Below, in pieces: positions 1 through 64,000 of a DNA stretch of 64,000 nucleotides (positions are counted from its first letter, which is position 1; each line of letters opens with the position of its first letter). The notes under the pieces are model-generated. The model searched no databases, was not told the DNA's origin, and was given only the letters and a program-made list of their open reading frames with translations. Location: the NCBI RefSeq assembly GCF_001403635.1, contig NZ_LN879468.1, positions 248,001 to 312,000 of the forward strand. The letters are read 5' to 3'. A program made the position numbers and the translations under genes. This stretch comes from Clostridium massiliamazoniense (GTDB lineage Bacteria; Bacillota; Clostridia; Clostridiales; Clostridiaceae).

Positions 1-1
1 T

Positions 2-31
2 AATAAAGAATATTGGCCAGAATTAAAATAA
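2..31 (+). CDS. 3' end of an unidentified gene (partial)
   Basis: Nine codons ending in TAA read NKEYWPELK and are followed ten bases later by a strong terminator, as expected for the tail of a gene that begins before the window. The fragment is too short to name. Confidence 0.35.
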   Translation, partial: NKEYWPELK

Positions 32-40
32 AGTGAAATT

Positions 41-80
41 AACTCAAGGATAGTTTTTATCTATCTTTGAGTTTTTATTT
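41..80 (+). terminator. intrinsic terminator of the upstream partial gene
   Basis: AACTCAAGGATAG pairs with CTATCTTTGAGTT (13 bp with one G-U pair) around a 7-base loop, and a T-rich tail follows. It separates the preceding gene from the ABC exporter. Confidence 0.8.
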
Positions 81-210
81 TAAAGATAAATGTGAGTAAC
101 TGATTTCATACCTCTTATTAAAAGTTACTTTAATTAAAATAGTGAAAAGTTAATGTTCAGTTAATGTAATGTGTGTATATTTTAATTATTGCTAAAGGGG
201 GTAGAGATTT

Positions 211-2562
211 ATGCTTACATTAAAAAATATAAAGAAAAGTTATATTACAGGTGATTTTACACAGGTAGCACTAGATAATGTATCTTTAAATTTTAGAGAA
301 AATGAATTTGTAGCCATATTAGGACCAAGTGGATCAGGGAAGACAACTTGTTTAAATGTCATTGGTGGACTTGATAAGTATGATTCAGGTGATTTAATTA
401 TTAATGGGAAATCAACGAAGGAATTTTCAGATTCTGAATGGGATTCATATAGAAATAATAGTATAGGATTTATATTCCAAAGTTATAACTTAATAGGACA
501 CTTAGATATAGTATCAAATGTTGAAATGGGAATGACTTTAAGTGGAATATCAGCTAAGGCAAAAAGAGAGAAGGCTCTTGAGGTTCTTGAAAGAGTAGGT
601 CTAAAGAATCACATACACAAAAGGCCTAATCAACTTTCAGGAGGGCAGATGCAAAGAATTGCTATTGCAAGGGCTTTAGCGAATGACCCAGATATAATTC
701 TTGCAGATGAGCCTACTGGTGCATTAGACACAAAAACAAGTGTACAAATAATGGAATTAATAAAGGAAATATCAAAGGATAAATTAGTTATAATGGTTAC
801 TCATAATCCAGAATTAGCTAAAGATTATGCAGATAGAATTGTAGAATTTAGGGATGGTAGTATAGTATCAGATTCAAATCCTTTAGATGTTGAAGCTAAA
901 AAAGAGAAATATTCCTTAAAGAAAACAAGTATGAGTTTTTTTACAGCCTTAAAATTATCAGCAATGAATATAAAGACTAAAAAGGGAAGAACTTTTTTAA
1001 CAGCACTTGCTTCAAGTATTGGTATTATAGGAATTGCTCTTATACTTAGTTTATCAAATGGATTTGATGCTAAGATATCAGAAGTTCAAGAAGATGCATT
1101 GGCAGAATATCCAATTACAATTACTAAACAAGCTCAAGAAATTAGTAAAGAAGCTATGGAATCTAAAAGAAAAGAAATGAATGATAAGGTTATGGGAGTA
1201 GTTGAATATGTAGATTCAGATGAAGCTTATTTGTATGACTCAAGTGAATCTACAATAACACATGAAAATAATATATCAGAGGATTATATAAATTATATTA
1301 AAAAAATAGATTCTCAAATTGTTGATAATATAGGTTATACAAGAATTGCATCCATGAATCTTTTAAGGAAAGTTGATGATGAAATAAAACCTATAACTTT
1401 TAGTGCTAGTGAGAAAAATGAGATGAATATGCTACCTATGAGTCAGATGGCAACTGGACTAGCTTCTTATCCGAGCTCTACAAAAGATAATAATGCATCC
1501 TTTATAGAAAAAAATTATGATCTATTAGCAGGAAAATATCCTAAGTCAAAAACAGATTTAGTACTTATAGTAGATTCAAAAAATAGAGTGGATATAAATG
1601 CTATGAAGAATCTTGGAATAGATACAAAGGATTTGGAGAGTATTAAATTTAAAGATTTAGTTGGTATGGAATTTAAATTAATATCAAACAATGATTACTA
1701 TGAAAAAACACAATTTAATACCTATATGCCTTCAAAGGATTATGAAAAAATGTACAACTCAAAGGATTCACTTACATTAACCTTAAGTGCTATAGTACGT
1801 CTTAAAGAAGATGCAGGTGTTCCTATGATAAGCGAAGGAATAGCATATAGTGATGATTTAACTGAATTAGTAATAGAAAGAGCAAAGGAATCTGATATAG
1901 TAAAAGCTCAAAAAGATGCTGACTATAATGTAATGTCAAGAGAACCTATTGATGATGAAACTAAGGAAAATTTAGTAGCATATCTTGGAGGAGATGAAAC
2001 TCCTTATGCAGTTATGTTATATCCAAATAATTTTGAAGATAAGGATCAAGTTATATCTTATTTAGATAGTTACAATGAAAATAAATCATCTAATGATAAA
2101 ATCGTATATACAGATTTATCAAAGGCAATATCAGATATGACTGGTGGAATTATGGATGGAATAACTATAGTTTTAGTTGCATTTGCTGCTACATCATTAG
2201 TTGTATCTTTAATAATGGTAGGTATTATAACTTATATATCAGTGTTAGAAAGAACTAAAGAAATTGGTGTATTAAGAGCATTGGGAGCTAGAAAAAAAGA
2301 TATTACTAGGGTATTTAATGCAGAAACTTTTATAATAGGGGCTAGTTCAGGGTTATTAGGTATAGGAATTGCATGGTTACTAACAATACCAATAAATAAT
2401 ATTTTATATAAAATGACTGATTTAGAATCAATAGCAAACTTAAATCCAGTACATGCAGTAGCTTTATTAATAATAAGTGTTGCACTTACAATGTTAGGTG
2501 GATGGATACCATCAAAAATAGCAGCTAGAAAAAATCCAGTAGAGGCACTTAGAAGTGAATAA
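211..2562 (+). CDS. ABC exporter, fused ATPase and MacB/FtsX-type permease
   Basis: A single chain joins an ATP-binding domain (about residues 1-230) to a MacB/FtsX permease. Walker A GPSGSGKT is at 38-45, signature LSGGQ at 142-146 and Walker B ILADEP at 163-168. One membrane segment lies near 258-285, a large extracellular domain spans about 290-645, and three more membrane segments follow, the standard FtsX layout. Family knowledge: such exporters move peptides, lipids or antibiotics, and those beside a two-component system often act in antimicrobial-peptide sensing or resistance. The response regulator and kinase genes follow after a terminator, so I infer one detoxification or signalling module. 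The substrate cannot be read from sequence. The ATG follows AAAGGGGGT at good spacing. Confidence 0.9.
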   Translation: MLTLKNIKKSYITGDFTQVALDNVSLNFRENEFVAILGPSGSGKTTCLNVIGGLDKYDSGDLIINGKSTKEFSDSEWDSYRNNSIGFIFQSYNLIGHLDIVSNVEMGMTLSGISAKAKREKALEVLERVGLKNHIHKRPNQLSGGQMQRIAIARALANDPDIILADEPTGALDTKTSVQIMELIKEISKDKLVIMVTHNPELAKDYADRIVEFRDGSIVSDSNPLDVEAKKEKYSLKKTSMSFFTALKLSAMNIKTKKGRTFLTALASSIGIIGIALILSLSNGFDAKISEVQEDALAEYPITITKQAQEISKEAMESKRKEMNDKVMGVVEYVDSDEAYLYDSSESTITHENNISEDYINYIKKIDSQIVDNIGYTRIASMNLLRKVDDEIKPITFSASEKNEMNMLPMSQMATGLASYPSSTKDNNASFIEKNYDLLAGKYPKSKTDLVLIVDSKNRVDINAMKNLGIDTKDLESIKFKDLVGMEFKLISNNDYYEKTQFNTYMPSKDYEKMYNSKDSLTLTLSAIVRLKEDAGVPMISEGIAYSDDLTELVIERAKESDIVKAQKDADYNVMSREPIDDETKENLVAYLGGDETPYAVMLYPNNFEDKDQVISYLDSYNENKSSNDKIVYTDLSKAISDMTGGIMDGITIVLVAFAATSLVVSLIMVGIITYISVLERTKEIGVLRALGARKKDITRVFNAETFIIGASSGLLGIGIAWLLTIPINNILYKMTDLESIANLNPVHAVALLIISVALTMLGGWIPSKIAARKNPVEALRSE

Positions 2563-2611
2563 ACTAAAATTATAAACTTACTAATTAATATATGATATAG
2601 TAAGTAAATTT

Positions 2612-2645
2612 GGGATATATCGAAATTACAGGTATATCCCTTTTG
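2612..2645 (+). terminator. intrinsic terminator after the ABC exporter
   Basis: GGGATATATC pairs with GGTATATCCC (10 bp with one wobble) around a 9-base loop, then TTTT. Stem and loop resemble the terminators at 33874 and 42431. Confidence 0.8.
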
Positions 2646-2753
2646 TATTTTGATTTATTATTTGAACTATTTCTGTTTATTTTTATAAAAGGATATTAAT
2701 ATTAGTTACAAAATATAGTAAAATTTTATCATATATTAATTTAGGGGGACATT

Positions 2754-3431
2754 ATGGTAAAAATATTAATAGTTGAGGATAATAATAAACTAAGAAAATT
2801 AATTGATGTATATCTAAGTCATAATGGCTATAAAACTTATAATGCAACAGATGGACTTGAAGCATTAAATATAATAAATAACAGCATGATAGATTTAGTA
2901 ATATGTGATATTATGATGCCTAATATGGATGGTTTTGAACTTATAGAGGAATTACGAGAAATATATAGTAATTTACCAATACTCATAGTTACAGCAAAAG
3001 AAGCTAAGGAAGATAAAATATTAGGATTCAAACTAGGCATTGATGACTATATGGTAAAGCCTATAGATTTAGAAGAATTATTAATGAGAGTAAAAGCTTT
3101 ACTTAGAAGGGCAAATATAAATAATGAACATAAATTAACTATAGGAGATGTTGTCCTTGATTATGATAAGTTGACAGTTACAAGGGGAGATGAACAAATA
3201 GAACTTCCACAAAAGGAATTTTATTTATTATATAAGTTACTTAGTTATCCTAATAAGATATTTACACGAATTCAATTAATGGACGAGATATGGGGAATGG
3301 ATGTAAAAAGTGATGAGCAAACAGTAAATGTTCATATAAGTAGATTAAGAGAAAAATTTTCGCATTATAATGAATTTGATATAGTGACAGTAAGAGGGCT
3401 TGGCTATAAGGCGGTAAAAGAAAATGATTAA
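2754..3431 (+). CDS. OmpR-family response regulator
   Basis: A 225-residue two-domain regulator. The receiver domain (1-115) has the acidic pocket at E8-D9, phosphoacceptor D52 in CDIMMPNMDG and the conserved lysine K102 in MVKPID. The winged-helix DNA-binding domain (about 128-222) ends in the typical VRGLGYKA. ATG follows TTAGGGGGAC. The gene overlaps the kinase gene by 8 bases, so the two are translationally coupled. I infer that it controls the adjacent ABC exporter, because exporter, regulator and kinase are consecutive and same-strand; the operator is not visible. Confidence 0.93.
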   Translation: MVKILIVEDNNKLRKLIDVYLSHNGYKTYNATDGLEALNIINNSMIDLVICDIMMPNMDGFELIEELREIYSNLPILIVTAKEAKEDKILGFKLGIDDYMVKPIDLEELLMRVKALLRRANINNEHKLTIGDVVLDYDKLTVTRGDEQIELPQKEFYLLYKLLSYPNKIFTRIQLMDEIWGMDVKSDEQTVNVHISRLREKFSHYNEFDIVTVRGLGYKAVKEND

Positions 3432-4740
3432 TTGTTCTAGAAGGTTAAGAAATACTATAAAATTTAAGTTTTTAGTAGCTCTTATTATATCTATTATAAT
3501 AGGGAATATACTATCTTTTCTTATAGTAGCTCCCTACATAGATGAAAAAATAGAAGAAGTATTATTCAATAGATATGAAATAATAATTTCTGAAGTAACA
3601 AAATCTAAAAACTATAAAGAAAAATTAGATAACTTAATAAAGATATATGATGGGCTAGGGTATAGATTAACTATAAATAGAGATATAGATGAATTAAATC
3701 TAACAGAAGCTCAGAAAGACAAGCTTATTGAAGAAGGGAAACTAATATATTTAGTAACTAGAAGACCTCGAGCAAAAGTCATAGGAAAAATTAATAATGA
3801 TTATATTACAGTAGAATTAAAGCATTATTCAGAAATAGAACACATTATAATTGGGGTAAATAAAATAGGATTATTTATTAATATATTGATTTGTTCAATT
3901 ATAACAAGCTTAGTAATAAGAAGGATGACAAAACCAATTGAAAAGTTAGCAGAGGCAACAAGTGAAATATCTTCTGGTAATTTTGATGTAAATATTGATA
4001 TTAAAAGCAATGATGAAGTAGGTATGCTTGTTGAAAAATTTAATTCTATGGCTAAGGAGTTAAAGAATATAGAATATATGCAAAGTGATTTTATAAATAA
4101 TGTATCTCATGAATTTAAAACACCAATAGCAGCTATAGGAGGATTTGCAACTATACTTAAAAATACCAAGCTATCAGAAGAGGAAAGGATAGAGTATTTA
4201 AATATTATAACTGACGAAGTTAATAGATTATCAGAATTATCATCTAATATATTAACACTTTCAAAGCTTGATAATATAGATAACTTTAAAGACAATAAAA
4301 AGTTTTTCTTAGACGAGCAGATTAGAAAAACTATTATACTTCTAGAAAAAGAATGGACTCACAAAAATATATCCTTTGATTTAGATTTGCAGAGTATGTC
4401 CTATTATGGAAAAGAAGAGTACTTAATGCAGTTATGGATAAACATAATTAATAATGCTATAAAGTTTTCAGAGGAAAATAGTGAAATTCATATACATTGT
4501 TATAAAAACTCAGAATATGCATTTGTAAAAATAAAAGATTATGGTTGTGGAATGAATGAAGAGACTAAAATGAGAGTGTTTCATAAATTTTTTCAAGGGG
4601 ATAGTTCTAGAAAAAGTGAAGGCTATGGATTAGGATTATCTATTTGCAAAAGGATAATTGATATATCAAAAGGTGAAATACACATAGATAGTGAATTAGG
4701 AAAGTATACTGAAATATTAGTAAGTTTACCTTATGAGTAA
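3424..4740 (+). CDS. sensor histidine kinase (HAMP, HisKA, HATPase)
   Basis: A membrane histidine kinase of 438 residues. Two membrane segments (about 14-35 and 143-165) flank an extracytoplasmic domain of about 105 residues, which is a medium-sized sensor rather than the very short loop of BceS-type kinases. HAMP follows at about 166-218, then the HisKA motif VSHEFKTP with H229, N-box NIINNAIKF (N343-N344), G1 DYGCGM (372-377) and G2 GYGLGL (400-405). It partners the preceding response regulator, with which it overlaps. The signal is unknown. Confidence 0.93.
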   Translation: MINCSRRLRNTIKFKFLVALIISIIIGNILSFLIVAPYIDEKIEEVLFNRYEIIISEVTKSKNYKEKLDNLIKIYDGLGYRLTINRDIDELNLTEAQKDKLIEEGKLIYLVTRRPRAKVIGKINNDYITVELKHYSEIEHIIIGVNKIGLFINILICSIITSLVIRRMTKPIEKLAEATSEISSGNFDVNIDIKSNDEVGMLVEKFNSMAKELKNIEYMQSDFINNVSHEFKTPIAAIGGFATILKNTKLSEEERIEYLNIITDEVNRLSELSSNILTLSKLDNIDNFKDNKKFFLDEQIRKTIILLEKEWTHKNISFDLDLQSMSYYGKEEYLMQLWINIINNAIKFSEENSEIHIHCYKNSEYAFVKIKDYGCGMNEETKMRVFHKFFQGDSSRKSEGYGLGLSICKRIIDISKGEIHIDSELGKYTEILVSLPYE

Positions 4741-4843
4741 TTTTTATTTAAAAGAATGTGATAATTAAGAAAATAAAAAACTAAAATAAGCCATGAATTT
4801 AAATAAAAAAATATAACTTTTAGCTATTAGAGAATGTTATGTT

Positions 4844-4884
4844 AACTTCAGATAAGATTTAATTCTTTATCTGGAGTTTTTTAT
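4844..4884 (+). terminator. intrinsic terminator of the exporter two-component operon
   Basis: AACTTCAGATAA pairs with TTATCTGGAGTT (12 bp with one wobble) over an 11-base loop, followed by TTTTTTAT. Confidence 0.8.
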
Positions 4885-5713
4885 AAAAATTAAGATTAAA
4901 TTTTGGTGAATTTATGAAGGATGATTTAGTTTTTATATTAAAAAAATGTTTATTGTATTTAAGTTTTAAATAAAGAAAAATAAGTTGAATTTTCAAAGGA
5001 ATTAGGTAAAAAATATATTAATTATTAAATTTTTATGGATCAATGTTTATATAATAATTCTAAATTAAAGATAATTTACTAAATATACAAGATAAAGAAA
5101 TTAATTATTTATAATTGAAAATATTATATAAATAACCTTTTTAGAATTATTTAATATTATATATTTTAATGGTTATATTGAAATAAGTGCAATTAATAAA
5201 ATTAGAATTATACATAATAAATAAATGGTATTATTCCTTATATAAGTTATTGTTTTTGAGTTAAAGAAATGTTAACAAATGGATAAAGTGATTTGGTAAA
5301 TTATTATTAATATAAATAAAAATATATTATTTTAGCGTTTTTTAGTTTATTTTAATGATAAAAATAATTTATTAAGAATTATTTTTAAATTATTTTAAAA
5401 ATAATAAATTTGTGATTTAGTGTTAAAAAAAGTATTCTATTGGTAAGATAAAAATAAGTTTTAAGGGGGCGATTTTATGTCGGTATTGATAAGCAAAAAT
5501 AAAATAATATAGCTTTTATTTTAACAGTAAGTTAAAAGCAATAATATTGAATTAATAAAAATTTATTAAAAATATGTAAGTATATAGAAAACTTGGTGAT
5601 AGTACAAATGTAATAAATTTTTTATGTTGTATTGTAATATTATTTTTTAGAATAGTTTTAGGTGTAATATCAGACTAGTTAAATAAATAAGTCTGAATTA
5701 AAAATTACCCTCT
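4885..5713. other. long AT-rich gap with no convincing gene
   Basis: About 830 bases with stops in all frames. It holds one strong ribosome binding site with an 11-codon ORF (5477-5512) and an open, hydrophobic stretch of about 32 codons at 5580-5681 without a start. It could be a long leader for the PTS operon or the remains of a decayed gene. Confidence 0.5.
5477..5512 (+). CDS. possible 11-codon leader ORF
   Basis: ATG seven bases after AAGGGGG starts MSVLISKNKII and then stops. The ribosome binding site is as good as those of the real genes nearby, which is why it is listed. It may be a leader peptide or the decayed start of a lost gene. Confidence 0.25.
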   Translation: MSVLISKNKII

Positions 5714-5728
5714 ATGTAAACGTTAACT
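5714..5728 (+). promoter_or_regulatory. cre-like catabolite-control site
   Basis: ATGTAAACGTTAACT fits the CcpA cre consensus WTGNAANCGNWNNCW at every position. It lies about 155 bases upstream of the mannose-family PTS operon, so catabolite control of that operon is likely. A LacI-family repressor site is an alternative. Confidence 0.65.
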
Positions 5729-5882
5729 TTAAGGAGAGAGAATAATTAATATTTAATATTTTAGTTGATTAGACTTAGGGTTATTTTTAATATGAAAGTT
5801 ATAATTATTAATTTTAATTAATATAAGCTTTTTGAAACTTGTTTATAAATTTTATATTACAAATTAAAGTAGGAGGTATATA

Positions 5883-6860
5883 ATGGTAGGAATTATTCTT
5901 GCAAGTCATGGAGAGTTTGCTAAAGGAATTTTACAATCAGCTACAATGATTTTTGGAGAACAGGAGAATGTACAAGCGGTTACATTGATGCCTAGTGAAG
6001 GACCAGATGATATTAAAGCAAAAATGAAAGAAGCAGTTGCATCCTTCGACAATCAAGATGAAGTTTTATTTTTAGTTGATCTCTGGGGAGGAACACCATT
6101 TAATCAAGCAGATAGTCTAGTCGAAGAATATAAAGATAAGTGGGCAATAGTAGCTGGTATGAATCTACCAATGGTTATTGAAGCTTATGCTTCTCGTTTT
6201 TCAATGGAATCAGCACAAGAAATTGCCACTAATATTATAAAAACATCTAGAGAAGGAGTTAAAGCTAAGCCAGAATCATTAGAACCTGTAGATTCAAATA
6301 AATCTTCTATAGATTCTATTCAACAATCTAATGTAGGTGTACCAGGATCCTTTGAATATGTTTTAGCTCGTATTGATTCACGTTTACTTCATGGACAAGT
6401 AGCAACTGCTTGGACAAAAGCTGTGAAGCCAACAAGAATTATTGTTGTATCAGATGATGTAGCTAAAGATGAACTTCGTAAAAAATTAATTCAACAAGCA
6501 GCTCCTCCAGGAGTTAAAGCTCATACTGTTCCAGTTAGCCAAATGATTAAACTTTCAAAAGATGATAAACATTTCGGTGGACAACGTGCATTACTTCTTT
6601 TTGAAAATCCAGAAGATTTACTTAGAGCAGTAGAAGGAGGAGTCCCTATAAAAACAATTAATGTTGGTTCTATGGCACATTCTCCAGGTAAAGTTCAACC
6701 AAATAAAGTACTTGCTTTCAATCAAGAAAATATTAATACTTTTAATAAACTTAAAGAAAATGGATTGGATTTTGATGTTCGTAAGGTTCCAAGTGATTCA
6801 AAGGGAAATATGGATGAAATTCTAAAAAAGGCACAAGAGGAATTAAATAAATTAAAATAA
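5883..6860 (+). CDS. manX: PTS mannose-family EIIAB
   Basis: Cytoplasmic phosphotransfer protein of a mannose/fructose/sorbose-type PTS. The EIIA domain (1-125) begins with GIILASHGEFA and carries the phosphorylated H9. After a Ser/Lys-rich linker (about 126-155) the EIIB domain (156-325) begins FEYVLARIDSRLLHGQ with the active-site H170. The A-B fusion and 325-residue length are normal for ManX/ManL. It is the first gene of a four-gene operon with EIIC, EIID and ManO; ATG follows AGTAGGAGG. Substrate is likely mannose, glucose or glucosamine, but this family is promiscuous. Codons such as CGT for arginine are more frequent here than in the neighbouring genes, consistent with high expression. 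Confidence 0.93.
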   Translation: MVGIILASHGEFAKGILQSATMIFGEQENVQAVTLMPSEGPDDIKAKMKEAVASFDNQDEVLFLVDLWGGTPFNQADSLVEEYKDKWAIVAGMNLPMVIEAYASRFSMESAQEIATNIIKTSREGVKAKPESLEPVDSNKSSIDSIQQSNVGVPGSFEYVLARIDSRLLHGQVATAWTKAVKPTRIIVVSDDVAKDELRKKLIQQAAPPGVKAHTVPVSQMIKLSKDDKHFGGQRALLLFENPEDLLRAVEGGVPIKTINVGSMAHSPGKVQPNKVLAFNQENINTFNKLKENGLDFDVRKVPSDSKGNMDEILKKAQEELNKLK

Positions 6861-6885
6861 TAAATTAAGTAAGGGAGGGTTAATA

Positions 6886-7689
6886 GTGGATTTAAATATA
6901 ATTCAAATAATATTAGTTATTATTATTGCATTTTTAGCTGGCGTAGGAGGTATTCTAGATGAATTCCAATTCCAACAACCTTTAGTTGCGTGTACTTTAA
7001 TCGGATTAGTTACAGGAAATTTAATGCCATGTTTAATCTTAGGTGGTAGTCTTCAAATGATTGCCTTAGGTTGGGCAAATATAGGTGCTGCTGTAGCACC
7101 TGATGCAGCCTTAGCATCTGTTGCAGCCGCTATTATTCTAGTTCTTAGTGGAGAAGGAAAAGCAGGGGTTTCTTCATCAATTGCTATAGCAATTCCACTA
7201 GCAGTTGCAGGATTATTACTAACAATTATTTGTCGTACAATCGCTACAGCATTTGCACATTTTATGGATGCTGCCGCTAAAGAAGGAAATATAAGAAAAG
7301 TTGAAATGTGGCATATTATTGCTATTTGTATGCAAGGTGTACGTATAGCTCTTCCAGCTGCATTAATATTAGTAATAGGTGCTGGACCTATTCGTACATT
7401 ACTTACTTCAATGCCAGCTTGGTTAACAGATGGTTTAGCAATAGGTGGTGGAATGGTTGTTGCTGTTGGTTATGCAATGGTAATTAATATGATGGCGACT
7501 AAAGAAGTATGGCCATTCTTTGCAATTGGTTTTGTACTAGCGACTATTCCTCAACTTACACTTATAGGATTAGGAATAATTGGTGTATCTTTAGCTTTTA
7601 TTTATTTAGCACTTACTAAAAAGGGTGGTTCAGGTAATGGTGGATCAAATATGGGAGATCCAATAGGCGATATTATTGACAAATATTAA
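6886..7689 (+). CDS. manY: PTS mannose-family EIIC
   Basis: Membrane component EIIC of the mannose-family PTS, 267 residues with several hydrophobic segments and the family N-terminus (IIAFLAGVGGILDEFQFQQP). Together with EIID it forms the sugar-translocating channel that receives phosphate from EIIB. The start is GTG, preceded by AGGGAGG. A Gly/Ser/Asn-rich C-terminal tail (about 245-258) precedes a short acidic end. It lies 25 bases after EIIAB and its end nearly abuts the EIID ribosome binding site. Confidence 0.93.
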   Translation: MDLNIIQIILVIIIAFLAGVGGILDEFQFQQPLVACTLIGLVTGNLMPCLILGGSLQMIALGWANIGAAVAPDAALASVAAAIILVLSGEGKAGVSSSIAIAIPLAVAGLLLTIICRTIATAFAHFMDAAAKEGNIRKVEMWHIIAICMQGVRIALPAALILVIGAGPIRTLLTSMPAWLTDGLAIGGGMVVAVGYAMVINMMATKEVWPFFAIGFVLATIPQLTLIGLGIIGVSLAFIYLALTKKGGSGNGGSNMGDPIGDIIDKY

Positions 7690-7708
7690 GAAGGGGGATA
7701 AAAGGAAA

Positions 7709-8620
7709 ATGAAAAAAGATTTAAAACTAACAAAAAAAGATCGTCTTTCTATTTGGTGGCGTTCATTTTTCATTCAAGGATCTTGGAACTATGAAAGAAT
7801 GCAAAATGGTGGTTGGGCATTTTCATTAATTCCTGCAATTAAAAAATTATATAAAACTAAAGAAGATAGAGCAGCTGCATTAACAAGACATTTAGAGTTT
7901 TTTAATACGCACCCATATGTAGCATCACCTATTATTGGGGTGACATTAGCATTAGAAGAAGAGCGTGCAAATGGAGCTCCTGTAGATGATGTAACTATTC
8001 AGGGAGTTAAAGTTGGTATGATGGGGCCTTTAGCAGGTATCGGAGATCCTGTTTTTTGGTTCACTGTTAGACCTATATTAGGAGCATTAGGTGCTTCGCT
8101 TGCTATGAGTGGTAGTATATTAGGACCAATTATATTTTTCTTAGGTTGGAATATTGTTCGTATGGCATTTACTTGGTATACACAAGAATTTGGTTACAAA
8201 GCAGGTTCCCGTATTACAGAAGACTTATCAGGTAATTTATTACAAGATATTACAAAAGGAGCATCTATACTTGGTATGTTTATCTTAGGTGCATTAGTTA
8301 ATAGATGGGTATCTATTAAATTTACACCAGTAGTATCATCTGTGCAGTTAAGTAAAGGTGCTTATATTGATTGGAGTAGTCTTCCTGCTGGAGCAAATGG
8401 TATTAAGGAAGCTTTATTACAACAAGCAGCTGGATTATCATTAACTCCTGATAAAGTTACAACTTTACAAAATAATTTAGATTCATTGATTCCTGGACTT
8501 GCAGGATTGGTATTAACATTTATTTGTATGTGGTTACTTAAAAAGAAAGTATCTCCAATTGTTATTATTCTTTCTTTATTTGTAATTGGTATAGTTGCAC
8601 ATTTGATAGGATTAATGTAA
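7709..8620 (+). CDS. manZ: PTS mannose-family EIID
   Basis: Second membrane component of the mannose-family PTS, 303 residues. The family hallmarks SWNYERMQNGGWAFSLIP and the motif GPLAGIGDP are present, and the C-terminus is hydrophobic. A longer reading from TTG at 7676 is open, but AAGGGGGATAAAAGG lies just before ATG 7709, so I use that start. EIID exists only in the mannose family, which fixes the operon's class. A fragment of the dispersed repeat begins just after the stop. Confidence 0.93.
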   Translation: MKKDLKLTKKDRLSIWWRSFFIQGSWNYERMQNGGWAFSLIPAIKKLYKTKEDRAAALTRHLEFFNTHPYVASPIIGVTLALEEERANGAPVDDVTIQGVKVGMMGPLAGIGDPVFWFTVRPILGALGASLAMSGSILGPIIFFLGWNIVRMAFTWYTQEFGYKAGSRITEDLSGNLLQDITKGASILGMFILGALVNRWVSIKFTPVVSSVQLSKGAYIDWSSLPAGANGIKEALLQQAAGLSLTPDKVTTLQNNLDSLIPGLAGLVLTFICMWLLKKKVSPIVIILSLFVIGIVAHLIGLM

Positions 8621-8626
8621 TATTTT

Positions 8627-8655
8627 TTATCCGATAGCTAGAGGCTGTAATATTC
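8627..8655 (+). repeat. dispersed structured repeat, 5' fragment
   Basis: TTATCCGATAGCTAG followed by AGGCTGTAATATTC matches the 5' arm of the full repeats at 48222 and 54738. Only this arm is present. It sits between manZ and manO. Confidence 0.7.
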
Positions 8656-8676
8656 TTTAGAAAAGAGGTGAAATGT

Positions 8677-9051
8677 ATGGTTCAATCACTTAATACAAAA
8701 GTTGATTTAGTAGTTGATGGGACATCTTTTGTTGGACTTTCAGATTATGGGAAAATAATGATTGGTGATAAAGGATTTGAATTTTATAATTCTAATAATT
8801 ATCAGAAATTCATTCAAATTCCTTGGGAAGAGGTAGATTATATTATTGCATCAGTAATGTTAAAAGGAAAGTGGATTCCACGATATGCAATAAAAACTAA
8901 AAAGAATGGTACTTATTCTTTTTCTTCTAAAGAACCAAAACAAGTACTTCGTACTATTAGAAAATATGTTGATCCTAATCATATGGTTAAGTCTTTAAGT
9001 TTTTTTGATGTTGTCAAACGAACAGCAAAATCTGTGATTAAGAATAATTAA
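8677..9051 (+). CDS. manO: DUF956 protein, ManO-like
   Basis: A small soluble protein (124 residues) of the DUF956 family, which is found almost only at the end of mannose-type PTS operons; the product is called ManO and has been proposed to modulate the operon. Recognisable features are the N-terminal KVDLVVDGTSF, the central IPWEEVDYIIASVMLKGKWIPRY and a basic C-terminus. A GTG at 8668 is also in frame, but AGAGGTG at 8664-8670 points to ATG 8677. Position directly behind EIID supports the assignment. Confidence 0.85.
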   Translation: MVQSLNTKVDLVVDGTSFVGLSDYGKIMIGDKGFEFYNSNNYQKFIQIPWEEVDYIIASVMLKGKWIPRYAIKTKKNGTYSFSSKEPKQVLRTIRKYVDPNHMVKSLSFFDVVKRTAKSVIKNN

Positions 9052-9098
9052 TTAGTAGAAAATATTAAAGGCGTTAGTGTTGTAAGTTATATATGAAG

Positions 9099-9165
9099 TA
9101 CTCCCTTTAAGGTAGGCAGGATAAAAAAGAACTGTTAGAATTTACTTTAAGGGGAGTATTTTTAT
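9099..9165 (+). terminator. terminator of the man operon
   Basis: TACTCCCTTTAAGGTA pairs with TACTTTAAGGGGAGTA (16 bp with two wobbles) over a 28-base loop, then ATTTTT. The long loop is unusual for a simple terminator. Confidence 0.7.
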
Positions 9166-9328
9166 GTTTAAAAAATATAAATTAATAATCTTTTCTAATT
9201 TTGATCTTTTATATTTGTTCTATTTTTTATAAATATTTCTATAAACCACAATTATTTATTATTTAAATAATAAAATTTAGATAATTTAAATTTTATTATC
9301 AATCAATATTAAAAATTTAAAAAGGAAC

Positions 9329-10111
9329 TTAAATAAAAATTTCAGGTTCCTTCCTTTCAGTATATTTCTTAGCAAAGGACTTTTCTGCAATGGAAAGCAT
9401 TAATTTATTTAATTTTCTTGTATGAGTAGGGCATATTTTAACACATCGCATACAAGAAATACAAAGGTTTTTGTTTGTTCTATGAGGAGTATCATTAGAA
9501 ATTGCATTTACAGGGCAGTTTTCAACGCATTTAAGACATTTAATGCATTTTTTTGTCCCTTGAGGTTTCAATGGAATACCATTGTATTCTTTATAGGGAA
9601 AGTTACCTTTTACAGTTATTAAGGGAAGGTCATTTACATTAGTGATATTTTGAATTTTCCTCAAAGCTTTTTTTGAAAAGTTTTCTATCTCTTTTAGGTC
9701 ATTTCTATCAGGTCTTCCTTGCGCTACAGAGTGCATAATAGAATGCTTTGTAATAAAGGCAGCGGCACCTACTAAGAAAAATCCATTTTCCTCTACAATA
9801 TTTTTTAGTTCTAGGAGTGCATCATCATAGTCTCTATTTCCATAAGTCACAACAAGTAGTGTTGGAGTAGCATTACCTTTAATATTTTTTATACGTTTAA
9901 CAGCAGGTTTAGGAATTCTACCTCCATAAACAGGAACTCCAAAGATTACGAGTTCATTATTAGAAAATTTAATATTTTTAGTGATGGTAGAAGGTGGAGT
10001 AATATCAATTTCATTTAATGGTAAGGGAAAGTCTTTTCCTATTAATGAAAGAATATTTTTAGTTGATTTTGTAGGACTAAAAAATACAGTAGAAATTTTT
10101 TTTATATCCAT
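9329..10111 (-). CDS. EFR1-family flavodoxin-ferredoxin protein
   Basis: A 260-residue electron-transfer protein with an N-terminal flavodoxin-like domain (FFSPTKSTKNIL is the FMN-phosphate loop, followed by FGVPVYGGRIP) and a C-terminal bacterial ferredoxin domain. Two 4Fe-4S motifs are visible: CIKCLKCVENCP and CISCMRCVKICP. This is the EFR1 layout common in anaerobic Firmicutes. It probably moves electrons to an unidentified partner. It is transcribed alone on the minus strand, with AAGGAG upstream of its ATG. Confidence 0.9.
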   Translation of the reverse strand: MDIKKISTVFFSPTKSTKNILSLIGKDFPLPLNEIDITPPSTITKNIKFSNNELVIFGVPVYGGRIPKPAVKRIKNIKGNATPTLLVVTYGNRDYDDALLELKNIVEENGFFLVGAAAFITKHSIMHSVAQGRPDRNDLKEIENFSKKALRKIQNITNVNDLPLITVKGNFPYKEYNGIPLKPQGTKKCIKCLKCVENCPVNAISNDTPHRTNKNLCISCMRCVKICPTHTRKLNKLMLSIAEKSFAKKYTERKEPEIFI

Positions 10112-10333
10112 GTTATTTTCTCCTTAATTAATTCGAGTTTTCTAAATTTAATTACTATAATAAATATACAAATAGAAATAGTTAGTATGCATTATTTTTG
10201 AACATATTTTGCAAATACTTTTAAATAAAGTAGTGAATACTTGATGATAGTAAAAATAAATATTAAAATTAATTTGTAAATTTACTTTGATAAATTCATA
10301 AGAAAAATACAAATTGATAATTAAAGATTATTT

Positions 10334-10463
10334 TGTCTGGTGATTAGTGTCTGTAATATCAAAGTTTCTTATAAAATAGGGATAAATAGACATAGGTCAC
10401 AAGATAAAGAATACTAAAATCCAACTAGAGGTAAAACTCTATATGAATTAAGCTTTAATTTAT
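10334..10463 (+). repeat. dispersed structured repeat, full copy
   Basis: The long hairpin pairs 10340-10354 (GTGATTAGTGTCTGT) with 10386-10400 (ATAGACATAGGTCAC). The small hairpin is TAGAG, GTAAAA, CTCTA at 10426-10441. The tail TGAATTAAGC follows. It lies upstream of the FliB-like gene. Confidence 0.85.
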
Positions 10464-10538
10464 ATGAAGAACATGATGGAGGTGTCAGTTGCAATAAGTC
10501 TGTAAGGCATATAGATTTTATGGATAGCAATGTAAAAG

Positions 10539-11693
10539 ATGAAAGTAAGAGTACCAAATTATTTTAATGAATTTAAGTGTATAGCTTCAGAGTGCGAGGA
10601 TACATGTTGTGCTGGATGGAGTATTGTTATTGATGAGGAAAGTAATAATCGTTATAAAAAGGTAAATGGTGACTTTGGAGAAATTTTAAGAAGTAAAATA
10701 GTTAAGGATGAAGATGGAAATAATATTTTTCTTCTAAATAAAGGAAATTGTTCTTTTTTAAATGAGAAAAAACTTTGTGATATATATGCTGAGCTTGGAG
10801 AAGATTATCTTTGTTATACATGTAAGCAATATCCAAGATATACTGAGGAATTCTTGGATTTAAGAGAAGTAGGAATTTCTTTATCTTGCCCAGAAGCTGC
10901 AAGAATAATTTTAAGGTCAAATAAAAAAGTTATTTTTGAATTAAGTGAAAATGAGGAAGAAGCTGATTTAGAGAGTGACATTAGTGAAGATGTTCTTTCT
11001 GATTTTTTAGGGTGTAGAGATATTGTTCTTAATATTATAGAACGTAAAGAACTAGATTTAGAAAGTAAATGTGCCATAGCACTTAAATTTGTTAAGGAAA
11101 TTCAAAATAAAATAGATTTAGGTGATATGGATGAAATAAAGGATGTCATAGAAGAATATAAGGAAGAAAATTTATTAAAGGAAATTATAAAAGAATTAGT
11201 TGAATATAAAGGAAAGAAAAGCCTTAAGTATAATAATATATATGGATATTTTAATGTGTATAAGGATATAAAGCATATTAATTCTAATGACCCATTAGGT
11301 CTAGATAATGCATTAAAGTATTTTAAGGATAAGGAAGAACTTTATTTTACTAAATCAAAAGAATTCAATGAATATTATAAGGATAACTTATATAAATTCG
11401 AGAATATATTAAATTACTTTATATTTAGATACTTTATGAAAGCTATTTTTGATTATGATATGTCAGCAAAAATGAAACTAGCAATAATTAGTACTTTAAT
11501 GATTAGGGAATTAGTATTAGTAAAATGGATAGAAGAGGGACAATTAACTGAAGAGGATATGGTTAATATAAGTCATATGTATTCTAAGGATATTGAACAT
11601 TCAGAAGAAAATATAGAAGATTTACAAGAAATTTTTGAAACTAAAGATATATTTGAAGTTGATGAAATAATAACTGTATTAATGAATAACTAA
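10539..11693 (+). CDS. FliB-family flagellin lysine-N-methylase-like protein
   Basis: The N-terminus VRVPNYFNEFKC followed by CEDTCCAGWS and later NCSFLNEKKLC..LCYTCKQYPR is the cysteine pattern of the FliB / YkgJ-like family, which likely binds a metal cluster. Salmonella FliB methylates lysines of flagellin. Here 384 residues with an acidic, helical C-terminal half match clostridial homologues. No flagellar gene is in the window, so the substrate may be another protein. The start is uncertain because no good ribosome binding site precedes ATG 10539. A full copy of the dispersed repeat lies in the leader. Confidence 0.8.
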   Translation: MKVRVPNYFNEFKCIASECEDTCCAGWSIVIDEESNNRYKKVNGDFGEILRSKIVKDEDGNNIFLLNKGNCSFLNEKKLCDIYAELGEDYLCYTCKQYPRYTEEFLDLREVGISLSCPEAARIILRSNKKVIFELSENEEEADLESDISEDVLSDFLGCRDIVLNIIERKELDLESKCAIALKFVKEIQNKIDLGDMDEIKDVIEEYKEENLLKEIIKELVEYKGKKSLKYNNIYGYFNVYKDIKHINSNDPLGLDNALKYFKDKEELYFTKSKEFNEYYKDNLYKFENILNYFIFRYFMKAIFDYDMSAKMKLAIISTLMIRELVLVKWIEEGQLTEEDMVNISHMYSKDIEHSEENIEDLQEIFETKDIFEVDEIITVLMNN

Positions 11694-11774
11694 TTGTAAA
11701 TTTAAAAATAGATAATTATTTTATAATATTACTTATTTTGAAAATATGCTTTAATATATTAAGCAATATAATTT

Positions 11775-11806
11775 AATTCCTGTAACTTAAGTTACAGGAA
11801 TTTTAT
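11775..11806. terminator. bidirectional terminator palindrome
   Basis: A perfect 28-base palindrome (AATTCCTGTAACTT and its complement) flanked by A/T-rich sequence and followed by TTATTT; it ends the FliB-like gene. Confidence 0.75.
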
Positions 11807-11924
11807 TTAGAATTAATTATAATAATATACATAAGAAGTAATTAAAATAAACTAAGACTTAATTTAGATAAAGATTAGAAAAACATAGTTAATTATAAAT
11901 AATAAATAGTAGGAGGAAGAAAAT

Positions 11925-12476
11925 ATGACAGCAGTTGAAGTAATGATGGGAGAACATAGAAATATTGAGCCTATGCTTGAGGTAGTTAGAAGAGCTTGTT
12001 TTCAAATATTAGAAGGAAAAGATGTAAATTACGATGATTTTGCTTTAATAATAGAATACATAAGAGAATATGCTGATGCATATCACCACAGAAAAGAAGA
12101 GGTAATGCTTTTTAATAGAATGGTAGAACATTTAGGAGTATTAGGTGAAAAAACTATAAAATATGGAATGTTAGTTGAACATGATTTAGGAAGAATGTAT
12201 ATAAATAATCTTGAAGAAGCTCTTAAGAACTTAAAAGCAGGAAATGAAGAAGCTAAATTAGATGTTATTGCTAATGCGATTTCTTATACTGACCTATTAA
12301 AGAGACATATAAATAAAGAAGATAATGTTATATATAAATTTGCTTTAAGAGAATTAGATGAGAGTGTTATAAACACTATAAATGAAGAATTTGTTGTTTA
12401 TGAAGAAGAAAATAAAGCTACAAGAGAAAAATATTTAAAAATATTAAAACAGTTAGAAGATAAATATATTAAGTAA
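11925..12476 (+). CDS. hemerythrin-domain protein
   Basis: A 183-residue four-helix protein with the histidine/carboxylate pattern of hemerythrin: EHRNIEPML in helix 1, HHRKEEVMLF in helix 2, VEHDLGRMY in helix 3 and KRHINKEDNVIY in helix 4. These ligate a di-iron centre that binds O2 or reacts with peroxides. Such soluble single-domain forms are common in anaerobes and are linked to oxygen or nitrosative defence. GTAGGAGGAAG precedes the ATG. It appears monocistronic, between two terminators. Confidence 0.88.
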   Translation: MTAVEVMMGEHRNIEPMLEVVRRACFQILEGKDVNYDDFALIIEYIREYADAYHHRKEEVMLFNRMVEHLGVLGEKTIKYGMLVEHDLGRMYINNLEEALKNLKAGNEEAKLDVIANAISYTDLLKRHINKEDNVIYKFALRELDESVINTINEEFVVYEEENKATREKYLKILKQLEDKYIK

Positions 12477-12553
12477 ATTAGAGCATTTTTAGATGATTTG
12501 CGTAAATATAGATAAAACTAAAAATTTTTAGCGAGCAATAGTTTTTATTGGAA

Positions 12554-12592
12554 TAATACTGGAATATTAAAAATTCCAGTATTATTTTTTTT
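12554..12592 (+). terminator. terminator after hemerythrin gene
   Basis: TAATACTGGAAT pairs with ATTCCAGTATTA (12 bp perfect) around an 8-base loop, followed by eight T residues. Confidence 0.9.
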
Positions 12593-12601
12593 CTAAAAGA
12601 T

Positions 12602-12653
12602 TAAAGGTAAATATTTTTTACCTTTTTATAATAAGTAAAAATTTACTTATTAT
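12602..12653. terminator. second hairpin and AT palindrome before the convergent gene
   Basis: AAAGGTAAA pairs with TTTACCTTT, and a palindrome AATAAGTAAA / TTTACTTATT follows. They may serve the convergent acetyltransferase gene as a terminator. Confidence 0.45.
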
Positions 12654-12727
12654 ATTATTTAAATATAGAAAATTCTAAGAATAGTGATTAGTAAAAAAAT
12701 AGATCTAAATTTAGAGATAGTTGCTCA

Positions 12728-13294
12728 TTATAAATATTTTATAATCTTGGCAGGATTTCCTCCAACTACTACATTATTTGGAACATCTTTTACAACTACA
12801 GCACCAGCCGCAACAACTACATTATCTCCAATGGTTACCCCAGGTGTTATAACTGAACTCCCACCAAGCCAAACATTATTTCCAATAGTTACTGGCTTAC
12901 CAAATTCTAATCCTGATATTCTTAATTCTGAATCTAATGGATGAGTTGCAGTATATATACAAACTTTTGGGGCCATCATACAATTGTTTCCTATTGTTAC
13001 TTTACAAACATCTAATATAACACAATCATAATTTGCAAAGAAATTTTCTCCTACATAAATGTTGTATCCATAGTCACAATGAAAAGTAGGCTTTATACAA
13101 AAATTTTCACCTGTTTTACCAAATAAGTTTTTTAATATTTCATTTCTATTTATATCTGTAGAATTATTAAATTCATGAAGAATATTTTGAGCCCATTCAT
13201 GTTCTTTCTGTAATTGATAATCTGAAGCATAATAAAGTTCACCTGCTAACATTTTTTCTTTTTCAGTTTTTAGGTATTCTGTTTTTTTATTCAT
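12728..13294 (-). CDS. maltose/galactoside-type sugar O-acetyltransferase
   Basis: A left-handed beta-helix acetyltransferase of 188 residues. The N-terminal cap ([25 protein letters not shown]) is typical of the Maa/LacA family, followed by hexapeptide repeats and the active-site region YTATHPLD with its histidine. The C-terminus [13 protein letters not shown] is the CoA-binding end. It transfers acetyl from acetyl-CoA to the 6-hydroxyl of glucose, maltose or similar sugars; the exact acceptor is not evident. It stands alone on the minus strand. Confidence 0.92.
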
Positions 13295-13556
13295 TATAAA
13301 TCACATCCTAACTAAATTATAAAGTTAGTTTATATTTTACATTATATTGATTTATTTTACTATTATACAATATTTTAGTTTTTATTTTTTAGATAATTTT
13401 TATATATTGATAAATTTATATAATTTTCTTGTATTTCATGGATTTTAGATGATATTTTTTTGAGTAGGTAACATGATTGAACTAAATTAATATTTATTAA
13501 CAAAGGAATTTTAATTTTAATATTATAAACTAATAGCAATATATTTAGGTTTAATT

Positions 13557-14207
13557 ATGGCTAGAAGTAAGAAAAAATATAAATCGAAGAAAAGTTTAAA
13601 AAAAGATAGGAATAATGAAAAAAGTAAAAATGATATAAATAACAATAACAATGATAGTAATTATAGTAATTATAGTAGTGGCAATAAAACTAGTAACAAC
13701 AATGATAGTAATAATAAGAGTGGTAATAAAACTAGTAATAACAATAGTAGTAATAATAGTAATAATAGTAATAATAGTAATAATACTGGAATAAGTGAAG
13801 CTGATTTAAAAAGTTTAGATTTATTAAATATTGAGAAATATGCAATGTTATTAATTTTTTATAGTGATTATCTTTCTTATATTACTACTATAGAAGCTAT
13901 TGATTTAATTTCCAATAGAGCAGAAAAAAGTGCTCAAGAACAGCAGGAATTGACTATTAAAATAGATGAGCAAGTTGTTTTATCAGTAAGATTAACTATG
14001 ATTGCTAGATTAATGTTTCTTAAAGTAGCACTTGCAAGATTTGATACTGTTTATAATCAAAAGCTTAATGGTGAATTTCCTTATTCTCTTGAAGCAAATG
14101 AACTTGTAAATAAATCACTTACATTAAAATTAGTAGGAGATGCATATTCATTACAAGCTGCTTTAGAATTTTTAAGAAGAGATGGAGCTTCATTTTTTGG
14201 TCTTTAA
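13557..14207 (+). CDS. hypothetical protein with Lys-rich start and Asn/Ser repeats
   Basis: I do not recognise it. Residues 1-25 are very basic (RSKKKYKSKKSLKK), 26-75 are a low-complexity Asn/Ser/Asp linker, and 80-216 form a compact, mostly helical domain ending in RRDGASFFGL. The linker contains a 14-residue repeat (SGNKTSNNN plus five) and then Asn-Asn-Ser triplets encoded by AATAATAGT-type repeats, so its length could vary by slippage. No signal peptide or membrane segment is seen. The ribosome binding site is weak. A spore or nucleic-acid-associated role is conceivable but unsupported. Confidence 0.7.
   Translation: MARSKKKYKSKKSLKKDRNNEKSKNDINNNNNDSNYSNYSSGNKTSNNNDSNNKSGNKTSNNNSSNNSNNSNNSNNTGISEADLKSLDLLNIEKYAMLLIFYSDYLSYITTIEAIDLISNRAEKSAQEQQELTIKIDEQVVLSVRLTMIARLMFLKVALARFDTVYNQKLNGEFPYSLEANELVNKSLTLKLVGDAYSLQAALEFLRRDGASFFGL
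13735..13787 (+). repeat. in-frame trinucleotide/hexanucleotide microsatellite
   Basis: Successive AATAGT/AATAAT units encode Asn-Asn-Ser repeats within the preceding gene. Changes of three bases keep the frame, so copy number can drift without killing the gene. Confidence 0.75.
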
Positions 14208-14372
14208 ATTGATTACATTAAATTACTTATTTAAAATAAATTCCATAATTAAACTTAATATACTAGAATTATTATATTATTTTTACAATGCTGTAAATTT
14301 TATTGACAAAAGGAAAGTTATTAAATAGCATAGAAGTAGAGAATAAAGAGATTATTGGAGGTGGTATTATTT

Positions 14373-14480
14373 ATGGACCCGTATCTGAGTAGAAGCTTTG
14401 GAAATATGCAAATTAATTATGAAATATATGGGGAATTAGTTTTTAATACCACGGCTATAAGTGAATTTAATGTGATTTAG
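14373..14480 (+). CDS. 35-residue leader ORF upstream of mgtE
   Basis: ATG lies eight bases after GGAGGTGGT, one of the best ribosome binding sites in the window. The peptide starts MDPYLSRSFGNMQINYEIYG, has no recognisable domain, and ends 86 bases before mgtE. Its last codons cover the 5' arm of the hairpin at 14448-14535. Translation through its end would prevent that hairpin, so a regulatory leader is a reasonable reading. It could also be an ordinary small protein. Confidence 0.5.
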   Translation: MDPYLSRSFGNMQINYEIYGELVFNTTAISEFNVI

Positions 14481-14540
14481 AGAAATTTTATTCAATTTAT
14501 CATATAACTTCAATAGTTTATTTTATAGCTATGGTTTTTT
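14448..14540 (+). terminator. attenuator-like hairpin between leader ORF and mgtE
   Basis: ACCACGGCTATAA (14448-14460) pairs with TTATAGCTATGGT (14523-14535): 13 positions with one mismatch and one wobble. Six T residues follow directly (14535-14540). The 5' arm is inside the leader ORF; the 62-base loop holds the ORF's stop. This geometry would let a translating ribosome block the terminator. Confidence 0.5.
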
Positions 14541-14566
14541 CCTATGGAAGAAGTAGGGGGATAGCT

Positions 14567-15910
14567 ATGAAATTAAATATGAGTAAAGAAGAACTAAGAA
14601 AGTTTTTATTACATGCTCCACAAAGTAATATAGTAAGCTATATGGAAAATATACATCCAGTGGATATTCTTGATGTACTTAGAGAAAATATTGAAGATAG
14701 AAAAGACATATTATATAGACTTCCAGAAGATATAATTGCAGATATTATAGATGAAGCAGAAGTTGATGAAAAATATGAAATATTAATGGAGTTTTCTGAA
14801 AATAAGCAAAAAAACATAATTGAAGAGATGTCTTCAGATGAATTAACTGATTTGCTTGGAAAATTAGAAAAGGAACAAGCAAATAAAATACTAGCTAAAA
14901 TGGCTGATGAGGATGCTAGAGTTGTACGTAGGCTTTTAAGTTATGCCCCAGATACAGCAGCTGGAATAATGGCAACTGAATTTGTTGCTATTAATGGAAA
15001 TATGACTGTTAAAGAGACTTTAGAGTATTTACAAATTTATGGTGAAGAAAATGAAAATATTAATGATTTATATGTTATAGATGAACTTGATAAATTAAAG
15101 GGAGTTATTTTTCTTAAGGAACTTGTAACAAAAAGCTTTGATACAAAAATATCAGACCTTATCCACAGTAGAGTCGAGGGAATTTTATTCAATACAGATC
15201 AAGAAGAAGTTGGACATAGATTCGAGAAATATGGCTATTTAACTATGCCTGTAGTTGATAATTCAAATAGACTTCTTGGAATAGTAACTGTTGATGATGT
15301 TATGCAAATATTAAGAGATGAAAGTACAGAAGATATACATCGTTTAGGTGGAGTAGATGAAGGTGAAAAGGTAGATGGAACTTTAATAGAATCTGTTAAA
15401 AGTAGATTGCCATGGCTTATAATTAACTTATTTACAGCCATTTTAGCTTCATCAGTAGTTGGAATATTTGAGGGAACTATTCAAAAAGTAGTAGCTTTAG
15501 CCACATTCATGCCTATAGTTGCTGGTATGGGTGGTAATGCTGGAACGCAAACTTTAACAATAATAGTTAGAGGGTTAGCCCTTGGAGAACTTAATTTTAA
15601 AAATATGAAAAAAGTATTTTTTAAAGAAATTGGAGTAGGAATTTTTACAGGGACATCCATAGGAATTATAATTGGATTGATAGGGTATATATGGGAAGGT
15701 AAGTTTATATTTGGATTAGTAATAGGAGTTGCAATGTTATTAAATATGATAGTTGCAACTATAGCAGGATACTTAGTTCCATTATTTTTAAAGAAAATTA
15801 AAGTTGACCCAGCTTTAGCTTCTTCAGTATTTGTCACAACATTTACTGATGTTTTAGGATTCTTTTTCTTCCTAGGCTTTGCAACTGTTTTAATAGAACA
15901 TCTTATTTGA
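14567..15910 (+). CDS. mgtE: MgtE magnesium transporter
   Basis: A 447-residue MgtE: N-terminal superhelical domain (to about 125), two CBS domains (about 130-255), a connecting helix, and a five-segment membrane domain with the signature PIVAGMGGNAGTQTLT, which lines the Mg2+ pore. The CBS domains sense cytosolic Mg2+ and close the channel. An in-frame ATG at 14531 exists, but GTAGGGGG at 14553-14560 identifies ATG 14567; the upstream ATG lies in the 3' arm of the attenuator-like hairpin. I see no M-box riboswitch, so the leader ORF and hairpin may supply regulation. Confidence 0.93.
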   Translation: MKLNMSKEELRKFLLHAPQSNIVSYMENIHPVDILDVLRENIEDRKDILYRLPEDIIADIIDEAEVDEKYEILMEFSENKQKNIIEEMSSDELTDLLGKLEKEQANKILAKMADEDARVVRRLLSYAPDTAAGIMATEFVAINGNMTVKETLEYLQIYGEENENINDLYVIDELDKLKGVIFLKELVTKSFDTKISDLIHSRVEGILFNTDQEEVGHRFEKYGYLTMPVVDNSNRLLGIVTVDDVMQILRDESTEDIHRLGGVDEGEKVDGTLIESVKSRLPWLIINLFTAILASSVVGIFEGTIQKVVALATFMPIVAGMGGNAGTQTLTIIVRGLALGELNFKNMKKVFFKEIGVGIFTGTSIGIIIGLIGYIWEGKFIFGLVIGVAMLLNMIVATIAGYLVPLFLKKIKVDPALASSVFVTTFTDVLGFFFFLGFATVLIEHLI

Positions 15911-15916
15911 TTATTA

Positions 15917-15959
15917 ATGATGAATTTAGAAGAAATTATTCTAAGTTCATCATTTTTTT
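15917..15959 (+). terminator. terminator of mgtE
   Basis: ATGATGAATTTAGA pairs with TCTAAGTTCATCAT (14 bp with one wobble), then seven T residues. Confidence 0.9.
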
Positions 15960-15994
15960 ATTTCATATTGTTTGAGAGCATATGGTTATTATTA

Positions 15995-16021
15995 AAGGGG
16001 CCATTTTCTATAAAGCCCCTC
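15995..16021 (-). terminator. terminator of the convergent dsdA gene
   Basis: On the minus strand AGGGGC pairs with GCCCCT around a 13-base loop and is followed by TTTAATAATAA. Confidence 0.6.
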
Positions 16022-16074
16022 TTTAATATTTAAAGTTTATAGTGTTTTTTAGGTATATTTAAAAAGCGTATTAA

Positions 16075-17436
16075 TTATTTTAGTAATGAAAGACCTTTGT
16101 TGTAATATTCATCCATAATATTTTCAGGTACCATACTTCCACCAGTTGCCCAAGCTATATGAGTTATATTTTTTAATTTATCTTCAAGGTTATTTATCTT
16201 TAAGTATTCTTTACCTTCTTTAGATGTAAGTATTTTAACAATACCAGGAATACCAGCTAGAGCTGAAGGTTCTAAGAATATTTTTTCACTGTCAGCCATT
16301 TTGGTTAGAAGTTTGTACATATTTTCGTCTTCAACAGAATAACATCCACTCATTAATTTTTCTAATGTTTTACCAACAAAACCTGATGCTCTACCAACAG
16401 CTAATCCATCAGCAGCAGTTATATTATCTATGCCGAAGTCTTGAACAGATACTTTATCATGTTCACCAGTCATAGAGCCTATAAGCATACATGGAGAGTG
16501 TGTTGGTTCAGCAAAGAAGAAATGGACATTGTCCTTATAAAGAAGCTTAAGACCAAAAGCAATTCCACCAGGGCCACCACCAACACCACAAGGTAAATAT
16601 ACGAATAGTGGATTATTATCATCTACTTTAATTGACATGGACTTTAATTGTTTATCTAGTCTTGAAGCTGCAACTGAATATCCTAGGAACAAGTTCTTAG
16701 AGTTTTCATCATCTACAAAGTAACTATTAGAATCTGCTTTAGATTGTTTTCTGCCTTCTTCAACAGCTTTGCTATAATCTGATTCATACTCTATAACTTC
16801 AACACCTTTACTTCTTAAAAGGTCTTTTTTCCATTGCCTTGCATCAGCAGACATATGAACGGTAACTTTAAATCCTAATTTAGCGCTCATTATACCGATA
16901 CTAAGACCTAGGTTTCCAGTTGATCCAACTACTACAGAATATTTTGAGAAGAATTGACGAATTTCATCACTATCTAATTTTTTATAATCTTCATTTATAT
17001 TAAGTATATTGTGCTCTAATGCTAAATCTTCAGCGTGCTTTAGTACTTCGTAAAACCCACCTCTAGCTTTTATAGATCCTGAAACTTTAAGATGACTATC
17101 ACATTTTAATAGTAAATTTCCAGGTAAATTTTCATTACAAATTTTTTCTAATTCAACTTTCATATTATCTATTCTTACTATAGGAGATTCAATTATACCA
17201 TTATCTATTTGAGTCTCTGGGAATACTTTAGCTATGTATGGTGCAAATCTATTTAATCTTTCTTCAGCGTCTTTAACATCTGTCATAGAAAGTGAAATGT
17301 TTTCCATGCCTACGTTAAATTTACTATACTTTGGATTTATCCATAAAGACTCTTCTAAAGCTATTATATTTTTTAATAATGGATATTCTTCTATCCAATT
17401 TGAAATTTCTTTGTTTAATACCATAGAATTAATCAT
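16075..17436 (-). CDS. dsdA: D-serine ammonia-lyase
   Basis: PLP enzyme converting D-serine to pyruvate and ammonia. The Schiff-base lysine is K123 in SGSIKARGG; the glycine-rich phosphate loop appears as [11 protein letters not shown], and [13 protein letters not shown] contacts the cofactor. The 453 residues match bacterial DsdA. AAGGTGG lies six bases before the ATG. It is transcribed away from an XRE-cupin regulator, which probably controls it through the inverted repeat between them. Confidence 0.95.
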
Positions 17437-17467
17437 AATTAACCACCTTATATAATTTATTTCAGTT

Positions 17468-17520
17468 CTTATTAAATAATAATTAATTTATCTGATAAAA
17501 ATTAAATATTATTTAATAAG
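17468..17520. promoter_or_regulatory. inverted repeat in the dsdA / XRE-cupin divergent region
   Basis: CTTATTAAATAAT (17468-17480) is perfectly repeated in inverted form at 17508-17520, 13 bp arms separated by 27 bases. Its position between divergent genes makes it a candidate operator for the XRE-cupin protein. Confidence 0.45.
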
Positions 17521-17656
17521 ATAGTAACATGGATTTTTATTACAGTCAATTTGATTTAATTATAATTCAAATAATTAAATTAAATTTAATAAAATTGCAC
17601 AATATACTCTATATTGATATAATTATTTAAAATATGAATAAATGAGGTAATTTTAA

Positions 17657-18211
17657 ATGAATGAAGTAGATATATCAAAAAATATTGCTCTATATAGAAA
17701 AAGTAAGGGGTTAACGATAAAAGAATTAGCTGAATTAATAGGTGCTACTCCATCATTATTAAGTCAAATAGAAAAAGGTACAGCAAATCCATCTATTAAT
17801 ACTTTGAAGCAAATTTCAACTGCTTTAAATGTACCATTATTTAATTTTTTTATAAGTGATATTCAAACAGAAGATTTAGTTGTTAGAAAGGATAGGCGTA
17901 ATAAAATAATATTTTCAGCGGAGGAGAGTTTTGTCTATGAACTACTAACCCCGGATACAAAGGGAGATATTGAATTTATGCTTATGAAAATATCTCCTAG
18001 AGAGTCATCTTCTAAAGAGCTTTTTAATCACAAAGGTGAAGAGGTGGCTTATGTTACAAAGGGAAAAGTAAAATTATATTTGTTAGATGATATAATTGAA
18101 TTAAATTGCGGAGACAGTGTTAAAATACCTCCATATTCGAATCATAAGTGGGAAAATGATAGTGATGTTGATTGTGAAGTAGTATTTGCTATAACACCAC
18201 CATCTTTCTAA
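17657..18211 (+). CDS. XRE-family regulator with cupin domain
   Basis: A 184-residue transcription factor: N-terminal helix-turn-helix (about 8-65, TIKELAELIGATPSLLSQIEKG) and a C-terminal cupin barrel (about 108-182, HKGEEVAYVTKGKVKLYL). This class usually senses a small molecule in the cupin. It is divergent from dsdA, so D-serine or a related amino acid is a plausible signal. GAGGTAATTTTAA precedes the ATG. A strong terminator follows, so it is monocistronic. Confidence 0.9.
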   Translation: MNEVDISKNIALYRKSKGLTIKELAELIGATPSLLSQIEKGTANPSINTLKQISTALNVPLFNFFISDIQTEDLVVRKDRRNKIIFSAEESFVYELLTPDTKGDIEFMLMKISPRESSSKELFNHKGEEVAYVTKGKVKLYLLDDIIELNCGDSVKIPPYSNHKWENDSDVDCEVVFAITPPSF

Positions 18212-18216
18212 AGAAA

Positions 18217-18249
18217 AAAAGACTACTGAGTGCAGCAGTAGTCTTTTCC
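18217..18249 (+). terminator. terminator of the XRE-cupin gene
   Basis: AAAAGACTACTG pairs with CAGTAGTCTTTT (12 bp) around a 7-base loop. Confidence 0.9.
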
Positions 18250-18326
18250 TTATGAGTGACTTATATTATTATGTTGTTGTTGTTTGAAACATTTTAAATC
18301 TTAAATTAAATTTCTATGTTGAGAAT

Positions 18327-18362
18327 AAAGTAACTAGCATTTTAGAAGCTAGTTACTTTTTA
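18327..18362 (+). terminator. second terminator-like hairpin
   Basis: AAAGTAACTAGC pairs with GCTAGTTACTTT (12 bp perfect) over 9 bases, then TT. No gene lies between it and the preceding terminator; the remaining bases up to the cre-like site show nothing else. Confidence 0.7.
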
Positions 18363-18643
18363 ACAACCAAGCTTATGACTATATTCTACAACATGGTTAA
18401 AAAATTAACTATCTCATTTTTATTTAAAATTACCTCATTTTTTAAAGAAATTAATTGTTTAAAAGATACTGAACTACACGATGAATTTTAAAGTCTAAAA
18501 TCATTTATCAATTTTTTTAGGAGAAACGTGGATTAAACAACTATAAATGTCTAAGTTATATAAAATGATAAATGTCAAAAATATACAGGTATTAAGTCAT
18601 TAAATGTTAGGAAAAGTTTTGATATTTATAATAAAATTACTTA

Positions 18644-18657
18644 TGAAAACGTTATTA
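18644..18657 (+). promoter_or_regulatory. cre-like site before the GPH transporter
   Basis: TGAAAACGTTATTA matches the cre consensus except at the conserved 3' C. It lies just upstream of the ribosome binding site of the transporter, a position where binding would block transcription. Confidence 0.4.
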
Positions 18658-18675
18658 TGAAGAGAGGGAAATTTT

Positions 18676-20040
18676 ATGGAGTTAAATGAAGGTATAATTA
18701 ATGAAAAAGAAAAGATATCTTTAAAAGAAAAAGTAACTTATGGATTTGGTGACTTAGCATCAAACTTACTATTTACTCTTTCTACATCATATTTAATGTA
18801 TTTTTATACAGATGTAGCAGGTATAGGAATTGCAGTAGTTGGGACTATAATGTTATTAGCTAGAATTGTAGATGCAATAACAGATCCAATGATGGGAGCA
18901 ATTATTGATAGAACTAATAGTAAGTATGGTAAAGCAAGACCATATCTATTGTGGATGGCAATACCATTTGGGATAGTGGGAGCATTAACATTTTTCTCAC
19001 CAGATACTACTCAACAGGGAAAAGTGATATATGCATTTGTAACTTATATAGCATTTTGTGTGCTTTATACAGCCGTAAATATTCCTTATTCAACAATGAT
19101 GTCAAGTTTAACTGATGATGAAAATGAAAGACTTTCATTCAATATGTTTAAGTCTTTAGGGGCGTCTATAGGTCAGTTTATTGTTGCAGGATGCACTTTA
19201 GGATTAGTAGCATTTTTAGGACAAGGAAATGAATTAAAAGGATTTTCAACTACAGTAATGATTTATGGTATAGTTGGAAGTATATTAATTATTCTTTGTT
19301 TTTTAGGCACGAAAGAACGTGTTATTTCTAAAAAAGATAAAATATCATTAAAAGATACTTGGAGTGTTATAAAAACAAATCAACCATGGGTAGTTTTAAG
19401 TATTATGTCTTTCTTGATGTTTACAAGTATGATGATGAAAACTCAATCTACAATGTACTATGCACAGTATTACTTAAAAAATGCTTCTATAGTACCTGTT
19501 TTATTATCAATATCATCTTTGGTTGCTATACCTATAGCATTAGTAATACCAAGTCTAGCAAAAAAGATAGGTAAAAGAAATTGTATTATATTAGGATGTA
19601 TATTTGTAATAATAGGTAATTTAGGAATATATTTAAGTAAGTTTAATGTTTCTTTAGTAATTGTAAATAGTGTAATATCAGCAATAGGTTATGGAATTGC
19701 TATAGGAATAACATTTGTAATGTCTGCAGAAACAGTTGATTACGGGGAATGGAAAACAGGTATAAGATCTCAAGGGATGTTATTTGCTTTAGGTGGATTT
19801 ATGGTAAAACTAGGAATGGCAGTATCAGCTTCATTATCTACATTTATTTTATCAAGGGGAGGATATGTTCCCAATGCGGTTCAAACACAAAGTGCAATTA
19901 ATGCAATAAACGTAAACTATATTTGGATACCGATTATTATTTCAATAGCAATAATAATAATAGCTCAATTCTATAAATTGGATGATATATATAGAAAAGT
20001 AATAGAAGAACTAAGATTAAAAAGAAGTTTAGTAAAATAG
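18676..20040 (+). CDS. GPH-family sugar:cation symporter
   Basis: A 12-segment secondary transporter of the glycoside-pentoside-hexuronide family (MelB/XynB/YicJ-like), 454 residues. Hallmarks are KEKVTYGFGDLASNL at the N-terminus, the loop DPMMGAIIDRTNSKYGKARPY (12 of its residues fit the family motif) and SAETVDYGEWKTGIRSQG. It imports glycosides with Na+ or H+. It heads the region that encodes a GH39 and a GH3 enzyme, so the substrate is probably a beta-xyloside or beta-glucoside. GAAGAGAGGG precedes the ATG. Confidence 0.9.
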   Translation: MELNEGIINEKEKISLKEKVTYGFGDLASNLLFTLSTSYLMYFYTDVAGIGIAVVGTIMLLARIVDAITDPMMGAIIDRTNSKYGKARPYLLWMAIPFGIVGALTFFSPDTTQQGKVIYAFVTYIAFCVLYTAVNIPYSTMMSSLTDDENERLSFNMFKSLGASIGQFIVAGCTLGLVAFLGQGNELKGFSTTVMIYGIVGSILIILCFLGTKERVISKKDKISLKDTWSVIKTNQPWVVLSIMSFLMFTSMMMKTQSTMYYAQYYLKNASIVPVLLSISSLVAIPIALVIPSLAKKIGKRNCIILGCIFVIIGNLGIYLSKFNVSLVIVNSVISAIGYGIAIGITFVMSAETVDYGEWKTGIRSQGMLFALGGFMVKLGMAVSASLSTFILSRGGYVPNAVQTQSAINAINVNYIWIPIIISIAIIIIAQFYKLDDIYRKVIEELRLKRSLVK

Positions 20041-20242
20041 AAATAAAATTATAGATAATTAATATATTAAAATATTTAAAAAAGATAAAAAATAAATAGA
20101 ACTGATAGATTAAGTAGTATTATGCTTAAAAATTATAAATAAATCTGAAAGAAGTTCTTATAAAAATTATTATTTGTCTAAAGAGAAAAATAAATCATAA
20201 ATATGATTGTTACAAATAATCTTCATAATTGAAATCTATGAA

Positions 20243-20296
20243 AAAGGGATTATCTCTAAGTAGGAATTTTATTCCACTTTGAGACAGTCTCTTTTT
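20243..20296 (+). terminator. two-part terminator hairpin
   Basis: An outer stem AGGGATTATCTCTAAG with CTTTGAGACAGTCTCT and an inner stem GGAAT/ATTCC with a TTT loop, followed by TTTTTC. The same architecture recurs at 44283 and 59107. The rest of the 646-base gap (20041-20686) is AT-rich and shows a partial second copy of the tail (GAGACAGCCACTTTTTCA) near 20372. Confidence 0.75.
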
Positions 20297-20686
20297 CTTT
20301 AAACAGCATGATATCATTTAAAATTCTCTATCTTCTGTTAGGATATGGAAAATCGTTCTATTATGAGACAGCCACTTTTTCATTCAAAATATATTTTTAT
20401 AATTATTATTTGAATTATATAGCCTACAATTTAATTAGATACTATTAATATTTTAGTGATTTAGTTACAAATTTCTTGAAGGCTAAATGAAAAGTAAGTA
20501 TATTTTAAATTGAAAGAAGAGAAATAAATTAAATATAAGAAAAAGTTATGTATTTAAATAAAATGTAAAATTATTGAAATTTGTAAACTAATTGGTATAA
20601 TATATTATTAAAGGATATTATATCTTAAAAGATAGACATAAGAAATTAGTGGATAGAAGTATATACAATAATAAGGGAGATATTAT

Positions 20687-23176
20687 ATGGGGTCTATTTA
20701 TGAAACTATTAAATTTAATAGCAAAATGCAGATGAATATATTTATTCATAGTGTTAACTATGTACAAAATCACTGGCATGAGAGCTTAGAGATTTTATTT
20801 GTTTTAAAAGGAAATGTAAGTGTTGTTATAGATGATAAGGTATATTATTTAAGTCAAGAAGATGTTATAGTAATCAATGCAAATGAAGTGCATACAATAA
20901 GTTCTAATGATAATAATATAATTTTAGCACTTCAAATTCCTATAGATTTTATAAAAACTTATTATGAAGATATAGAAAATATAAAATTTAATTGTAAGTC
21001 AGTGTTATTAAAAGATAAAGATAAATATATTGTAGATGAGATTAGAAAAATACTAGCTAAGACTATGTGGACTTATAGTAAAGATGAAGAGGATTGCGAG
21101 ATTAAGATACAATCTTTGGTATTTGAATTAATCTATATATTATGTAGAAATTTTAAAGTGAAAAATAATTTATACAATAAACGTGGTAATAAGTATTCAG
21201 AAAGATTAAAACGAATTATACAATATATAGATTTAAACTACAAAGAAGATATAAGCCTTAGTAGTTTGGCAGAAAAAGAATACCTTTCTAATGCGTATTT
21301 ATCTAAGTTTTTTAGAAAATATATAGGGAAAAACTTCCACTTATATTTAAGCAGTATTAGATTAGAGCATGCTGTAAAAGATTTAATTTACAGTGATTTA
21401 TCAATAACAGAAATAGCTCTTAATAATGGATTCAATAATGAGAAAACATTCTTTAATTTATTCAAAGAAAACTATGGGCAAACTCCTAACTCATATAGAA
21501 AAAAAGTAAAAACTAATTTAAAAAAAATGAGAGTGAATAATGAAAGTTTTAATTATGTAAAAATAGATGAAGATAAAAAATATACTTCATTATTTAAATA
21601 TTTAGATATAAAAGAATATTGTAATGATAAGATGGTAAGTGCTAAAAGTGATATAAAGATTGATTTAAATAAAAAGAAAGAAAATATAAATCATAATTGG
21701 AAACTGTTAACTACAATAGGTAGGGCGAAAGATGGACTACATAAAGATATTCAAAATCAATTAAAAATGATTCAAAAAGAAATTGGATTTAAGTATATAA
21801 GGTTCCATGGTATATTTGATGATGAAATGAAGGTTTATGATGAAGATAATAGAGGAAATATAATATTGGATTTTTCAGAGATAGATAAGTTATTTAATTT
21901 TTTAGATAGTATTAATCTTAAGCCATTTATTGAATTGGGATTTATGCCTAGTAAATTAGCTAAAGAACAAAATCGAATATTTGATAGAGCAACAATAATA
22001 AGTCCTCCTAAAGATATAAATAAGTGGAATATCCTTATAGAATCATTTATAAATCATTGTATAAATAGATATGGATTAAAGGAAGTTAAAACTTGGTATT
22101 TTGAGGTGTGGAATGAACCTGAAATAGTTAATTTTTTTGGTTTCAAAGAGGTTAATGATTATTATAGTTTATTTGAAAATACTTATAATACTATAAAATC
22201 TATATCTAAAGATATAAAAGTTGGAGCGCCAGGTATGAACTTTATATGTGATGGAAGTTATAAATGGTATCAAGATTTTTATGATTTCTATTCTAGTAAA
22301 AATATAGAGCCTGATTTTGTATATAGTCATAGTTATACCTATATTGTTGATAAAGATATAAAAGAAATTGATATTAATTCACTAAGTGAAAAGGGAAGAC
22401 TTCCTGAAGATGAGAATTTTTTACACAATTATATAGAAAAACTAAATGAGAAAGTAAAGAAGATAAGTAAAAAAGATATGAAAATATATATAACAGAATG
22501 GAATTCTTCACCTAGTCATAGAGAATTGACTCATGATACTTGTTACAAATCTGCATTCATAGTAAAGAATATAGTAGAGAATATGGATAGCACAGAGTCT
22601 TTGGCATACTGGGTTGTTAGTGATTTTATAGAAGAGTTGCCATTACCAGAAGATGAGTATCATGGCGGTATAGGATTAATAACCATGAACTCAATAAAAA
22701 AAGCGGCATATAATGCATTTTATTTATTAGCTAAGCTAGGGAATGTTTTGATAGATAAGGGGGAAGGTCATTATATAACTAGAAGTAGTAAGGGTTATCA
22801 AATAATTATATATAACTATTGTCATTTTGATAAATTATATTTATCTATGGATACATCTAAAATGACACAGGAAGATAGATATAGTGTATTTAAAAATGAT
22901 AACGCTAAAGAGTTTAATTTTATATTGGAAAATATAGATGCTGGAGATTATGAAATAAAGGAATACAGAGTAAATAGAAATAATGGAAGCTCTTTTGACG
23001 CTTGGGTTGAAATTGGAGCTCAAAAATATTTAGCACAAGAAGAAATAGAGTATTTAAAAAGTAGATCTTATCCAAGCTATACAAGAAAAAATGAAAATAT
23101 AAAAAATTCATATAAAATAAGTAAAATACTACAACCTCATGAAATAGTATTACTTGAGATAAATAGTTTGCAATAA
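20687..23176 (+). CDS. AraC-type regulator fused to a GH39 glycosidase-like domain
   Basis: A 829-residue fusion. Residues 1-95 form a cupin effector domain (HSVNYVQNHWHESLEILFVLKG), about 180-280 an AraC helix-turn-helix pair (ISLSSLAEKEYLSNAYLSKF, then FFNLFKENYGQTPNSYRKK), and about 325-829 a glycoside hydrolase family 39 domain. The GH39 acid/base glutamate is visible in WNEPE (E477) and the nucleophile in ITEWNSS (E604); their separation resembles known beta-xylosidases. No signal peptide, so it acts in the cytoplasm. The catalytic residues are intact, so it may both sense and hydrolyse a xyloside-like ligand, or use the domain as a sensor. It lies between the symporter and GH3 genes. 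Confidence 0.88.
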   Translation: MGSIYETIKFNSKMQMNIFIHSVNYVQNHWHESLEILFVLKGNVSVVIDDKVYYLSQEDVIVINANEVHTISSNDNNIILALQIPIDFIKTYYEDIENIKFNCKSVLLKDKDKYIVDEIRKILAKTMWTYSKDEEDCEIKIQSLVFELIYILCRNFKVKNNLYNKRGNKYSERLKRIIQYIDLNYKEDISLSSLAEKEYLSNAYLSKFFRKYIGKNFHLYLSSIRLEHAVKDLIYSDLSITEIALNNGFNNEKTFFNLFKENYGQTPNSYRKKVKTNLKKMRVNNESFNYVKIDEDKKYTSLFKYLDIKEYCNDKMVSAKSDIKIDLNKKKENINHNWKLLTTIGRAKDGLHKDIQNQLKMIQKEIGFKYIRFHGIFDDEMKVYDEDNRGNIILDFSEIDKLFNFLDSINLKPFIELGFMPSKLAKEQNRIFDRATIISPPKDINKWNILIESFINHCINRYGLKEVKTWYFEVWNEPEIVNFFGFKEVNDYYSLFENTYNTIKSISKDIKVGAPGMNFICDGSYKWYQDFYDFYSSKNIEPDFVYSHSYTYIVDKDIKEIDINSLSEKGRLPEDENFLHNYIEKLNEKVKKISKKDMKIYITEWNSSPSHRELTHDTCYKSAFIVKNIVENMDSTESLAYWVVSDFIEELPLPEDEYHGGIGLITMNSIKKAAYNAFYLLAKLGNVLIDKGEGHYITRSSKGYQIIIYNYCHFDKLYLSMDTSKMTQEDRYSVFKNDNAKEFNFILENIDAGDYEIKEYRVNRNNGSSFDAWVEIGAQKYLAQEEIEYLKSRSYPSYTRKNENIKNSYKISKILQPHEIVLLEINSLQ

Positions 23177-23293
23177 TTAATTTGTGAATACTAAAGATAA
23201 TAATAAAATATGAAACTTTAACTAAGATAATAACTTTATAATTATGGAGTTAAAGTTAGTAAAAAATTAAATTAGAATAAGATGTTTAATTAA

Positions 23294-23369
23294 GAAACTA
23301 TCTCAGAATAAATTTACTAATAAAATCAAAAAGATTATTAGCAAATTATATTTAGAGATAGTTTTTTAT
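23294..23369 (+). terminator. long terminator hairpin after the AraC-GH39 gene
   Basis: AAACTATCTC pairs with GAGATAGTTT, with an inner pairing of AATTTACTAAT and ATTAGCAAATT, followed by TTTTTTATT. A weaker hairpin without a T-run (AAACTTTAACT / AGTTAAAGTT) is at 23213-23257. Confidence 0.75.
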
Positions 23370-23490
23370 TATAACAAGAGAAATAATAGGACAAAAATGT
23401 ACAGTATTTAGATAAAAAAGTCAAAGGTAATTGATATGTAAAACGTTTAAAATTAAATTATAAATTAGATAATTACTAGGGGGAATTTTG

Positions 23491-25206
23491 ATGGATAGAT
23501 TAAGTAAACTTAAAGAGAAACCGTTTTTCTTAAATGATAAAGATGTTGCTTGGGTAGAGAATACATTAAACAACATGACTTTAGATGAAAAAATAGGACA
23601 AATATTTTGCTTAATAGCTTACTCAGATGATAAAGAATATCTTAAAAATTTATTAGATACAGTTAAGCCAGGAGGAATAATGTGTAGACCTATGCCGCTA
23701 GAGCAAGTTATAGAAGCGAATAGATTTCTACAAGAAAATTCTCAAATACCAATGTTAATAGCTGCAAACTTAGAAAAAGGTGGAAATGGAGGAGTTTTAG
23801 AAGGAACAAGTTTTGGGTCTCCTATGGAAGTAGGTGCAACTAATGACTATACTCAAGGATATAGATTAGGTGATGTTTGTGGAGCAGAAGGTTCAGCAGT
23901 GGGGCTTAACTGGGCATTTGCACCAATAATAGATATAGATTATAACTTTAGAAATCCAATTACAAACACAAGAACATTTGGGTCTAACCCTGAAATAGTA
24001 AAAAATATGGGAGCTGAATATGTTAAAGCAGTTCAAAAGTATGATATGGCAGCATCTATAAAGCATTTCCCTGGAGATGGAATGGATGAAAGAGATCAGC
24101 ATTTAGTAACTTCAATAAACAGCATGAGTTGTGAAGAATGGGATAAAACTTATGGAGAAGCATACAAAGCATCAATAGAAGCAGGAGCAAAGACTGTAAT
24201 GATAGGTCATATAATGCAACCTGCATATTCTAAAAAATTAAACCCACAGTTAGAAGATAAAGAAATATTACCAGCATCTTTAGCACAAGAATTAGTTACA
24301 GGATTATTAAAAGAAAAATTAAACTTCAATGGCTTAGTAGTTACAGATGCATCTACTATGGCTGGTATGATAATTCCTATGCCAAGAGAAAAAGCTGTAC
24401 CACAGGCAATAGCCGCAGGATGTGATATGTTCCTATTTACTCGTAACTTAGAAGAAGATTATAAGTTCATGAGAAAAGGGGTAGAAGACGGTATAATTAC
24501 AAGTGAACGTTTAGATGATGCAGTAACAAAAGTACTTGGGCTTAAAGCATCATTAAAGCTTCACACTAAAAAAGAAGAAAATAAGCTTTTACCAACTCTT
24601 GAAAATGCAAAGAAAATAGTTGCAAATAAAAAACATTTAGAATGGTCAAAAGAGTGTGCGGATAAATCTGTAACTTTAGTAAAAGAGGAAAAAGGTGTAT
24701 TACCTATATCTCCTGATAAATTCAAAAAAGTTCTTTTATACTATATAGGAAGTAGTACAGGTGAATTTTATGGAGCTAGAGAAGGGGTAGATAAACTAGT
24801 AAAAGATAAATTAGAAAGAGAAGGATTTGAAGTAGATATATTTAGTCCTGGTGAAGGATTTGAAGGAATGGTTGCACCATTTTCATCAGTAGTTGGAAAA
24901 TATGATTTAATAATTTATGTTTCAAATCTAGCTACTAAAAGTAACCAAACTATAGTAAGGATAGAGTGGGATCAGCCAATGGGAGCTAATGTACCTATAT
25001 ACATGGAAAAAGTACCTACAATATTTATATCAGTGGAAAATCCATATCATTTAATAGATGTACCTCGTGTAAAAACATTTATAAATACTTATCATAGTTC
25101 AGATGTGGTATTAGATGAACTGTTTGAAAAATTAATGGGAAGAAGTGAGTTTAAAGGTCAAAATCCAGTAGACCCATTCTGTGGTATGTGGGATACGAGA
25201 TTATAA
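23491..25206 (+). CDS. GH3 family enzyme with Asp-His dyad (NagZ-like or phosphorylase)
   Basis: A cytoplasmic GH3 enzyme of 571 residues. The substrate-binding KH is K191-H192 in KHFPGDGMDERDQH; D202 and H204 form the Asp-X-His dyad that acts as acid/base in NagZ-type beta-N-acetylglucosaminidases instead of the glutamate of beta-glucosidases. The likely nucleophile is D286 in VVTDASTMAG. A C-terminal alpha/beta domain (about 375-571) follows. Family knowledge: some Asp-His GH3 enzymes act as retaining phosphorylases. The next gene, 22 bases downstream, encodes beta-phosphoglucomutase, which consumes beta-glucose 1-phosphate, so phosphorolysis is plausible. AGGGGG favours ATG 23491 over the TTG at 23488. 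Confidence 0.88.
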   Translation: MDRLSKLKEKPFFLNDKDVAWVENTLNNMTLDEKIGQIFCLIAYSDDKEYLKNLLDTVKPGGIMCRPMPLEQVIEANRFLQENSQIPMLIAANLEKGGNGGVLEGTSFGSPMEVGATNDYTQGYRLGDVCGAEGSAVGLNWAFAPIIDIDYNFRNPITNTRTFGSNPEIVKNMGAEYVKAVQKYDMAASIKHFPGDGMDERDQHLVTSINSMSCEEWDKTYGEAYKASIEAGAKTVMIGHIMQPAYSKKLNPQLEDKEILPASLAQELVTGLLKEKLNFNGLVVTDASTMAGMIIPMPREKAVPQAIAAGCDMFLFTRNLEEDYKFMRKGVEDGIITSERLDDAVTKVLGLKASLKLHTKKEENKLLPTLENAKKIVANKKHLEWSKECADKSVTLVKEEKGVLPISPDKFKKVLLYYIGSSTGEFYGAREGVDKLVKDKLEREGFEVDIFSPGEGFEGMVAPFSSVVGKYDLIIYVSNLATKSNQTIVRIEWDQPMGANVPIYMEKVPTIFISVENPYHLIDVPRVKTFINTYHSSDVVLDELFEKLMGRSEFKGQNPVDPFCGMWDTRL

Positions 25207-25228
25207 AATGTAACTTAAGGAGAATAGC

Positions 25229-25873
25229 ATGAGAATAAAAGCAGTAATCTTTGATTTAGATGGAGTTATAGTTTCTACTGATGAATACCATTATCAAGCA
25301 TGGAAGAGTATAGCTGACAAAGAAAATATAGAGTTTAATAGATCTATAAACAATGAATTAAGAGGTGTAAGTAGAGCGGAAAGCTTAGAAATAATATTAG
25401 AAAAGGCAAATAAAGAATATACTCAAGATGAAAAAGCAATTTTATTAGAAGAGAAAAATGATATATATAGAAGTTTATTAGCCAATCTTTCATCTTCAGA
25501 AATATTAGAAGGTGTTAATGAAGTTATAGATTATTTAAAATCTAACAATATAAAAGTAGCCATAGGTTCTTCAAGTAAAAACACTTCCTTGATACTTGAG
25601 AAGATAGGATTATCAAATATTTTCGATGAAATAGCAGATGGTACAATGATAACAAAATCTAAGCCAAATCCAGAAGTATTTATATTAGCAGCAAATAAAC
25701 TGGGAATAGATCCAAAAGAATGCTTAGTAGTTGAAGATGCAGAAGCAGGGGTAGAAGCTGCACTGGCAGGAAATATGATAGTAGCAGCAGTAGGAGATGC
25801 TATTAAGAGTAATAAAGCAACTTATAATTTAAATAAACTAATAAAATTAACTGAAATAGTTAACAATAATTAA
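25229..25873 (+). CDS. pgmB: beta-phosphoglucomutase
   Basis: HAD-superfamily mutase of 214 residues interconverting beta-glucose 1-phosphate and glucose 6-phosphate. FDLDGVIVSTDEYHYQAW holds nucleophile D9 and acid/base D11; RGVSRAESL is the cap-domain substrate loop; GSSSKN, the lysine in TKSKPNPEVF and VVEDAEAGVEAA complete the HAD motifs. AAGGAG precedes the ATG and the gene is 22 bases behind GH3, so they are one transcript. PgmB usually sits beside inverting maltose-type phosphorylases; here a GH3 is the only candidate source of a beta-sugar phosphate. Confidence 0.93.
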   Translation: MRIKAVIFDLDGVIVSTDEYHYQAWKSIADKENIEFNRSINNELRGVSRAESLEIILEKANKEYTQDEKAILLEEKNDIYRSLLANLSSSEILEGVNEVIDYLKSNNIKVAIGSSSKNTSLILEKIGLSNIFDEIADGTMITKSKPNPEVFILAANKLGIDPKECLVVEDAEAGVEAALAGNMIVAAVGDAIKSNKATYNLNKLIKLTEIVNNN

Positions 25874-25894
25874 TTTTAAAATATGAGGTGTGGT

Positions 25895-26977
25895 ATGTAT
25901 AAAGAGCTAGTAAAACATTTAAGTGAAAATAACAAAGTAGAAATAATAAATGGTCAAGAAATAATCATAAAAGATATTCCAGATGTAGGAGAACAGGGAA
26001 CTCTAGATCCAAGAGTAATGGATGTAATGTTAAATCCAGATAAGTATCTATATGAAAATAAAAAAGCAGATAAAACTTACACATATAATAATTTTCCTGT
26101 AGGAATGATTCGTAGTATTTTTGGATGGGACAATGAAGATTTAACTAATGGAGAAATTGAAACAACTCATAGAATAATACAAGGTGAAAATGGAGATATA
26201 CCTGTTAGAATATATTCACCAAAATCTAATGAAAAAATGCCTGCATTAATATTTATACATGGTGGAGGGTTTATAGCTGGTAGTGTAGATGTAGTTGAAA
26301 ATCCTTGTAAACTAATAGCTAAAAAAGCTAATGCAGTAGTTGTATCTGTTGATTATAGATTAGCACCAGAGCATCAATTCCCAAAAGGATTTACAGACTG
26401 CTTTGATGTAATTAAGTGGGTATATAACAATGGAGAAGAAATTAATGTAGATTCAAATAAAATAGGAGTATCAGGAGATAGTGCAGGAGGTAATTTATCG
26501 GCAGTATGTACTTTGAAAGACAGAGATTTAGGAACTAATATGATAAAATATCAAGCATTAATATATCCTGCAACAATAATATCACAGAAAGAAACTCCAT
26601 ATTATAATTGGAGTTTAGATGAATATGAAATAAAATCTAATGAAGAGCTTGTTAAGAAAGCTATTTGTGGACTTAAAGATGCATCAGGAATGTTAAGTTT
26701 ATATATGGAAGATAGTTCATTAGCAGAAGATAGATATGTATCACCTCTTTTAGTTGAAGATTTAAGTAATCTTCCAAAAACTTTAATGGTAGTTGGAGAA
26801 TATGATTTTATAAGAGTTCAAGGTGAGGCATATTCAAAAAGACTAAAAGAATCAAATGTTGACTGTAGGACTATAAGATATAGAGGGATGGATCATGCAT
26901 TTATAGATAAGTTAGGATTGTATCCTCAGGCAGAAGATTGTATGAACGAAATAGCTAATGACTTAAAATCACTATAA
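25895..26977 (+). CDS. HSL-family alpha/beta hydrolase (esterase) 1
   Basis: An esterase of the hormone-sensitive-lipase family, 360 residues. The oxyanion motif HGGGF is at 122-126, the nucleophile S196 in GDSAGG, and the Asp and His of the triad are likely in VVGEYDFIRVQ and GMDHAF. An in-frame ATG at 25883 exists, but GAGGTGTGG between them supports 25895. It lies 21 bases after pgmB. It may remove acyl groups from imported glycosides. A paralogue follows. Confidence 0.88.
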   Translation: MYKELVKHLSENNKVEIINGQEIIIKDIPDVGEQGTLDPRVMDVMLNPDKYLYENKKADKTYTYNNFPVGMIRSIFGWDNEDLTNGEIETTHRIIQGENGDIPVRIYSPKSNEKMPALIFIHGGGFIAGSVDVVENPCKLIAKKANAVVVSVDYRLAPEHQFPKGFTDCFDVIKWVYNNGEEINVDSNKIGVSGDSAGGNLSAVCTLKDRDLGTNMIKYQALIYPATIISQKETPYYNWSLDEYEIKSNEELVKKAICGLKDASGMLSLYMEDSSLAEDRYVSPLLVEDLSNLPKTLMVVGEYDFIRVQGEAYSKRLKESNVDCRTIRYRGMDHAFIDKLGLYPQAEDCMNEIANDLKSL

Positions 26978-26995
26978 TCATAAATTTTTAGTAAT

Positions 26996-27045
26996 AAAAA
27001 TAAACGCATGTATTCAAAACGAAATAAAATATGCGTTTATTTTTT
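26996..27045 (+). terminator. terminator after esterase 1
   Basis: AAATAAACGCAT pairs with ATGCGTTTATTT (12 bp) around 21 bases, continuing into a T-run. Confidence 0.85.
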
Positions 27046-27106
27046 ATATTCTATGAAAAAGATTTCAAATATTGAATAAATGTATAGATAAAAGGGGGAA
27101 TTAAAA

Positions 27107-28213
27107 ATGAGCAGAAAATATTCACAAGAATTATTAGATAAGATTATAGAAAGACAAGAAATTGTTAATGTTAAGGGAGCAAATGTTTTAATTAAAAAAT
27201 TACCTGATAATGATGAAATAGGAGCAATGGATTCTCGTCTTTACAAAGATATGAAGAAGCAACTTACAATAATGAAATTTATGCCTAAGAGTATGAGAAA
27301 GATGGACGTTTCTCAAAAATCTATTAAAAAATTGAGAAATATGTTTGGTGAAGTTAAGAGTATACCTATAGTAGAAAAGAAGATTGATATTAGAACAGAA
27401 TATGTAGAAGCTAGTGATGGATATAAGATACCAGTACGTATTTACAAGTCTGAAACAATGAAAGAAAATGTGTCAATTCTTTACTTTATACATGGTGGAG
27501 GATTCTTTGGAGGTTCTCCTGATGTAGTTGAGGAATTAGTAAAACTAATTGTTGAAAACACAGATATACTTGCTTTCTCTGTTGATTACCGTTTAGCACC
27601 AGAGAATCCATATCCAACAGGTCATGAGGATTGTTATTCAGTATTAAAATGGATTTATGCTAATGCAGAGAGGCTAGGTGCAAATAAGAAAAATATATTC
27701 GTAGCAGGAGATAGTGCTGGAGGAAACTTGACACAATACTGTACTACAAGAAATCTCGAAGCTAATTTGGGGATGATTAAAGGTCAATTATTACTTTATC
27801 CTACAGTAAATATGGCAAATATAGAAGATGAATTTTTCAAATGGAGCAAAGACGAATACGAAATGGCTCCCAAATACAGAAAAGGCTTAGAAATGATGTT
27901 GGATATGTTTAATGGATTATCAGGAGGGCTAGAAAATATTTTAGGAACTGATGATGTTAAAAACATATACTTAACTCCATATATAGGAGATGGAAAAGGT
28001 TTACCACCTACATTTATAACAGTAGGAGAGCATGACTTCTTAAAGGTAGAATGTTTGGCTTATGCTTCTAAGTTAACTAGAGCAGGTGTTGATACGACGA
28101 CCATATTATATAAAGGATTTGGTCATGCATATGGGGATAATATAGGAGTATATCCACAAAGTGAAGATTGTGCAATAGAAATGGGTAATTTTATTTTAAA
28201 ATACAGTAATTAA
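27107..28213 (+). CDS. HSL-family alpha/beta hydrolase (esterase) 2
   Basis: Paralogue of the preceding esterase, 368 residues, with the same order of motifs: HGGGF at 129-133, nucleophile S203 in GDSAGG, TVGEHDFLKVE and GFGHAYG for the Asp and His. The N-terminal 90 residues form the lid region and differ more between the two. AAAAGGGGG precedes the ATG. It is followed after 11 bases by a PAP2 phosphatase gene, with which it is probably co-transcribed. Substrate unknown. Confidence 0.88.
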   Translation: MSRKYSQELLDKIIERQEIVNVKGANVLIKKLPDNDEIGAMDSRLYKDMKKQLTIMKFMPKSMRKMDVSQKSIKKLRNMFGEVKSIPIVEKKIDIRTEYVEASDGYKIPVRIYKSETMKENVSILYFIHGGGFFGGSPDVVEELVKLIVENTDILAFSVDYRLAPENPYPTGHEDCYSVLKWIYANAERLGANKKNIFVAGDSAGGNLTQYCTTRNLEANLGMIKGQLLLYPTVNMANIEDEFFKWSKDEYEMAPKYRKGLEMMLDMFNGLSGGLENILGTDDVKNIYLTPYIGDGKGLPPTFITVGEHDFLKVECLAYASKLTRAGVDTTTILYKGFGHAYGDNIGVYPQSEDCAIEMGNFILKYSN

Positions 28214-28224
28214 AGGGGGATAAA

Positions 28225-29589
28225 ATGAAAAAGGGGCATAAAATTATATTATCTATTATTGGAATATTATTAGTAGTATTTGCATTTACAGATATGAATA
28301 TATCTAACGCTATGTACAATCCTGAAAGTAAATTTGGATTAATATTTGAAGCCATTGGAGAGTTTCCATCGGCAATTATTGCAACATTTTGCATAGTTAG
28401 TTTAATGTTAACTAGAGAAAAAGATAAATCAATGAAATACAACTTAGGTACAGTTGGTTATATTGTTTTACTGATTTTCTTGTCATTTATGGCTGCTATG
28501 CTACCAGTGAATTATTTACATGGTTCTAAGGTTTTAATACCTATACTTATGGCTATTTATATTGTAGCATCATATATTATAGCTAAGAAATATGCCACTA
28601 CACACAAAGAAGAATTACGAAGAGTGGCAATTGTAGGTCTATTAACATTTGTATTTGTAACAATTGCATTCAATTCAATTAAATTCTTATGGGGAAGAGA
28701 ACGTTATAGACATATGATAGAGGTAGGCTCTTTTGCTGGATATTCAATGTGGTTTATTCCACAAGGTTTTGCATCAGGAAATGAATTTATGTCATTCCCT
28801 TCAGGTCATAGTGCAAATTCTGCAATTATGGTTTGGATTACCTTAATACCAGTATTTGTTACTAATTTAAAGGATAAGAAGAATTTGCTTATAGGATTTG
28901 CAGGATTATGGATAGTATTAGTTCCAGTTAGTAGAATTGTGGTAGGTGCACATTTTGCATCAGATGTTACTATGGGAGTAACTATAACATTAGTAATATT
29001 TACTTTATTAAAAAACAAATATATAAAAAATTTAGATGAGAATTTAGAAAAGAAAAGTTTGGATAAGAAAAAGATTCAAGAAAAAAGTTTGCATAAATAT
29101 ATGGTTAAAAAAAGTATAATTAATTTTTGGATTGTAAATGCAGCTATTAATGGGATAATTTTTATTATTCAAACTACTGATAAAACTAGGCTTTTTACAC
29201 TTTCAGAAATTGCATCAGATTATGTAATGTCTATTTTAATTTTAGGTATGTTATGTTCGCTTACAGGATTTCCAATGATAAAAAAAGATATACAAAAAGG
29301 GATTGCACCTAAAATAGATTATAATAAAGAAGATCATATTATAGCTAAATATTTTCCGAAGAATGTTTTGTTAAAAGCAATAATATTAACTATTATGACT
29401 ATGATTTTGATAATACCATTTTTCATTGGAATTCCAGTTATGTTTGGAATACTAGAACTAAGCTATATACAGGCACTTATTTTAAAGGTTATTGCAACTG
29501 GCTTTGCTGGAGTACTTGTTGGATACTTTGTTATGGTACTTACACTTACGGAATATAAATTTAGCTTAGAGATAAATAAGGCATTATAA
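28225..29589 (+). CDS. PAP2-family membrane phosphatase
   Basis: A 454-residue membrane protein with the three PAP2 phosphatase motifs: KFLWGRERYR, SFPSGHSANSA and SRIVVGAHFASD. They form the histidine-dependent active site for lipid phosphates such as phosphatidic acid or undecaprenyl pyrophosphate. About six segments make the PAP2 core (to about residue 270); a Lys-rich linker (270-295) and four further segments form an extra C-terminal domain that I cannot assign. AAGGGGGAT precedes the ATG. Confidence 0.85.
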   Translation: MKKGHKIILSIIGILLVVFAFTDMNISNAMYNPESKFGLIFEAIGEFPSAIIATFCIVSLMLTREKDKSMKYNLGTVGYIVLLIFLSFMAAMLPVNYLHGSKVLIPILMAIYIVASYIIAKKYATTHKEELRRVAIVGLLTFVFVTIAFNSIKFLWGRERYRHMIEVGSFAGYSMWFIPQGFASGNEFMSFPSGHSANSAIMVWITLIPVFVTNLKDKKNLLIGFAGLWIVLVPVSRIVVGAHFASDVTMGVTITLVIFTLLKNKYIKNLDENLEKKSLDKKKIQEKSLHKYMVKKSIINFWIVNAAINGIIFIIQTTDKTRLFTLSEIASDYVMSILILGMLCSLTGFPMIKKDIQKGIAPKIDYNKEDHIIAKYFPKNVLLKAIILTIMTMILIIPFFIGIPVMFGILELSYIQALILKVIATGFAGVLVGYFVMVLTLTEYKFSLEINKAL

Positions 29590-29721
29590 AAATAATTAAT
29601 TTAATACATTAATTATTGATATAATCTAATAAGTTTCATTAATGAGAAAAATATAAATTATAGTTATAATAAATTTTAAAACTTATTATAGAATTAATGG
29701 GATATAAAACAAAATAAGTTG

Positions 29722-29750
29722 TTGACAAGGCGAAAATGGGATTTTATATT
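29722..29750 (+). promoter_or_regulatory. sigma-A promoter of the AraC gene
   Basis: TTGACA and TATATT are separated by exactly 17 bases, about 18-50 bases before the possible starts of the AraC gene. An inverted repeat TAATAAGTTT / AAACTTATTA lies just upstream (29627-29688) and could be an operator or a weak terminator. Confidence 0.75.
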
Positions 29751-29797
29751 AGATATAGGGAGGAATTTTGTCGTATTTTAAAAGGGAGATGTTTGTT

Positions 29798-30634
29798 ATG
29801 AATATACTTGAAGGTAGGCTAGAGAATAGTAGCCAAATAGAAACAGAATTTTTAAAAATATCTTTTTTTAATTATAGTAAAGGGTATAGAGGTATTATAA
29901 AATCTTATGAAAATAACAAATTATGTACAATATTAGAGGGAGAAAAGCTAATTACTCTCAATGGAAAGGAATACAAGTGTAATTCTAAAAATTTCATAAT
30001 AATACCAGCTCATAGTAGAGCTGAAGTATCAATAGAAAAGTTATCTAAACTATTAGTTGTTGAATTTACTGATTCTTTAGTAGACTTAGTTAAAAATAAA
30101 ACTAGTATTAATTTTAAAAATGAGTATAATTATGGATATAATAAAAATGTTTTTAATAAAGAAGAATCTCAAATTGATGTAACAATAAATAGAATTTTAG
30201 AAATTTCAATGGGTGATGAAAAAAACAAGGAGTTTTTATTAGACTTATATTCACAGGAACTTGTATATAAATTGTTAAATGTGGCTGAAATAAATAGGTT
30301 AATCACAGAATACAGAAATAATCCTATAAACAAGGCCATTGAAATAATGAGAAATAATATCCTAGATAAGATTACAATAGGAGATATAGCAAACAACTTA
30401 AATATGCCTATAACTAAATTTTCATCAAAATTTAAAGCAGTTACAGGTATAACTCCAAATAATTACTTGAGAAGGCTAAAGCTTTTAGAGGCTAAAGAAA
30501 TGCTTAAATATAAGAGTGTAACTGAAGTTTCATATGATTTGGGTTATGAAAACATATCACATTTTATTGAATTATTTAAAAAGTGTTATGGTATAACTCC
30601 AAAGCAATATGTATTAAAAAATGAAAATTTATAG
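29798..30634 (+). CDS. AraC-family transcriptional regulator
   Basis: About 278 residues: an N-terminal cupin-like sensing domain (LCTILEGEKLITLNGKEYKC and IIPAHSRAEV) and a C-terminal AraC DNA-binding domain with two helix-turn-helix units (ITIGDIANNLNMPITKFSSK and VSYDLGYENISHFIELFKK, ending GITPKQYV). A TTG at 29768 with GGGAGG is also possible and would add 10 residues. It probably regulates part of the esterase/glycosidase island, but no target is visible. Confidence 0.85.
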   Translation: MNILEGRLENSSQIETEFLKISFFNYSKGYRGIIKSYENNKLCTILEGEKLITLNGKEYKCNSKNFIIIPAHSRAEVSIEKLSKLLVVEFTDSLVDLVKNKTSINFKNEYNYGYNKNVFNKEESQIDVTINRILEISMGDEKNKEFLLDLYSQELVYKLLNVAEINRLITEYRNNPINKAIEIMRNNILDKITIGDIANNLNMPITKFSSKFKAVTGITPNNYLRRLKLLEAKEMLKYKSVTEVSYDLGYENISHFIELFKKCYGITPKQYVLKNENL

Positions 30635-30720
30635 TTTAAACCCATTTAAAATAGATGTAAAATATAACAAATAATCTTGAGTATAACGTAAAAAAACAGG
30701 GAAGAATTAAAATGTTATTG

Positions 30721-30771
30721 AAAGCCTTAAGGATCAAAAGTAAATTTATTGATTTTTAAGGCTTTTTTATT
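30721..30771 (+). terminator. terminator after the AraC gene
   Basis: AAAGCCTTAA pairs with TTAAGGCTTT (10 bp) over 25 bases, then TTTTATTA. Confidence 0.75.
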
Positions 30772-30806
30772 ATAGAAGAAGAATAAATGAAAAGAAGGAG
30801 AGTGTC

Positions 30807-31457
30807 ATGGCAGTATATAGATTAGATGAGAGAATAATTTTTCCATTACCAGAACTAGGTGAAGAAGATGGATTATTAGCAGTTGGAGGAGATTTGTCTA
30901 TTGAAAGACTTGTTTTAGCTTATGAAAATGGAATATTTCCATGGTATAGTGATGATGAACCTATACTTTGGTGGTGTCCTAAAAGAAGATTTATAATAAA
31001 ACCTAAAAATATGAAGACTTCAAAGTCTATGAGAAGAGTATTGAATAAAAAAGAGTTTGAAGTAACTTTTAATAGAAATTTTGAAGGGGTTATTACTAAT
31101 TGCAAAGAACTTCGTGAAAATAAAGAAGGAACGTGGATAACAGAGGAAATGAAGGAAGCTTATATAAATTTATTTAATAAAGGTTTCGGATTTAGCGTTG
31201 AAGTAACTAAAAATGGTGAGCTTGTGGGAGGAGTTTATGGTGTAAAGCTTGGGAAATGTTTCTTTGGTGAGAGTATGTTTTCAAAAGTACCAAATGGCTC
31301 AAAAATAGCACTTATATATTTAGGGAAAAAGTTAGAAGAGGAAGGAGCCTTATTTATAGACTGTCAGTTTCATACTAAACATTTAGAATCAATGGGAGGA
31401 GAATATATAGAATGGGAAGAATTTAAAAAATTATTAAGTGAAGGAATTGAATATTAA
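30807..31457 (+). CDS. aat: leucyl/phenylalanyl-tRNA--protein transferase
   Basis: Aat of 216 residues transfers leucine or phenylalanine from aminoacyl-tRNA to proteins with N-terminal Arg or Lys, marking them for ClpS/ClpP degradation. The family signatures are plain: FPLPELGEEDGLLAVGGDLS, YENGIFPWY, ILWWCPKRR and GGVYGVKLGKCFFGESMFS. The ribosome binding site GAAGGAGAG is strong. Stand-alone gene between two hairpins. Aat is well known in Proteobacteria and present in some clostridia. Confidence 0.95.
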   Translation: MAVYRLDERIIFPLPELGEEDGLLAVGGDLSIERLVLAYENGIFPWYSDDEPILWWCPKRRFIIKPKNMKTSKSMRRVLNKKEFEVTFNRNFEGVITNCKELRENKEGTWITEEMKEAYINLFNKGFGFSVEVTKNGELVGGVYGVKLGKCFFGESMFSKVPNGSKIALIYLGKKLEEEGALFIDCQFHTKHLESMGGEYIEWEEFKKLLSEGIEY

Positions 31458-31606
31458 AAAGTAATTTATTTAAAAATATTATGTTAATTAGAAAAAATAA
31501 GAGTAGGGATGAGCTATAATTTATTTATATTTGGTATTTGATAAGTTTTTAAGCATAGGGGAATGCTATAATTTATTGGAACAAGTTTAAGGGGGAAATA
31601 TCAATT

Positions 31607-31791
31607 ATGAGTGAAAGTGAAAATAAAGACTTTATAAATTTAGTGAAAAAATAAGATGGATTGCAGTAGCAATATCAATTATCTTGTTAATTGGATCATC
31701 AGGTAAATTAAACAATACCATATTAACGTTATTTCTTGTAATTAATATTGGAACAATTATAGTAGGAAGAGATTATAAGAAAAACAATTAA
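31607..31791 (+). pseudogene. small membrane protein gene split by a one-base shift
   Basis: ATG 31607 after AAGGGGG starts MSESENKDFINLVKK and meets TAA at 31652. The other frame continues at once with IRWIAVAISIILLIG and a second hydrophobic segment to TAA 31791. The join is a run of six A (31646-31651); one more A would give a continuous 61-residue protein with two membrane segments. This suggests a slippage mutation, a sequencing error or recoding. I do not recognise the family. Confidence 0.6.
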
Positions 31792-31816
31792 ATTATATCT
31801 TTAAAAAGGGGCTGTA

Positions 31817-31897
31817 TCAGCAATAAATACGAGACTCTGTATAGAATTGTTTTTACACAAATCTATATAGAGTCTCGTCGAATTTATCAACATTTTT
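31817..31897. terminator. very long perfect hairpin
   Basis: ACGAGACTCTGTATAGA (31829-31845) pairs with TCTATATAGAGTCTCGT (31862-31878): 17 bp with one wobble. AATAAAT / ATTTAT extends it outward, and CAACATTTTTT follows. It is probably the terminator of the broken small gene. Confidence 0.65.
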
Positions 31898-31916
31898 TGA
31901 ATTTTCACCTCAAATG

Positions 31917-32115
31917 TTAACTATCTGAAATAATATATTCATTATCAACACCTAAGCTTATTGCTTCTAATATAACTTCTTTAGCTGATGGAGGACCCAT
32001 TGTTATAGCAATAACATTTCCACCTAATTTTTCTTTTATCTTAAGTGAGGTTTCTATAGCATATAAATCTGCTGGATTCATCATTGCTATTTCTTTTATA
32101 ATTATTGATTTTTTT
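31917..32115 (-). pseudogene. etfB: remnant of an electron-transfer flavoprotein beta subunit gene
   Basis: The minus strand reads MNPADLYAIETSLKIKEK and then GGNVIAITMGPPSAKEV and ISLGVDNEYIISDS before a stop. This is the FMN/AMP-binding core of EtfB/FixA (about residues 25-80 of 260). Nothing upstream or downstream continues the protein, and no start codon with a ribosome binding site is present. It is a decayed fragment between aat and the GlcNAc PTS gene. Confidence 0.75.
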
Positions 32116-32320
32116 TCAATAGTAAATATAAAATAATTTAATAGCTTGCTTTTTATTGTTAAATGAGAAAGTTAAAATAATTAATTCTTTTAATTAAAAT
32201 TATTCTAAAAATGGAAAATAATTGTTGAAAAGTAAATAATTATAAAGTATAATGATTTATATAAATAAATTTATTTCTCAATGTAAATATATTGGCTTTA
32301 ATAATTATTATAAAAAATAT

Positions 32321-32335
32321 TTGTAAACGTTTTTT
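32321..32335 (+). promoter_or_regulatory. cre-like site before the GlcNAc-type PTS gene
   Basis: TTGTAAACGTTTTTT matches the cre consensus except at the conserved 3' C. A hairpin (TAATTAGG..CCTATTA, 32338-32371) follows in the leader, without a RAT-like sequence. Confidence 0.45.
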
Positions 32336-32418
32336 ATAATTAGGAATAAATTAATTTATAACCTATTATATTATAATAAGCTTTCTTTTGTATAAGTAGA
32401 AGTAAGGGGGTATTTTTT

Positions 32419-33846
32419 ATGGGAAAAGCTATTATAGGGTTTTTACAACGAATTGGTAAGTCTTTAATGCTTCCAATTGCAGTATTACCGGTTGCAGGTT
32501 TGCTATTGAGACTTGGGCAACCAGATGTTCTTGAATTTTTACATCTTCCAGAGGAATTTGGGTTTATGGCAGCTGCAGGTAGTGCTCTATTTGATAATTT
32601 ACCATTGATATTTGCTATAGGTGTAGCTATTGGTTTTTCTAAGGATAGCAATGGTGCTGCTGGACTAGCTGGAGCAGTTGGATACTTAGTTCTTAATAAT
32701 GCAAGTAAATTTGTTTGGGTTCAAAATTATGGAGAAGAGCTTGCTAGTACATTAAAATTTGATAGTTTTGGTGGAATTCTTATAGGAATAGTGGCAGGAT
32801 ATTGCTACAATAAGTTTAGTGACAAGAAGCTTCCTGAGTTCTTGGGCTTCTTTGGTGGTAGAAGATTAGTTCCTATTATGACAGCTTTATGTGCAGTTAT
32901 TTTAGCAGTGGTATTTGGATTCACTTGGAAGTATATCCAAGCTGGAATTCATACTATGGGTGCAGGTGTTGTTGGAATGGGTGCTGTAGGAGCTGGACTA
33001 TTTGCATTCCTTAATAGATTGCTTATACCAATGGGACTTCACCATGTTCTTAATTCATACTTCTGGTTTACTTTAGGGGACTTTAATGGTAAAGCTGGTG
33101 ATATAGCAAGATTCTTTGCAGGAGACCCAACTGCCGGTACTTATATGGCTGGTTTCTTCCCAATTATGATGTTTGGTTTACCAGCAGTAGCTTTAGCTAT
33201 ATACTTTGCAGCTGATAAGGAAAAGAGAAAATTTGTTGGTGGTATGCTTGCAAGTTTAGCATTTACTAGTTTCTTAACAGGTATTACAGAGCCAATAGAA
33301 TTTATGTTCATATTCTTATCACCAGTATTATTAGTAGGACATGCTATTTTAACTGGAATATCTATGGCAGTTACTTCAGCCTTAGGAGTATTACATGGCT
33401 TTACATTCTCAGCTGGATTTATTGATTATGCATTAAATTATAACTTAGGAACAAAACCGATATTAATAATTCCAATAGGCTTAGCTATAGCAGTAGCTTA
33501 CTTTGTATTTTTCTATTTTGCAATTAAAACATTTAATATACCAACACCTGGCAGAGAAAAAGATGAAGAGTTTACTGATAATAAAGCTTTAACTGGAAAT
33601 ACTTCAGAGATATCAAAATCATATATAGAAGCTTTAGGTGGAAGTGAAAATATAAAATCAGTAGATAACTGTGCTACTAGATTAAGACTTGAAGTTGTGG
33701 ATAATACTAAAGTTAATGATAAAGAATTAAAGGCTTTAGGAGCAAGGGGAGTTGTGAGATTAAGTAAAACTTCTATTCAAGTAATAGTTGGTACAAATGT
33801 TCAATTTGTTGCTGATGGAATAAAGGCTCAATTAATAAAAGTATAG
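32419..33846 (+). CDS. nagE: PTS EIICB, N-acetylglucosamine type
   Basis: A glucose-superfamily PTS permease of 475 residues. The EIIC membrane domain (about 1-375, FLQRIGKSLMLPIAVLPVAG, RLLIPMGLHHVLNSYFWF, TGITEPIEFMF) resembles GlcNAc-specific NagE more than PtsG by its short inter-helix regions and the LNSYFWF motif. The EIIB domain (about 400-475) carries the phosphocysteine C418 in VDNCATRLRLEV. No EIIA domain is attached; the Crr protein encoded at 44361 could supply it. AAGGGGGT precedes the ATG. Specificity is inferred. Confidence 0.85.
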   Translation: MGKAIIGFLQRIGKSLMLPIAVLPVAGLLLRLGQPDVLEFLHLPEEFGFMAAAGSALFDNLPLIFAIGVAIGFSKDSNGAAGLAGAVGYLVLNNASKFVWVQNYGEELASTLKFDSFGGILIGIVAGYCYNKFSDKKLPEFLGFFGGRRLVPIMTALCAVILAVVFGFTWKYIQAGIHTMGAGVVGMGAVGAGLFAFLNRLLIPMGLHHVLNSYFWFTLGDFNGKAGDIARFFAGDPTAGTYMAGFFPIMMFGLPAVALAIYFAADKEKRKFVGGMLASLAFTSFLTGITEPIEFMFIFLSPVLLVGHAILTGISMAVTSALGVLHGFTFSAGFIDYALNYNLGTKPILIIPIGLAIAVAYFVFFYFAIKTFNIPTPGREKDEEFTDNKALTGNTSEISKSYIEALGGSENIKSVDNCATRLRLEVVDNTKVNDKELKALGARGVVRLSKTSIQVIVGTNVQFVADGIKAQLIKV

Positions 33847-33873
33847 ACTAGAAGAATCGTATTTAAGTTTTAT

Positions 33874-33913
33874 GAGGATGTATCAAATTATAGATACATC
33901 CTCTCTGCCTTTT
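33874..33913 (+). terminator. terminator after the GlcNAc PTS gene
   Basis: GAGGATGTATC pairs with GATACATCCTC (11 bp perfect) over AAATTATA, then TCTGCCTTTTATC. Stem, loop and the following TTTTATCTAGCTAT recur at 42431-42480. Confidence 0.85.
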
Positions 33914-33945
33914 ATCTAGCTATCTCGGCAGATGAAAAAATACAC

Positions 33946-34065
33946 TTATAAACGTAGATTTAATTCAGGTAGAGTTTTGGAGTCATGTGAATGGGGAGTG
34001 ATTATTGTCTATAAGTATGAGGCTGTTTATCTCCCATTTATAGAACATAGGAGTTTTAATATAAT
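33946..34065 (-). repeat. dispersed structured repeat, inverted and 5'-truncated
   Basis: Read on the minus strand it has the inner loop, the arm AAACAGCCTC, the small hairpin region ACTCCAAAACTCTACC and the tail GAATTAAATCTACGTTTATA. The 5' arm is missing. It lies between nagE and the glycerate kinase gene. Confidence 0.8.
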
Positions 34066-34125
34066 TTGGATGAGGAATCTTCTTTTGTTAATATTATAGT
34101 AGAGATATAAAGTGAGGTGATTAAA

Positions 34126-35253
34126 ATGAAGTTTGTATTAGCACCAGATTCATTTAAAGAAAGTATGACATCAAAGGAAGCCTGTGATGCCATGGAGAGG
34201 GGAATAAAAAAAGTTATTAGTAATGCTCAGTGTATAAAAGTTCCTATGGCAGATGGTGGAGAGGGAACTGTAGAAGCCTTAGTTTATGGAACTAAAGGAA
34301 AAATAAAAAAAACTTTTGTAACTGGACCTTTGGGAAAAGAAAAAGTAAATGCATCTTATGGGATTCTTGGAGATGGGAAAAGAGCTATTATAGAGATGGC
34401 AGAAGCTAGTGGAATTCAGTTAGTTGAAAGGAATTTAAGAAATCCACTAATAACAACAACCTATGGAACAGGAGAGTTGATTTTAGATGCTATTAATAAT
34501 GGAGTAAAGCATGTAATTATAGGTATAGGAGGAAGTGCCACTAATGATGGTGGAGTAGGGATGTTACAAGCTTTAGGTGGAAAACTATTAGACAAGTATG
34601 GTAATGAATTAGGCTTTGGAGGAGCAGAGCTTTTAAAATTACATAAAATTGATTTAAGCACTTTGGATAGTAGAATAAAGGATATTAATTTTGAAGTTGC
34701 CTGTGATGTTACTAATCCTCTTGTTGGAGTTAATGGAGCTTCCTATGTTTTTGGAAAACAAAAAGGTGCCACAGAGGAAGATATTGAACTTTTAGATAAG
34801 GCATTAACTAATTATGCAGAGGTAATTAAGAGAAATTTAGGTATTGATGTGAAATATGTGGAAGGTGCAGGGGCAGCAGGTGGTCTTGGAGCAGCTCTTT
34901 TAGTATTTCTAAATGGAAAGCTTAAAAAGGGGATAGAACTTGTAATTAAGCATACAGCCTTAGAGAGAAAATTAAAAGGAGCTAATTATATTTTTACAGG
35001 AGAGGGAGCTATAGATAGTCAAACTATTTATGGAAAAACTCCAATGGGTGTTGCCATGGTGGCAAAAAAACATGGAGTAGAAACTATTGCATTTGCAGGA
35101 AAAGTTGGAGATGGCGTTGAAGAGCTTTATGATATAGGAATAAAATCAATATTTAGCATAATGAGGGGTGTCGAAAGTTTAGAGGAGGCACTTAAAAATG
35201 GAGCTAAAAATTTAGAGAAGACCACTGAAGCTGTGGTAAGGCTTTTAATTTAG
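34126..35253 (+). CDS. glycerate kinase
   Basis: A 375-residue kinase of the GlxK/GarK family making 2-phospho- or 3-phosphoglycerate from D-glycerate and ATP. Signatures: VLAPDSFKESMTSKEACDAM, the motif PMADGGEGTVEAL, IGIGGSATNDGG and GAAGGLGAALL. GTG 34117 is in frame, but GTGAGGTGA places the start at ATG 34126. Its neighbours do not form an obvious glycerate pathway. No terminator is evident; a degenerate repeat copy follows. Confidence 0.92.
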   Translation: MKFVLAPDSFKESMTSKEACDAMERGIKKVISNAQCIKVPMADGGEGTVEALVYGTKGKIKKTFVTGPLGKEKVNASYGILGDGKRAIIEMAEASGIQLVERNLRNPLITTTYGTGELILDAINNGVKHVIIGIGGSATNDGGVGMLQALGGKLLDKYGNELGFGGAELLKLHKIDLSTLDSRIKDINFEVACDVTNPLVGVNGASYVFGKQKGATEEDIELLDKALTNYAEVIKRNLGIDVKYVEGAGAAGGLGAALLVFLNGKLKKGIELVIKHTALERKLKGANYIFTGEGAIDSQTIYGKTPMGVAMVAKKHGVETIAFAGKVGDGVEELYDIGIKSIFSIMRGVESLEEALKNGAKNLEKTTEAVVRLLI

Positions 35254-35261
35254 GTAAAGAA

Positions 35262-35335
35262 TGTCTATCACATAATTAGTGTCTGTTATATTTTAATTTT
35301 CTATAAGCTTAGGGGAAACAAGTACAGGATTCTAT
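35262..35335 (+). repeat. degenerate copy of the dispersed repeat
   Basis: ATTAGTGTCTGTTATATT matches the 5' arm of the copies at 10334 and 40261, with a weak match of the 3' side (AACAAGTACAGG). The tail is absent. Confidence 0.5.
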
Positions 35336-35426
35336 TATTTTTTAGTATTTTTTTCATTTAATGAGTATTTCCTAGGAAAAATAGGAATAATTATTATATG
35401 AAAAAAAGCTGAAAGGGGATTAAATT

Positions 35427-36731
35427 TTGAATAAGTATATAATAATCATATCCTTTGATGCTGTTTCTTCAGAGGATTTAAGTATTTTAGAAACATTGCC
35501 GAATTTTAGAGAAATAATTAGGAATGGGGCATTAATAAAAAATGTTAGTTCTGTTTATCCAAGCTTAACTTACCCAGCACATGGGACTATAGTAACTGGA
35601 AAGTATCCAATGAATCATGGAATTATAGATAATACTTTTTTTAGACCTTTTGAGAGAAATCCAAATTGGTATTGGCACAGAAAATACATAAAGGGTGATA
35701 CAATTTATGATTTAGCAAAAAATATAGGATTAAAAACTTGTTCACTTTTTTGGCCAGTAACAGCTGGAGCTCATATAGATTATAATATGCCAGAAATATT
35801 TTGTACAAAGTGTTATCATAATCAACTATTTATGTCAGCTATGGCTGGAAATTTAAAATATCAATATGAAATAAATAATAAATTTAAGCATATACGAAAT
35901 GGAATTAAAGAGCCTGAATTAGATGATTTTACTACAGAAGCCCTTAAATATACTATAAACAAATATACTCCAAATTTAATGCTTGTACACTTTATAGATG
36001 TAGATAGCCATAGGCATAATTACGGCTATTCATCTAAAGAAGCCTTAGAGGGATTAAAGAGGCATGATAGAAGGCTTGGTGAAATTATAGAAACATTAAA
36101 GAAAAAAGGAATATTTGAGGAAACTGCCATAATAGCTTTAGGAGATCATAGTGCTTTAGATGTCCAAAGTTCTATAAAATTAAATAAACTTTTTAAAGAT
36201 GAAGGGCTTTTAAGAGCTAACTCAAGAGGAAGAATTATTAGTTATAAAGCCATTTCAAAGAGTTTAGATGGTTCAGCTTATATTTATTTAAATAAGAGAT
36301 GCAATGAAGATATTAAAATGAAAGTTGAAAAATTAATAGAAGAAAAGCTTTTAAAGTATGATGTTATAGAAGGAGTTTTAAATAAAGAAGAAATTAAAAA
36401 TGTAGGTGGGGATACAAATGCTCACTTTATGATTGAAGCTAAAAATGGATTTTATTTTATAGATGACCCTTGTGGAGAATTTGTAGAAGAGGTTAATTTA
36501 GAGGATATAGGTAAAATAAAACATAGATATAGAGCTACTCATGGTTACAGTTCTAATAAAGAGAATTATGGAACTTTCTTTATAGGATATGGTAAGGGAT
36601 TTAAAAAAGGCGTTGTAAAAGAGAATGGTAAACTTATAAATCATGGGCCAACTATAGCTAGGTTATTAGATATTAATATGAAAGGCTGCGATGGTGAAAT
36701 TGAATATGATATTTTAGATGTAATTAGGTGA
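35427..36731 (+). CDS. alkaline-phosphatase-superfamily phosphodiesterase (NPP-like)
   Basis: A 434-residue metal-dependent hydrolase of the nucleotide pyrophosphatase/phosphodiesterase type. Motifs in order: SFDAVSSEDL (first metal Asp), YPSLTYPAHGT with the nucleophile Thr, HFIDVDSHRHNYG, LGDHSALD and HGYSSNKENYGTF. No signal peptide is present, so it is probably cytoplasmic. The start is TTG, eight bases after GAAAGGGGA. The substrate is unknown; phosphodiesters or phosphonates are possible. Confidence 0.85.
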   Translation: MNKYIIIISFDAVSSEDLSILETLPNFREIIRNGALIKNVSSVYPSLTYPAHGTIVTGKYPMNHGIIDNTFFRPFERNPNWYWHRKYIKGDTIYDLAKNIGLKTCSLFWPVTAGAHIDYNMPEIFCTKCYHNQLFMSAMAGNLKYQYEINNKFKHIRNGIKEPELDDFTTEALKYTINKYTPNLMLVHFIDVDSHRHNYGYSSKEALEGLKRHDRRLGEIIETLKKKGIFEETAIIALGDHSALDVQSSIKLNKLFKDEGLLRANSRGRIISYKAISKSLDGSAYIYLNKRCNEDIKMKVEKLIEEKLLKYDVIEGVLNKEEIKNVGGDTNAHFMIEAKNGFYFIDDPCGEFVEEVNLEDIGKIKHRYRATHGYSSNKENYGTFFIGYGKGFKKGVVKENGKLINHGPTIARLLDINMKGCDGEIEYDILDVIR

Positions 36732-36889
36732 TTTCAAAAAGTAGATTTTTAAGTTTATAACTCAAGTGGAAATTACTTAAATTGTGGTAATTTTAAAAAA
36801 ATATATTACAAAAAAGTGTTTATATGGTGAAATATAGGTTGATTAATATCGATTTAATAGTACAAAGTAATATCTGGGGGAAGGATACT

Positions 36890-36928
36890 TTGGCATATTA
36901 TTTCTTTAAGAATAATAAAATAAATTGA
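36890..36928 (+). CDS. possible 12-codon leader ORF
   Basis: TTG follows GGGGGAAGG at good spacing and encodes MAYYFFKNNKIN before a stop, 25 bases ahead of the DUF975 gene. It is listed only because of the strong ribosome binding site. Confidence 0.2.
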   Translation: MAYYFFKNNKIN

Positions 36929-36953
36929 TAATTATGATTTAAGGGGGATTTTA

Positions 36954-37637
36954 ATGGAGAGAGGGGACATTAAGAGTAAGGCAAAAGAAATTTTAGAAGG
37001 AAGACGTGGACATTATGCTTTATTCTTACTAATAGCAATGGTATGTTACGGAATATTAAGTTTCATATTAACACTTATACCTATTATAGGGGTCATAGCA
37101 ACTATAGCTATAGCAATAATTTATCAATTAATAATGGCTACATTTACTATTAATTTTTGCAATAGTAGGGAGAAAGTTGACTATGAAAGTATAATTCCTA
37201 CAACTACGCCTATTTGGAAATATGGTGCTATTTATTTATTGTTTTCACTTATATTTATAGTTGCTTTAATTCCAGCTGGAGTGATTATCACTTTAGCTAG
37301 TACTACAGAGTCAGTAATTAGTATTATAGTTACTGTGGTAGTTTCAGCTTTGGCAATGTTTTTATTATCATTACCATTTATATTTACACCATATATTGTA
37401 ATAGAAAATCAAGAGGACTCTATTGGAAAAATTATATCTGAGTCTTTTAGCATGGTATTTTCAAATTTAGGAAAAGTAATAATTATGTATTTAAGTTTAA
37501 TTCCATGGTATCTATTAGTTTTTATTACATTTGGATTAGGAAATTTTTATGTTATACCTTATGTAAATACAATTTTTTATGTAATGTATAAGGATATAAG
37601 AGGAGAACAATTATTAGAACTTAAGACATTATGTTAA
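36954..37637 (+). CDS. DUF975 family membrane protein
   Basis: A 227-residue integral membrane protein with the DUF975 N-terminus (IKSKAKEILEGRRGHYALFLL) and about six hydrophobic segments. The family is common in Firmicutes and has no established function. AAGGGGGAT precedes the ATG. It is followed by a terminator, so it is probably monocistronic although membrane proteins DUF2207 and LemA lie downstream. Confidence 0.85.
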   Translation: MERGDIKSKAKEILEGRRGHYALFLLIAMVCYGILSFILTLIPIIGVIATIAIAIIYQLIMATFTINFCNSREKVDYESIIPTTTPIWKYGAIYLLFSLIFIVALIPAGVIITLASTTESVISIIVTVVVSALAMFLLSLPFIFTPYIVIENQEDSIGKIISESFSMVFSNLGKVIIMYLSLIPWYLLVFITFGLGNFYVIPYVNTIFYVMYKDIRGEQLLELKTLC

Positions 37638-37652
37638 TTGAATAATAAATTT

Positions 37653-37702
37653 CTGTCGTTAAAGAGTAAGCAAAGTTATTTCTCTCTAATGACAGTTTTT
37701 TT
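37653..37702 (+). terminator. terminator of the DUF975 gene
   Basis: CTGTCGTTAAAGAG pairs with CTCTCTAATGACAG (14 positions, one mismatch), followed by TTTTTTTAT. Confidence 0.9.
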
Positions 37703-37820
37703 ATATGATGATTAATGTTTATAATACTAAAGTTTCTATGAGCTAGAGATAAACAAAGCTATATTCTTATAAAATTCAGTTAAAGTGAAAACTCTATTTG
37801 AATTAAGTCTTAGTTTATTT
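37703..37820 (+). repeat. dispersed structured repeat, full copy
   Basis: The arm TGTTTAT pairs with ATAAACA, replacing the GC-richer arms of other copies while keeping the pairing. The tail TGAATTAAGTCTTAGTTTAT is intact. It sits between the DUF975 terminator and the DUF2207 gene. Confidence 0.8.
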
Positions 37821-37853
37821 AGGTAGTATTGAAAAATAAATTTGGGGGATACC

Positions 37854-40256
37854 ATGAAAGTGTTTAGGAAAATAGGATATATTTTAATTTTATTATGTTC
37901 TTTATTAAGTTTTAGCAGTATTAAAGTAATGGCAGAGGATGATGGATATTATATAAAAAATATGGATGTCTCTGTTGTAGCAAATGATAAAAGAGAATAT
38001 ATAATAACAGAAACTGTGGATGTATACTTTAATGAAGAAAGACACGGGATTATAAGAACAATTCCTAAAAATTCTTATTTAGAAGAGTATGAAATTACAG
38101 ATGTTTCAGTGGATGGTGCAAAAAGCGAAATATCTGATAGTAATGATATGGAAATAAAAATAGGAGATGAAGATAATACTGTAAGAGGGGATAAAAGGTA
38201 TATTATTAAATATACATTAAAGCATTTTTCTGATGAACAGCCAGAAGGAGATTATATTTATTTAAATATATTAGGTGACCAATGGGATACTAAAATAGAA
38301 AAATTCACTTCAAAGATAACTTATCCAGAGGATGCAGAACTAAAGAAAATAACAGTTGCTTCTGGAGAATATGGATCAAAGGAAAGTAACTTAGTTAATT
38401 ATGAAATTAAGGATAATACCATTTATTTTTCTTCTAAAAGAACTATAGGACCTAATAATGCTATAACTGTTAATGTAGTGCTTAATGAAGGAGCTTTTTC
38501 AAAGGCACCATTAATTAAGCATCCTTATATAATCAATGAGGAAAATATAAATATGCATATAACAAAGGAAAAAGAGTATTTAATAAATAAAGAATATCTT
38601 ATAAATGTTTTAGAAGAAGATAAATATAATTTTATTGGGCTTTGGGAAGATTTTAGTAGGGTAAAAGTTTCAGAAATAAATATTGATAATAATAATTTCA
38701 CAATAGATGAAGATGGTAAGTATATTATTTTACCGAGGAAAGCTGGAGAATATAAGGTTAATGTGACTTATAAAATAACTCCACCTATGGATAGTTCAAT
38801 AGATGTAGGACAATTGTTAGGTAATGTAAATAGTAAAATAGAACAATTAAATATAAAAGTAAGTAGTGATGTTCCTATATTAGATTATAATGTTATGTTC
38901 TCAGAATTTGGGTTAAATTTAGGAAAAGAAAGATATGAGGTTAATAAAGTTGAGAATAATACTATTATGTTTAAGTCCTTAACATCACTGAATAAACAGG
39001 AATCAATAGATTTTTTATTAGATGTAAATGAAGATTTATTTTATAGACCGCTTCCTAAATCAGTTAATATTTTTTATATAATATCATTTATATCTATAAT
39101 TATAGCTTTTATTATTGCTTATAGATTACGTGATAAAAATAAGGTAATTCCAGCAGTAGAAATATATCCACCAAAGGATTTAAATCCTGCTGAAGTTTCT
39201 TATATTTATAATAAGTTTATATATGATGGTGATTTGACTAAATTGATTTTTTATTGGGCAAGTAAGGGATATTTAGAAATAATAATGACTAAAAATGAAA
39301 ATTTCAAGTTGAAGAAAATAAGAGATATCTCTGTTTTTGATAAAGAGAAAGAATATGAAAAAGTATTGTTTGATGCAATGTTTAGACATGGAGATGGAAA
39401 GATAGTTACAAAAAATAACTTGAAAAATAAGTTTTATATTAATTTAAATAATGCTGTACGTGGATTAAAATCTAATTTCCGTGGAGAGAAAAAGATAGTC
39501 AATGGAAAATCAATTTTTACTATGATTTTATGTACATTAATAAATATAATTCCTATTTCAATTTTTGCTTATGTTGTAAAAGAAATAACTATAACTGGTT
39601 TTGAAGTTATGTTTCTTTATATGGCAATTGGAATTATAGAATGTATAGTTTTAACAATAATATTATATTTATTAAATTTTGATAAGGACATAAAAGGAGA
39701 AAAGGGTAGTAAAATTTTTAATTATATACTTTCCGTAGGATTATATGGAGTGTTAGTTGCTGCAGAACTTTTCATATGCAAAATTCCAAATATGTTAAAG
39801 ATAATTATTTTTATTACAACAACATTAATTTCAATATTTGCATCAAAGATTCCAAGGAGAAATCAATATAGTAAAGAAAAATTTGCGGAAATTGTAGGTT
39901 TTAGAAATTTTATAAAAGTAGCTGAAAAGGATAGATTAGAAAAATTAATAGAAGAGGAACCACAATATTTTTATGATACATTACCTTATGCTCAAGTGTT
40001 GAATCTGACTAAGGTATGGGAAAATAAATTCAAGGATATAGAGCTTCCTCCACCTATTTATTATAGTCCTTATGGACCTGTATACAGTATAGATAGAATG
40101 ATGTTAGATATGGCTCTTATATCAAAAGAAGCAGTTCATAATCCATCAAGTAACTTAGGAAGTTCTTCAAATGGAGGAGGTTTCTCAGGAGGAGGCTTTT
40201 CTGGTGGTGGCTTCTCAGGAGGAGGCTCTGGAGGAGGTGGCGGTTCAAGCTGGTAA
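37854..40256 (+). CDS. DUF2207 membrane protein with Gly-rich tail
   Basis: An 800-residue protein with an N-terminal signal peptide (VFRKIGYILILLCSLLSFSSI), a large extracytoplasmic DUF2207 region (about 30-395), a membrane segment near 400-420, a cytoplasmic region, further membrane segments (about 560-660) and a Gly/Ser/Phe-rich C-terminus (repeats of GGGFS). This matches the YdcK/DUF2207 family, which is typically paired with LemA, as here. TTG 37842 is in frame, but GGGGGAT supports ATG 37854. Function is unknown; envelope maintenance is suspected. Confidence 0.88.
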   Translation: MKVFRKIGYILILLCSLLSFSSIKVMAEDDGYYIKNMDVSVVANDKREYIITETVDVYFNEERHGIIRTIPKNSYLEEYEITDVSVDGAKSEISDSNDMEIKIGDEDNTVRGDKRYIIKYTLKHFSDEQPEGDYIYLNILGDQWDTKIEKFTSKITYPEDAELKKITVASGEYGSKESNLVNYEIKDNTIYFSSKRTIGPNNAITVNVVLNEGAFSKAPLIKHPYIINEENINMHITKEKEYLINKEYLINVLEEDKYNFIGLWEDFSRVKVSEINIDNNNFTIDEDGKYIILPRKAGEYKVNVTYKITPPMDSSIDVGQLLGNVNSKIEQLNIKVSSDVPILDYNVMFSEFGLNLGKERYEVNKVENNTIMFKSLTSLNKQESIDFLLDVNEDLFYRPLPKSVNIFYIISFISIIIAFIIAYRLRDKNKVIPAVEIYPPKDLNPAEVSYIYNKFIYDGDLTKLIFYWASKGYLEIIMTKNENFKLKKIRDISVFDKEKEYEKVLFDAMFRHGDGKIVTKNNLKNKFYINLNNAVRGLKSNFRGEKKIVNGKSIFTMILCTLINIIPISIFAYVVKEITITGFEVMFLYMAIGIIECIVLTIILYLLNFDKDIKGEKGSKIFNYILSVGLYGVLVAAELFICKIPNMLKIIIFITTTLISIFASKIPRRNQYSKEKFAEIVGFRNFIKVAEKDRLEKLIEEEPQYFYDTLPYAQVLNLTKVWENKFKDIELPPPIYYSPYGPVYSIDRMMLDMALISKEAVHNPSSNLGSSSNGGGFSGGGFSGGGFSGGGSGGGGGSSW

Positions 40257-40260
40257 TTTA

Positions 40261-40390
40261 CCTGATCACTAGTGTCTGTAATACGAAAGCCTTTAGAAGC
40301 TTAAGATAAATAGGCACAGGTCACTAGATAAGGATTACTAAAGTTGAGCTAGAATTAAAACTCATCTGAATTAAGTCTCAGTTTATAAAA
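40261..40390 (+). repeat. dispersed structured repeat, full copy
   Basis: The 5' arm CACTAGTGTCTGT pairs with ATAGGCACAGG; an inner AAGC/GCTT stem and the tail CTGAATTAAGTCTCAGTTTA are present. It starts four bases after the DUF2207 stop and ends before the lemA ribosome binding site, so it lies inside the presumed transcript. Confidence 0.85.
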
Positions 40391-40439
40391 TAAAGGAACT
40401 TTAATTAGATTAGTAAAATAAATTTAGGAGGTAAAAGAC

Positions 40440-40988
40440 ATGGTTACAATAGGTGTAATAGCAGTTATAGCAATTATAGTTATTTGGTTTATAGTAACTT
40501 ATAATAACTTTGTTGCATTAAGAAATAAGGTGAGAGAAGGATATTCCACTATCGATGTTTTCTTAAAGAAAAGGTATGATTTAATTCCTAATATAATAGA
40601 AACAGTTAAAGGCTATGCAAAACATGAAAAAGAAACTTTAAATGAGGTAATAAGAGCAAGGGGAAATGCCTTAGAAAGTTCAGAGGAGAATAGAGCAGAA
40701 AAAGAAGGAGAACTAACAAGAGCTTTAGGAAAATTATTAATGTTAACTGAAAATTACCCAGATTTAAAGGCTGATAGGCAGTTTTTAAACTTACAAGAGC
40801 AGTTGAAAACAATAGAATCAGAAATAGAACGTTCAAGAAGATATTATAATGGTGTAGTAAAAGAAATGAATGTTGCAGTTGAAAGAATTCCAAGTTGTTT
40901 AGTAGCATCTCTTTGTAATTTTAAAACAGAAAAATATTTTGAAATTACAAATAGTGAAGAAAGAAATAATGTGAGAGTGCAATTTTAA
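40440..40988 (+). CDS. lemA: LemA family protein
   Basis: A 182-residue LemA protein: an N-terminal membrane anchor (about 3-22), YNNFVALRNKVREGYSTIDVFLKKRYDLIPNIIE-type first helix (first 20 residues of the motif seen at 21-40) and long helices ending in a FNVAVERIPSCLVA-like region. It resembles a helical-bundle envelope protein. TTTAGGAGG precedes the ATG. LemA and DUF2207 genes are adjacent in many genomes, which supports a joint role. Confidence 0.92.
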   Translation: MVTIGVIAVIAIIVIWFIVTYNNFVALRNKVREGYSTIDVFLKKRYDLIPNIIETVKGYAKHEKETLNEVIRARGNALESSEENRAEKEGELTRALGKLLMLTENYPDLKADRQFLNLQEQLKTIESEIERSRRYYNGVVKEMNVAVERIPSCLVASLCNFKTEKYFEITNSEERNNVRVQF

Positions 40989-41150
40989 GCTATTTTTAGT
41001 TAGAGATTAATAGAATCACTTAAATTTTATGTTGAGATTACTATTATAATCCTATATTATTTTATATAGATATGATGTATTAAAGCTATAAAAATTATAT
41101 AACTTTAATACATTGTTCTTTTAGATTGTTACTAAGGAAGTGAATTGGAA

Positions 41151-42386
41151 ATGGATAATAATAAAGTTGTGAAGCCAGAATTATTGGCACCAGCAGGGAG
41201 TCTAGAAAAATTAAAAATAGCATTTCAATATGGGGCAGATGCAGTATACTTTGGAGGAAAGGCATTTTCTTTAAGAGCTGGAGCTCAAAATTTTTCTTTT
41301 GAAGAGATTAAAGAAGGAGCAGAGTTTGCTCATAAATTAGGGAAAAAATTATATTGTACAATAAATGTAATGCCAAGAAGTAATGAGTTGGACAAGTTAA
41401 AAGGCTTTTTAAATGAACTTGAAGAGGCAAAGGTTGATGCTGTTTTAGTATCAGACTTAGGTGTTTTTTCTTTAGTTAAAGAGCATAGTAATTTACCAAT
41501 ACATATAAGTACACAAGCGAATACTGTAAATTATGCTGCTTGTAACATGTGGCACTCTATGGGAGCAGAAAGAGTTGTTTTAGGTAGAGAATGTTCCTTA
41601 GAGGAAATAAAAAGAATAAGAGCCAATATACCAGCAGAATTAGAACTTGAAGTATTTGTACATGGAGCTATGTGCATTTCATATTCAGGAAGGTGCTTAC
41701 TTTCAAGCTATATGACTGGAAGAGATTCTAATAGAGGAGCTTGTGCTCAATCATGTAGATGGAAATATTCATTAGTGGAAGAGAAAAGAGATGGAGAATA
41801 TTATCCAATAGAAGAGGACGAAAATGGAACATACATAATGAATTCAAAGGACTTATGTATGATAGAATATATACCAGAACTTATGACAGCAGGAATTTCA
41901 TCTCTTAAAATAGAAGGCCGTAATAAGAGTGAATACTATGTAGCTATAGTAGTAAATGCTTATAGAAAAGCTATAGACTTATACTTTGAAGACCCAGAAA
42001 ACTATAAGCTTCCAGAAGTTTTAAGAGAAGAAATGTTTAAGGTTAGCCATAGAGTATATCATACAGGATTCTTCTTTAATGAACCAAATGCAGAGTCAAT
42101 GATATATGATACAAATAATCACGTTAGAGAGTATGATGTTGTGGCAATAGTTCAGTCTTATGATAAGGAAACAGGAATAGCAACATGTAGACAAAGAAAT
42201 AAATTTGTTAAGGGAGATAAAATAGAAATATTATCACCTAGTAAGTTTGATAATGAATTTGTAGCTGAAGAATTATATAATGAAAAAGGAGAACCTATAG
42301 AAAGTTGTCCTCATCCAGGAATGATATTTAAAATAAAAGTTCCTGTAGAATTAGAAGAAAATAGTTTTTTAAGAAAAGAGCTTTAA
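41151..42386 (+). CDS. U32-family peptidase-like protein (tRNA hydroxylation type)
   Basis: A 411-residue protein of the peptidase U32 family. Signatures: PELLAPAGSLEKLKIAFQYG, ADAVYFGGKAFSLRA, FVHGAMCISYSGRCLLSSYM and RGACAQSCRWKY with conserved cysteines, which in relatives bind an Fe-S cluster. Related proteins (TrhP, RlhA) hydroxylate tRNA or rRNA uridines or cytidines; others are called collagenase-like proteases. RNA modification is the more likely job here. AAGGAAGTG points to ATG 41151 rather than TTG 41145. Confidence 0.88.
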   Translation: MDNNKVVKPELLAPAGSLEKLKIAFQYGADAVYFGGKAFSLRAGAQNFSFEEIKEGAEFAHKLGKKLYCTINVMPRSNELDKLKGFLNELEEAKVDAVLVSDLGVFSLVKEHSNLPIHISTQANTVNYAACNMWHSMGAERVVLGRECSLEEIKRIRANIPAELELEVFVHGAMCISYSGRCLLSSYMTGRDSNRGACAQSCRWKYSLVEEKRDGEYYPIEEDENGTYIMNSKDLCMIEYIPELMTAGISSLKIEGRNKSEYYVAIVVNAYRKAIDLYFEDPENYKLPEVLREEMFKVSHRVYHTGFFFNEPNAESMIYDTNNHVREYDVVAIVQSYDKETGIATCRQRNKFVKGDKIEILSPSKFDNEFVAEELYNEKGEPIESCPHPGMIFKIKVPVELEENSFLRKEL

Positions 42387-42430
42387 AAGATTTATAGTGG
42401 TTGTACAAGTGAATATAGTCTATTAAAAAG

Positions 42431-42474
42431 CAGAGGATGTATCGAATTACAGATATATCCTCTGCCTTTTATCT
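42431..42474 (+). terminator. terminator after the U32 gene
   Basis: CAGAGGATGTATC pairs with GATATATCCTCTG (13 bp with one wobble), loop GAATTACA, then CCTTTTATC. It shares loop and flanks with the terminator at 33874. Confidence 0.85.
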
Positions 42475-42544
42475 AGCTATATAGGTTCACCATTTGTGAT
42501 CATTCACTATTTAGATAGTCTCTTACAGTAGATTTTGTTTATAG

Positions 42545-43423
42545 TTAACCACTATGGCTTTGAAGAACATTATTTGAAGGATATATAGAAAATAAAAGAT
42601 TATTTAAATTGTCATTAGAAATTTTAAATTCTAATAAATTATTTTCCTTTATTTTTATGTTAGGTTTAGAAGTCTTTAGTGAAGTGAATGGGGAAAATTT
42701 CATAGATTTCGCATTATTAAGAGCTATTTTGTATGTTCCAGGAGTAAGATTAGTAAATTCAAAATAGCCATTTATAAAAAGAGTAGAGGTTGTTAAAGTA
42801 GAATCTACGATTTCATTGGATTCATTTAATAGACTTAGGGAAAGATTATTTATTCCATCTAAATTAGAGTAGGTTGGATAATTATAAGGGTTGTACAATG
42901 CCATACCACAAACTTTAAAAGTCCTAATTAAGCCAATATAAATTGTTATGTTTTCATTATCATTAAATATTTTATCACTTAATAGAGTGTTACTATTAAT
43001 AGAAGAGTAGGCCCCTTTTTCTATTAATTTATAATTTTTTGATATATTGGGTTTTACAAAATAATTTCCTAAATCTATATGATCAAAAGTAAAAAAGCCA
43101 TTAGTATCACTTTTGGTTGTTTTTATAGGTGTATTAAAATTATTTTCGCTATATAATTCTATAGTTATATTGTTAAAGGATTCATTTTTATTATGGGAAT
43201 GTGGAGACCAAATAATACCTTTAATAGGTTTTGGGATAATAGTTTCTTTTTCTTCTTTAAATATATTGGTACTTTTACTAATATTAAAATCTTCTTCAAA
43301 GTTTTCTTGAATTTCATGCTCTTCAGGGTTATGAGAAATAGATGAGTTGCTAGAGCAGAAGGTAAGAGGAAACTCAGAAGAGGAATCAGTATTAAAATTA
43401 TCATCAAAATTTATTAAACTCAT
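42545..43423 (-). CDS. protein with prealbumin-like (SpaA/Cna-B) domains
   Basis: A 292-residue protein with an Asp/Glu/Ser-rich start (1-60) and two prealbumin-like beta domains. The first (about 65-145) has the pattern TTKSDTNGFFTFDHIDLGNYFV; the second (about 165-275) has GYFEFTNLTPGTYKIAL. Such domains occur in surface adhesins and spore coat proteins. There is no signal peptide, LPXTG or membrane segment, so it is not a sortase substrate. It lies 73 bases behind a Cys-rich gene on the same strand. A mother-cell spore coat role is plausible but only inferred. Confidence 0.75.
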   Translation of the reverse strand: MSLINFDDNFNTDSSSEFPLTFCSSNSSISHNPEEHEIQENFEEDFNISKSTNIFKEEKETIIPKPIKGIIWSPHSHNKNESFNNITIELYSENNFNTPIKTTKSDTNGFFTFDHIDLGNYFVKPNISKNYKLIEKGAYSSINSNTLLSDKIFNDNENITIYIGLIRTFKVCGMALYNPYNYPTYSNLDGINNLSLSLLNESNEIVDSTLTTSTLFINGYFEFTNLTPGTYKIALNNAKSMKFSPFTSLKTSKPNIKIKENNLLEFKISNDNLNNLLFSIYPSNNVLQSHSG

Positions 43424-43450
43424 AAAATTTCTCCTAAAATATATTTATAT

Positions 43451-43480
43451 AATAATGGGGCCTATAATAGCCCCATTATT
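43451..43480. terminator. hairpin between the Cys-rich and prealbumin genes
   Basis: AATAATGGGGC pairs with GCCCCATTATT (11 bp perfect) around 8 bases. No T-run follows on the minus strand, so it may set relative expression rather than end the transcript. Confidence 0.55.
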
Positions 43481-43496
43481 GTGGTGTAAAATGTTA

Positions 43497-44108
43497 TTAA
43501 CGCTCACATTCAAAGTCAACTTCAAATAATAAAGAAAGACAACAAATAAAATTGCATGGTATATCAAAAAATTTACCACCTTTACATTCGTCGCGTGTGG
43601 AAAGAACAAGTTCGTATTCTCCTTCAGAGAAAATAAAATCATGGAAAGAGTCAGGATCTTTACAATCTATAGTTTTAATAAGCTCCTTACAATCTTTTTT
43701 ATATACCAATATAACGAAATCTTTTGGTATACAACAATCTACTAATTTAAGTTTTAGACTATGTGGAATACATAATCTGTCAGATACAGAATGAACTTTT
43801 TTAGATTTATCACCAGGACATTTGCTGACTCCATCATTACCGAAGCAAAGGATAATGCCTAGATTTGAGCCTTTTTCTAGTTCACAACAATTAGGATCAC
43901 AGTGGTATTTTTTTGAGCAATCATTTTCATCACTTACATGGAAACATTTTTTACACCATAACTTAATTTTTCCTCTTACGGAAATATCAAGCTTAAAAGA
44001 CACAGGATCACATTTTGGGTCCTTTACTTTAATTTCATCATCAAATTTGATTTTAGCCTTACATTTATCGTAGTGTAATTCTTCTACTTTATCTGAGAAT
44101 GTACTCAT
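43497..44108 (-). CDS. Cys-rich hypothetical protein
   Basis: I do not recognise it. The 203 residues contain 20 cysteines spread over the whole chain, with pairs such as NCCELEK, VDCCIP and FICCLSL and an LWCKKCF motif. There is no signal peptide or membrane segment. A cytoplasmic protein so rich in cysteine is typical of spore coat or exosporium proteins that crosslink, or of metal-binding proteins. The arrangement ends in FEVDFECER. AAGGAG precedes the ATG. The prealbumin-like gene follows, and both probably share one promoter. Confidence 0.7.
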   Translation of the reverse strand: MSTFSDKVEELHYDKCKAKIKFDDEIKVKDPKCDPVSFKLDISVRGKIKLWCKKCFHVSDENDCSKKYHCDPNCCELEKGSNLGIILCFGNDGVSKCPGDKSKKVHSVSDRLCIPHSLKLKLVDCCIPKDFVILVYKKDCKELIKTIDCKDPDSFHDFIFSEGEYELVLSTRDECKGGKFFDIPCNFICCLSLLFEVDFECER

Positions 44109-44282
44109 TTTTTATCTCCTTAGTATTTAAATTTATATATAGTAAATTATATTACAAAAATTAGTTAAATGTTACCAAAAAAATATACAATATGTATTTG
44201 TTGGGGAGTAAAATTGTTTTTACTAAACTTTTAAAAAAGGTAAGTAGAAGAATTTTAGATCATATTACCTATTCAAATATAA

Positions 44283-44332
44283 AAGGATTATCTTTAAAAT
44301 GGAGTTTACTCCACTTTAAGATAATCCTTTTT
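44283..44332. terminator. two-part terminator hairpin near crr
   Basis: Outer stem AAGGATTATCTTTAAA with TTTAAGATAATCCTT and inner TGGAGT/ACTCCA, flanked by A and T runs, so it can work in both directions. It resembles 20243-20296 and 59107-59154. Confidence 0.8.
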
Positions 44333-44363
44333 AGTTTATCTGACTGAATTAAGTCTATGTTTA
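44333..44363 (+). repeat. dispersed repeat, head joined to tail
   Basis: GTTTATCTGA (repeat start) is joined directly to CTGAATTAAGTCTATGTTTA (repeat tail); all inner sequence is missing. It overlaps the crr stop codon. Confidence 0.65.
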
Positions 44364-44837
44364 TTTTTTATAAGTTAGTATATCAGTTTCTCCAGCTTTA
44401 GCATCAATTCCAACTATAGGAGATATTGATTTTACAGAATCAACATTAGTTATTAAAACAGGAGTTACTAATGAAATACCTTTACTTTCAATAAATTCTC
44501 TATTTAATTTAACTATTGGAGTACCAGCTTTTACTTTTTGACCTTCCTCTGCAAGGCGTTCAAAGCCTTCGCCATTTAGGGTAACTGTGTCAAGGCCAAT
44601 ATGAATTAGCAATTCAACACCATTATCTGTTGTAATAGAAAAAGCATGATTAGTCTTGAATATTAAAGTTAAAGTTCCATCACAAGGGGCTACTACTATA
44701 TTACCAGTAGAATCTATTGCAAGCCCATCTCCAGCCATTTTTTCAGCGAAAACAGGATCATTTACTTTTGATAAGTCTATAGTTTTTCCTTCTATTGGGG
44801 AAACTAATTTTAAATCTTTTTTTAAAAATCCAAACAT
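44361..44837 (-). CDS. crr: PTS glucose-type EIIA
   Basis: A free-standing EIIA-Glc of 158 residues. H64 and H79 are the two active-site histidines; H79 in LLIHIGLDTV accepts phosphate from HPr. SPIEGKTIDLSKVNDPVFA and GTPIVKLNREF are family motifs. It can phosphorylate EIIB of the ptsG and nagE permeases, both of which lack an EIIA domain. Its leader contains a RAT-like sequence and terminator on the minus strand, and a hairpin (44846-44870) that can cover its ribosome binding site. It is divergent from the antiterminator gene. Confidence 0.93.
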   Translation of the reverse strand: MFGFLKKDLKLVSPIEGKTIDLSKVNDPVFAEKMAGDGLAIDSTGNIVVAPCDGTLTLIFKTNHAFSITTDNGVELLIHIGLDTVTLNGEGFERLAEEGQKVKAGTPIVKLNREFIESKGISLVTPVLITNVDSVKSISPIVGIDAKAGETDILTYKK

Positions 44838-44949
44838 AATACTATCCTAAATTATTTATAATAATTAGGAAATTCACATCCTTTCAAATTTAAATTTTAC
44901 CCTTAAATCTATTAAACTTTAAATTCTAAATAAATTTTATTGATGAAAT

Positions 44950-45009
44950 ATAAAAAGGCATAAGTAACCTATAAGGGAAACTTATGCCTGATTTAACAGT
45001 AACATGTTA
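44950..45009 (-). promoter_or_regulatory. RAT-like antiterminator and terminator in the crr leader
   Basis: Minus strand: ATGTTACTGTTAAATCAGGC (RAT core) runs into AGGCATAAGT, which pairs with ACTTATGCC to form a terminator followed by TTTTTATA. The RAT 3' side and terminator 5' arm overlap, as in LicT/GlcT switches. This is the third such element in the cluster. Confidence 0.6.
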
Positions 45010-45217
45010 ATTTAAGTTTAATGGAACTTATGGATAATGTCAATTAATAAATTATTATGATAATTTTAATAAAAAAAGAATAAAACAGTGATAAATAAAT
45101 TTAAAATAAGTAAGTTAATATATTTCTTGTAAAAGAAATATGAAATACTTTACATTATTTTAACTAAGTAAGTATTGATTATATTTTCTTTATATGGTAA
45201 TATTTGATTACAGTTTT

Positions 45218-45298
45218 GGATTGTTACTGATAAGCAGGCAATACCTAAAATATTATCCTAGTTTCCTAGGGTGTATTTTAGGTATTTATTTTTTATTA
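45218..45298 (+). promoter_or_regulatory. RAT antiterminator and terminator in the licT-like leader
   Basis: RAT: GGATTGTTACTGATAAGCAG then GCAATACC (45218-45245), close to the BglG/LicT consensus. Its end overlaps a terminator in which AATACCTAAAATA pairs with TATTTTAGGTATT (13 bp), followed by TATTTTTTATT. The antiterminator therefore probably controls its own gene. Confidence 0.85.
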
Positions 45299-45318
45299 AG
45301 GATTAAGGAGCTAATAAT

Positions 45319-46161
45319 ATGAAAATAGAAAAAATTTTAAATAATAATGTTATTTTATCTATAGATCCCAAAACTAAAAAAGAAGTTATATTAATGGGGT
45401 GTGGCATAGCCTTTGGAAAAAAAGTTGGTGAAGTTGCTGACAAGGAAAAGGCAGAAAAGACTTTTGTAATAGATGATAAACAAATAGGAGATAAAATTAA
45501 AAATTTAATAGGACAAATCCCAAATGGAATTTTTCAGTTAGCTCAGGAAATAATAGTACATTCAGAAAAAGTTCTAAATAAAAAATTAGACAAGCAAATA
45601 TATATTTCATTAGCAGACCATATAGCTTTTGCAATTAAAAGATATAAAACAGGGATTGAAATAAAAAATACACTATTACATGAAATAAGAATGGTTCATC
45701 CTGAAGAATTTAAAATTGGTCAGTGGGCTTTAGAGCATATAAATAAGAGAGTAAAAATAGATTTACCTGTAGATGAAGCTGGATTTATAGCTTTACATTT
45801 AGTTAATGCATCTTATAAATATAATATTTCAGAAGGTCAAAATATAATTGCTATAACTAGCGAAGTCTTAGAAATTATAAAAGATTATTTTAAAGTTGAA
45901 TTTTGTGAGGATGATATAAATTATAATAGATTATTAACCCATTTAAAATTTTTTGCTAAAAGGGTAACATCACAGAGTAAGATGGAGAGTTCTGAAAGTA
46001 GTTTTATATCTTTAATAAAAGTAAGTTATAAGAAATCATATAGATGTTCATTAGTTATAAAAAAAGCTATAAAAGAAAAATTTAACTATGAAGTAAGTGA
46101 TGATGAAGTAGTTTATTTGACTATGCATATTGAGAGAGTAATAACAGCTAAAAATAAATAA
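45319..46161 (+). CDS. BglG/LicT-family transcription antiterminator
   Basis: A 280-residue RNA-binding antiterminator. The CAT RNA-binding domain (1-58: KIEKILNNNVILS, MGCGIAFGKKVGE) is followed by PRD1 and PRD2. The four phosphorylation histidines are at H101, H160, H208 and H270, each one residue away from those of Bacillus LicT. The PRDs sense PTS flux. RAT/terminator elements lie before this gene, ptsG and crr, so it likely induces all three. By context it is functionally GlcT-like although the sequence is closer to LicT. GGATTAAGGAG precedes the ATG. Confidence 0.92.
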   Translation: MKIEKILNNNVILSIDPKTKKEVILMGCGIAFGKKVGEVADKEKAEKTFVIDDKQIGDKIKNLIGQIPNGIFQLAQEIIVHSEKVLNKKLDKQIYISLADHIAFAIKRYKTGIEIKNTLLHEIRMVHPEEFKIGQWALEHINKRVKIDLPVDEAGFIALHLVNASYKYNISEGQNIIAITSEVLEIIKDYFKVEFCEDDINYNRLLTHLKFFAKRVTSQSKMESSESSFISLIKVSYKKSYRCSLVIKKAIKEKFNYEVSDDEVVYLTMHIERVITAKNK

Positions 46162-46169
46162 TTATCTTA

Positions 46170-46264
46170 GGATTGTAACTTTTATATAAGGCAAGACTTA
46201 AGTTTACTAAAAAATTAGTTTAATATTTTAGACTAGTTTAATAAGTAAATTTAAGTCTTTTTTT
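46170..46264 (+). promoter_or_regulatory. RAT-like antiterminator and terminator in the ptsG leader
   Basis: GGATTGTAACTTTTATATAA then GGCAAGAC (46170-46197) resembles the RAT before the antiterminator gene. It overlaps a terminator pairing AAGACTTAAGTTTACT with AGTAAATTTAAGTCTT (16 bp with one wobble), followed by TTTTTTTA. Confidence 0.7.
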
Positions 46265-46289
46265 ATAGAAAATATAAGGTGAAGAATTT

Positions 46290-46388
46290 ATGTTTAGAGA
46301 TAGGCTATTTATAAAGGATATACTTATAAAAAATAAATTATACAAAATGATTTATTTTTTATGGGAATATTACAAAGAATTACCATAA
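46290..46388 (+). CDS. possible 32-residue ORF in the ptsG leader
   Basis: ATG after AAGGTGAAG starts MFRDRLFIKDILIKNKLYKM and stops 30 bases before ptsG. Ribosome binding site spacing is good. It has no recognisable homologue and may be spurious or a translated leader. Confidence 0.3.
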   Translation: MFRDRLFIKDILIKNKLYKMIYFLWEYYKELP

Positions 46389-46417
46389 AAATTTATTTAT
46401 TTAGGGGGACTTTATAT

Positions 46418-48100
46418 ATGATGCAATTTTTACAACGTATTGGTAAAGCAGTAATGCTTCCAATAGCAGCTCTTCCAATAGCAGGTATTATGCTAGGGGT
46501 TGGTGGAGCATTATTAGGAATTAGTGGGTTAGCAGATCCACCTGCAATTTATCAACCATTAATAGCATTCGTAAATATACCTTTTATGACTGCGTTACTT
46601 ACAGTAATGAAAAATATAGGTGATGTAATTTTTGGAAATTTACCATTATTATTTGCTGTAGGAGTTGCTGTTGGATTAGCTAAGAAAGATAAGGGCACAG
46701 CAGCTTTAGCTTCTGTATTTGGTTTTTTAGTAATGAATCAAGTTATTTCTACATTATTAGGATTAGGGGTTACTAAGTTAGGTGTATTAACTCCTGATAA
46801 TGTTGGAAATTATGGAACTTATGTTACTACTTCTTTAGGTATCTTTACTCTTAATATGTCTGTATTTGGAGGGATAATCACAGGTATTGTAACAGCTTTT
46901 TTACACAACAAATTTCACACAATACAATTACCAGCTATTATAGGATTCTTCTCTGGTAGTAGATTTGTACCTATAATAACAGCAGTTGTTATGGCCTTTG
47001 TTGGTTGTATTTTAGCTTTTGTTTATCCTTTTGTTCAAGATGGTATAAGTGTAATAGCTGAGTTAGTTAGAACTTCTGGATCAATTGGAACATTTTTCTA
47101 TGGGTTAATAGAAAGAGCACTTATTCCTTTTGGTTTACATCATATTTTCTATACACCTTTCTGGTATAGTTCCTTTGTTGAAGGACAAGTTTTAGTTGAT
47201 GCAACTACTCAAACTTTCCAAACAGTTGCTGGAGCAAATACAGCTTATTTTGCTCAATTATCTCATATGTCTGAATTAGTTAATGCTAGTCCTGCTGTTA
47301 TGGGTGAGATTGTTAGCGGAACAACTAGATTCATGGCTGGAAAGTTTCCTTTTATGATGTTTGGACTTCCAGCAGCAGCCTTAGCAATGCTTAAAGCTGC
47401 TCATCCAAGTAAAAAGAAATTAGTAGGGTCTTTATTAATATCTGCTGCATTTACTTCAATGTTAACAGGTATAACTGAACCTTTAGAATTTACATTCTTA
47501 TTTGTTGCCCCTGTTCTTTATGGAGTACACTGTATACTTGCTGGGTTATCTTTCATGTTAATGGATATCTTTAATGTATTTGTAGGTATGACATTCTCAG
47601 GTGGATTAATAGACTTTACTTTATTTGGATTATTACCTGCTGGTGCAGGGGTTGCAACTAACTGGTTAGTAATTATTTTAGTTGGTCTTGCTTATGCTGT
47701 TGGTTACTATTTCTTATTCTTATTCTTAATCAAGAAATTTAACCTAAAAACTCCTGGAAGAGATGAAAATGAAGAAGAAACTAAATTATACACAAAAGCT
47801 GATTTCAAAGAGTCTAAATCAGGTGAAAATGAAACTAAGAAAAAAGGTTCTAATGAAATATCTGAAAATGCACCTTTAGTTATAGCTGCATTAGGTGGAG
47901 GATCTAATATAGTAAGTGTTGATGCTTGTATCACAAGACTAAGAGTTGAGGTTGTTGATAAATCTAAAGTAGATAAAGATGTTTTTAAAGATTTAGGAGC
48001 TTCTGGTGTTGTTGAAGTTGGTAATGGAGTTCAAGTTATTTTTGGAGCTAAAGCAGATGCGTATAAAAATGAATTAAATGATATGTTAGAATTTAATTAA
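46418..48100 (+). CDS. ptsG: PTS EIICB, glucose type
   Basis: A 560-residue glucose-family permease. The EIIC domain (to about 440) begins FLQRIGKAVMLPIAALPIAGI and contains RALIPFGLHHIFYTPFWY and TGITEPLEFTFLF; the EIIB domain has the phosphocysteine C504 in VDACITRLRVEV. The linker (about 445-485) is long and charged. No EIIA domain; crr is encoded nearby. ATG 46361 is in frame upstream, but AGGGGGAC at 46402-46409 supports 46418. Glucose is the likely substrate; maltose or glucosamine cannot be excluded. Confidence 0.88.
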   Translation: MMQFLQRIGKAVMLPIAALPIAGIMLGVGGALLGISGLADPPAIYQPLIAFVNIPFMTALLTVMKNIGDVIFGNLPLLFAVGVAVGLAKKDKGTAALASVFGFLVMNQVISTLLGLGVTKLGVLTPDNVGNYGTYVTTSLGIFTLNMSVFGGIITGIVTAFLHNKFHTIQLPAIIGFFSGSRFVPIITAVVMAFVGCILAFVYPFVQDGISVIAELVRTSGSIGTFFYGLIERALIPFGLHHIFYTPFWYSSFVEGQVLVDATTQTFQTVAGANTAYFAQLSHMSELVNASPAVMGEIVSGTTRFMAGKFPFMMFGLPAAALAMLKAAHPSKKKLVGSLLISAAFTSMLTGITEPLEFTFLFVAPVLYGVHCILAGLSFMLMDIFNVFVGMTFSGGLIDFTLFGLLPAGAGVATNWLVIILVGLAYAVGYYFLFLFLIKKFNLKTPGRDENEEETKLYTKADFKESKSGENETKKKGSNEISENAPLVIAALGGGSNIVSVDACITRLRVEVVDKSKVDKDVFKDLGASGVVEVGNGVQVIFGAKADAYKNELNDMLEFN

Positions 48101-48221
48101 TTAATATGGAGAAGGATGGTATTAAAAATAGTACTATCTTTTTCTTTTACTTTTCTACCAGTTATTCTTTTATTTAGTTTACTTATTATTAAATATATGG
48201 GGTGATATAACAAAAAAGATA

Positions 48222-48356
48222 TGTTTATCTAATAGCTAGAGGCTGTAATACTCCTATTCCCTATAAGTAGGAAATAAACAGCCTCACGCTTCTAGATAAG
48301 GAGCCTAAGCATTGAGAGGGAGTCAAAACTCCACCTGAATTAAGTCTACGTTTATA
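48222..48356 (+). repeat. dispersed structured repeat, full reference copy
   Basis: GAGGCTGT (48239-48246) pairs with ACAGCCTC (48278-48285), TCCTA with TAGGA inside, TATCTA with TAGATA outside. The small hairpin GGAGT, CAAA, ACTCC is at 48319-48332, and the tail CTGAATTAAGTCTACGTTTA follows. It lies between ptsG and the ATPase leader. Confidence 0.9.
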
Positions 48357-48489
48357 GTGAGATAAAGTGAATTTAATAACAGATATACTCCTTTTTTAAA
48401 TGACTGTGTTTATAAGTAAAAATATAGAATAAAAATAAAAAAATTAATTTAATAAAGGAACTTTTGTAATTAATTGGAATATAATTAAG

Positions 48490-48735
48490 TATAATCTCTT
48501 TGCACTGCATATAAATCTACAGTACAAACTGATCAGGCCGTAAATTTTGTTGAAATTTATGGAGCCGGGCCTTTGGGCAACAGGGAATTATACCTGTGGG
48601 ACAGTATATTGTTCTATGGGTATTTTTTTATACTTTTAGAGCAATAGCTGAAACAAGATGAAGAATGCATTGCCATAGAGTGATCAAAAAAAGCTATTTC
48701 TATGATATATAGAAAGCAAATTGGAGGTATACTTT
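48490..48735 (+). promoter_or_regulatory. structured leader of the P-type ATPase gene, riboswitch candidate
   Basis: After a TATAAT box (48490-48495) the leader is far richer in G and C than its surroundings. Possible helices: CAGT/ACTG (48520-48531), AGGCC/GGCCT (48535-48572) enclosing TAAATTT/AAATTTA, and ACAGG/CCTGT (48580-48597). The last competes with CTGT/ACAG (48594-48604), and a run of seven T follows at 48623. Alternative pairing before a T-run suggests a transcriptional switch. I cannot assign it to a known riboswitch class; a metal-ion sensor is the first guess from the gene it precedes. Confidence 0.5.
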
Positions 48736-51273
48736 ATGACAATTAAAGAACAAAAAAATGAGAAATTTGGATTAACAACAAAAGAAGCAGAAGAAAGACA
48801 AAAGATTTATGGGAAAAATAAGTTGATTGAGGAAAGAAAAGAAAGTTTTTTTAGGAAAATAATAGATGTTTTAAAAGAACCTATGTTTTTATTACTAATA
48901 GGTGCAGCTATTATTTACTTTGTTCTTGGGGAACCTAGAGATGGTTTTATAATGCTCATATTTGTTGTTGGAATTATCGCCATTGATGTTATTCAAGAAT
49001 GGAAAACTGACAAAACATTAAAGGCTTTAAAAAACTTATCTGAACCTCAAGTTACGGTAATTAGAGACAAAAGAGAACAAGTAATAAATAGTGAAGATTT
49101 AGTTCCTGGGGATATTATGATAATTTCAGAAGGAGATAGAATAGCTGCTGATGGTAAAGTAATAAAGTGCAGCGATTTAGCTGTTAATGAATCATTATTA
49201 ACAGGAGAATCAGAGGTTGTTTGGAAAACTACTTATTTCAGAGGTGGTAGTAAGGACTATTGGAAAAGAAATTGTTGTTATGCTGGAAGTGTAGTAACAC
49301 AGGGAGCAGGAGCAATATTAGTAGATAAAATAGGTAGTGAAACTGAATATGGAAAAATAGGAGCTAGTATAATTGAAGCACCAGAAATTAAAACTCCAAT
49401 GGAAAGGGAAACTAGAAAAATAGTTAAGGTTTGTACAATAATTGCATTAGTTCTTTTCTTCTTGGTATGTGTTATAACTTATATTAATATGCCTACCTAT
49501 GATTTTAATGAGAGAATTATAAGTAGTATTTTATCTGGTATAACATTAGCAATGGCAATGATCCCAGAAGAGTTTCCTGTTATATTAACAGTATTTTTAT
49601 CCATGGGAGCCTTTAGACTAGCTAAGAAAAATTCTTTAGTTAGAAAGTTACCATCAATTGAAACCTTAGGAGCTGTATCTGTACTTTGTGTTGATAAGAC
49701 AGGAACAATAACCATGAATAAAATGGACATAAATGAGATTTGGACATTTAAGAATAAAAAAGAAATACTTATAGAAACTATGGGACTTGCTTGTGAGTAT
49801 GAACCTTATGACCCTATGGAACAGGGAATGCTTCGTTATTGTAAAAAAGAAGGTTTTCCTGAGAAAAAAATTTTTAATGGAAAACTTTTAAAAGAATATC
49901 CTTTTACTAGTGAAAGTAAAATAATGGGACATCTTTGGGAAAGAAATGGTGAGGAAGTAATTGTATCAAAAGGTTCACCAGAAAAGATTATTAGTATAAG
50001 TAATTTAGATGATAATGAAAAAAAGGTTATAGAAGAAGAAATTTATAAAATGTCATCTAAGGGTTTAAGAGTCATAGCCATAGGGAAAAAAGTTCTTAAA
50101 GAAAAAGAATTCCCAAATTCTTTAGAAGAAATTAAGTTAGATTTTATTGGACTTGTTGGACTTTTAGATCCTCCAAGAGAAGGAATTAAAGAGGATATTG
50201 AAAGTTGTGTAAGGGCAGGAGTAAAGGTTGTTATGATTACAGGGGATAATGGAGTAACAGCTAGTTCAATAGGAAGAAAAATTGGTATGAAAAATACTGG
50301 CGAAGTAATAACTGGTAATGATTTAGATAAAATGACAGACAGTGAACTTAGGGAAAAGGTGAAAAATGTTAGTATTTTTTCTAGAGTACTTCCAAAGCAA
50401 AAAATGCGTATAGTACAAGCTTTTAGAGATAATGGAGATATTGTTGCAATGACAGGTGATGGTGTTAATGATGTAGTAGCATTAAAATATGCAGATATAG
50501 GAATTGCTATGGGAGAAAGAGGCTCTGATGTATGTAGAGAAGCTGCTGATTTAATATTATTAGATGATAACTTTTCAACTATAGTAGACACCATAAGCGA
50601 CGGTAGAAGAATATATGATAATATTAAAAAGGCAATGGGATATATTTTCACAATTCATATTCCTATAGCTTGTGCTTCATTACTTGCACCTTTGCTTGGT
50701 ATTGGAGGAGCAATGATTTTCTTATTACCACTTCATGTGGTTTTATTAGAGATTTTAATAGACCCAACCTGTTCAGTGGTTTTAGAAAGACAACCAGCAG
50801 AGGATGATATAATGGAAAGGTTACCTAGAAATCCTAAGGAGGGTATAATAAATAGAAAGCTCCTAGTTAAAAGCGTAATTCAAGGAATTGTCTTATTCAT
50901 AGCTTCCTTTGGAGCATATTATGTATCATTGAAAATCAATTCAAATTCTGCAGAAGTATCTAGGTCAATAGGATTGGCTATAATAATGTTATCAAATTTA
51001 TTGCTAGTTCAAGTAAATAGCTCACAAAATGATTTTGTTTATCATTCTATTAAGAAATTAAGAAAAGACCCTATTATGTGGTTAATATCTTTGGGAACTA
51101 TTATTGGAATAGCTATAATTTTATATAGTCCATTAGCTGGAATATTAGGACTTGCAGCACTTTCAATGAAACAGCTAATTATAGTTGTTCTTATATCTTT
51201 TGTATCAATTATGTGGTACGAGGTTGTTAAATTAATAAATAAGTTGAGATTTAAGGAAAGTAAAGCATCATAA
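48736..51273 (+). CDS. P-type cation-transporting ATPase
   Basis: An 845-residue P2-type ATPase. Motifs: TGES (156-159) in the actuator domain, DKTGT with phosphorylated D320, and MTGDGVNDVVALKYADIGIAMG-type hinge (first 20 seen). The M4 ion-site motif is PEEFP (277-281), which differs from PEGLP of SERCA-type Ca2+ pumps and from PEMLP of MgtA, so the ion is uncertain; Ca2+ or Mn2+ are candidates. The cytosolic loop after TGES has an unusual stretch (WKTTYFRGGSKDYWKRNCCY). TTG 48721 is in frame, but TTGGAGGT supports ATG 48736. Confidence 0.88.
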   Translation: MTIKEQKNEKFGLTTKEAEERQKIYGKNKLIEERKESFFRKIIDVLKEPMFLLLIGAAIIYFVLGEPRDGFIMLIFVVGIIAIDVIQEWKTDKTLKALKNLSEPQVTVIRDKREQVINSEDLVPGDIMIISEGDRIAADGKVIKCSDLAVNESLLTGESEVVWKTTYFRGGSKDYWKRNCCYAGSVVTQGAGAILVDKIGSETEYGKIGASIIEAPEIKTPMERETRKIVKVCTIIALVLFFLVCVITYINMPTYDFNERIISSILSGITLAMAMIPEEFPVILTVFLSMGAFRLAKKNSLVRKLPSIETLGAVSVLCVDKTGTITMNKMDINEIWTFKNKKEILIETMGLACEYEPYDPMEQGMLRYCKKEGFPEKKIFNGKLLKEYPFTSESKIMGHLWERNGEEVIVSKGSPEKIISISNLDDNEKKVIEEEIYKMSSKGLRVIAIGKKVLKEKEFPNSLEEIKLDFIGLVGLLDPPREGIKEDIESCVRAGVKVVMITGDNGVTASSIGRKIGMKNTGEVITGNDLDKMTDSELREKVKNVSIFSRVLPKQKMRIVQAFRDNGDIVAMTGDGVNDVVALKYADIGIAMGERGSDVCREAADLILLDDNFSTIVDTISDGRRIYDNIKKAMGYIFTIHIPIACASLLAPLLGIGGAMIFLLPLHVVLLEILIDPTCSVVLERQPAEDDIMERLPRNPKEGIINRKLLVKSVIQGIVLFIASFGAYYVSLKINSNSAEVSRSIGLAIIMLSNLLLVQVNSSQNDFVYHSIKKLRKDPIMWLISLGTIIGIAIILYSPLAGILGLAALSMKQLIIVVLISFVSIMWYEVVKLINKLRFKESKAS

Positions 51274-51280
51274 ATATTCT

Positions 51281-51340
51281 AACTGAATTAAGTCTCAGTT
51301 TGTCTGATGACTAGTGTTTATAATATTACAAGCTTCTATA
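51281..51340 (+). repeat. dispersed repeat, tail followed directly by head
   Basis: ACTGAATTAAGTCTCAGTTT (tail) runs straight into TTTGTCTGATGACTAGTG (head), the order expected at a junction of two tandem copies. Hairpin arms are incomplete. Confidence 0.7.
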
Positions 51341-51382
51341 AGTGCAATGATTATAGCTTATGGCTTTAGTTATTGCACTTAA
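51339..51382 (+). terminator. hairpin after the ATPase gene
   Basis: AAGTGCAAT pairs with ATTGCACTT around a 25-base loop, followed by AAGTTTGT. A second hairpin with TTTTTTTT tail (AGTTAAG/CTTAACT region, 51450-51488) lies just before the pentapeptide gene. Confidence 0.55.
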
Positions 51383-51510
51383 GTTTGTAAAAGTTGGATT
51401 AGTGTGTTACAATAATTGGGCAATTATAAAATTAAAAATGTAATTAAGTTAAAGGTCAGAGTTAAGTCTTAACTAGGGCTTTTTTTTATAGATTTAGAGG
51501 AGAGATCAAG

Positions 51511-52158
51511 ATGAATAATGTAAGCGAAAGATTTAATTATAGTAATGCACAAAAAACAAATAAAAATTTTATGTATAAGGATTTTAGAAGAAGTAATTGT
51601 TATAACTGTGATTTTTCTGGGTCAAATTTTAATTTTGCAAGTTTTAGAGGAGCGCACTTTAAATCTTGTGATTTTTTTGATGGAATATTTGAATCAACAG
51701 AATTTATAGGAACAAACCTTAAGAAAAGTAAATTTAAAAATGCTATATTAAGTAATGTTATATTTGAAGGTGCTAATTTATCAGGAGTAGATTTTAGAGG
51801 AGCTCAATTTAAAAATGTAATCTTTTTAGATACAGACCTATCAAAAGCATTAAATTTAAACTTAAATGATTCTGAGATAAGAATATTTGAAGAAATGCCA
51901 ACTGTAGAAATAAGTGATGGTTTAAAAGATGTAATTGAAAAGGCATTAACTAATGAAAAAATAAAAAAGTCTAGAGTTTTAGATACTAAAGAAGGAAATA
52001 TAAATCCAATGAGTATAATGAGACTTTTAGAAGTGTTTAGCGATTATGAATTAAGAAAAGGACTTAATTTATTAGCAGAAAAATTAGACCATGATTTTTG
52101 TACATTAAGTTATATAGTAAATGCTATAAGAGCATATATAAGAGAAGAATTAATTTAA
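51511..52158 (+). CDS. pentapeptide repeat protein
   Basis: A 215-residue protein whose N-terminal two thirds (about 15-125) consist of five-residue repeats (NCDFSGSNFNFASFRGAHFK, then EGANLSGVDFRGAQF), which fold into a right-handed square beta-helix. The rest (130-215) is helical. Some pentapeptide proteins (Qnr, MfpA) mimic DNA and protect gyrase, but most have unknown roles. The helical end ending in IRAYIREELI is unusual for Qnr. GAGGAGAG precedes the ATG. Confidence 0.85.
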   Translation: MNNVSERFNYSNAQKTNKNFMYKDFRRSNCYNCDFSGSNFNFASFRGAHFKSCDFFDGIFESTEFIGTNLKKSKFKNAILSNVIFEGANLSGVDFRGAQFKNVIFLDTDLSKALNLNLNDSEIRIFEEMPTVEISDGLKDVIEKALTNEKIKKSRVLDTKEGNINPMSIMRLLEVFSDYELRKGLNLLAEKLDHDFCTLSYIVNAIRAYIREELI

Positions 52159-52178
52159 GAATTTTTATAAAAATTACA

Positions 52179-52216
52179 GGGATGTATCTACAATGTTAGT
52201 GCATCCCCTTATTTTT
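52179..52216. terminator. terminator between convergent genes
   Basis: GGGATGTA pairs with TGCATCCC (8 bp with one wobble) over 13 bases, then CTTATTTTTATTT. It lies between the pentapeptide gene and the HxlR gene. Confidence 0.7.
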
Positions 52217-52538
52217 ATTTTGAATTATTACTTTTGTAATTTTCGCCCCAATTTGCCATTGAATCAAGAATTGGTTTAAGGCTATATCCAGTTTCAGTTA
52301 GTGTATATTCTACTTTTGGAGGAACCTGTGCATAGACCTTTCTAGTTAATAATCCATTAGCTTCCATAGCTCTTAAATTTGAGGTTAAAACCTTTTGAGT
52401 GATTGAACCTATAGATTTTTTTAATTCTCCAAATCTTTTAGTACCATCCATTAAATCTCTTAATATTAAAACCTTCCATCTATCACCTATAAGTTGAAGG
52501 GTAACTTCAACAGGACATGGAGGTAAAGTTTTTTCCAT
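52215..52538 (-). CDS. HxlR-family transcriptional regulator
   Basis: A 107-residue winged-helix regulator of the HxlR family. The conserved N-terminal CPVEVTLQLIGDRWKVLILR includes the single cysteine used as a redox or electrophile sensor in relatives such as HypR and QorR; GTKRFGELKKSIGSITQKVLT is the recognition helix region and EYTLTETG the wing. It is divergent from a PNPOx-like gene, with three palindromes in between. GGAAGTTGATTTAA precedes the ATG. Confidence 0.92.
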   Translation of the reverse strand: MEKTLPPCPVEVTLQLIGDRWKVLILRDLMDGTKRFGELKKSIGSITQKVLTSNLRAMEANGLLTRKVYAQVPPKVEYTLTETGYSLKPILDSMANWGENYKSNNSK

Positions 52539-52560
52539 TTAAATCAACTTCCTTTCTTAA

Positions 52561-52613
52561 TAGTATCTTAAAGGATACTATAGCACTTTTAAGTGCTTAC
52601 TATACAATAGTAT
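52561..52613. promoter_or_regulatory. three palindromes, candidate HxlR operators
   Basis: TAGTATCTTAAAGGATACTA (52561-52580), AGCACTTTTAAGTGCT (52582-52597) and TACTATACAATAGTA (52599-52613) follow one another in the divergent intergenic region. The outer two share TAGTAT/ATACTA half-sites. Confidence 0.55.
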
Positions 52614-52694
52614 GTATAAGATTTATTATAATAGCAGAGAAAAAAGTTTTCAATAAAAGCTTAAAAATAAAGAAAGTATGAAGGAGAATTAATT

Positions 52695-53099
52695 ATGAAA
52701 GAGATAGTGAAATTTTTAAATGACAATGATGTTCAATATTTAGCAACTATAGGGTTAGATGGAAAACCAAAAGTAAGACCTTTTCAATTTATGATGGAAG
52801 AAGAGGGGAAATTATATTTTTGTACAAATAATCAAAAGGATGTTTATGCAGAAATAAAGAAAACACCTTATATTGAAGTGACAATATCAAATCCTAAGTT
52901 TCAATGGGTTAGATTAAGTGGAGAGCCTATATTTATAAGTGACATGGATATAAAAAGAAAGGTTATAAATTCAAGCGAACTTGTAAAGAGTATATATAAA
53001 ACAGAAGTAAATCCAATATTTGAGGTGTTTTATATAGGAAATGGTAAGGCAACACTTGCAGACTTTTCAGGAAATCCTCCAAAGGAATATAATTTATAA
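52695..53099 (+). CDS. pyridoxamine 5'-phosphate oxidase-family flavin-binding protein
   Basis: A 134-residue split-barrel protein of the PNPOx-like family. VQYLATIGLDGKPKVRPFQFM and KLYFCTNNQKDVYAEIKKTPYI are typical of this small FMN-binding group, which includes NimA-like nitroreductases and general stress proteins. It reduces or binds an unknown substrate. Its divergent HxlR neighbour probably regulates it in response to reactive electrophiles or oxidants. GAAGGAG precedes the ATG. Confidence 0.88.
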   Translation: MKEIVKFLNDNDVQYLATIGLDGKPKVRPFQFMMEEEGKLYFCTNNQKDVYAEIKKTPYIEVTISNPKFQWVRLSGEPIFISDMDIKRKVINSSELVKSIYKTEVNPIFEVFYIGNGKATLADFSGNPPKEYNL

Positions 53100-53110
53100 T
53101 AAATAAGATA

Positions 53111-53157
53111 AAGGAGTATTAAAAAAAGGAATGTGATTCCTATTTTTAATACTCCTT
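53111..53157. terminator. bidirectional hairpin after the PNPOx-like gene
   Basis: AAGGAGTATTAAAAA pairs with TTTTTAATACTCCTT (15 bp), with AGGAAT/ATTCCT inside. T-runs are poor on both sides. Confidence 0.6.
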
Positions 53158-53192
53158 GCATTATAAGAATAATTTAGAATATACATTAAATT

Positions 53193-53262
53193 TTTATCTC
53201 ATAACCTAGTGTTTGTAATATTTCAATGACCTATAAGACTAAGATAAAGAAACATAGGTTAA
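53193..53262 (+). repeat. dispersed structured repeat, 5' hairpin only
   Basis: AACCTA and TGTTT pair with AAACA and TAGGTT around the usual loop. The 3' hairpin and tail are absent. It abuts the stop codon of the helicase gene. Confidence 0.7.
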
Positions 53263-54375
53263 TTATTGAATATTAGCTTTTCTTTCATTTATAGTAAATC
53301 CAATTTTTTCTTCTATATTTCTTAAAATCTTTTCATCTTTAGGAGCTACAAACATACAAGTATATCCTTCTTCACCAGCACGACCAGTTCTTCCTATACG
53401 GTGAATATATATTTCAGCACTTTCAGCAATATCATAGTTGTATATATGAGTTACTCCTGTTACATCAAGTCCTCTAGCTGCAACGTCAGTAGCAATTAAA
53501 TATTGAATATCAGCATTTCTAAAAGATTTTATTATTCTTTCTCTCTTATTTTGAGGTACATCACTATGTATTTTTGCACAGTTGAAACCTTTTTGATGTA
53601 AAGCAATTTCTAAAACATCAGCTCTTCTTTTAGTCCTACAGAAGATTATAGCCATGAAAGGATTATCTTCCTTCAAAACAGTGCAAAGGGTATCTTGTTT
53701 CCATCTATCACTTGAAAATACTACTTCTTGTTTAATTTTATCAACTGTAGGTGTTTCATCTTTAATATCAACAAATACAGGATCGTTCATATATCTATAA
53801 GCTAATTTTTTTACTTGTGAGTCCATTGTTGCAGAGAAACAAAGTGTTTGACGTTTCTTAGGAACTGCTTTCATTATTTCATCTATTTCATTTTTAAAAC
53901 CCATTAAAAGCATTTGGTCAGCTTCATCTATAACAAGTGCCTTTAGATTTTTTAAATTTATAGAGCCTCTTTTTATATGGTCTATTAATCTACCAGGTGT
54001 GGCAATTATTATGTGGATATTGTTCTTTAATTTTTTTAGTTGTGAACCAATATCTTTTCCACCGTAAGCAGCTAGTATATTAAGTTCATCATTATAATTA
54101 AGTTTATTGGCTTCTTCAGTTATTTGAATAGCAAGTTCTCTAGTAGGAGCTATAATCAAAAGCTGAGTATTGCTATTTTTTGAGTTTATGTTTTGTATAA
54201 GAGGAATTAAAAAGGCCAAAGTTTTACCGGTACCTGTTTTAGCTTCACCTATAAAATCCTTTCCAGATAATATGTAGGGAATGGCTTCTTCTTGAATTGC
54301 TGTTGGAGTTTTTATACCATGTTTATTTAATAGAGAAATTAAGTTTTTATTTATATTTAAATCACTAAAATTCAT
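53263..54375 (-). CDS. DEAD-box RNA helicase, short form
   Basis: A 370-residue DEAD-box helicase with all core motifs: Q motif (FSDLNINKNL..TPTAIQEEAIP), motif I AKTGTGKT, Ia PTRELA, Ib TPGR, II DEAD, III SAT, IV IIFCRTK, V ATDVAARGLD and VI HRIGRTGRAG. It unwinds RNA duplexes, for example in ribosome assembly or cold adaptation. CshA/DeaD proteins usually carry a C-terminal RNA-binding extension of 50-150 residues; here the chain ends about 15 residues after the core, right at a repeat copy, so loss of the extension is possible. Confidence 0.93.
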   Translation of the reverse strand: MNFSDLNINKNLISLLNKHGIKTPTAIQEEAIPYILSGKDFIGEAKTGTGKTLAFLIPLIQNINSKNSNTQLLIIAPTRELAIQITEEANKLNYNDELNILAAYGGKDIGSQLKKLKNNIHIIIATPGRLIDHIKRGSINLKNLKALVIDEADQMLLMGFKNEIDEIMKAVPKKRQTLCFSATMDSQVKKLAYRYMNDPVFVDIKDETPTVDKIKQEVVFSSDRWKQDTLCTVLKEDNPFMAIIFCRTKRRADVLEIALHQKGFNCAKIHSDVPQNKRERIIKSFRNADIQYLIATDVAARGLDVTGVTHIYNYDIAESAEIYIHRIGRTGRAGEEGYTCMFVAPKDEKILRNIEEKIGFTINERKANIQ

Positions 54376-54737
54376 AATAGTAAACCCTTTCTTAGTATGT
54401 ATTTAGGGAATTTTTTTAATAAATTCCTTTATAGTTAATTAAAAAATTGTCCACTAATAATAGCATTTAATTTAGAAACAGTCAAATTTAAGAAATTAAA
54501 ATATTACTAAATTTTTTCTAAATTAGTATAGGAATAAGTAAAATTTTTAGAGGCTATTTTGTATAGTGATAAACTTAAATTTTCAAGGTAATAAGTACAT
54601 GCAGTAAAAAGAAAATGAGGAATGATAGCTATCAGTAAATTAATATTAAGTTACAAATAAGATACAATTTTTTTTTAGGATAATAAATATTCTTTTTAAA
54701 AACATATATTGAAATGGAAGGTTAATTTAAAACGTAA
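54376..54737. other. AT-rich intergenic stretch
   Basis: I see no gene or clear element here apart from the minus-strand promoter region expected for the helicase gene and ordinary AT-rich sequence. Confidence 0.5.
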
Positions 54738-54868
54738 TTTTTATCTGATAGCTAGAGGCTGTAATACTCTTACTTTTATAAATAGGAGATAAACAGATTC
54801 ACGTTTCTAGATACCGACCACTAAGCATTCAGATGGAATCAAAATTCCATCATTAAGTCTACATTTAT
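54738..54868 (+). repeat. dispersed structured repeat, full copy
   Basis: Head TATCTGATAGCTAGAGGCTG; 3' arm ACAGATTC; small hairpin GATGGAAT, CAAA, ATTCCATC (8 bp perfect, 54832-54851) and tail ATTAAGTCTACATTTATT. It is close to the copy at 48222. It lies before the deacetylase gene. Confidence 0.9.
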
Positions 54869-54943
54869 TTTAAATAAAGTTAAAAAATCAATTATAGCCT
54901 TATAGGGAGAATTAATTATGAGATATAAAAGGGGCAAAAAAAT

Positions 54944-55897
54944 ATGAAAAGTATAGGGAAATTTTTATTATTAATAGGATTAGTAACAAGTATTTCAATG
55001 ATTAATGTAGGATGTACAAGGTTTGTTAGTGATGAGGATGAGTCACTTAATGAAGATTTTGGATTTATAAATAAGGAAAGAGATGATGAAAATAAAAAAG
55101 AAGAGGAAGAGAAAAAAGAGATAGTAAAAGATAATGATAAAGAATTAAAAGAGGAAGAAGAAACTAAAAATAACATAGAAAATATAGAGTCAAGGAATTG
55201 TTTAGGAAGTGCTAGAGCAAGTGGAGTTAGTAAGTATGATGTTGAAAAGATGTTAAAGGGACAATATGAAGGACCTTTAGCTGATGAAAAAATAGTATTT
55301 TTAACCTTTGATGATGGTCCAAGTAGGAATACTATAGAAATTTTAAATGTTTTAAAAAAATATAATGTTAATGGAACTTTTTTTGTTTTAGGTAGTGCTG
55401 TAAAGAATAATCCAGAGTACTTAAAAGAAATTTTTGAAAGTGGAAATGCTATTGGGAATCATACTTATAATCATAGTTATAAAAAAATATATCCAAATCA
55501 AGCAGTGTCTATATCAGATTATATGGAAGAATACAATAAAACGGAGGATGAAATTAGAAAGATTTTGGGAGATGAATTTTCAAGTAATTTAATAAGAATG
55601 CCCGGTGGGGAAATGAGCAGAGAATTTTATAACGACCCCAATTTAAGCTCATTTAAAGATAGATTAAAAAGAGAGAATATAGCAAGTATAGATTGGAATG
55701 CTTTAAATGGAGATGCAGAGGGAAAAAATTACTCAGTTAATGAATTAGTTGATTATGCTAAAAAATCAGCAGCGGGAAAAAATCATGTAGTGTTATTAAT
55801 GCATGATACAGAACAAAAGTATTTGACAGTGAGAGCTTTACCTGAAATTATAGAGTACTTTAAAAGCGAGGGATATAGTTTTAAAATAATGATATAA
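54944..55897 (+). CDS. polysaccharide deacetylase lipoprotein
   Basis: A secreted NodB-domain carbohydrate esterase (CE4) of 317 residues. The signal peptide ends in the lipobox INVGC (lipid-modified C24), followed by a Glu/Lys-rich linker (30-85). Catalytic motifs: TFDDGPSRNT with D123-D124 and the metal histidines H173 and H177 in GNHTYNHSY; LLMHDTEQK near the end. It probably removes N-acetyl groups from peptidoglycan GlcNAc at the membrane face, giving lysozyme resistance. Confidence 0.92.
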   Translation: MKSIGKFLLLIGLVTSISMINVGCTRFVSDEDESLNEDFGFINKERDDENKKEEEEKKEIVKDNDKELKEEEETKNNIENIESRNCLGSARASGVSKYDVEKMLKGQYEGPLADEKIVFLTFDDGPSRNTIEILNVLKKYNVNGTFFVLGSAVKNNPEYLKEIFESGNAIGNHTYNHSYKKIYPNQAVSISDYMEEYNKTEDEIRKILGDEFSSNLIRMPGGEMSREFYNDPNLSSFKDRLKRENIASIDWNALNGDAEGKNYSVNELVDYAKKSAAGKNHVVLLMHDTEQKYLTVRALPEIIEYFKSEGYSFKIMI

Positions 55898-55966
55898 TAT
55901 TAAAAAAATAATACAGTGACTAGTTATAAAAAAATTTTAACTAGATTAAGTTAGGAGTACTCAAGA

Positions 55967-56437
55967 GTGATTAATAAATTTATTTATGAAACAAAATTAG
56001 GAAATATATTAATATGTGATAATGGTAAAGCTATTATAGAATTGAAATTTACAAAGGAAAAGTGTGTTCCACAAATTATGAGAGAAAGTACATTAACTAA
56101 AAAAGCTTATAATGAGATAATAGAGTTTTTTGAGGGAAAAAGAAAGGTATTTGACTTTCCAATAGAGCCTTCAGGAACAGAGTTTCAAAAGAAAGTATGG
56201 AATGCTTTAAGAGAGATTCCCTATGGAGAAACTAGAAGTTATAAAGATATAGCTATAGCAATAGGAAATGAAAAGGCAGTTAGGGCTGTTGGGGGGGCAA
56301 ATAATAAAAATCCAGTTCACATAGTAGTTCCATGTCATAGAGTGGTAGGGATAAAAGGTGATTTAGTTGGATATGCTGGGGGAATAGATGTGAAAAAGGA
56401 ACTTTTAAAGCTTGAAAGTGAAATGAAGATGAAATAA
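55967..56437 (+). CDS. ogt: methylated-DNA--protein-cysteine methyltransferase
   Basis: A 156-residue O6-alkylguanine-DNA alkyltransferase. The acceptor cysteine is C123 in IVVPCHRVVG; GTEFQKKVWNALREIPYGET is the DNA-binding helix region and RAVGGANNKNP the preceding loop. It repairs O6-methylguanine in a single-turnover reaction. The start is GTG preceded by TTAGGAG. It lies 69 bases behind the deacetylase gene, probably independent of it. Confidence 0.95.
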   Translation: MINKFIYETKLGNILICDNGKAIIELKFTKEKCVPQIMRESTLTKKAYNEIIEFFEGKRKVFDFPIEPSGTEFQKKVWNALREIPYGETRSYKDIAIAIGNEKAVRAVGGANNKNPVHIVVPCHRVVGIKGDLVGYAGGIDVKKELLKLESEMKMK

Positions 56438-56472
56438 TTTATATTATATTGTATAATATTGAGTTGAGTTTA

Positions 56473-56521
56473 AAAATAGCTTCTAAAATTAGGAAGAGTT
56501 AACTTTAGAAGCTATTTTCTA
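56473..56521 (+). terminator. terminator after ogt
   Basis: AAAATAGCTTCTAAA pairs with TTTAGAAGCTATTTT (15 bp perfect) over a 16-base loop. Confidence 0.85.
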
Positions 56522-56579
56522 AAATTATATGATGAAAATTTTAATAATAAGATAATGAAACTTAGGATAAGGTGACTAT

Positions 56580-59105
56580 ATGGAATTTATTAAGCAAAAG
56601 AAAATACTAACTTTATTTAGAGGGTTAGTGGGAGTTATAATTTTATTATTATTAACTTTAGGGTCTAAGGAGTTTTTTGGAACTTTTAGAGTTAGAGTTT
56701 TAGAAAAGGCATTAGCTCATCTTTCAATTACATCATTTGTATTTATAGTAGTAATAGGATTTATAGCATTTATACCTATGTGTCTTTATGATTACTTAAT
56801 AAGTAAAAAATTAAAGTTAGATATTTCTTATAGAAATATATTAAAATATGGATGGATATCAAATGCTGTGAATACTGTAGCTAGTATTGGAGATGCAGTG
56901 GAGATAAATCTTAGAACAACATTTTATAAAAATGAAATAAAAGATTCAAATAATCTAGTAAAGGAAATTTCTAGGGTTACTAAATTAAATCCAATTGGCT
57001 TATCAATACTTTCTATAATTTATATTATATTTTATTGTAAAAGTATTAATTTATTTACCTTTTCTGGTGTAATTACGATTATAGTAGCCTTATATATTCC
57101 AGTGCTTATTATATATAAATTAATTAAGAATAAGAATGACGATAAGGAAGCTTTAGAATATAAATATGTACTATCTGTAAGTATGGTATCTTTTTTAGAT
57201 TGGCTTTTACCAGTAATATTATTTTTCTTAATATTAAAAGTGTTAGGGATTAATATTTATTTTGGTTATTTCTTTCCTATATACTTACTTTCTATGATAT
57301 TAGGTGTTATAAGTATGTTACCTGGTGGAGTAGGAGCCTTTGATTTATCCATGTTAGTAGGTCTAATAATTTTAGGTATTCCGAAGGAATATGGAGTATT
57401 AGCAGTAGTATTATACAGAATTACTTATTATATAAATCCACTTATAATAGCAGGAATATTATTTTTAGTAGATTTTTGGGCAAATACAAATAAAAAATTA
57501 AAAAGTGTCATAGAGACAGTGATAGGGAAAGTAGGAGTAGTATTTCTTAGAGCTTTAGTTCTTATATCTGGAATAGCTTTATTAATTAGTAATGCAGTTC
57601 CAGGTTTAGTATATAGATTTAAAGAATTAAAATTTTTAAGTTATGCTACAGAAATGCACTTTTCAAAGGCTTTAGTAATAACTGTAGGCTTTTTACTTAT
57701 AGTGATGTCTAGTTTATTAAAATATAAAGCAAAAAGTATCCACTATTTAACAGTTGCTTTTTTATTAGTAGGAACTATCTTAACAATAATGAAATCTTTT
57801 AACTATATAGCAGCAAGCTATCTTATATTAGTAGCTTTTGCTCTAGCACTTAGTAAAAAAGAATTTTCTAAAGAAAGTTTTGTAATAGGAATAGAAACAA
57901 TAATATACAATGTAGTAATGATAGGCGGATTTTGGTTAATATATATAGCTGTAGCTTATTTAAGTTTTCCTTTTAATGCCCACGGCTTAAAAAGGATTTT
58001 TAGAGCTATACATGTATATAGAAATTTAGTTAGCTTCAGTACTATGGGAATGATAGCTGCTTTAATATTTATTATAATTATGTATTTCATTGGTAAATAT
58101 AGAAACAAAATAGTTCATAGTACTGTTGATGATAATTTAGATAGAATAAAAGAAATATTAGAAAAATACAATGGAACTTCTCTTACACATTTAGTTTATT
58201 TAAAAGATAAGTATGTTTATTTATCAGATAAATATGATGGAATGATACAATATTCAGTTTATTCAGACAAACTTATGGTTCTAGGCAATCCTATAGGAAA
58301 TCTTGATACTATGAAAGAATTTATAGAAGAATTTTATGATTTTGCAGATAACTTTGGATATATTCCAATATTCTTTGAAGTTAATGGACAAATGCTTGAG
58401 GTATTACATGAATTTGGATATGAATTTATGAAGCTAGGAGAATCAGCGGTGGTTGATGTTCAAAGTTTTACTATAGCAGGTCAAAAAATGCAAAAGGTGA
58501 GAACTTGTTGTAATAAAATTAATAGAGAAGGATATAGCTTTGAGGTCATTTATGGTCCATTTTCTTCAGGGCTTTTAAATGAAATGAAAGAAATTTCTGA
58601 TAAGTGGTTAAATGGAAGAAAAGAAATGGGATTTTCAATGGGATTTTTTGATGAAGACTATATAAATGATGGTCCCTTAGGAATAGTTAGAGATAGCGAA
58701 GGTGTATTAAAGGCCTTTGTAACAATAATGCCAACCTATGGGGAAAATAAGAGATTTTGTTCAGATTTAATGAGATTTTCTAGGGATACTCCAAGGGGAG
58801 TAATGGATTATATGTTTGTTCAGTTGCTAGAATGGGGAAAAGAAAATAATTATGAAACCTTTGATTTTGGAGTAGCACCACTTTCAAATGTAGGTACATC
58901 TAAATATTCATTTTTAAGTGAAAGATTAGCCTATCAACTTTATTATTATGGTCAAAGATTTTATTCTTTTGAAGGTCTTAAGAAGTTTAAAGGAAAGTAT
59001 GCTAATAGTTGGGAACCTAAATTTTTAGCTTATAAAAGTAAATTAAAGCTTCCAATAACATCTTTACAAGCTAATTTAACAGTATCCACATCAAAGAAAA
59101 AATAG
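56580..59105 (+). CDS. mprF: MprF, aminoacyl-phosphatidylglycerol synthase and flippase
   Basis: A bifunctional 841-residue membrane protein. The N-terminal part (about 1-510) has roughly 14 membrane segments, including LPGGVGAFDLSMLVG, and flips the lipid. The cytosolic C-terminal part (about 520-841) is the GNAT-like aminoacyl transferase (DUF2156) with SEKWLNGRKEMGFSMGFFDE-type and FDFGVAPLSNVG motifs. It transfers lysine or alanine from tRNA to phosphatidylglycerol, lowering surface charge and giving resistance to cationic peptides. Lys versus Ala specificity cannot be told. AAGGTG precedes the ATG. Confidence 0.93.
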   Translation: MEFIKQKKILTLFRGLVGVIILLLLTLGSKEFFGTFRVRVLEKALAHLSITSFVFIVVIGFIAFIPMCLYDYLISKKLKLDISYRNILKYGWISNAVNTVASIGDAVEINLRTTFYKNEIKDSNNLVKEISRVTKLNPIGLSILSIIYIIFYCKSINLFTFSGVITIIVALYIPVLIIYKLIKNKNDDKEALEYKYVLSVSMVSFLDWLLPVILFFLILKVLGINIYFGYFFPIYLLSMILGVISMLPGGVGAFDLSMLVGLIILGIPKEYGVLAVVLYRITYYINPLIIAGILFLVDFWANTNKKLKSVIETVIGKVGVVFLRALVLISGIALLISNAVPGLVYRFKELKFLSYATEMHFSKALVITVGFLLIVMSSLLKYKAKSIHYLTVAFLLVGTILTIMKSFNYIAASYLILVAFALALSKKEFSKESFVIGIETIIYNVVMIGGFWLIYIAVAYLSFPFNAHGLKRIFRAIHVYRNLVSFSTMGMIAALIFIIIMYFIGKYRNKIVHSTVDDNLDRIKEILEKYNGTSLTHLVYLKDKYVYLSDKYDGMIQYSVYSDKLMVLGNPIGNLDTMKEFIEEFYDFADNFGYIPIFFEVNGQMLEVLHEFGYEFMKLGESAVVDVQSFTIAGQKMQKVRTCCNKINREGYSFEVIYGPFSSGLLNEMKEISDKWLNGRKEMGFSMGFFDEDYINDGPLGIVRDSEGVLKAFVTIMPTYGENKRFCSDLMRFSRDTPRGVMDYMFVQLLEWGKENNYETFDFGVAPLSNVGTSKYSFLSERLAYQLYYYGQRFYSFEGLKKFKGKYANSWEPKFLAYKSKLKLPITSLQANLTVSTSKKK

Positions 59106-59106
59106 T

Positions 59107-59158
59107 AAGAGTGTCCTAAAGGTGGAATTATAATTCCTCTTTAGTGACACTCTTATTT
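59107..59158. terminator. two-part bidirectional terminator
   Basis: Outer stem AAGAGTGTC/GACACTCTT, then AAAG/CTTT, then GGAAT/ATTCC around TATA. It separates convergent mprF and the EndoU gene and has the same architecture as 20243 and 44283. Confidence 0.85.
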
Positions 59159-59166
59159 CTTTTATT

Positions 59167-59706
59167 TTAATATTTAGGGAAAGCAGAAATTATTTTACCA
59201 TCAGAAGTTAAATACATTTCTATTTTCATACCGTTTTTAGCCTTACCTACATAAATATTACCATGAATATTTTGAGCATTTGAATAAGCTTCATTAATAG
59301 AATCTATAACCTTTTGAGGGCTCATAGAATTTGGGAAAAATGTAGAATATCCATTATCATCAGATTTAACTTTTCCATCAATTTCGGCTTTAGCCTTAAA
59401 TACCCCAAAAGCATTAGGAGCAGATTCTGTTCCAGAAATAATACAACTAGATGAATTTTTTATATTAGCATAATGGAAACCTTCTGCTTTGCCATCTTTT
59501 ACAGTACCAAAGAAAATATGTTTAATAGCGCTAGGTAAAAAATTACTAGTATTTTTTAAATGGCTTACATCAGATGTAGTATAGACTCCCTTATCATTGC
59601 TTGCTCTGTGGTCATGATAATTATCACCTTTGTTAGAATAATTTATAAATGCAAAAACAGCAGCAATTATAATAACAATAATAATTATTAAAAAATTTCT
59701 TTTCAT
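59167..59706 (-). CDS. secreted or membrane-anchored EndoU-family protein
   Basis: A 179-residue protein with a hydrophobic N-terminal anchor (about 5-21) and a bacterial EndoU nuclease domain (about 55-179). Likely catalytic residues are H63 in IKHIFFGTV, H78 in EGFHYAN and K155 or K161 in the VGKAKNGMKIE segment. The ending YLTSDGKIISAFP is typical. EndoU domains cleave RNA and often serve as toxin tips; here the domain stands alone behind an export signal. No immunity-like gene is adjacent. TAGGAGTAACAA precedes the ATG. Confidence 0.82.
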   Translation of the reverse strand: MKRNFLIIIIVIIIAAVFAFINYSNKGDNYHDHRASNDKGVYTTSDVSHLKNTSNFLPSAIKHIFFGTVKDGKAEGFHYANIKNSSSCIISGTESAPNAFGVFKAKAEIDGKVKSDDNGYSTFFPNSMSPQKVIDSINEAYSNAQNIHGNIYVGKAKNGMKIEMYLTSDGKIISAFPKY

Positions 59707-59800
59707 TTGTTACTCCTATTTAAAAATATTGTTTATTTTTCAATTATATCAAATAAATATGAGTATTGTTAAGAGATTATTATATGCAAAAATGGAACTT

Positions 59801-60919
59801 TTAATTCTCTTTTAAATAACTTACTGCTTTTTCTATTCTTGATAAAGCATCTCTTAACATTAATTTAGGACAAGCTATATTTAATCTATGGAAGCCTTCG
59901 CCGCCTATTCCAAAGGATGGACCATAGTTAAGGGCTACTTTTCCTACATTTAGTAAGGCTTTTTTTACTTCTAAATCAGTTTTATTTAGTTTTGAAAAAT
60001 CAAGCCACATTAAGTAAGTACCTTCTGGTTTTTTCACAGATACTTCAGGAACATTTTTGTTTATATAGTCTACAACAAAATCTGCATTGCTTTCTAGATA
60101 AATTAAAAGTTGATCAAGCCAATTTTCACAATTTTTATAAGCAGCTTCAGTTGCTACAAGGCTAAATGCATTATTTCTTTTTATATCTATTCGCGTAAAA
60201 GCTTTATCTAAAGCATATAAATAGTCTTCATTTGAAGTAATAGCATAGGAGCATTGAAGTCCTGCAATATTAAAACTTTTGCTTGGAGACATACATGTAA
60301 TTGTTATATTAGATAATTCATCACTTATTGAAGCAAATGGAGTATGCTTATGATTTTTAAAAATTATATCACTATGAATTTCATCAGATATTACAATAAC
60401 ATTATGTTTTAAACATATTTCACCAAGCTTTTCAAGTTCTTCTTTTCTCCAAACTCTTCCTACAGGGTTATGAGGATTGCAAAGTAAAAACATTTTTACA
60501 TTTCTTATATTATTTTCGATATTTTCATAGTCCATGACATAGTCGCCATTTTCTATTTTTTTTAGAGGACTTACAACAAGTTCTCTATTATTATTTCTAA
60601 CTACAGAACTAAATGGACTATAAACAGGCTGTTGAATCATAATTTTATCCCCTTCTTTAGTAAGGGAGTCTATAGCTAAACTTATTGTTGGAATTACACC
60701 AGGGCTAAATAAAAGCCAATTTTTATTTATAGACCATTGAAATCTTTTTTCTAACCAGTTTTTAATAGAATCATTGTAACTTTCTGGTCGTGTTGTATAA
60801 CCATAAATTCCTTGTTCTAATCTGTTTTTTAAACTTTCTAAAATTGCAGGTGCAACCTTGAAGTCCATGTCTGCTACCCACATTGGTAATAAATCATTGC
60901 TACCGAAGTTTATATCCAT
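59801..60919 (-). CDS. PatB/MalY-type aminotransferase, N-terminus lost to a repeat
   Basis: PLP enzyme of the cystathionine beta-lyase (PatB/MalY) group, 372 residues from the first possible ATG. LPMWVADMDF is the family N-terminal motif, the PLP lysine is K214 in SPSKSFNIAG, and CNPHNPVGRVW and SDEIHSD are cofactor contacts. Upstream in frame the sequence continues EIIDRSDNFSVKWSE, which belongs to the family, but no ATG, GTG or TTG precedes it before a stop; the first few residues have been replaced by a dispersed repeat copy. The protein may start at 60919 without its usual first 20 or so residues, or the gene may be inactive. Confidence 0.85.
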   Translation of the reverse strand: MDINFGSNDLLPMWVADMDFKVAPAILESLKNRLEQGIYGYTTRPESYNDSIKNWLEKRFQWSINKNWLLFSPGVIPTISLAIDSLTKEGDKIMIQQPVYSPFSSVVRNNNRELVVSPLKKIENGDYVMDYENIENNIRNVKMFLLCNPHNPVGRVWRKEELEKLGEICLKHNVIVISDEIHSDIIFKNHKHTPFASISDELSNITITCMSPSKSFNIAGLQCSYAITSNEDYLYALDKAFTRIDIKRNNAFSLVATEAAYKNCENWLDQLLIYLESNADFVVDYINKNVPEVSVKKPEGTYLMWLDFSKLNKTDLEVKKALLNVGKVALNYGPSFGIGGEGFHRLNIACPKLMLRDALSRIEKAVSYLKEN

Positions 60920-60962
60920 TTCAGACCACTTAACTGAAAAATTATCACTTCTATCGATTATT

Positions 60963-61062
60963 TCAGATAAACAGCCACAGGTCTATAGATAACTTCCACT
61001 AAAATTAAATTAGAACTAAAGCTCAGCTAGAACTAAAATTCTATTTGAATTAAGTCTTAGTT
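60963..61062 (+). repeat. dispersed structured repeat, 5'-truncated
   Basis: It has the arm GATAAACAGCC, the small hairpin TAGAACTAAAATTCTA and the tail TTGAATTAAGTCTTAGTTTA. TTAGAACTAAA and CTAGAACTAAA form an internal duplication. Its left end lies in the 5' end of the patB-like gene. Confidence 0.85.
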
Positions 61063-61175
61063 TATTCTTATAGTTTCTATTTTAACATTTAAATGCGTTT
61101 ATATTAAAAGAAAAAAATGTTATTATTATAACAAAGAGATAAATAATCGAAATATGTTGAAAAGGGGAGTGCAAA

Positions 61176-61748
61176 ATGAAAAGTTTAGAAGATAAAATAA
61201 GAGAAGAAGGAAGAGTAAGGGAAGGGAACATAATAAAGGTTGATAACTTTTTAAATCACCAAATGGACATAAAGTTTTTAAATGAAATTGGTAAAGAATT
61301 TAAAAGAATCTTTGCTGAAGAGAAAATAGACAAGATTTTAACTATAGAAGCATCAGGTATAGGAATTGCTGCAATTGTATCACAATATTTTGATTATGTT
61401 CCAGTTGTCTTTGCTAAAAAAGTAGAGAGCTTAAACTTAGATAGTGATTTATATGAAACAAAGGTTATGTCATTTACAAAGAACAAAGAATATACAGTTA
61501 GAGTAGGAAAAAGATTCTTAAATGAGGGAGAAAATATATTAATAATAGATGATTTCCTAGCAAAAGGTTGCGCATCTAAAGGATTAATCGAATTAGTGAA
61601 TATGGCAAAATGTAATTTGGTGGGAATTGGTATTGTAATAGAAAAAGGATTCCAAGAAGGTAGAGAAGTGTTAGAGGCTATGGGAGCTAGAGTTGAATCT
61701 TTAGCTATTATAGATTCTATAGAAAATGGAGAAATCAAATTTAGATAA
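61176..61748 (+). CDS. xpt: xanthine phosphoribosyltransferase
   Basis: A 190-residue Xpt converting xanthine and PRPP to XMP. Signatures: [30 protein letters not shown] and the PRPP loop [11 protein letters not shown]. It works in purine salvage in the cytoplasm. AAAAGGGGAG precedes the ATG. In Bacillus xpt is preceded by a guanine riboswitch; the roughly 110 bases between the repeat and this gene show no purine riboswitch core. Confidence 0.95.
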
Positions 61749-61782
61749 GATAATAAAACTTAATTAAAAATTTTAAAGTTAG

Positions 61783-61834
61783 TTAAACTATGACAAGATA
61801 AAATAAAGGTTCACTTTGTCATAGTTTAATTTTG
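61783..61834 (+). terminator. terminator of xpt
   Basis: TTAAACTATGACAA pairs with TTGTCATAGTTTAA (14 bp perfect) over 19 bases, then TTTTG. Confidence 0.85.
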
Positions 61835-61899
61835 TAAATTAAATAATAAATATTAATTTTTATAAATAGAAAAAGGTTGTATTGTTAGGAGAAGTGGTT

Positions 61900-62871
61900 A
61901 TGAAGGAAATAAATATACAAGATATTGATGGATTTTTATTAGGACATAGTGAAGATATAAAAGCAGGAACAGGATGTACAGTTTTATTAAGTAAAGAAGG
62001 AGGAAGTGCTGGAGTTTCAGTAAAAGGAGGGGCACCAGGAACAAGAGAAACAGATTTATTAGAACCTACAGAAATGATAGAAAAGGTACATGCTATTGTT
62101 CTTGCAGGAGGTTCAGCTTTTGGTTTAGATGCATCTTCTGGTGTAATGGAGTATTTAGAGGAATGTAATGTTGGATTTGATGTTGGTGTAGGAAAGGTTC
62201 CAATCGTATGTTCAGCTGTATTATTTGACTTGCTATGTGGTGATTCAAAGGTGAGACCAAACAAAGAAATGGGTTATAAAGCAGCTAAAAATGCAGAAAG
62301 TTATAAGAAAAATATTAATGGAAACATAGGTTGTGGAACAGGAGCAACCATTGGAAAGATGTTAGGACCAGAATATGCAATGAAAGGTGGGTTTGGAAGT
62401 TATGCAGTAGAAATTGGAGATTTAAAAGTAGGCGCTATAGTTGGAGTAAATTGTGTTGGTGATGTTATTAATCCTGAAAATGGACAGATAATAGGTGGGG
62501 CATTTAATAAAGAAGAGAAAAAATTTTATAATACACAAAAATTTCTTTTTGAAAACTATGATAAATCAATAAAAGCTTTTAAAGGTAATACAACTATAGG
62601 TGTTGTAATGTCTAATGCTAAATTTACAAAAGCTGAGAATAAAAGAATTGCTTCAGTATCACATAATGCCTTTGCTAGAACTATAAAACCAGCACATACC
62701 ATGTTTGATGGAGATACTATTTTTTCTATATCAAGTGGATTAATTGAGGCAGATATTAATTTAGTAGCAGAATTATCAACTTATGCTATGGAAAAAGCAG
62801 TTGTTAATGCAATTAATAATGCAGAAACTGCTTATGGCTATATAAGTAAAAAGGAGTTATCTGATAATTAG
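61900..62871 (+). CDS. P1 family peptidase (DmpA/BapA-type)
   Basis: A self-processing N-terminal-nucleophile aminopeptidase, 323 residues. DGFLLGHSEDIKAGTGCTVLL, KGGAPGTRETDLL, AGGSAFGLDASSGVM and KVGAIVGVNCVGDV are characteristic of family S58; the auto-cleavage site before the catalytic serine or threonine is expected around GNTTIGVVMSNAKF. It cleaves N-terminal residues from small peptides or amides. TTG 61882 is in frame, but TTAGGAGAAGTGG supports ATG 61900. Confidence 0.92.
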   Translation: MKEINIQDIDGFLLGHSEDIKAGTGCTVLLSKEGGSAGVSVKGGAPGTRETDLLEPTEMIEKVHAIVLAGGSAFGLDASSGVMEYLEECNVGFDVGVGKVPIVCSAVLFDLLCGDSKVRPNKEMGYKAAKNAESYKKNINGNIGCGTGATIGKMLGPEYAMKGGFGSYAVEIGDLKVGAIVGVNCVGDVINPENGQIIGGAFNKEEKKFYNTQKFLFENYDKSIKAFKGNTTIGVVMSNAKFTKAENKRIASVSHNAFARTIKPAHTMFDGDTIFSISSGLIEADINLVAELSTYAMEKAVVNAINNAETAYGYISKKELSDN

Positions 62872-62931
62872 CGATGATAGATATATATAATTTTGGATCA
62901 AGTAAGAGAAGAAATCGGGGAAAGTGAATTT

Positions 62932-63042
62932 ATGAATAGAGTAACTATATCCTTTAGTGGTGGAATTTATGAATTTAATTTTGATGACATAAATAAAACT
63001 CTTAAAATAGTAGACAAACTTTTATATGTTGCAAAAAAATAA
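62932..63042 (+). CDS. small hypothetical protein
   Basis: ATG after CGGGGAAAG encodes 36 residues: MNRVTISFSGGIYEFNFDD followed by INKTLKIVDKLLYVAKK. It has a strand-rich start and an amphipathic end. TTG 62893 would add 13 residues without a ribosome binding site. It may be translated with the P1 peptidase gene 60 bases upstream. Confidence 0.5.
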   Translation: MNRVTISFSGGIYEFNFDDINKTLKIVDKLLYVAKK

Positions 63043-63063
63043 AATAATATTAGGTTAAAAGTA

Positions 63064-63112
63064 AAATACAGCTTTCCTTTAGAGATAATTTACTCAAAAG
63101 GGAAGCTGTATT
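63064..63112. terminator. bidirectional terminator
   Basis: AATACAGCTTTCCTTT pairs with AAAGGGAAGCTGTATT (16 positions, one wobble) between convergent small genes, with A/T runs on both sides. Confidence 0.85.
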
Positions 63113-63114
63113 AT

Positions 63115-63471
63115 TTAGATTGTGCCTATTTCATATTCAAGATCTAAAAGACCTTTTAAAATTCGATATTTGTATTTATGAAGTAATCCTTTTTTTTCTT
63201 CATGATTTTCAGCTTTATTATAGTGTCCAAGCAATGAGTGAATTCTTTTTAAATAGGATTGTAATTCAAGTAAAAAATCTTCATTATGCATAGTAGATTG
63301 CTTTAATAAAATTTCTATAGTATCTAAAGATGTGTTTATAAATTCTTCATCATCTTTTACATTAATTTCTTTATTTGCTGAAATTTTTTCAAAAATTTCT
63401 GAGGCGTGTGTTTTTATGTTATTTAGTAAATTTTCGTAATATTCTTCTTTAAATTCAACTATTTCTTTCAT
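63115..63471 (-). CDS. hypothetical helical protein
   Basis: A 118-residue, charged, all-helical protein (KEIVEFKEEYYENLLNNIK start, ending LLDLEYEIGTI) without signal peptide, membrane segment or cysteine. I do not recognise the family. ATGGAGGTTATATCTA on the minus strand supplies a good ribosome binding site, and a terminator follows, so it is likely a real gene. Confidence 0.7.
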   Translation of the reverse strand: MKEIVEFKEEYYENLLNNIKTHASEIFEKISANKEINVKDDEEFINTSLDTIEILLKQSTMHNEDFLLELQSYLKRIHSLLGHYNKAENHEEKKGLLHKYKYRILKGLLDLEYEIGTI

Positions 63472-63920
63472 TAGATATAACCTCCATGTAAAATGTATTT
63501 TTTAGTTTTATTAGAGAGATTAATTTAAGTAATAAGTCATAAATTGGGGTTTAATTCAGATAATTTTAATCCTAGTTGAATTTATCTAGGAATTTATATC
63601 TGTTTATTTTTAACTTAATTTTATATATATACAATTTTTTGTGCAAATAAAGAGTTATATGAAATTGAAAAATATATATAAGAGTTTCTTAGATAAATTT
63701 TGTATAATAATAAAATTTCTATGAATTTTCTTTATTCTATACTTTATTATTTTATATTTATAAATTTGGGTTAATTTTAATAATAAACTTTAAAAATTAT
63801 TATTATAATAAAAAAATAACATTAAATCCATTTAATTTATATTGAATTAAAAAATAGTAAATGATAGAATTAATGGAAAACAGAATTAGTAACATAAGCT
63901 TTTTATTGGGGGATAAAATT
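63472..63920. other. AT-rich intergenic region before the RND gene
   Basis: About 450 bases with promoters for divergent genes expected but no distinct element. I see no operator palindrome or small gene. Confidence 0.5.
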
Positions 63921-64000
63921 ATGATTTCTAAATTTAGTGTGAAAAAACCACTAACAGTGTTTGTAGCTGTAATTTTAGTTATTATTTTAGGTGCTGTTTC
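63921..64000 (+). CDS. RND efflux transporter permease, N-terminal fragment
   Basis: The first 26 codons (MISKFSVKKPLTVFVAVILV, then IILGAVS) run off the window. They match the N-terminal cytoplasmic segment and first membrane helix of AcrB/SwrC-type pumps in clostridia (KKPxTV followed by a hydrophobic helix). TTGGGGGAT precedes the ATG. The rest of the protein, about 1000 residues, should lie beyond the window. Confidence 0.8.
   Translation, partial: MISKFSVKKPLTVFVAVILVIILGAV

What the first reader, a model, noticed from the sequence alone, without database searches (positions are those of the whole stretch)
48222..48356. A dispersed family of about 130-bp structured intergenic repeats with compensatory stem changes
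About a dozen copies lie between genes: full copies at 10334, 37703, 40261, 48222 and 54738; fragments at 8627, 35262, 44333, 51281, 53193 and 60963; one inverted at 33946. Full copies have a long 5' hairpin, a small 3' hairpin with a CAAA-like loop and the tail GAATTAAGTCT..GTTTAT. Arms differ but still pair: GAGGCTGT/ACAGCCTC, TGTCTGT/ATAGACA, TGTTTAT/ATAAACA; and GGAGT/ACTCC, TAGAG/CTCTA, GATGGAAT/ATTCCATC. Paired changes argue for a maintained RNA or DNA structure. No transposase or clear terminal inverted repeats are seen. I do not recognise the family; it could be a MITE, a REP-like element or mobile RNA.
Basis: seen in the sequence. Interest (0 to 1): 0.8.

Follow-up and report, generated by a model that had tools for sequence, protein, structure and literature searches.

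The report
Widespread two-hairpin mobile DNA repeat
The repeats are copies of a short, gene-less mobile element that folds into two hairpins and inserts just after the letters TTTAT; relatives with different sequence but the same fold sit in up to about a hundred places per genome in many Clostridia and Bacilli, and what moves them is not known.

Summary
A covariance model from the five full copies found relatives in 84 of 204 Clostridiaceae genomes (66 at E 1e-5 or better); a broader model hit 28 of 291 Clostridia and 28 of 250 Bacilli. On 39 copies, 27 of 45 base pairs changed on both sides with pairing kept (192 cells against 62 in shuffles): two adjacent hairpins and a tail ending TTTAT or TTGAT. 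Natural empty sites show insertion 3' of TTTAT without target duplication. No inverted termini, no Rfam match. It works like a PATE (an IS200/IS605-type passenger); published B. cereus bcr1 is the closest likely relative, but its sequence could not be tested. Against a standard Y1 enzyme: 16 of 84 element-bearing genomes, 8 of them among the 41 richest, have no Y1_Tnp match; RAYT co-occurrence is weak; orientation breaks the lagging-strand rule. The mobilising enzyme, and whether the fold acts as DNA or RNA, remain open.

The parts
48224..48228 (+). TTTAT insertion site (belongs to the target, not the element) left of the reference copy
   Evidence: sequence; role inferred from empty sites in relatives
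48229..48355 (+). full element copy (reference)
   Evidence: R1 129.9 bits and R2 97.9 bits, both models built with it
48223..48301 (+). hairpin I, long stem including the TTTAT site pairing with internal GATAAG
   Evidence: A3 and A6 structure counts
48319..48332 (+). core of hairpin II, GGAGT CAAA ACTCC
48336..48355 (+). conserved tail ending GTTTAT
10332..10463 (+). full copy (site reads TTTGT)
37700..37818 (+). full copy with a deletion of about 12 nt after hairpin I
40257..40386 (+). full copy directly after a stop codon (site reads TTTAC)
54740..54868 (+). full copy
33948..34076 (-). inverted copy, 5' part degraded
   Evidence: E 0.011; E 0.11
60963..61065 (+). 3' part of a copy with a duplicated hairpin II region
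   Evidence: 61002-61065, E 8.5e-7
44335..44364 (+). mini-copy: TTTAT site, CTGA, then the tail; both hairpins missing
51273..51345 (+). tail of one copy sharing TTTGT with the head of a second, diverged copy
8626..8655 (+). 5' fragment
   Evidence: by eye
35262..35328 (+). diverged 5' fragment
   Evidence: by eye; chance-level score (E 0.96)
53193..53288 (+). diverged 5' fragment
   Evidence: by eye; chance-level score (E 0.95)

Best explanation
The repeats are a non-autonomous mobile element of about 125 to 165 nt (extended forms to about 330), a Clostridium branch of a family spread through Clostridia and Bacilli. Shown: it inserts 3' of TTTAT, adds no target duplication, brings its own 3' end (TTTAT or TTGAT), has no inverted termini, and keeps two adjacent hairpins through compensatory change. 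Inferred: an enzyme supplied in trans recognises the folded single strand, cuts after TTTAT on the left and after the terminal TTTAT/TTGAT on the right and moves the strand, as IS200/IS605 transposases move their substrates and PATEs. The internal ATAAG/ATAAC can pair with the left site and, overlapping it, with the letters at the right end, so it may be a shared guide. The fold would then be kept by selection for mobility at the source copies. The enzyme is not identified.
For: Empty sites: an element ending TTGAT in L041 against contiguous TTTAT-plus-right-flank DNA in L187; the same for L039 against L185/L186, and for L052 against L188, whose site letters have changed. L052's site is filled in G321 and, by contiguous match coordinates, empty in nine relatives (only L188 was read). 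An independent insertion at a neighbouring TTTAT in L192. Left site TTTAT in 36 of 39 copies; 28 end TTTAT, 10 TTGAT, 1 TTAAC (copies were picked by a model that contains these letters). No terminal inversion: element ends match each other's complement no better than shuffled letters. Covariation: 27 of 45 pairs, 192 cells against 62.4 in shuffles, 88.7% paired against 33 to 48% when slid. The base of hairpin II switches AGT/ACT (19 of 39) to ACG/TGT (12 of 39). Near-identical sets in G461 and G457/G456; head-pattern counts 97 in G252 and 67 in G461 against 3 and 2 for the reversed pattern. Head-to-tail arrays share one TTTAT. Mini-copies resemble the core deletions described for PATEs (PMC3119063 passages).
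Against: 16 of 84 element-bearing Clostridiaceae genomes have no Y1_Tnp match at all, including 8 of the 41 with at least 12 copies; presence of Y1 is independent of the element (p 0.49). RAYT-like proteins: 46 of 84 with, 56 of 120 without (p 0.32; p 0.035 only at the 12-copy cut), and elements beside only 2 of 30 Y1 loci. Orientation does not follow the lagging-strand template: 26 of 97 co-oriented with the G-rich strand in G252 (the opposite bias), 25 of 53 listed in G461. Hairpins are much longer than the 20 to 25 nt of IS200/IS605 ends. The putative guide varies (ATTCG, ATTGG, ATCCG) while the site stays TTTAT. L039's site is also filled in G295 by an extended form (L265), so either copies change inside after insertion or sites are reused.
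Confidence: 0.6

Rival explanations
1. The copies act in place as structured RNA (processing, stability or regulation of neighbouring transcripts) and the fold is kept by selection on each copy.
For: In 18 G457/G456 copies substitutions are eight to ten times rarer in stems than in loops (0.0048 against 0.0388 for all, 0.0030 against 0.0297 for rare variants). One G461 copy (L177) has a compensated pair. A G-U pair at columns 10-78 is kept in 36 of 39. 40 to 51% of bcr copies in two B. cereus strains were found in transcripts (PMC3446304 passages).
Against: In 20 G461 copies the rate is equal in stems and loops once one recurrent site is removed (0.0142 against 0.0143; with it 0.0142 against 0.0238). 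Outside consensus G-U pairs, G-T and A-C cells are equal (63 and 61), so no RNA strand preference. Three of four queried sites are empty in at least one relative. No transcription data were available.
Confidence: 0.13
2. The element is a guide-RNA unit for a TnpB-like nuclease acting in trans: the folded RNA ends at the right boundary, the flank serves as guide, and TTTAT is the recognised motif at the empty site.
For: The geometry fits: the motif lies 5' of the empty site and the structured right end abuts the flank (the TnpB logic is recalled). Whole-length covariation exceeds what short terminal hairpins need. Extended forms add further stem-loops.
Against: Linkage to a tnpB gene was not searched for; no Rfam RNA matched the copies; G-T equals A-C; the element has its own mobility ends.
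Confidence: 0.12
3. Site-specific recombination between TTTAT motifs moves the element, as suggested for bcr repeats of B. cereus.
For: 28 of 39 copies end TTTAT and 36 of 39 start with it; arrays share one TTTAT. The published suggestion for bcr elements is in PMC6542083 (passages).
Against: 10 of 39 copies end TTGAT, and the empty site of one of these is TTTAT; no recombinase was searched for.
Confidence: 0.12
4. A classical MITE of a DDE transposase with a 5-bp TTTAT duplication.
For: High copy number, small size, flanking 5-mers, two insertions inside a yifB-like gene (gene name recalled, no family search).
Against: No inverted termini; no duplication at the TTGAT-ending insertion.
Confidence: 0.03

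Closest known systems
bcr1 (group A repeats) of the Bacillus cereus group
   Same: 147 to 167 nt (PMC2267715, Table 3 as shown in passages), intergenic, high copy, MITE-like, a TTTAT motif linked to mobility (PMC6542083 and PMC3446304 passages; the original 2004 abstract is recalled, not read). 24 Bacilli copies measured here are 126 to 165 nt, 15 of them 150 or more, and 22 end TTTAT.
   Different: bcr1 is described as restricted to the B. cereus group; this family reaches Clostridia.
PATEs (palindrome-associated transposable elements) of Haloquadratum
   Same: No inverted termini, palindromes close to the ends, no target duplication, too short for a transposase, core deletions, insertions despite broken IS200-type enzymes (PMC3119063 passages).
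   Different: PATEs share end palindromes with IS605-type transposons; no such parent was found here, and here the whole length covaries as two long hairpins.
IS200/IS605 elements and IStrons
   Different: Too short for tnpA or tnpB; 3' ends differ (TCAG in group A IStrons); long hairpins; no lagging-strand orientation.
Efa-1, Clop-1 and Clot-1 stem-loop families
   Same: Intergenic structured repeats of Enterococcus faecalis (163 nt, pair of adjacent stem-loops), Clostridium perfringens (93) and C. tetani (74) (PMC2267715 passages and section 11).
   Different: Their sequences were not seen; relation untested.
REP/REPIN elements with RAYT transposases
   Same: High-copy intergenic palindromes moved by a Y1 enzyme.
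   Different: REPs are 21 to 65 nt with a guide tetranucleotide such as GTAG (PMC6006769 passages); RAYT-like proteins are missing from 38 of 84 element-bearing genomes.

Membership tests
PATE | no inverted terminal repeats | tested here: met
   39 copies: terminal 10 letters match the complement of the other end at 3.1 on average against 3.0 shuffled (4.5 if the TTTAT site is counted in)
PATE | palindromes close to the termini | tested here: met
   two hairpins reaching both ends
PATE | no target duplication | tested here: met
   three sites with empty counterparts, one with mutated site letters
PATE | ends related to IS605-type transposons | tested here: inconclusive
   30 Y1 loci from 10 searched genomes: whole copies near 2, no parent with these ends seen
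IS200/IS605 substrate | insertion 3' of a fixed short target | tested here: met
   TTTAT in 36 of 39 model-picked copies; empty sites
IS200/IS605 substrate | Y1 transposase in the same genome | tested here: not met
   absent in 16 of 84 element-bearing genomes; loss after spread is not excluded
IS200/IS605 substrate | top strand on the lagging-strand template | tested here: not met
   26 of 97 in G252, 25 of 53 listed in G461; replication arms inferred from 20 GC-skew samples each
REP with RAYT | copies beside a RAYT gene and co-occurrence with RAYT | tested here: not met
   2 of 30 loci; 46 of 84 against 56 of 120, p 0.32, p 0.035 at 12 or more copies
bcr1 | TTTAT at the ends and about 155 bp | tested here: met
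   of 24 Bacilli copies 17 start and 22 end with TTTAT, 15 are 150 to 165 nt
bcr1 | sequence identity to bcr1 | not testable with these tools
   original paper not held; no B. cereus group record reached
classical MITE | inverted termini and target duplication | tested here: not met
any Rfam family | match at the gathering score | tested here: not met
   window: only the NiCo riboswitch; 15 loci at E up to 1: three microRNA-family matches far below their cut-offs
TnpB guide RNA | linkage to tnpB and transcription across the right end | not tested
   no search was run

The most novel reading that the evidence does not exclude
A Bacillota-wide class of structured mobile elements, of which bcr1 would be one local branch, moved by an enzyme that is not a known Y1 transposase, with one internal strand pairing alternately with the left target and the right end to choose both cleavage sites.
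Probability: 0.3. Interest if true: 0.85.

Novelty: new variant of a known kind. Interest (0 to 1): 0.62.

Why it matters
It may join scattered species-specific repeats into one family recognisable mainly by structure, gives a covariance model to annotate it, and defines its ends and target. It also poses a clear question: what moves such elements in bacteria that carry many copies and have no Y1 transposase.

Tried and rejected
Exact tail pattern over GTDB genomes gave 12 single hits, which I first took as chance; one of them, Anaeromonas L001, was later matched by the broad model (E 1.2e-5). The window's own species is not held, and the closest relatives among those searched are 57 to 58% identical in MprF. 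BLAST of a window copy in plasmids and phages: nothing. BLAST of Bacilli copies in plasmids: only Pseudalkalibacillus and Peribacillus records, none for L125 or the Clostridium copy L062; none in phages for L123. Viral contigs: three tail hits, judged coincidental by eye. An autonomous element with the family's ends was not seen among head and tail pattern hits of G252 and G461; the head-tail spans, about 130 to 330 nt, were read from the lists and not by a script, and the G461 head list was cut by the output (53 of 67 shown). Nine unrelated loci of about 8 kb gave no R2 hit at E 0.1.

Rows dropped: three reverse-strand overlaps among the 35 R1 hits, and L066, were left out of A6; 2 of 20 G457/G456 loci were not parsed, and among the 18, L209/L210 and L211 to L213 share flanks and are probably one insertion each. 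The co-occurrence tests use all 84 genomes at E 0.1, where about 20 of 204 could be chance; 66 are at 1e-5 or better.

Full report
Observation. The repeats exist. The 3' tail occurs 9 times in 64 kb against 0.31 expected. Of 13 places 10 have no coding overlap and 3 have 1 to 28 bases, in a window that is 80% coding. 11 of the 13 lie on the + strand.

Structure in the window. On the five full copies (A3) a named structure of 37 pairs has 14 pairs changed on both sides, 78.5% of cells paired against 35 to 43% when partners are slid, and no shuffle of 500 reaching the covariation score. The stem was derived by inspection of these sequences, so this alone is not independent.

Relatives. 39 copies (5 from the window, 34 from relatives) were aligned by MAFFT without structure (A6). 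On A6, 45 pairs: 27 with changes on both sides, 192 such cells against 62.4 (sd 8.0) in shuffles, 88.7% paired against 33 to 48% slid. RNAalifold on the same alignment predicts 26 pairs, 20 with two-sided change. The relatives were found by a model that already held the window's structure, which favours pairing; the amount of two-sided change is still far above the controls. The structure is hairpin I (about 80 nt, including the left TTTAT), then hairpin II, then a short tail. The model R2 from A6 matches 28 of 250 genomes in the class of a Bacillus and 28 of 291 in the class of Anaeromonas at E 0.01, where 2 to 3 could be chance in each; 8 of the latter 28 are genomes of the Clostridiaceae set. 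15 of 24 Bacilli copies are 150 to 165 nt, with an enlarged hairpin I loop in those printed. Nine unrelated loci gave no hit at E 0.1.

Boundaries and mobility. Four joined-flank queries were searched in 12 related genomes. Three loci gave contiguous empty sites. For L041 the filled site reads TTTAT, element ending TTGAT, right flank; the empty site in L187 reads TTTAT followed at once by that right flank. L039 against L185/L186 agrees with two substitutions beside the junction; L052 against L188 agrees, but the site letters themselves have changed, and by match coordinates eight further relatives are empty there. L192 shows a second, independent insertion about 25 nt away at another TTTAT. 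G295 carries an extended form of about 200 nt at the same site as L039 in G304 (L265): a shared insertion altered inside, or reuse of the site. For the fourth locus (L048) no contiguous match was listed. So the element is the part after TTTAT up to its own TTTAT/TTGAT, and there is no duplication. In G252 two copies interrupt a yifB-like gene (name recalled), each with TTTAT (ATAAA on the gene strand) at both edges. Tandem arrays share a single TTTAT, as expected if the 3' TTTAT of one copy is the target for the next. Near-identical copies at different places show recent activity.

Copy number and forms. The 5' motif (up to one mismatch) occurs 97 times in G252 and 67 in G461, against 3 and 2 for the reversed pattern. 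Besides about 130 nt there are longer forms; the 20 I picked for their length measure 199 to 332 nt, most showing extra stem-loops inserted in the hairpin I loop, between the hairpins, or both.

What moves it. Insertion after a T-rich pentanucleotide, no duplication and folded ends are the signature of IS200/IS605 (PMC6006769 and PMC4227781, passages) and of PATEs (PMC3119063, passages). Tests of this: Y1_Tnp is present in 68 of 84 element-bearing and 91 of 120 element-free genomes (p 0.49), and is absent from 8 of the 41 genomes with at least 12 copies. RAYT-like proteins: 46 of 84 against 56 of 120 (p 0.32), p 0.035 at the 12-copy cut. Orientation against the G-rich strand: 26 of 97 co-oriented in G252, 25 of 53 listed in G461; in the window 11 of 13 are co-oriented with positive skew. 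There is no consistent lagging-strand rule. The class of mechanism is therefore inferred, and the enzyme unknown.

Possible guide. The left TTTAT pairs with an internal ATAAG (20 of 39) or ATAAC (12 of 39); 35 of 39 copies form at least 4 of the 5 pairs, G-U included. The overlapping internal AGT or ACG pairs with ACT or TGT at the right end (19 and 12 of 39). Both ends thus compete for one internal strand. Against a strict guide, some members have ATTCG, ATTGG or ATCCG with the same TTTAT site.

DNA or RNA, source or resident. Outside two consensus G-U pairs, G-T cells (63) equal A-C cells (61), which shows no RNA strand preference. Within 20 G461 copies substitutions are as frequent in stems as in loops after removing one recurrent site (0.0142, 0.0143), with one compensated pair in L177; within 18 G457/G456 copies they are eight to ten times rarer in stems. 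The two sets disagree, so in-place selection is neither shown nor excluded.

Known or new. Rfam 15 has no match to the copies. In the held open-licence library, the listings of nine searches and the passages read showed me no description of this family in Clostridium. Named structured repeats of clostridia, Clop-1 and Clot-1 (PMC2267715, Tables 3 and 4, passages; sequences not seen), could be relatives; this is untested. bcr1 of B. cereus has the same size, a TTTAT motif and MITE-like behaviour (PMC6542083, PMC3446304 passages; Okstad 2004 not held, recalled). I judge bcr1 likely to be a member, untested.

Noticed in passing
window 48519-48606 (+): NiCo riboswitch (72.4 bits) upstream of a P-type ATPase gene at 48721-51273, just downstream of the reference copy.
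   Followed up: no
L081 1435-2801 (G252): A yifB-like gene (name recalled) interrupted by two element copies; the piece upstream is in frame with a RAYT-like (Y1) reading frame.
   Followed up: partly
L039 left flank, about 60 nt ending at the TTTAT site; matches at query 101-200: A second dispersed palindromic repeat: this stretch matches dozens of places in G303, G319, G347 and others, and is missing from the same locus in G303, G313 and G323.
   Followed up: no
L162 (G252:C1:836010-836290): An element whose inter-hairpin region carries a tandem run of TTACATTGTGACCCTTGAGG-like units.
   Followed up: no
L145-L158 (G461): Extended forms of discrete size (199-200, 220, 231, 249-251, 316-332 nt) with recurrent stem-loop modules that may be cargo or extra RNA domains.
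   Followed up: partly
G425:C67:98125-98515 and L054: Three head-to-tail copies at 128-nt period sharing TTTAT.
   Followed up: partly
G252 chromosome: Strong element orientation bias opposite to the G-rich strand (26 of 97 co-oriented), absent in G461 (25 of 53 listed).
   Followed up: partly
window 10539-11693 (+): Flagellin lysine-N-methylase (FliB) homologue directly downstream of a copy.
   Followed up: no
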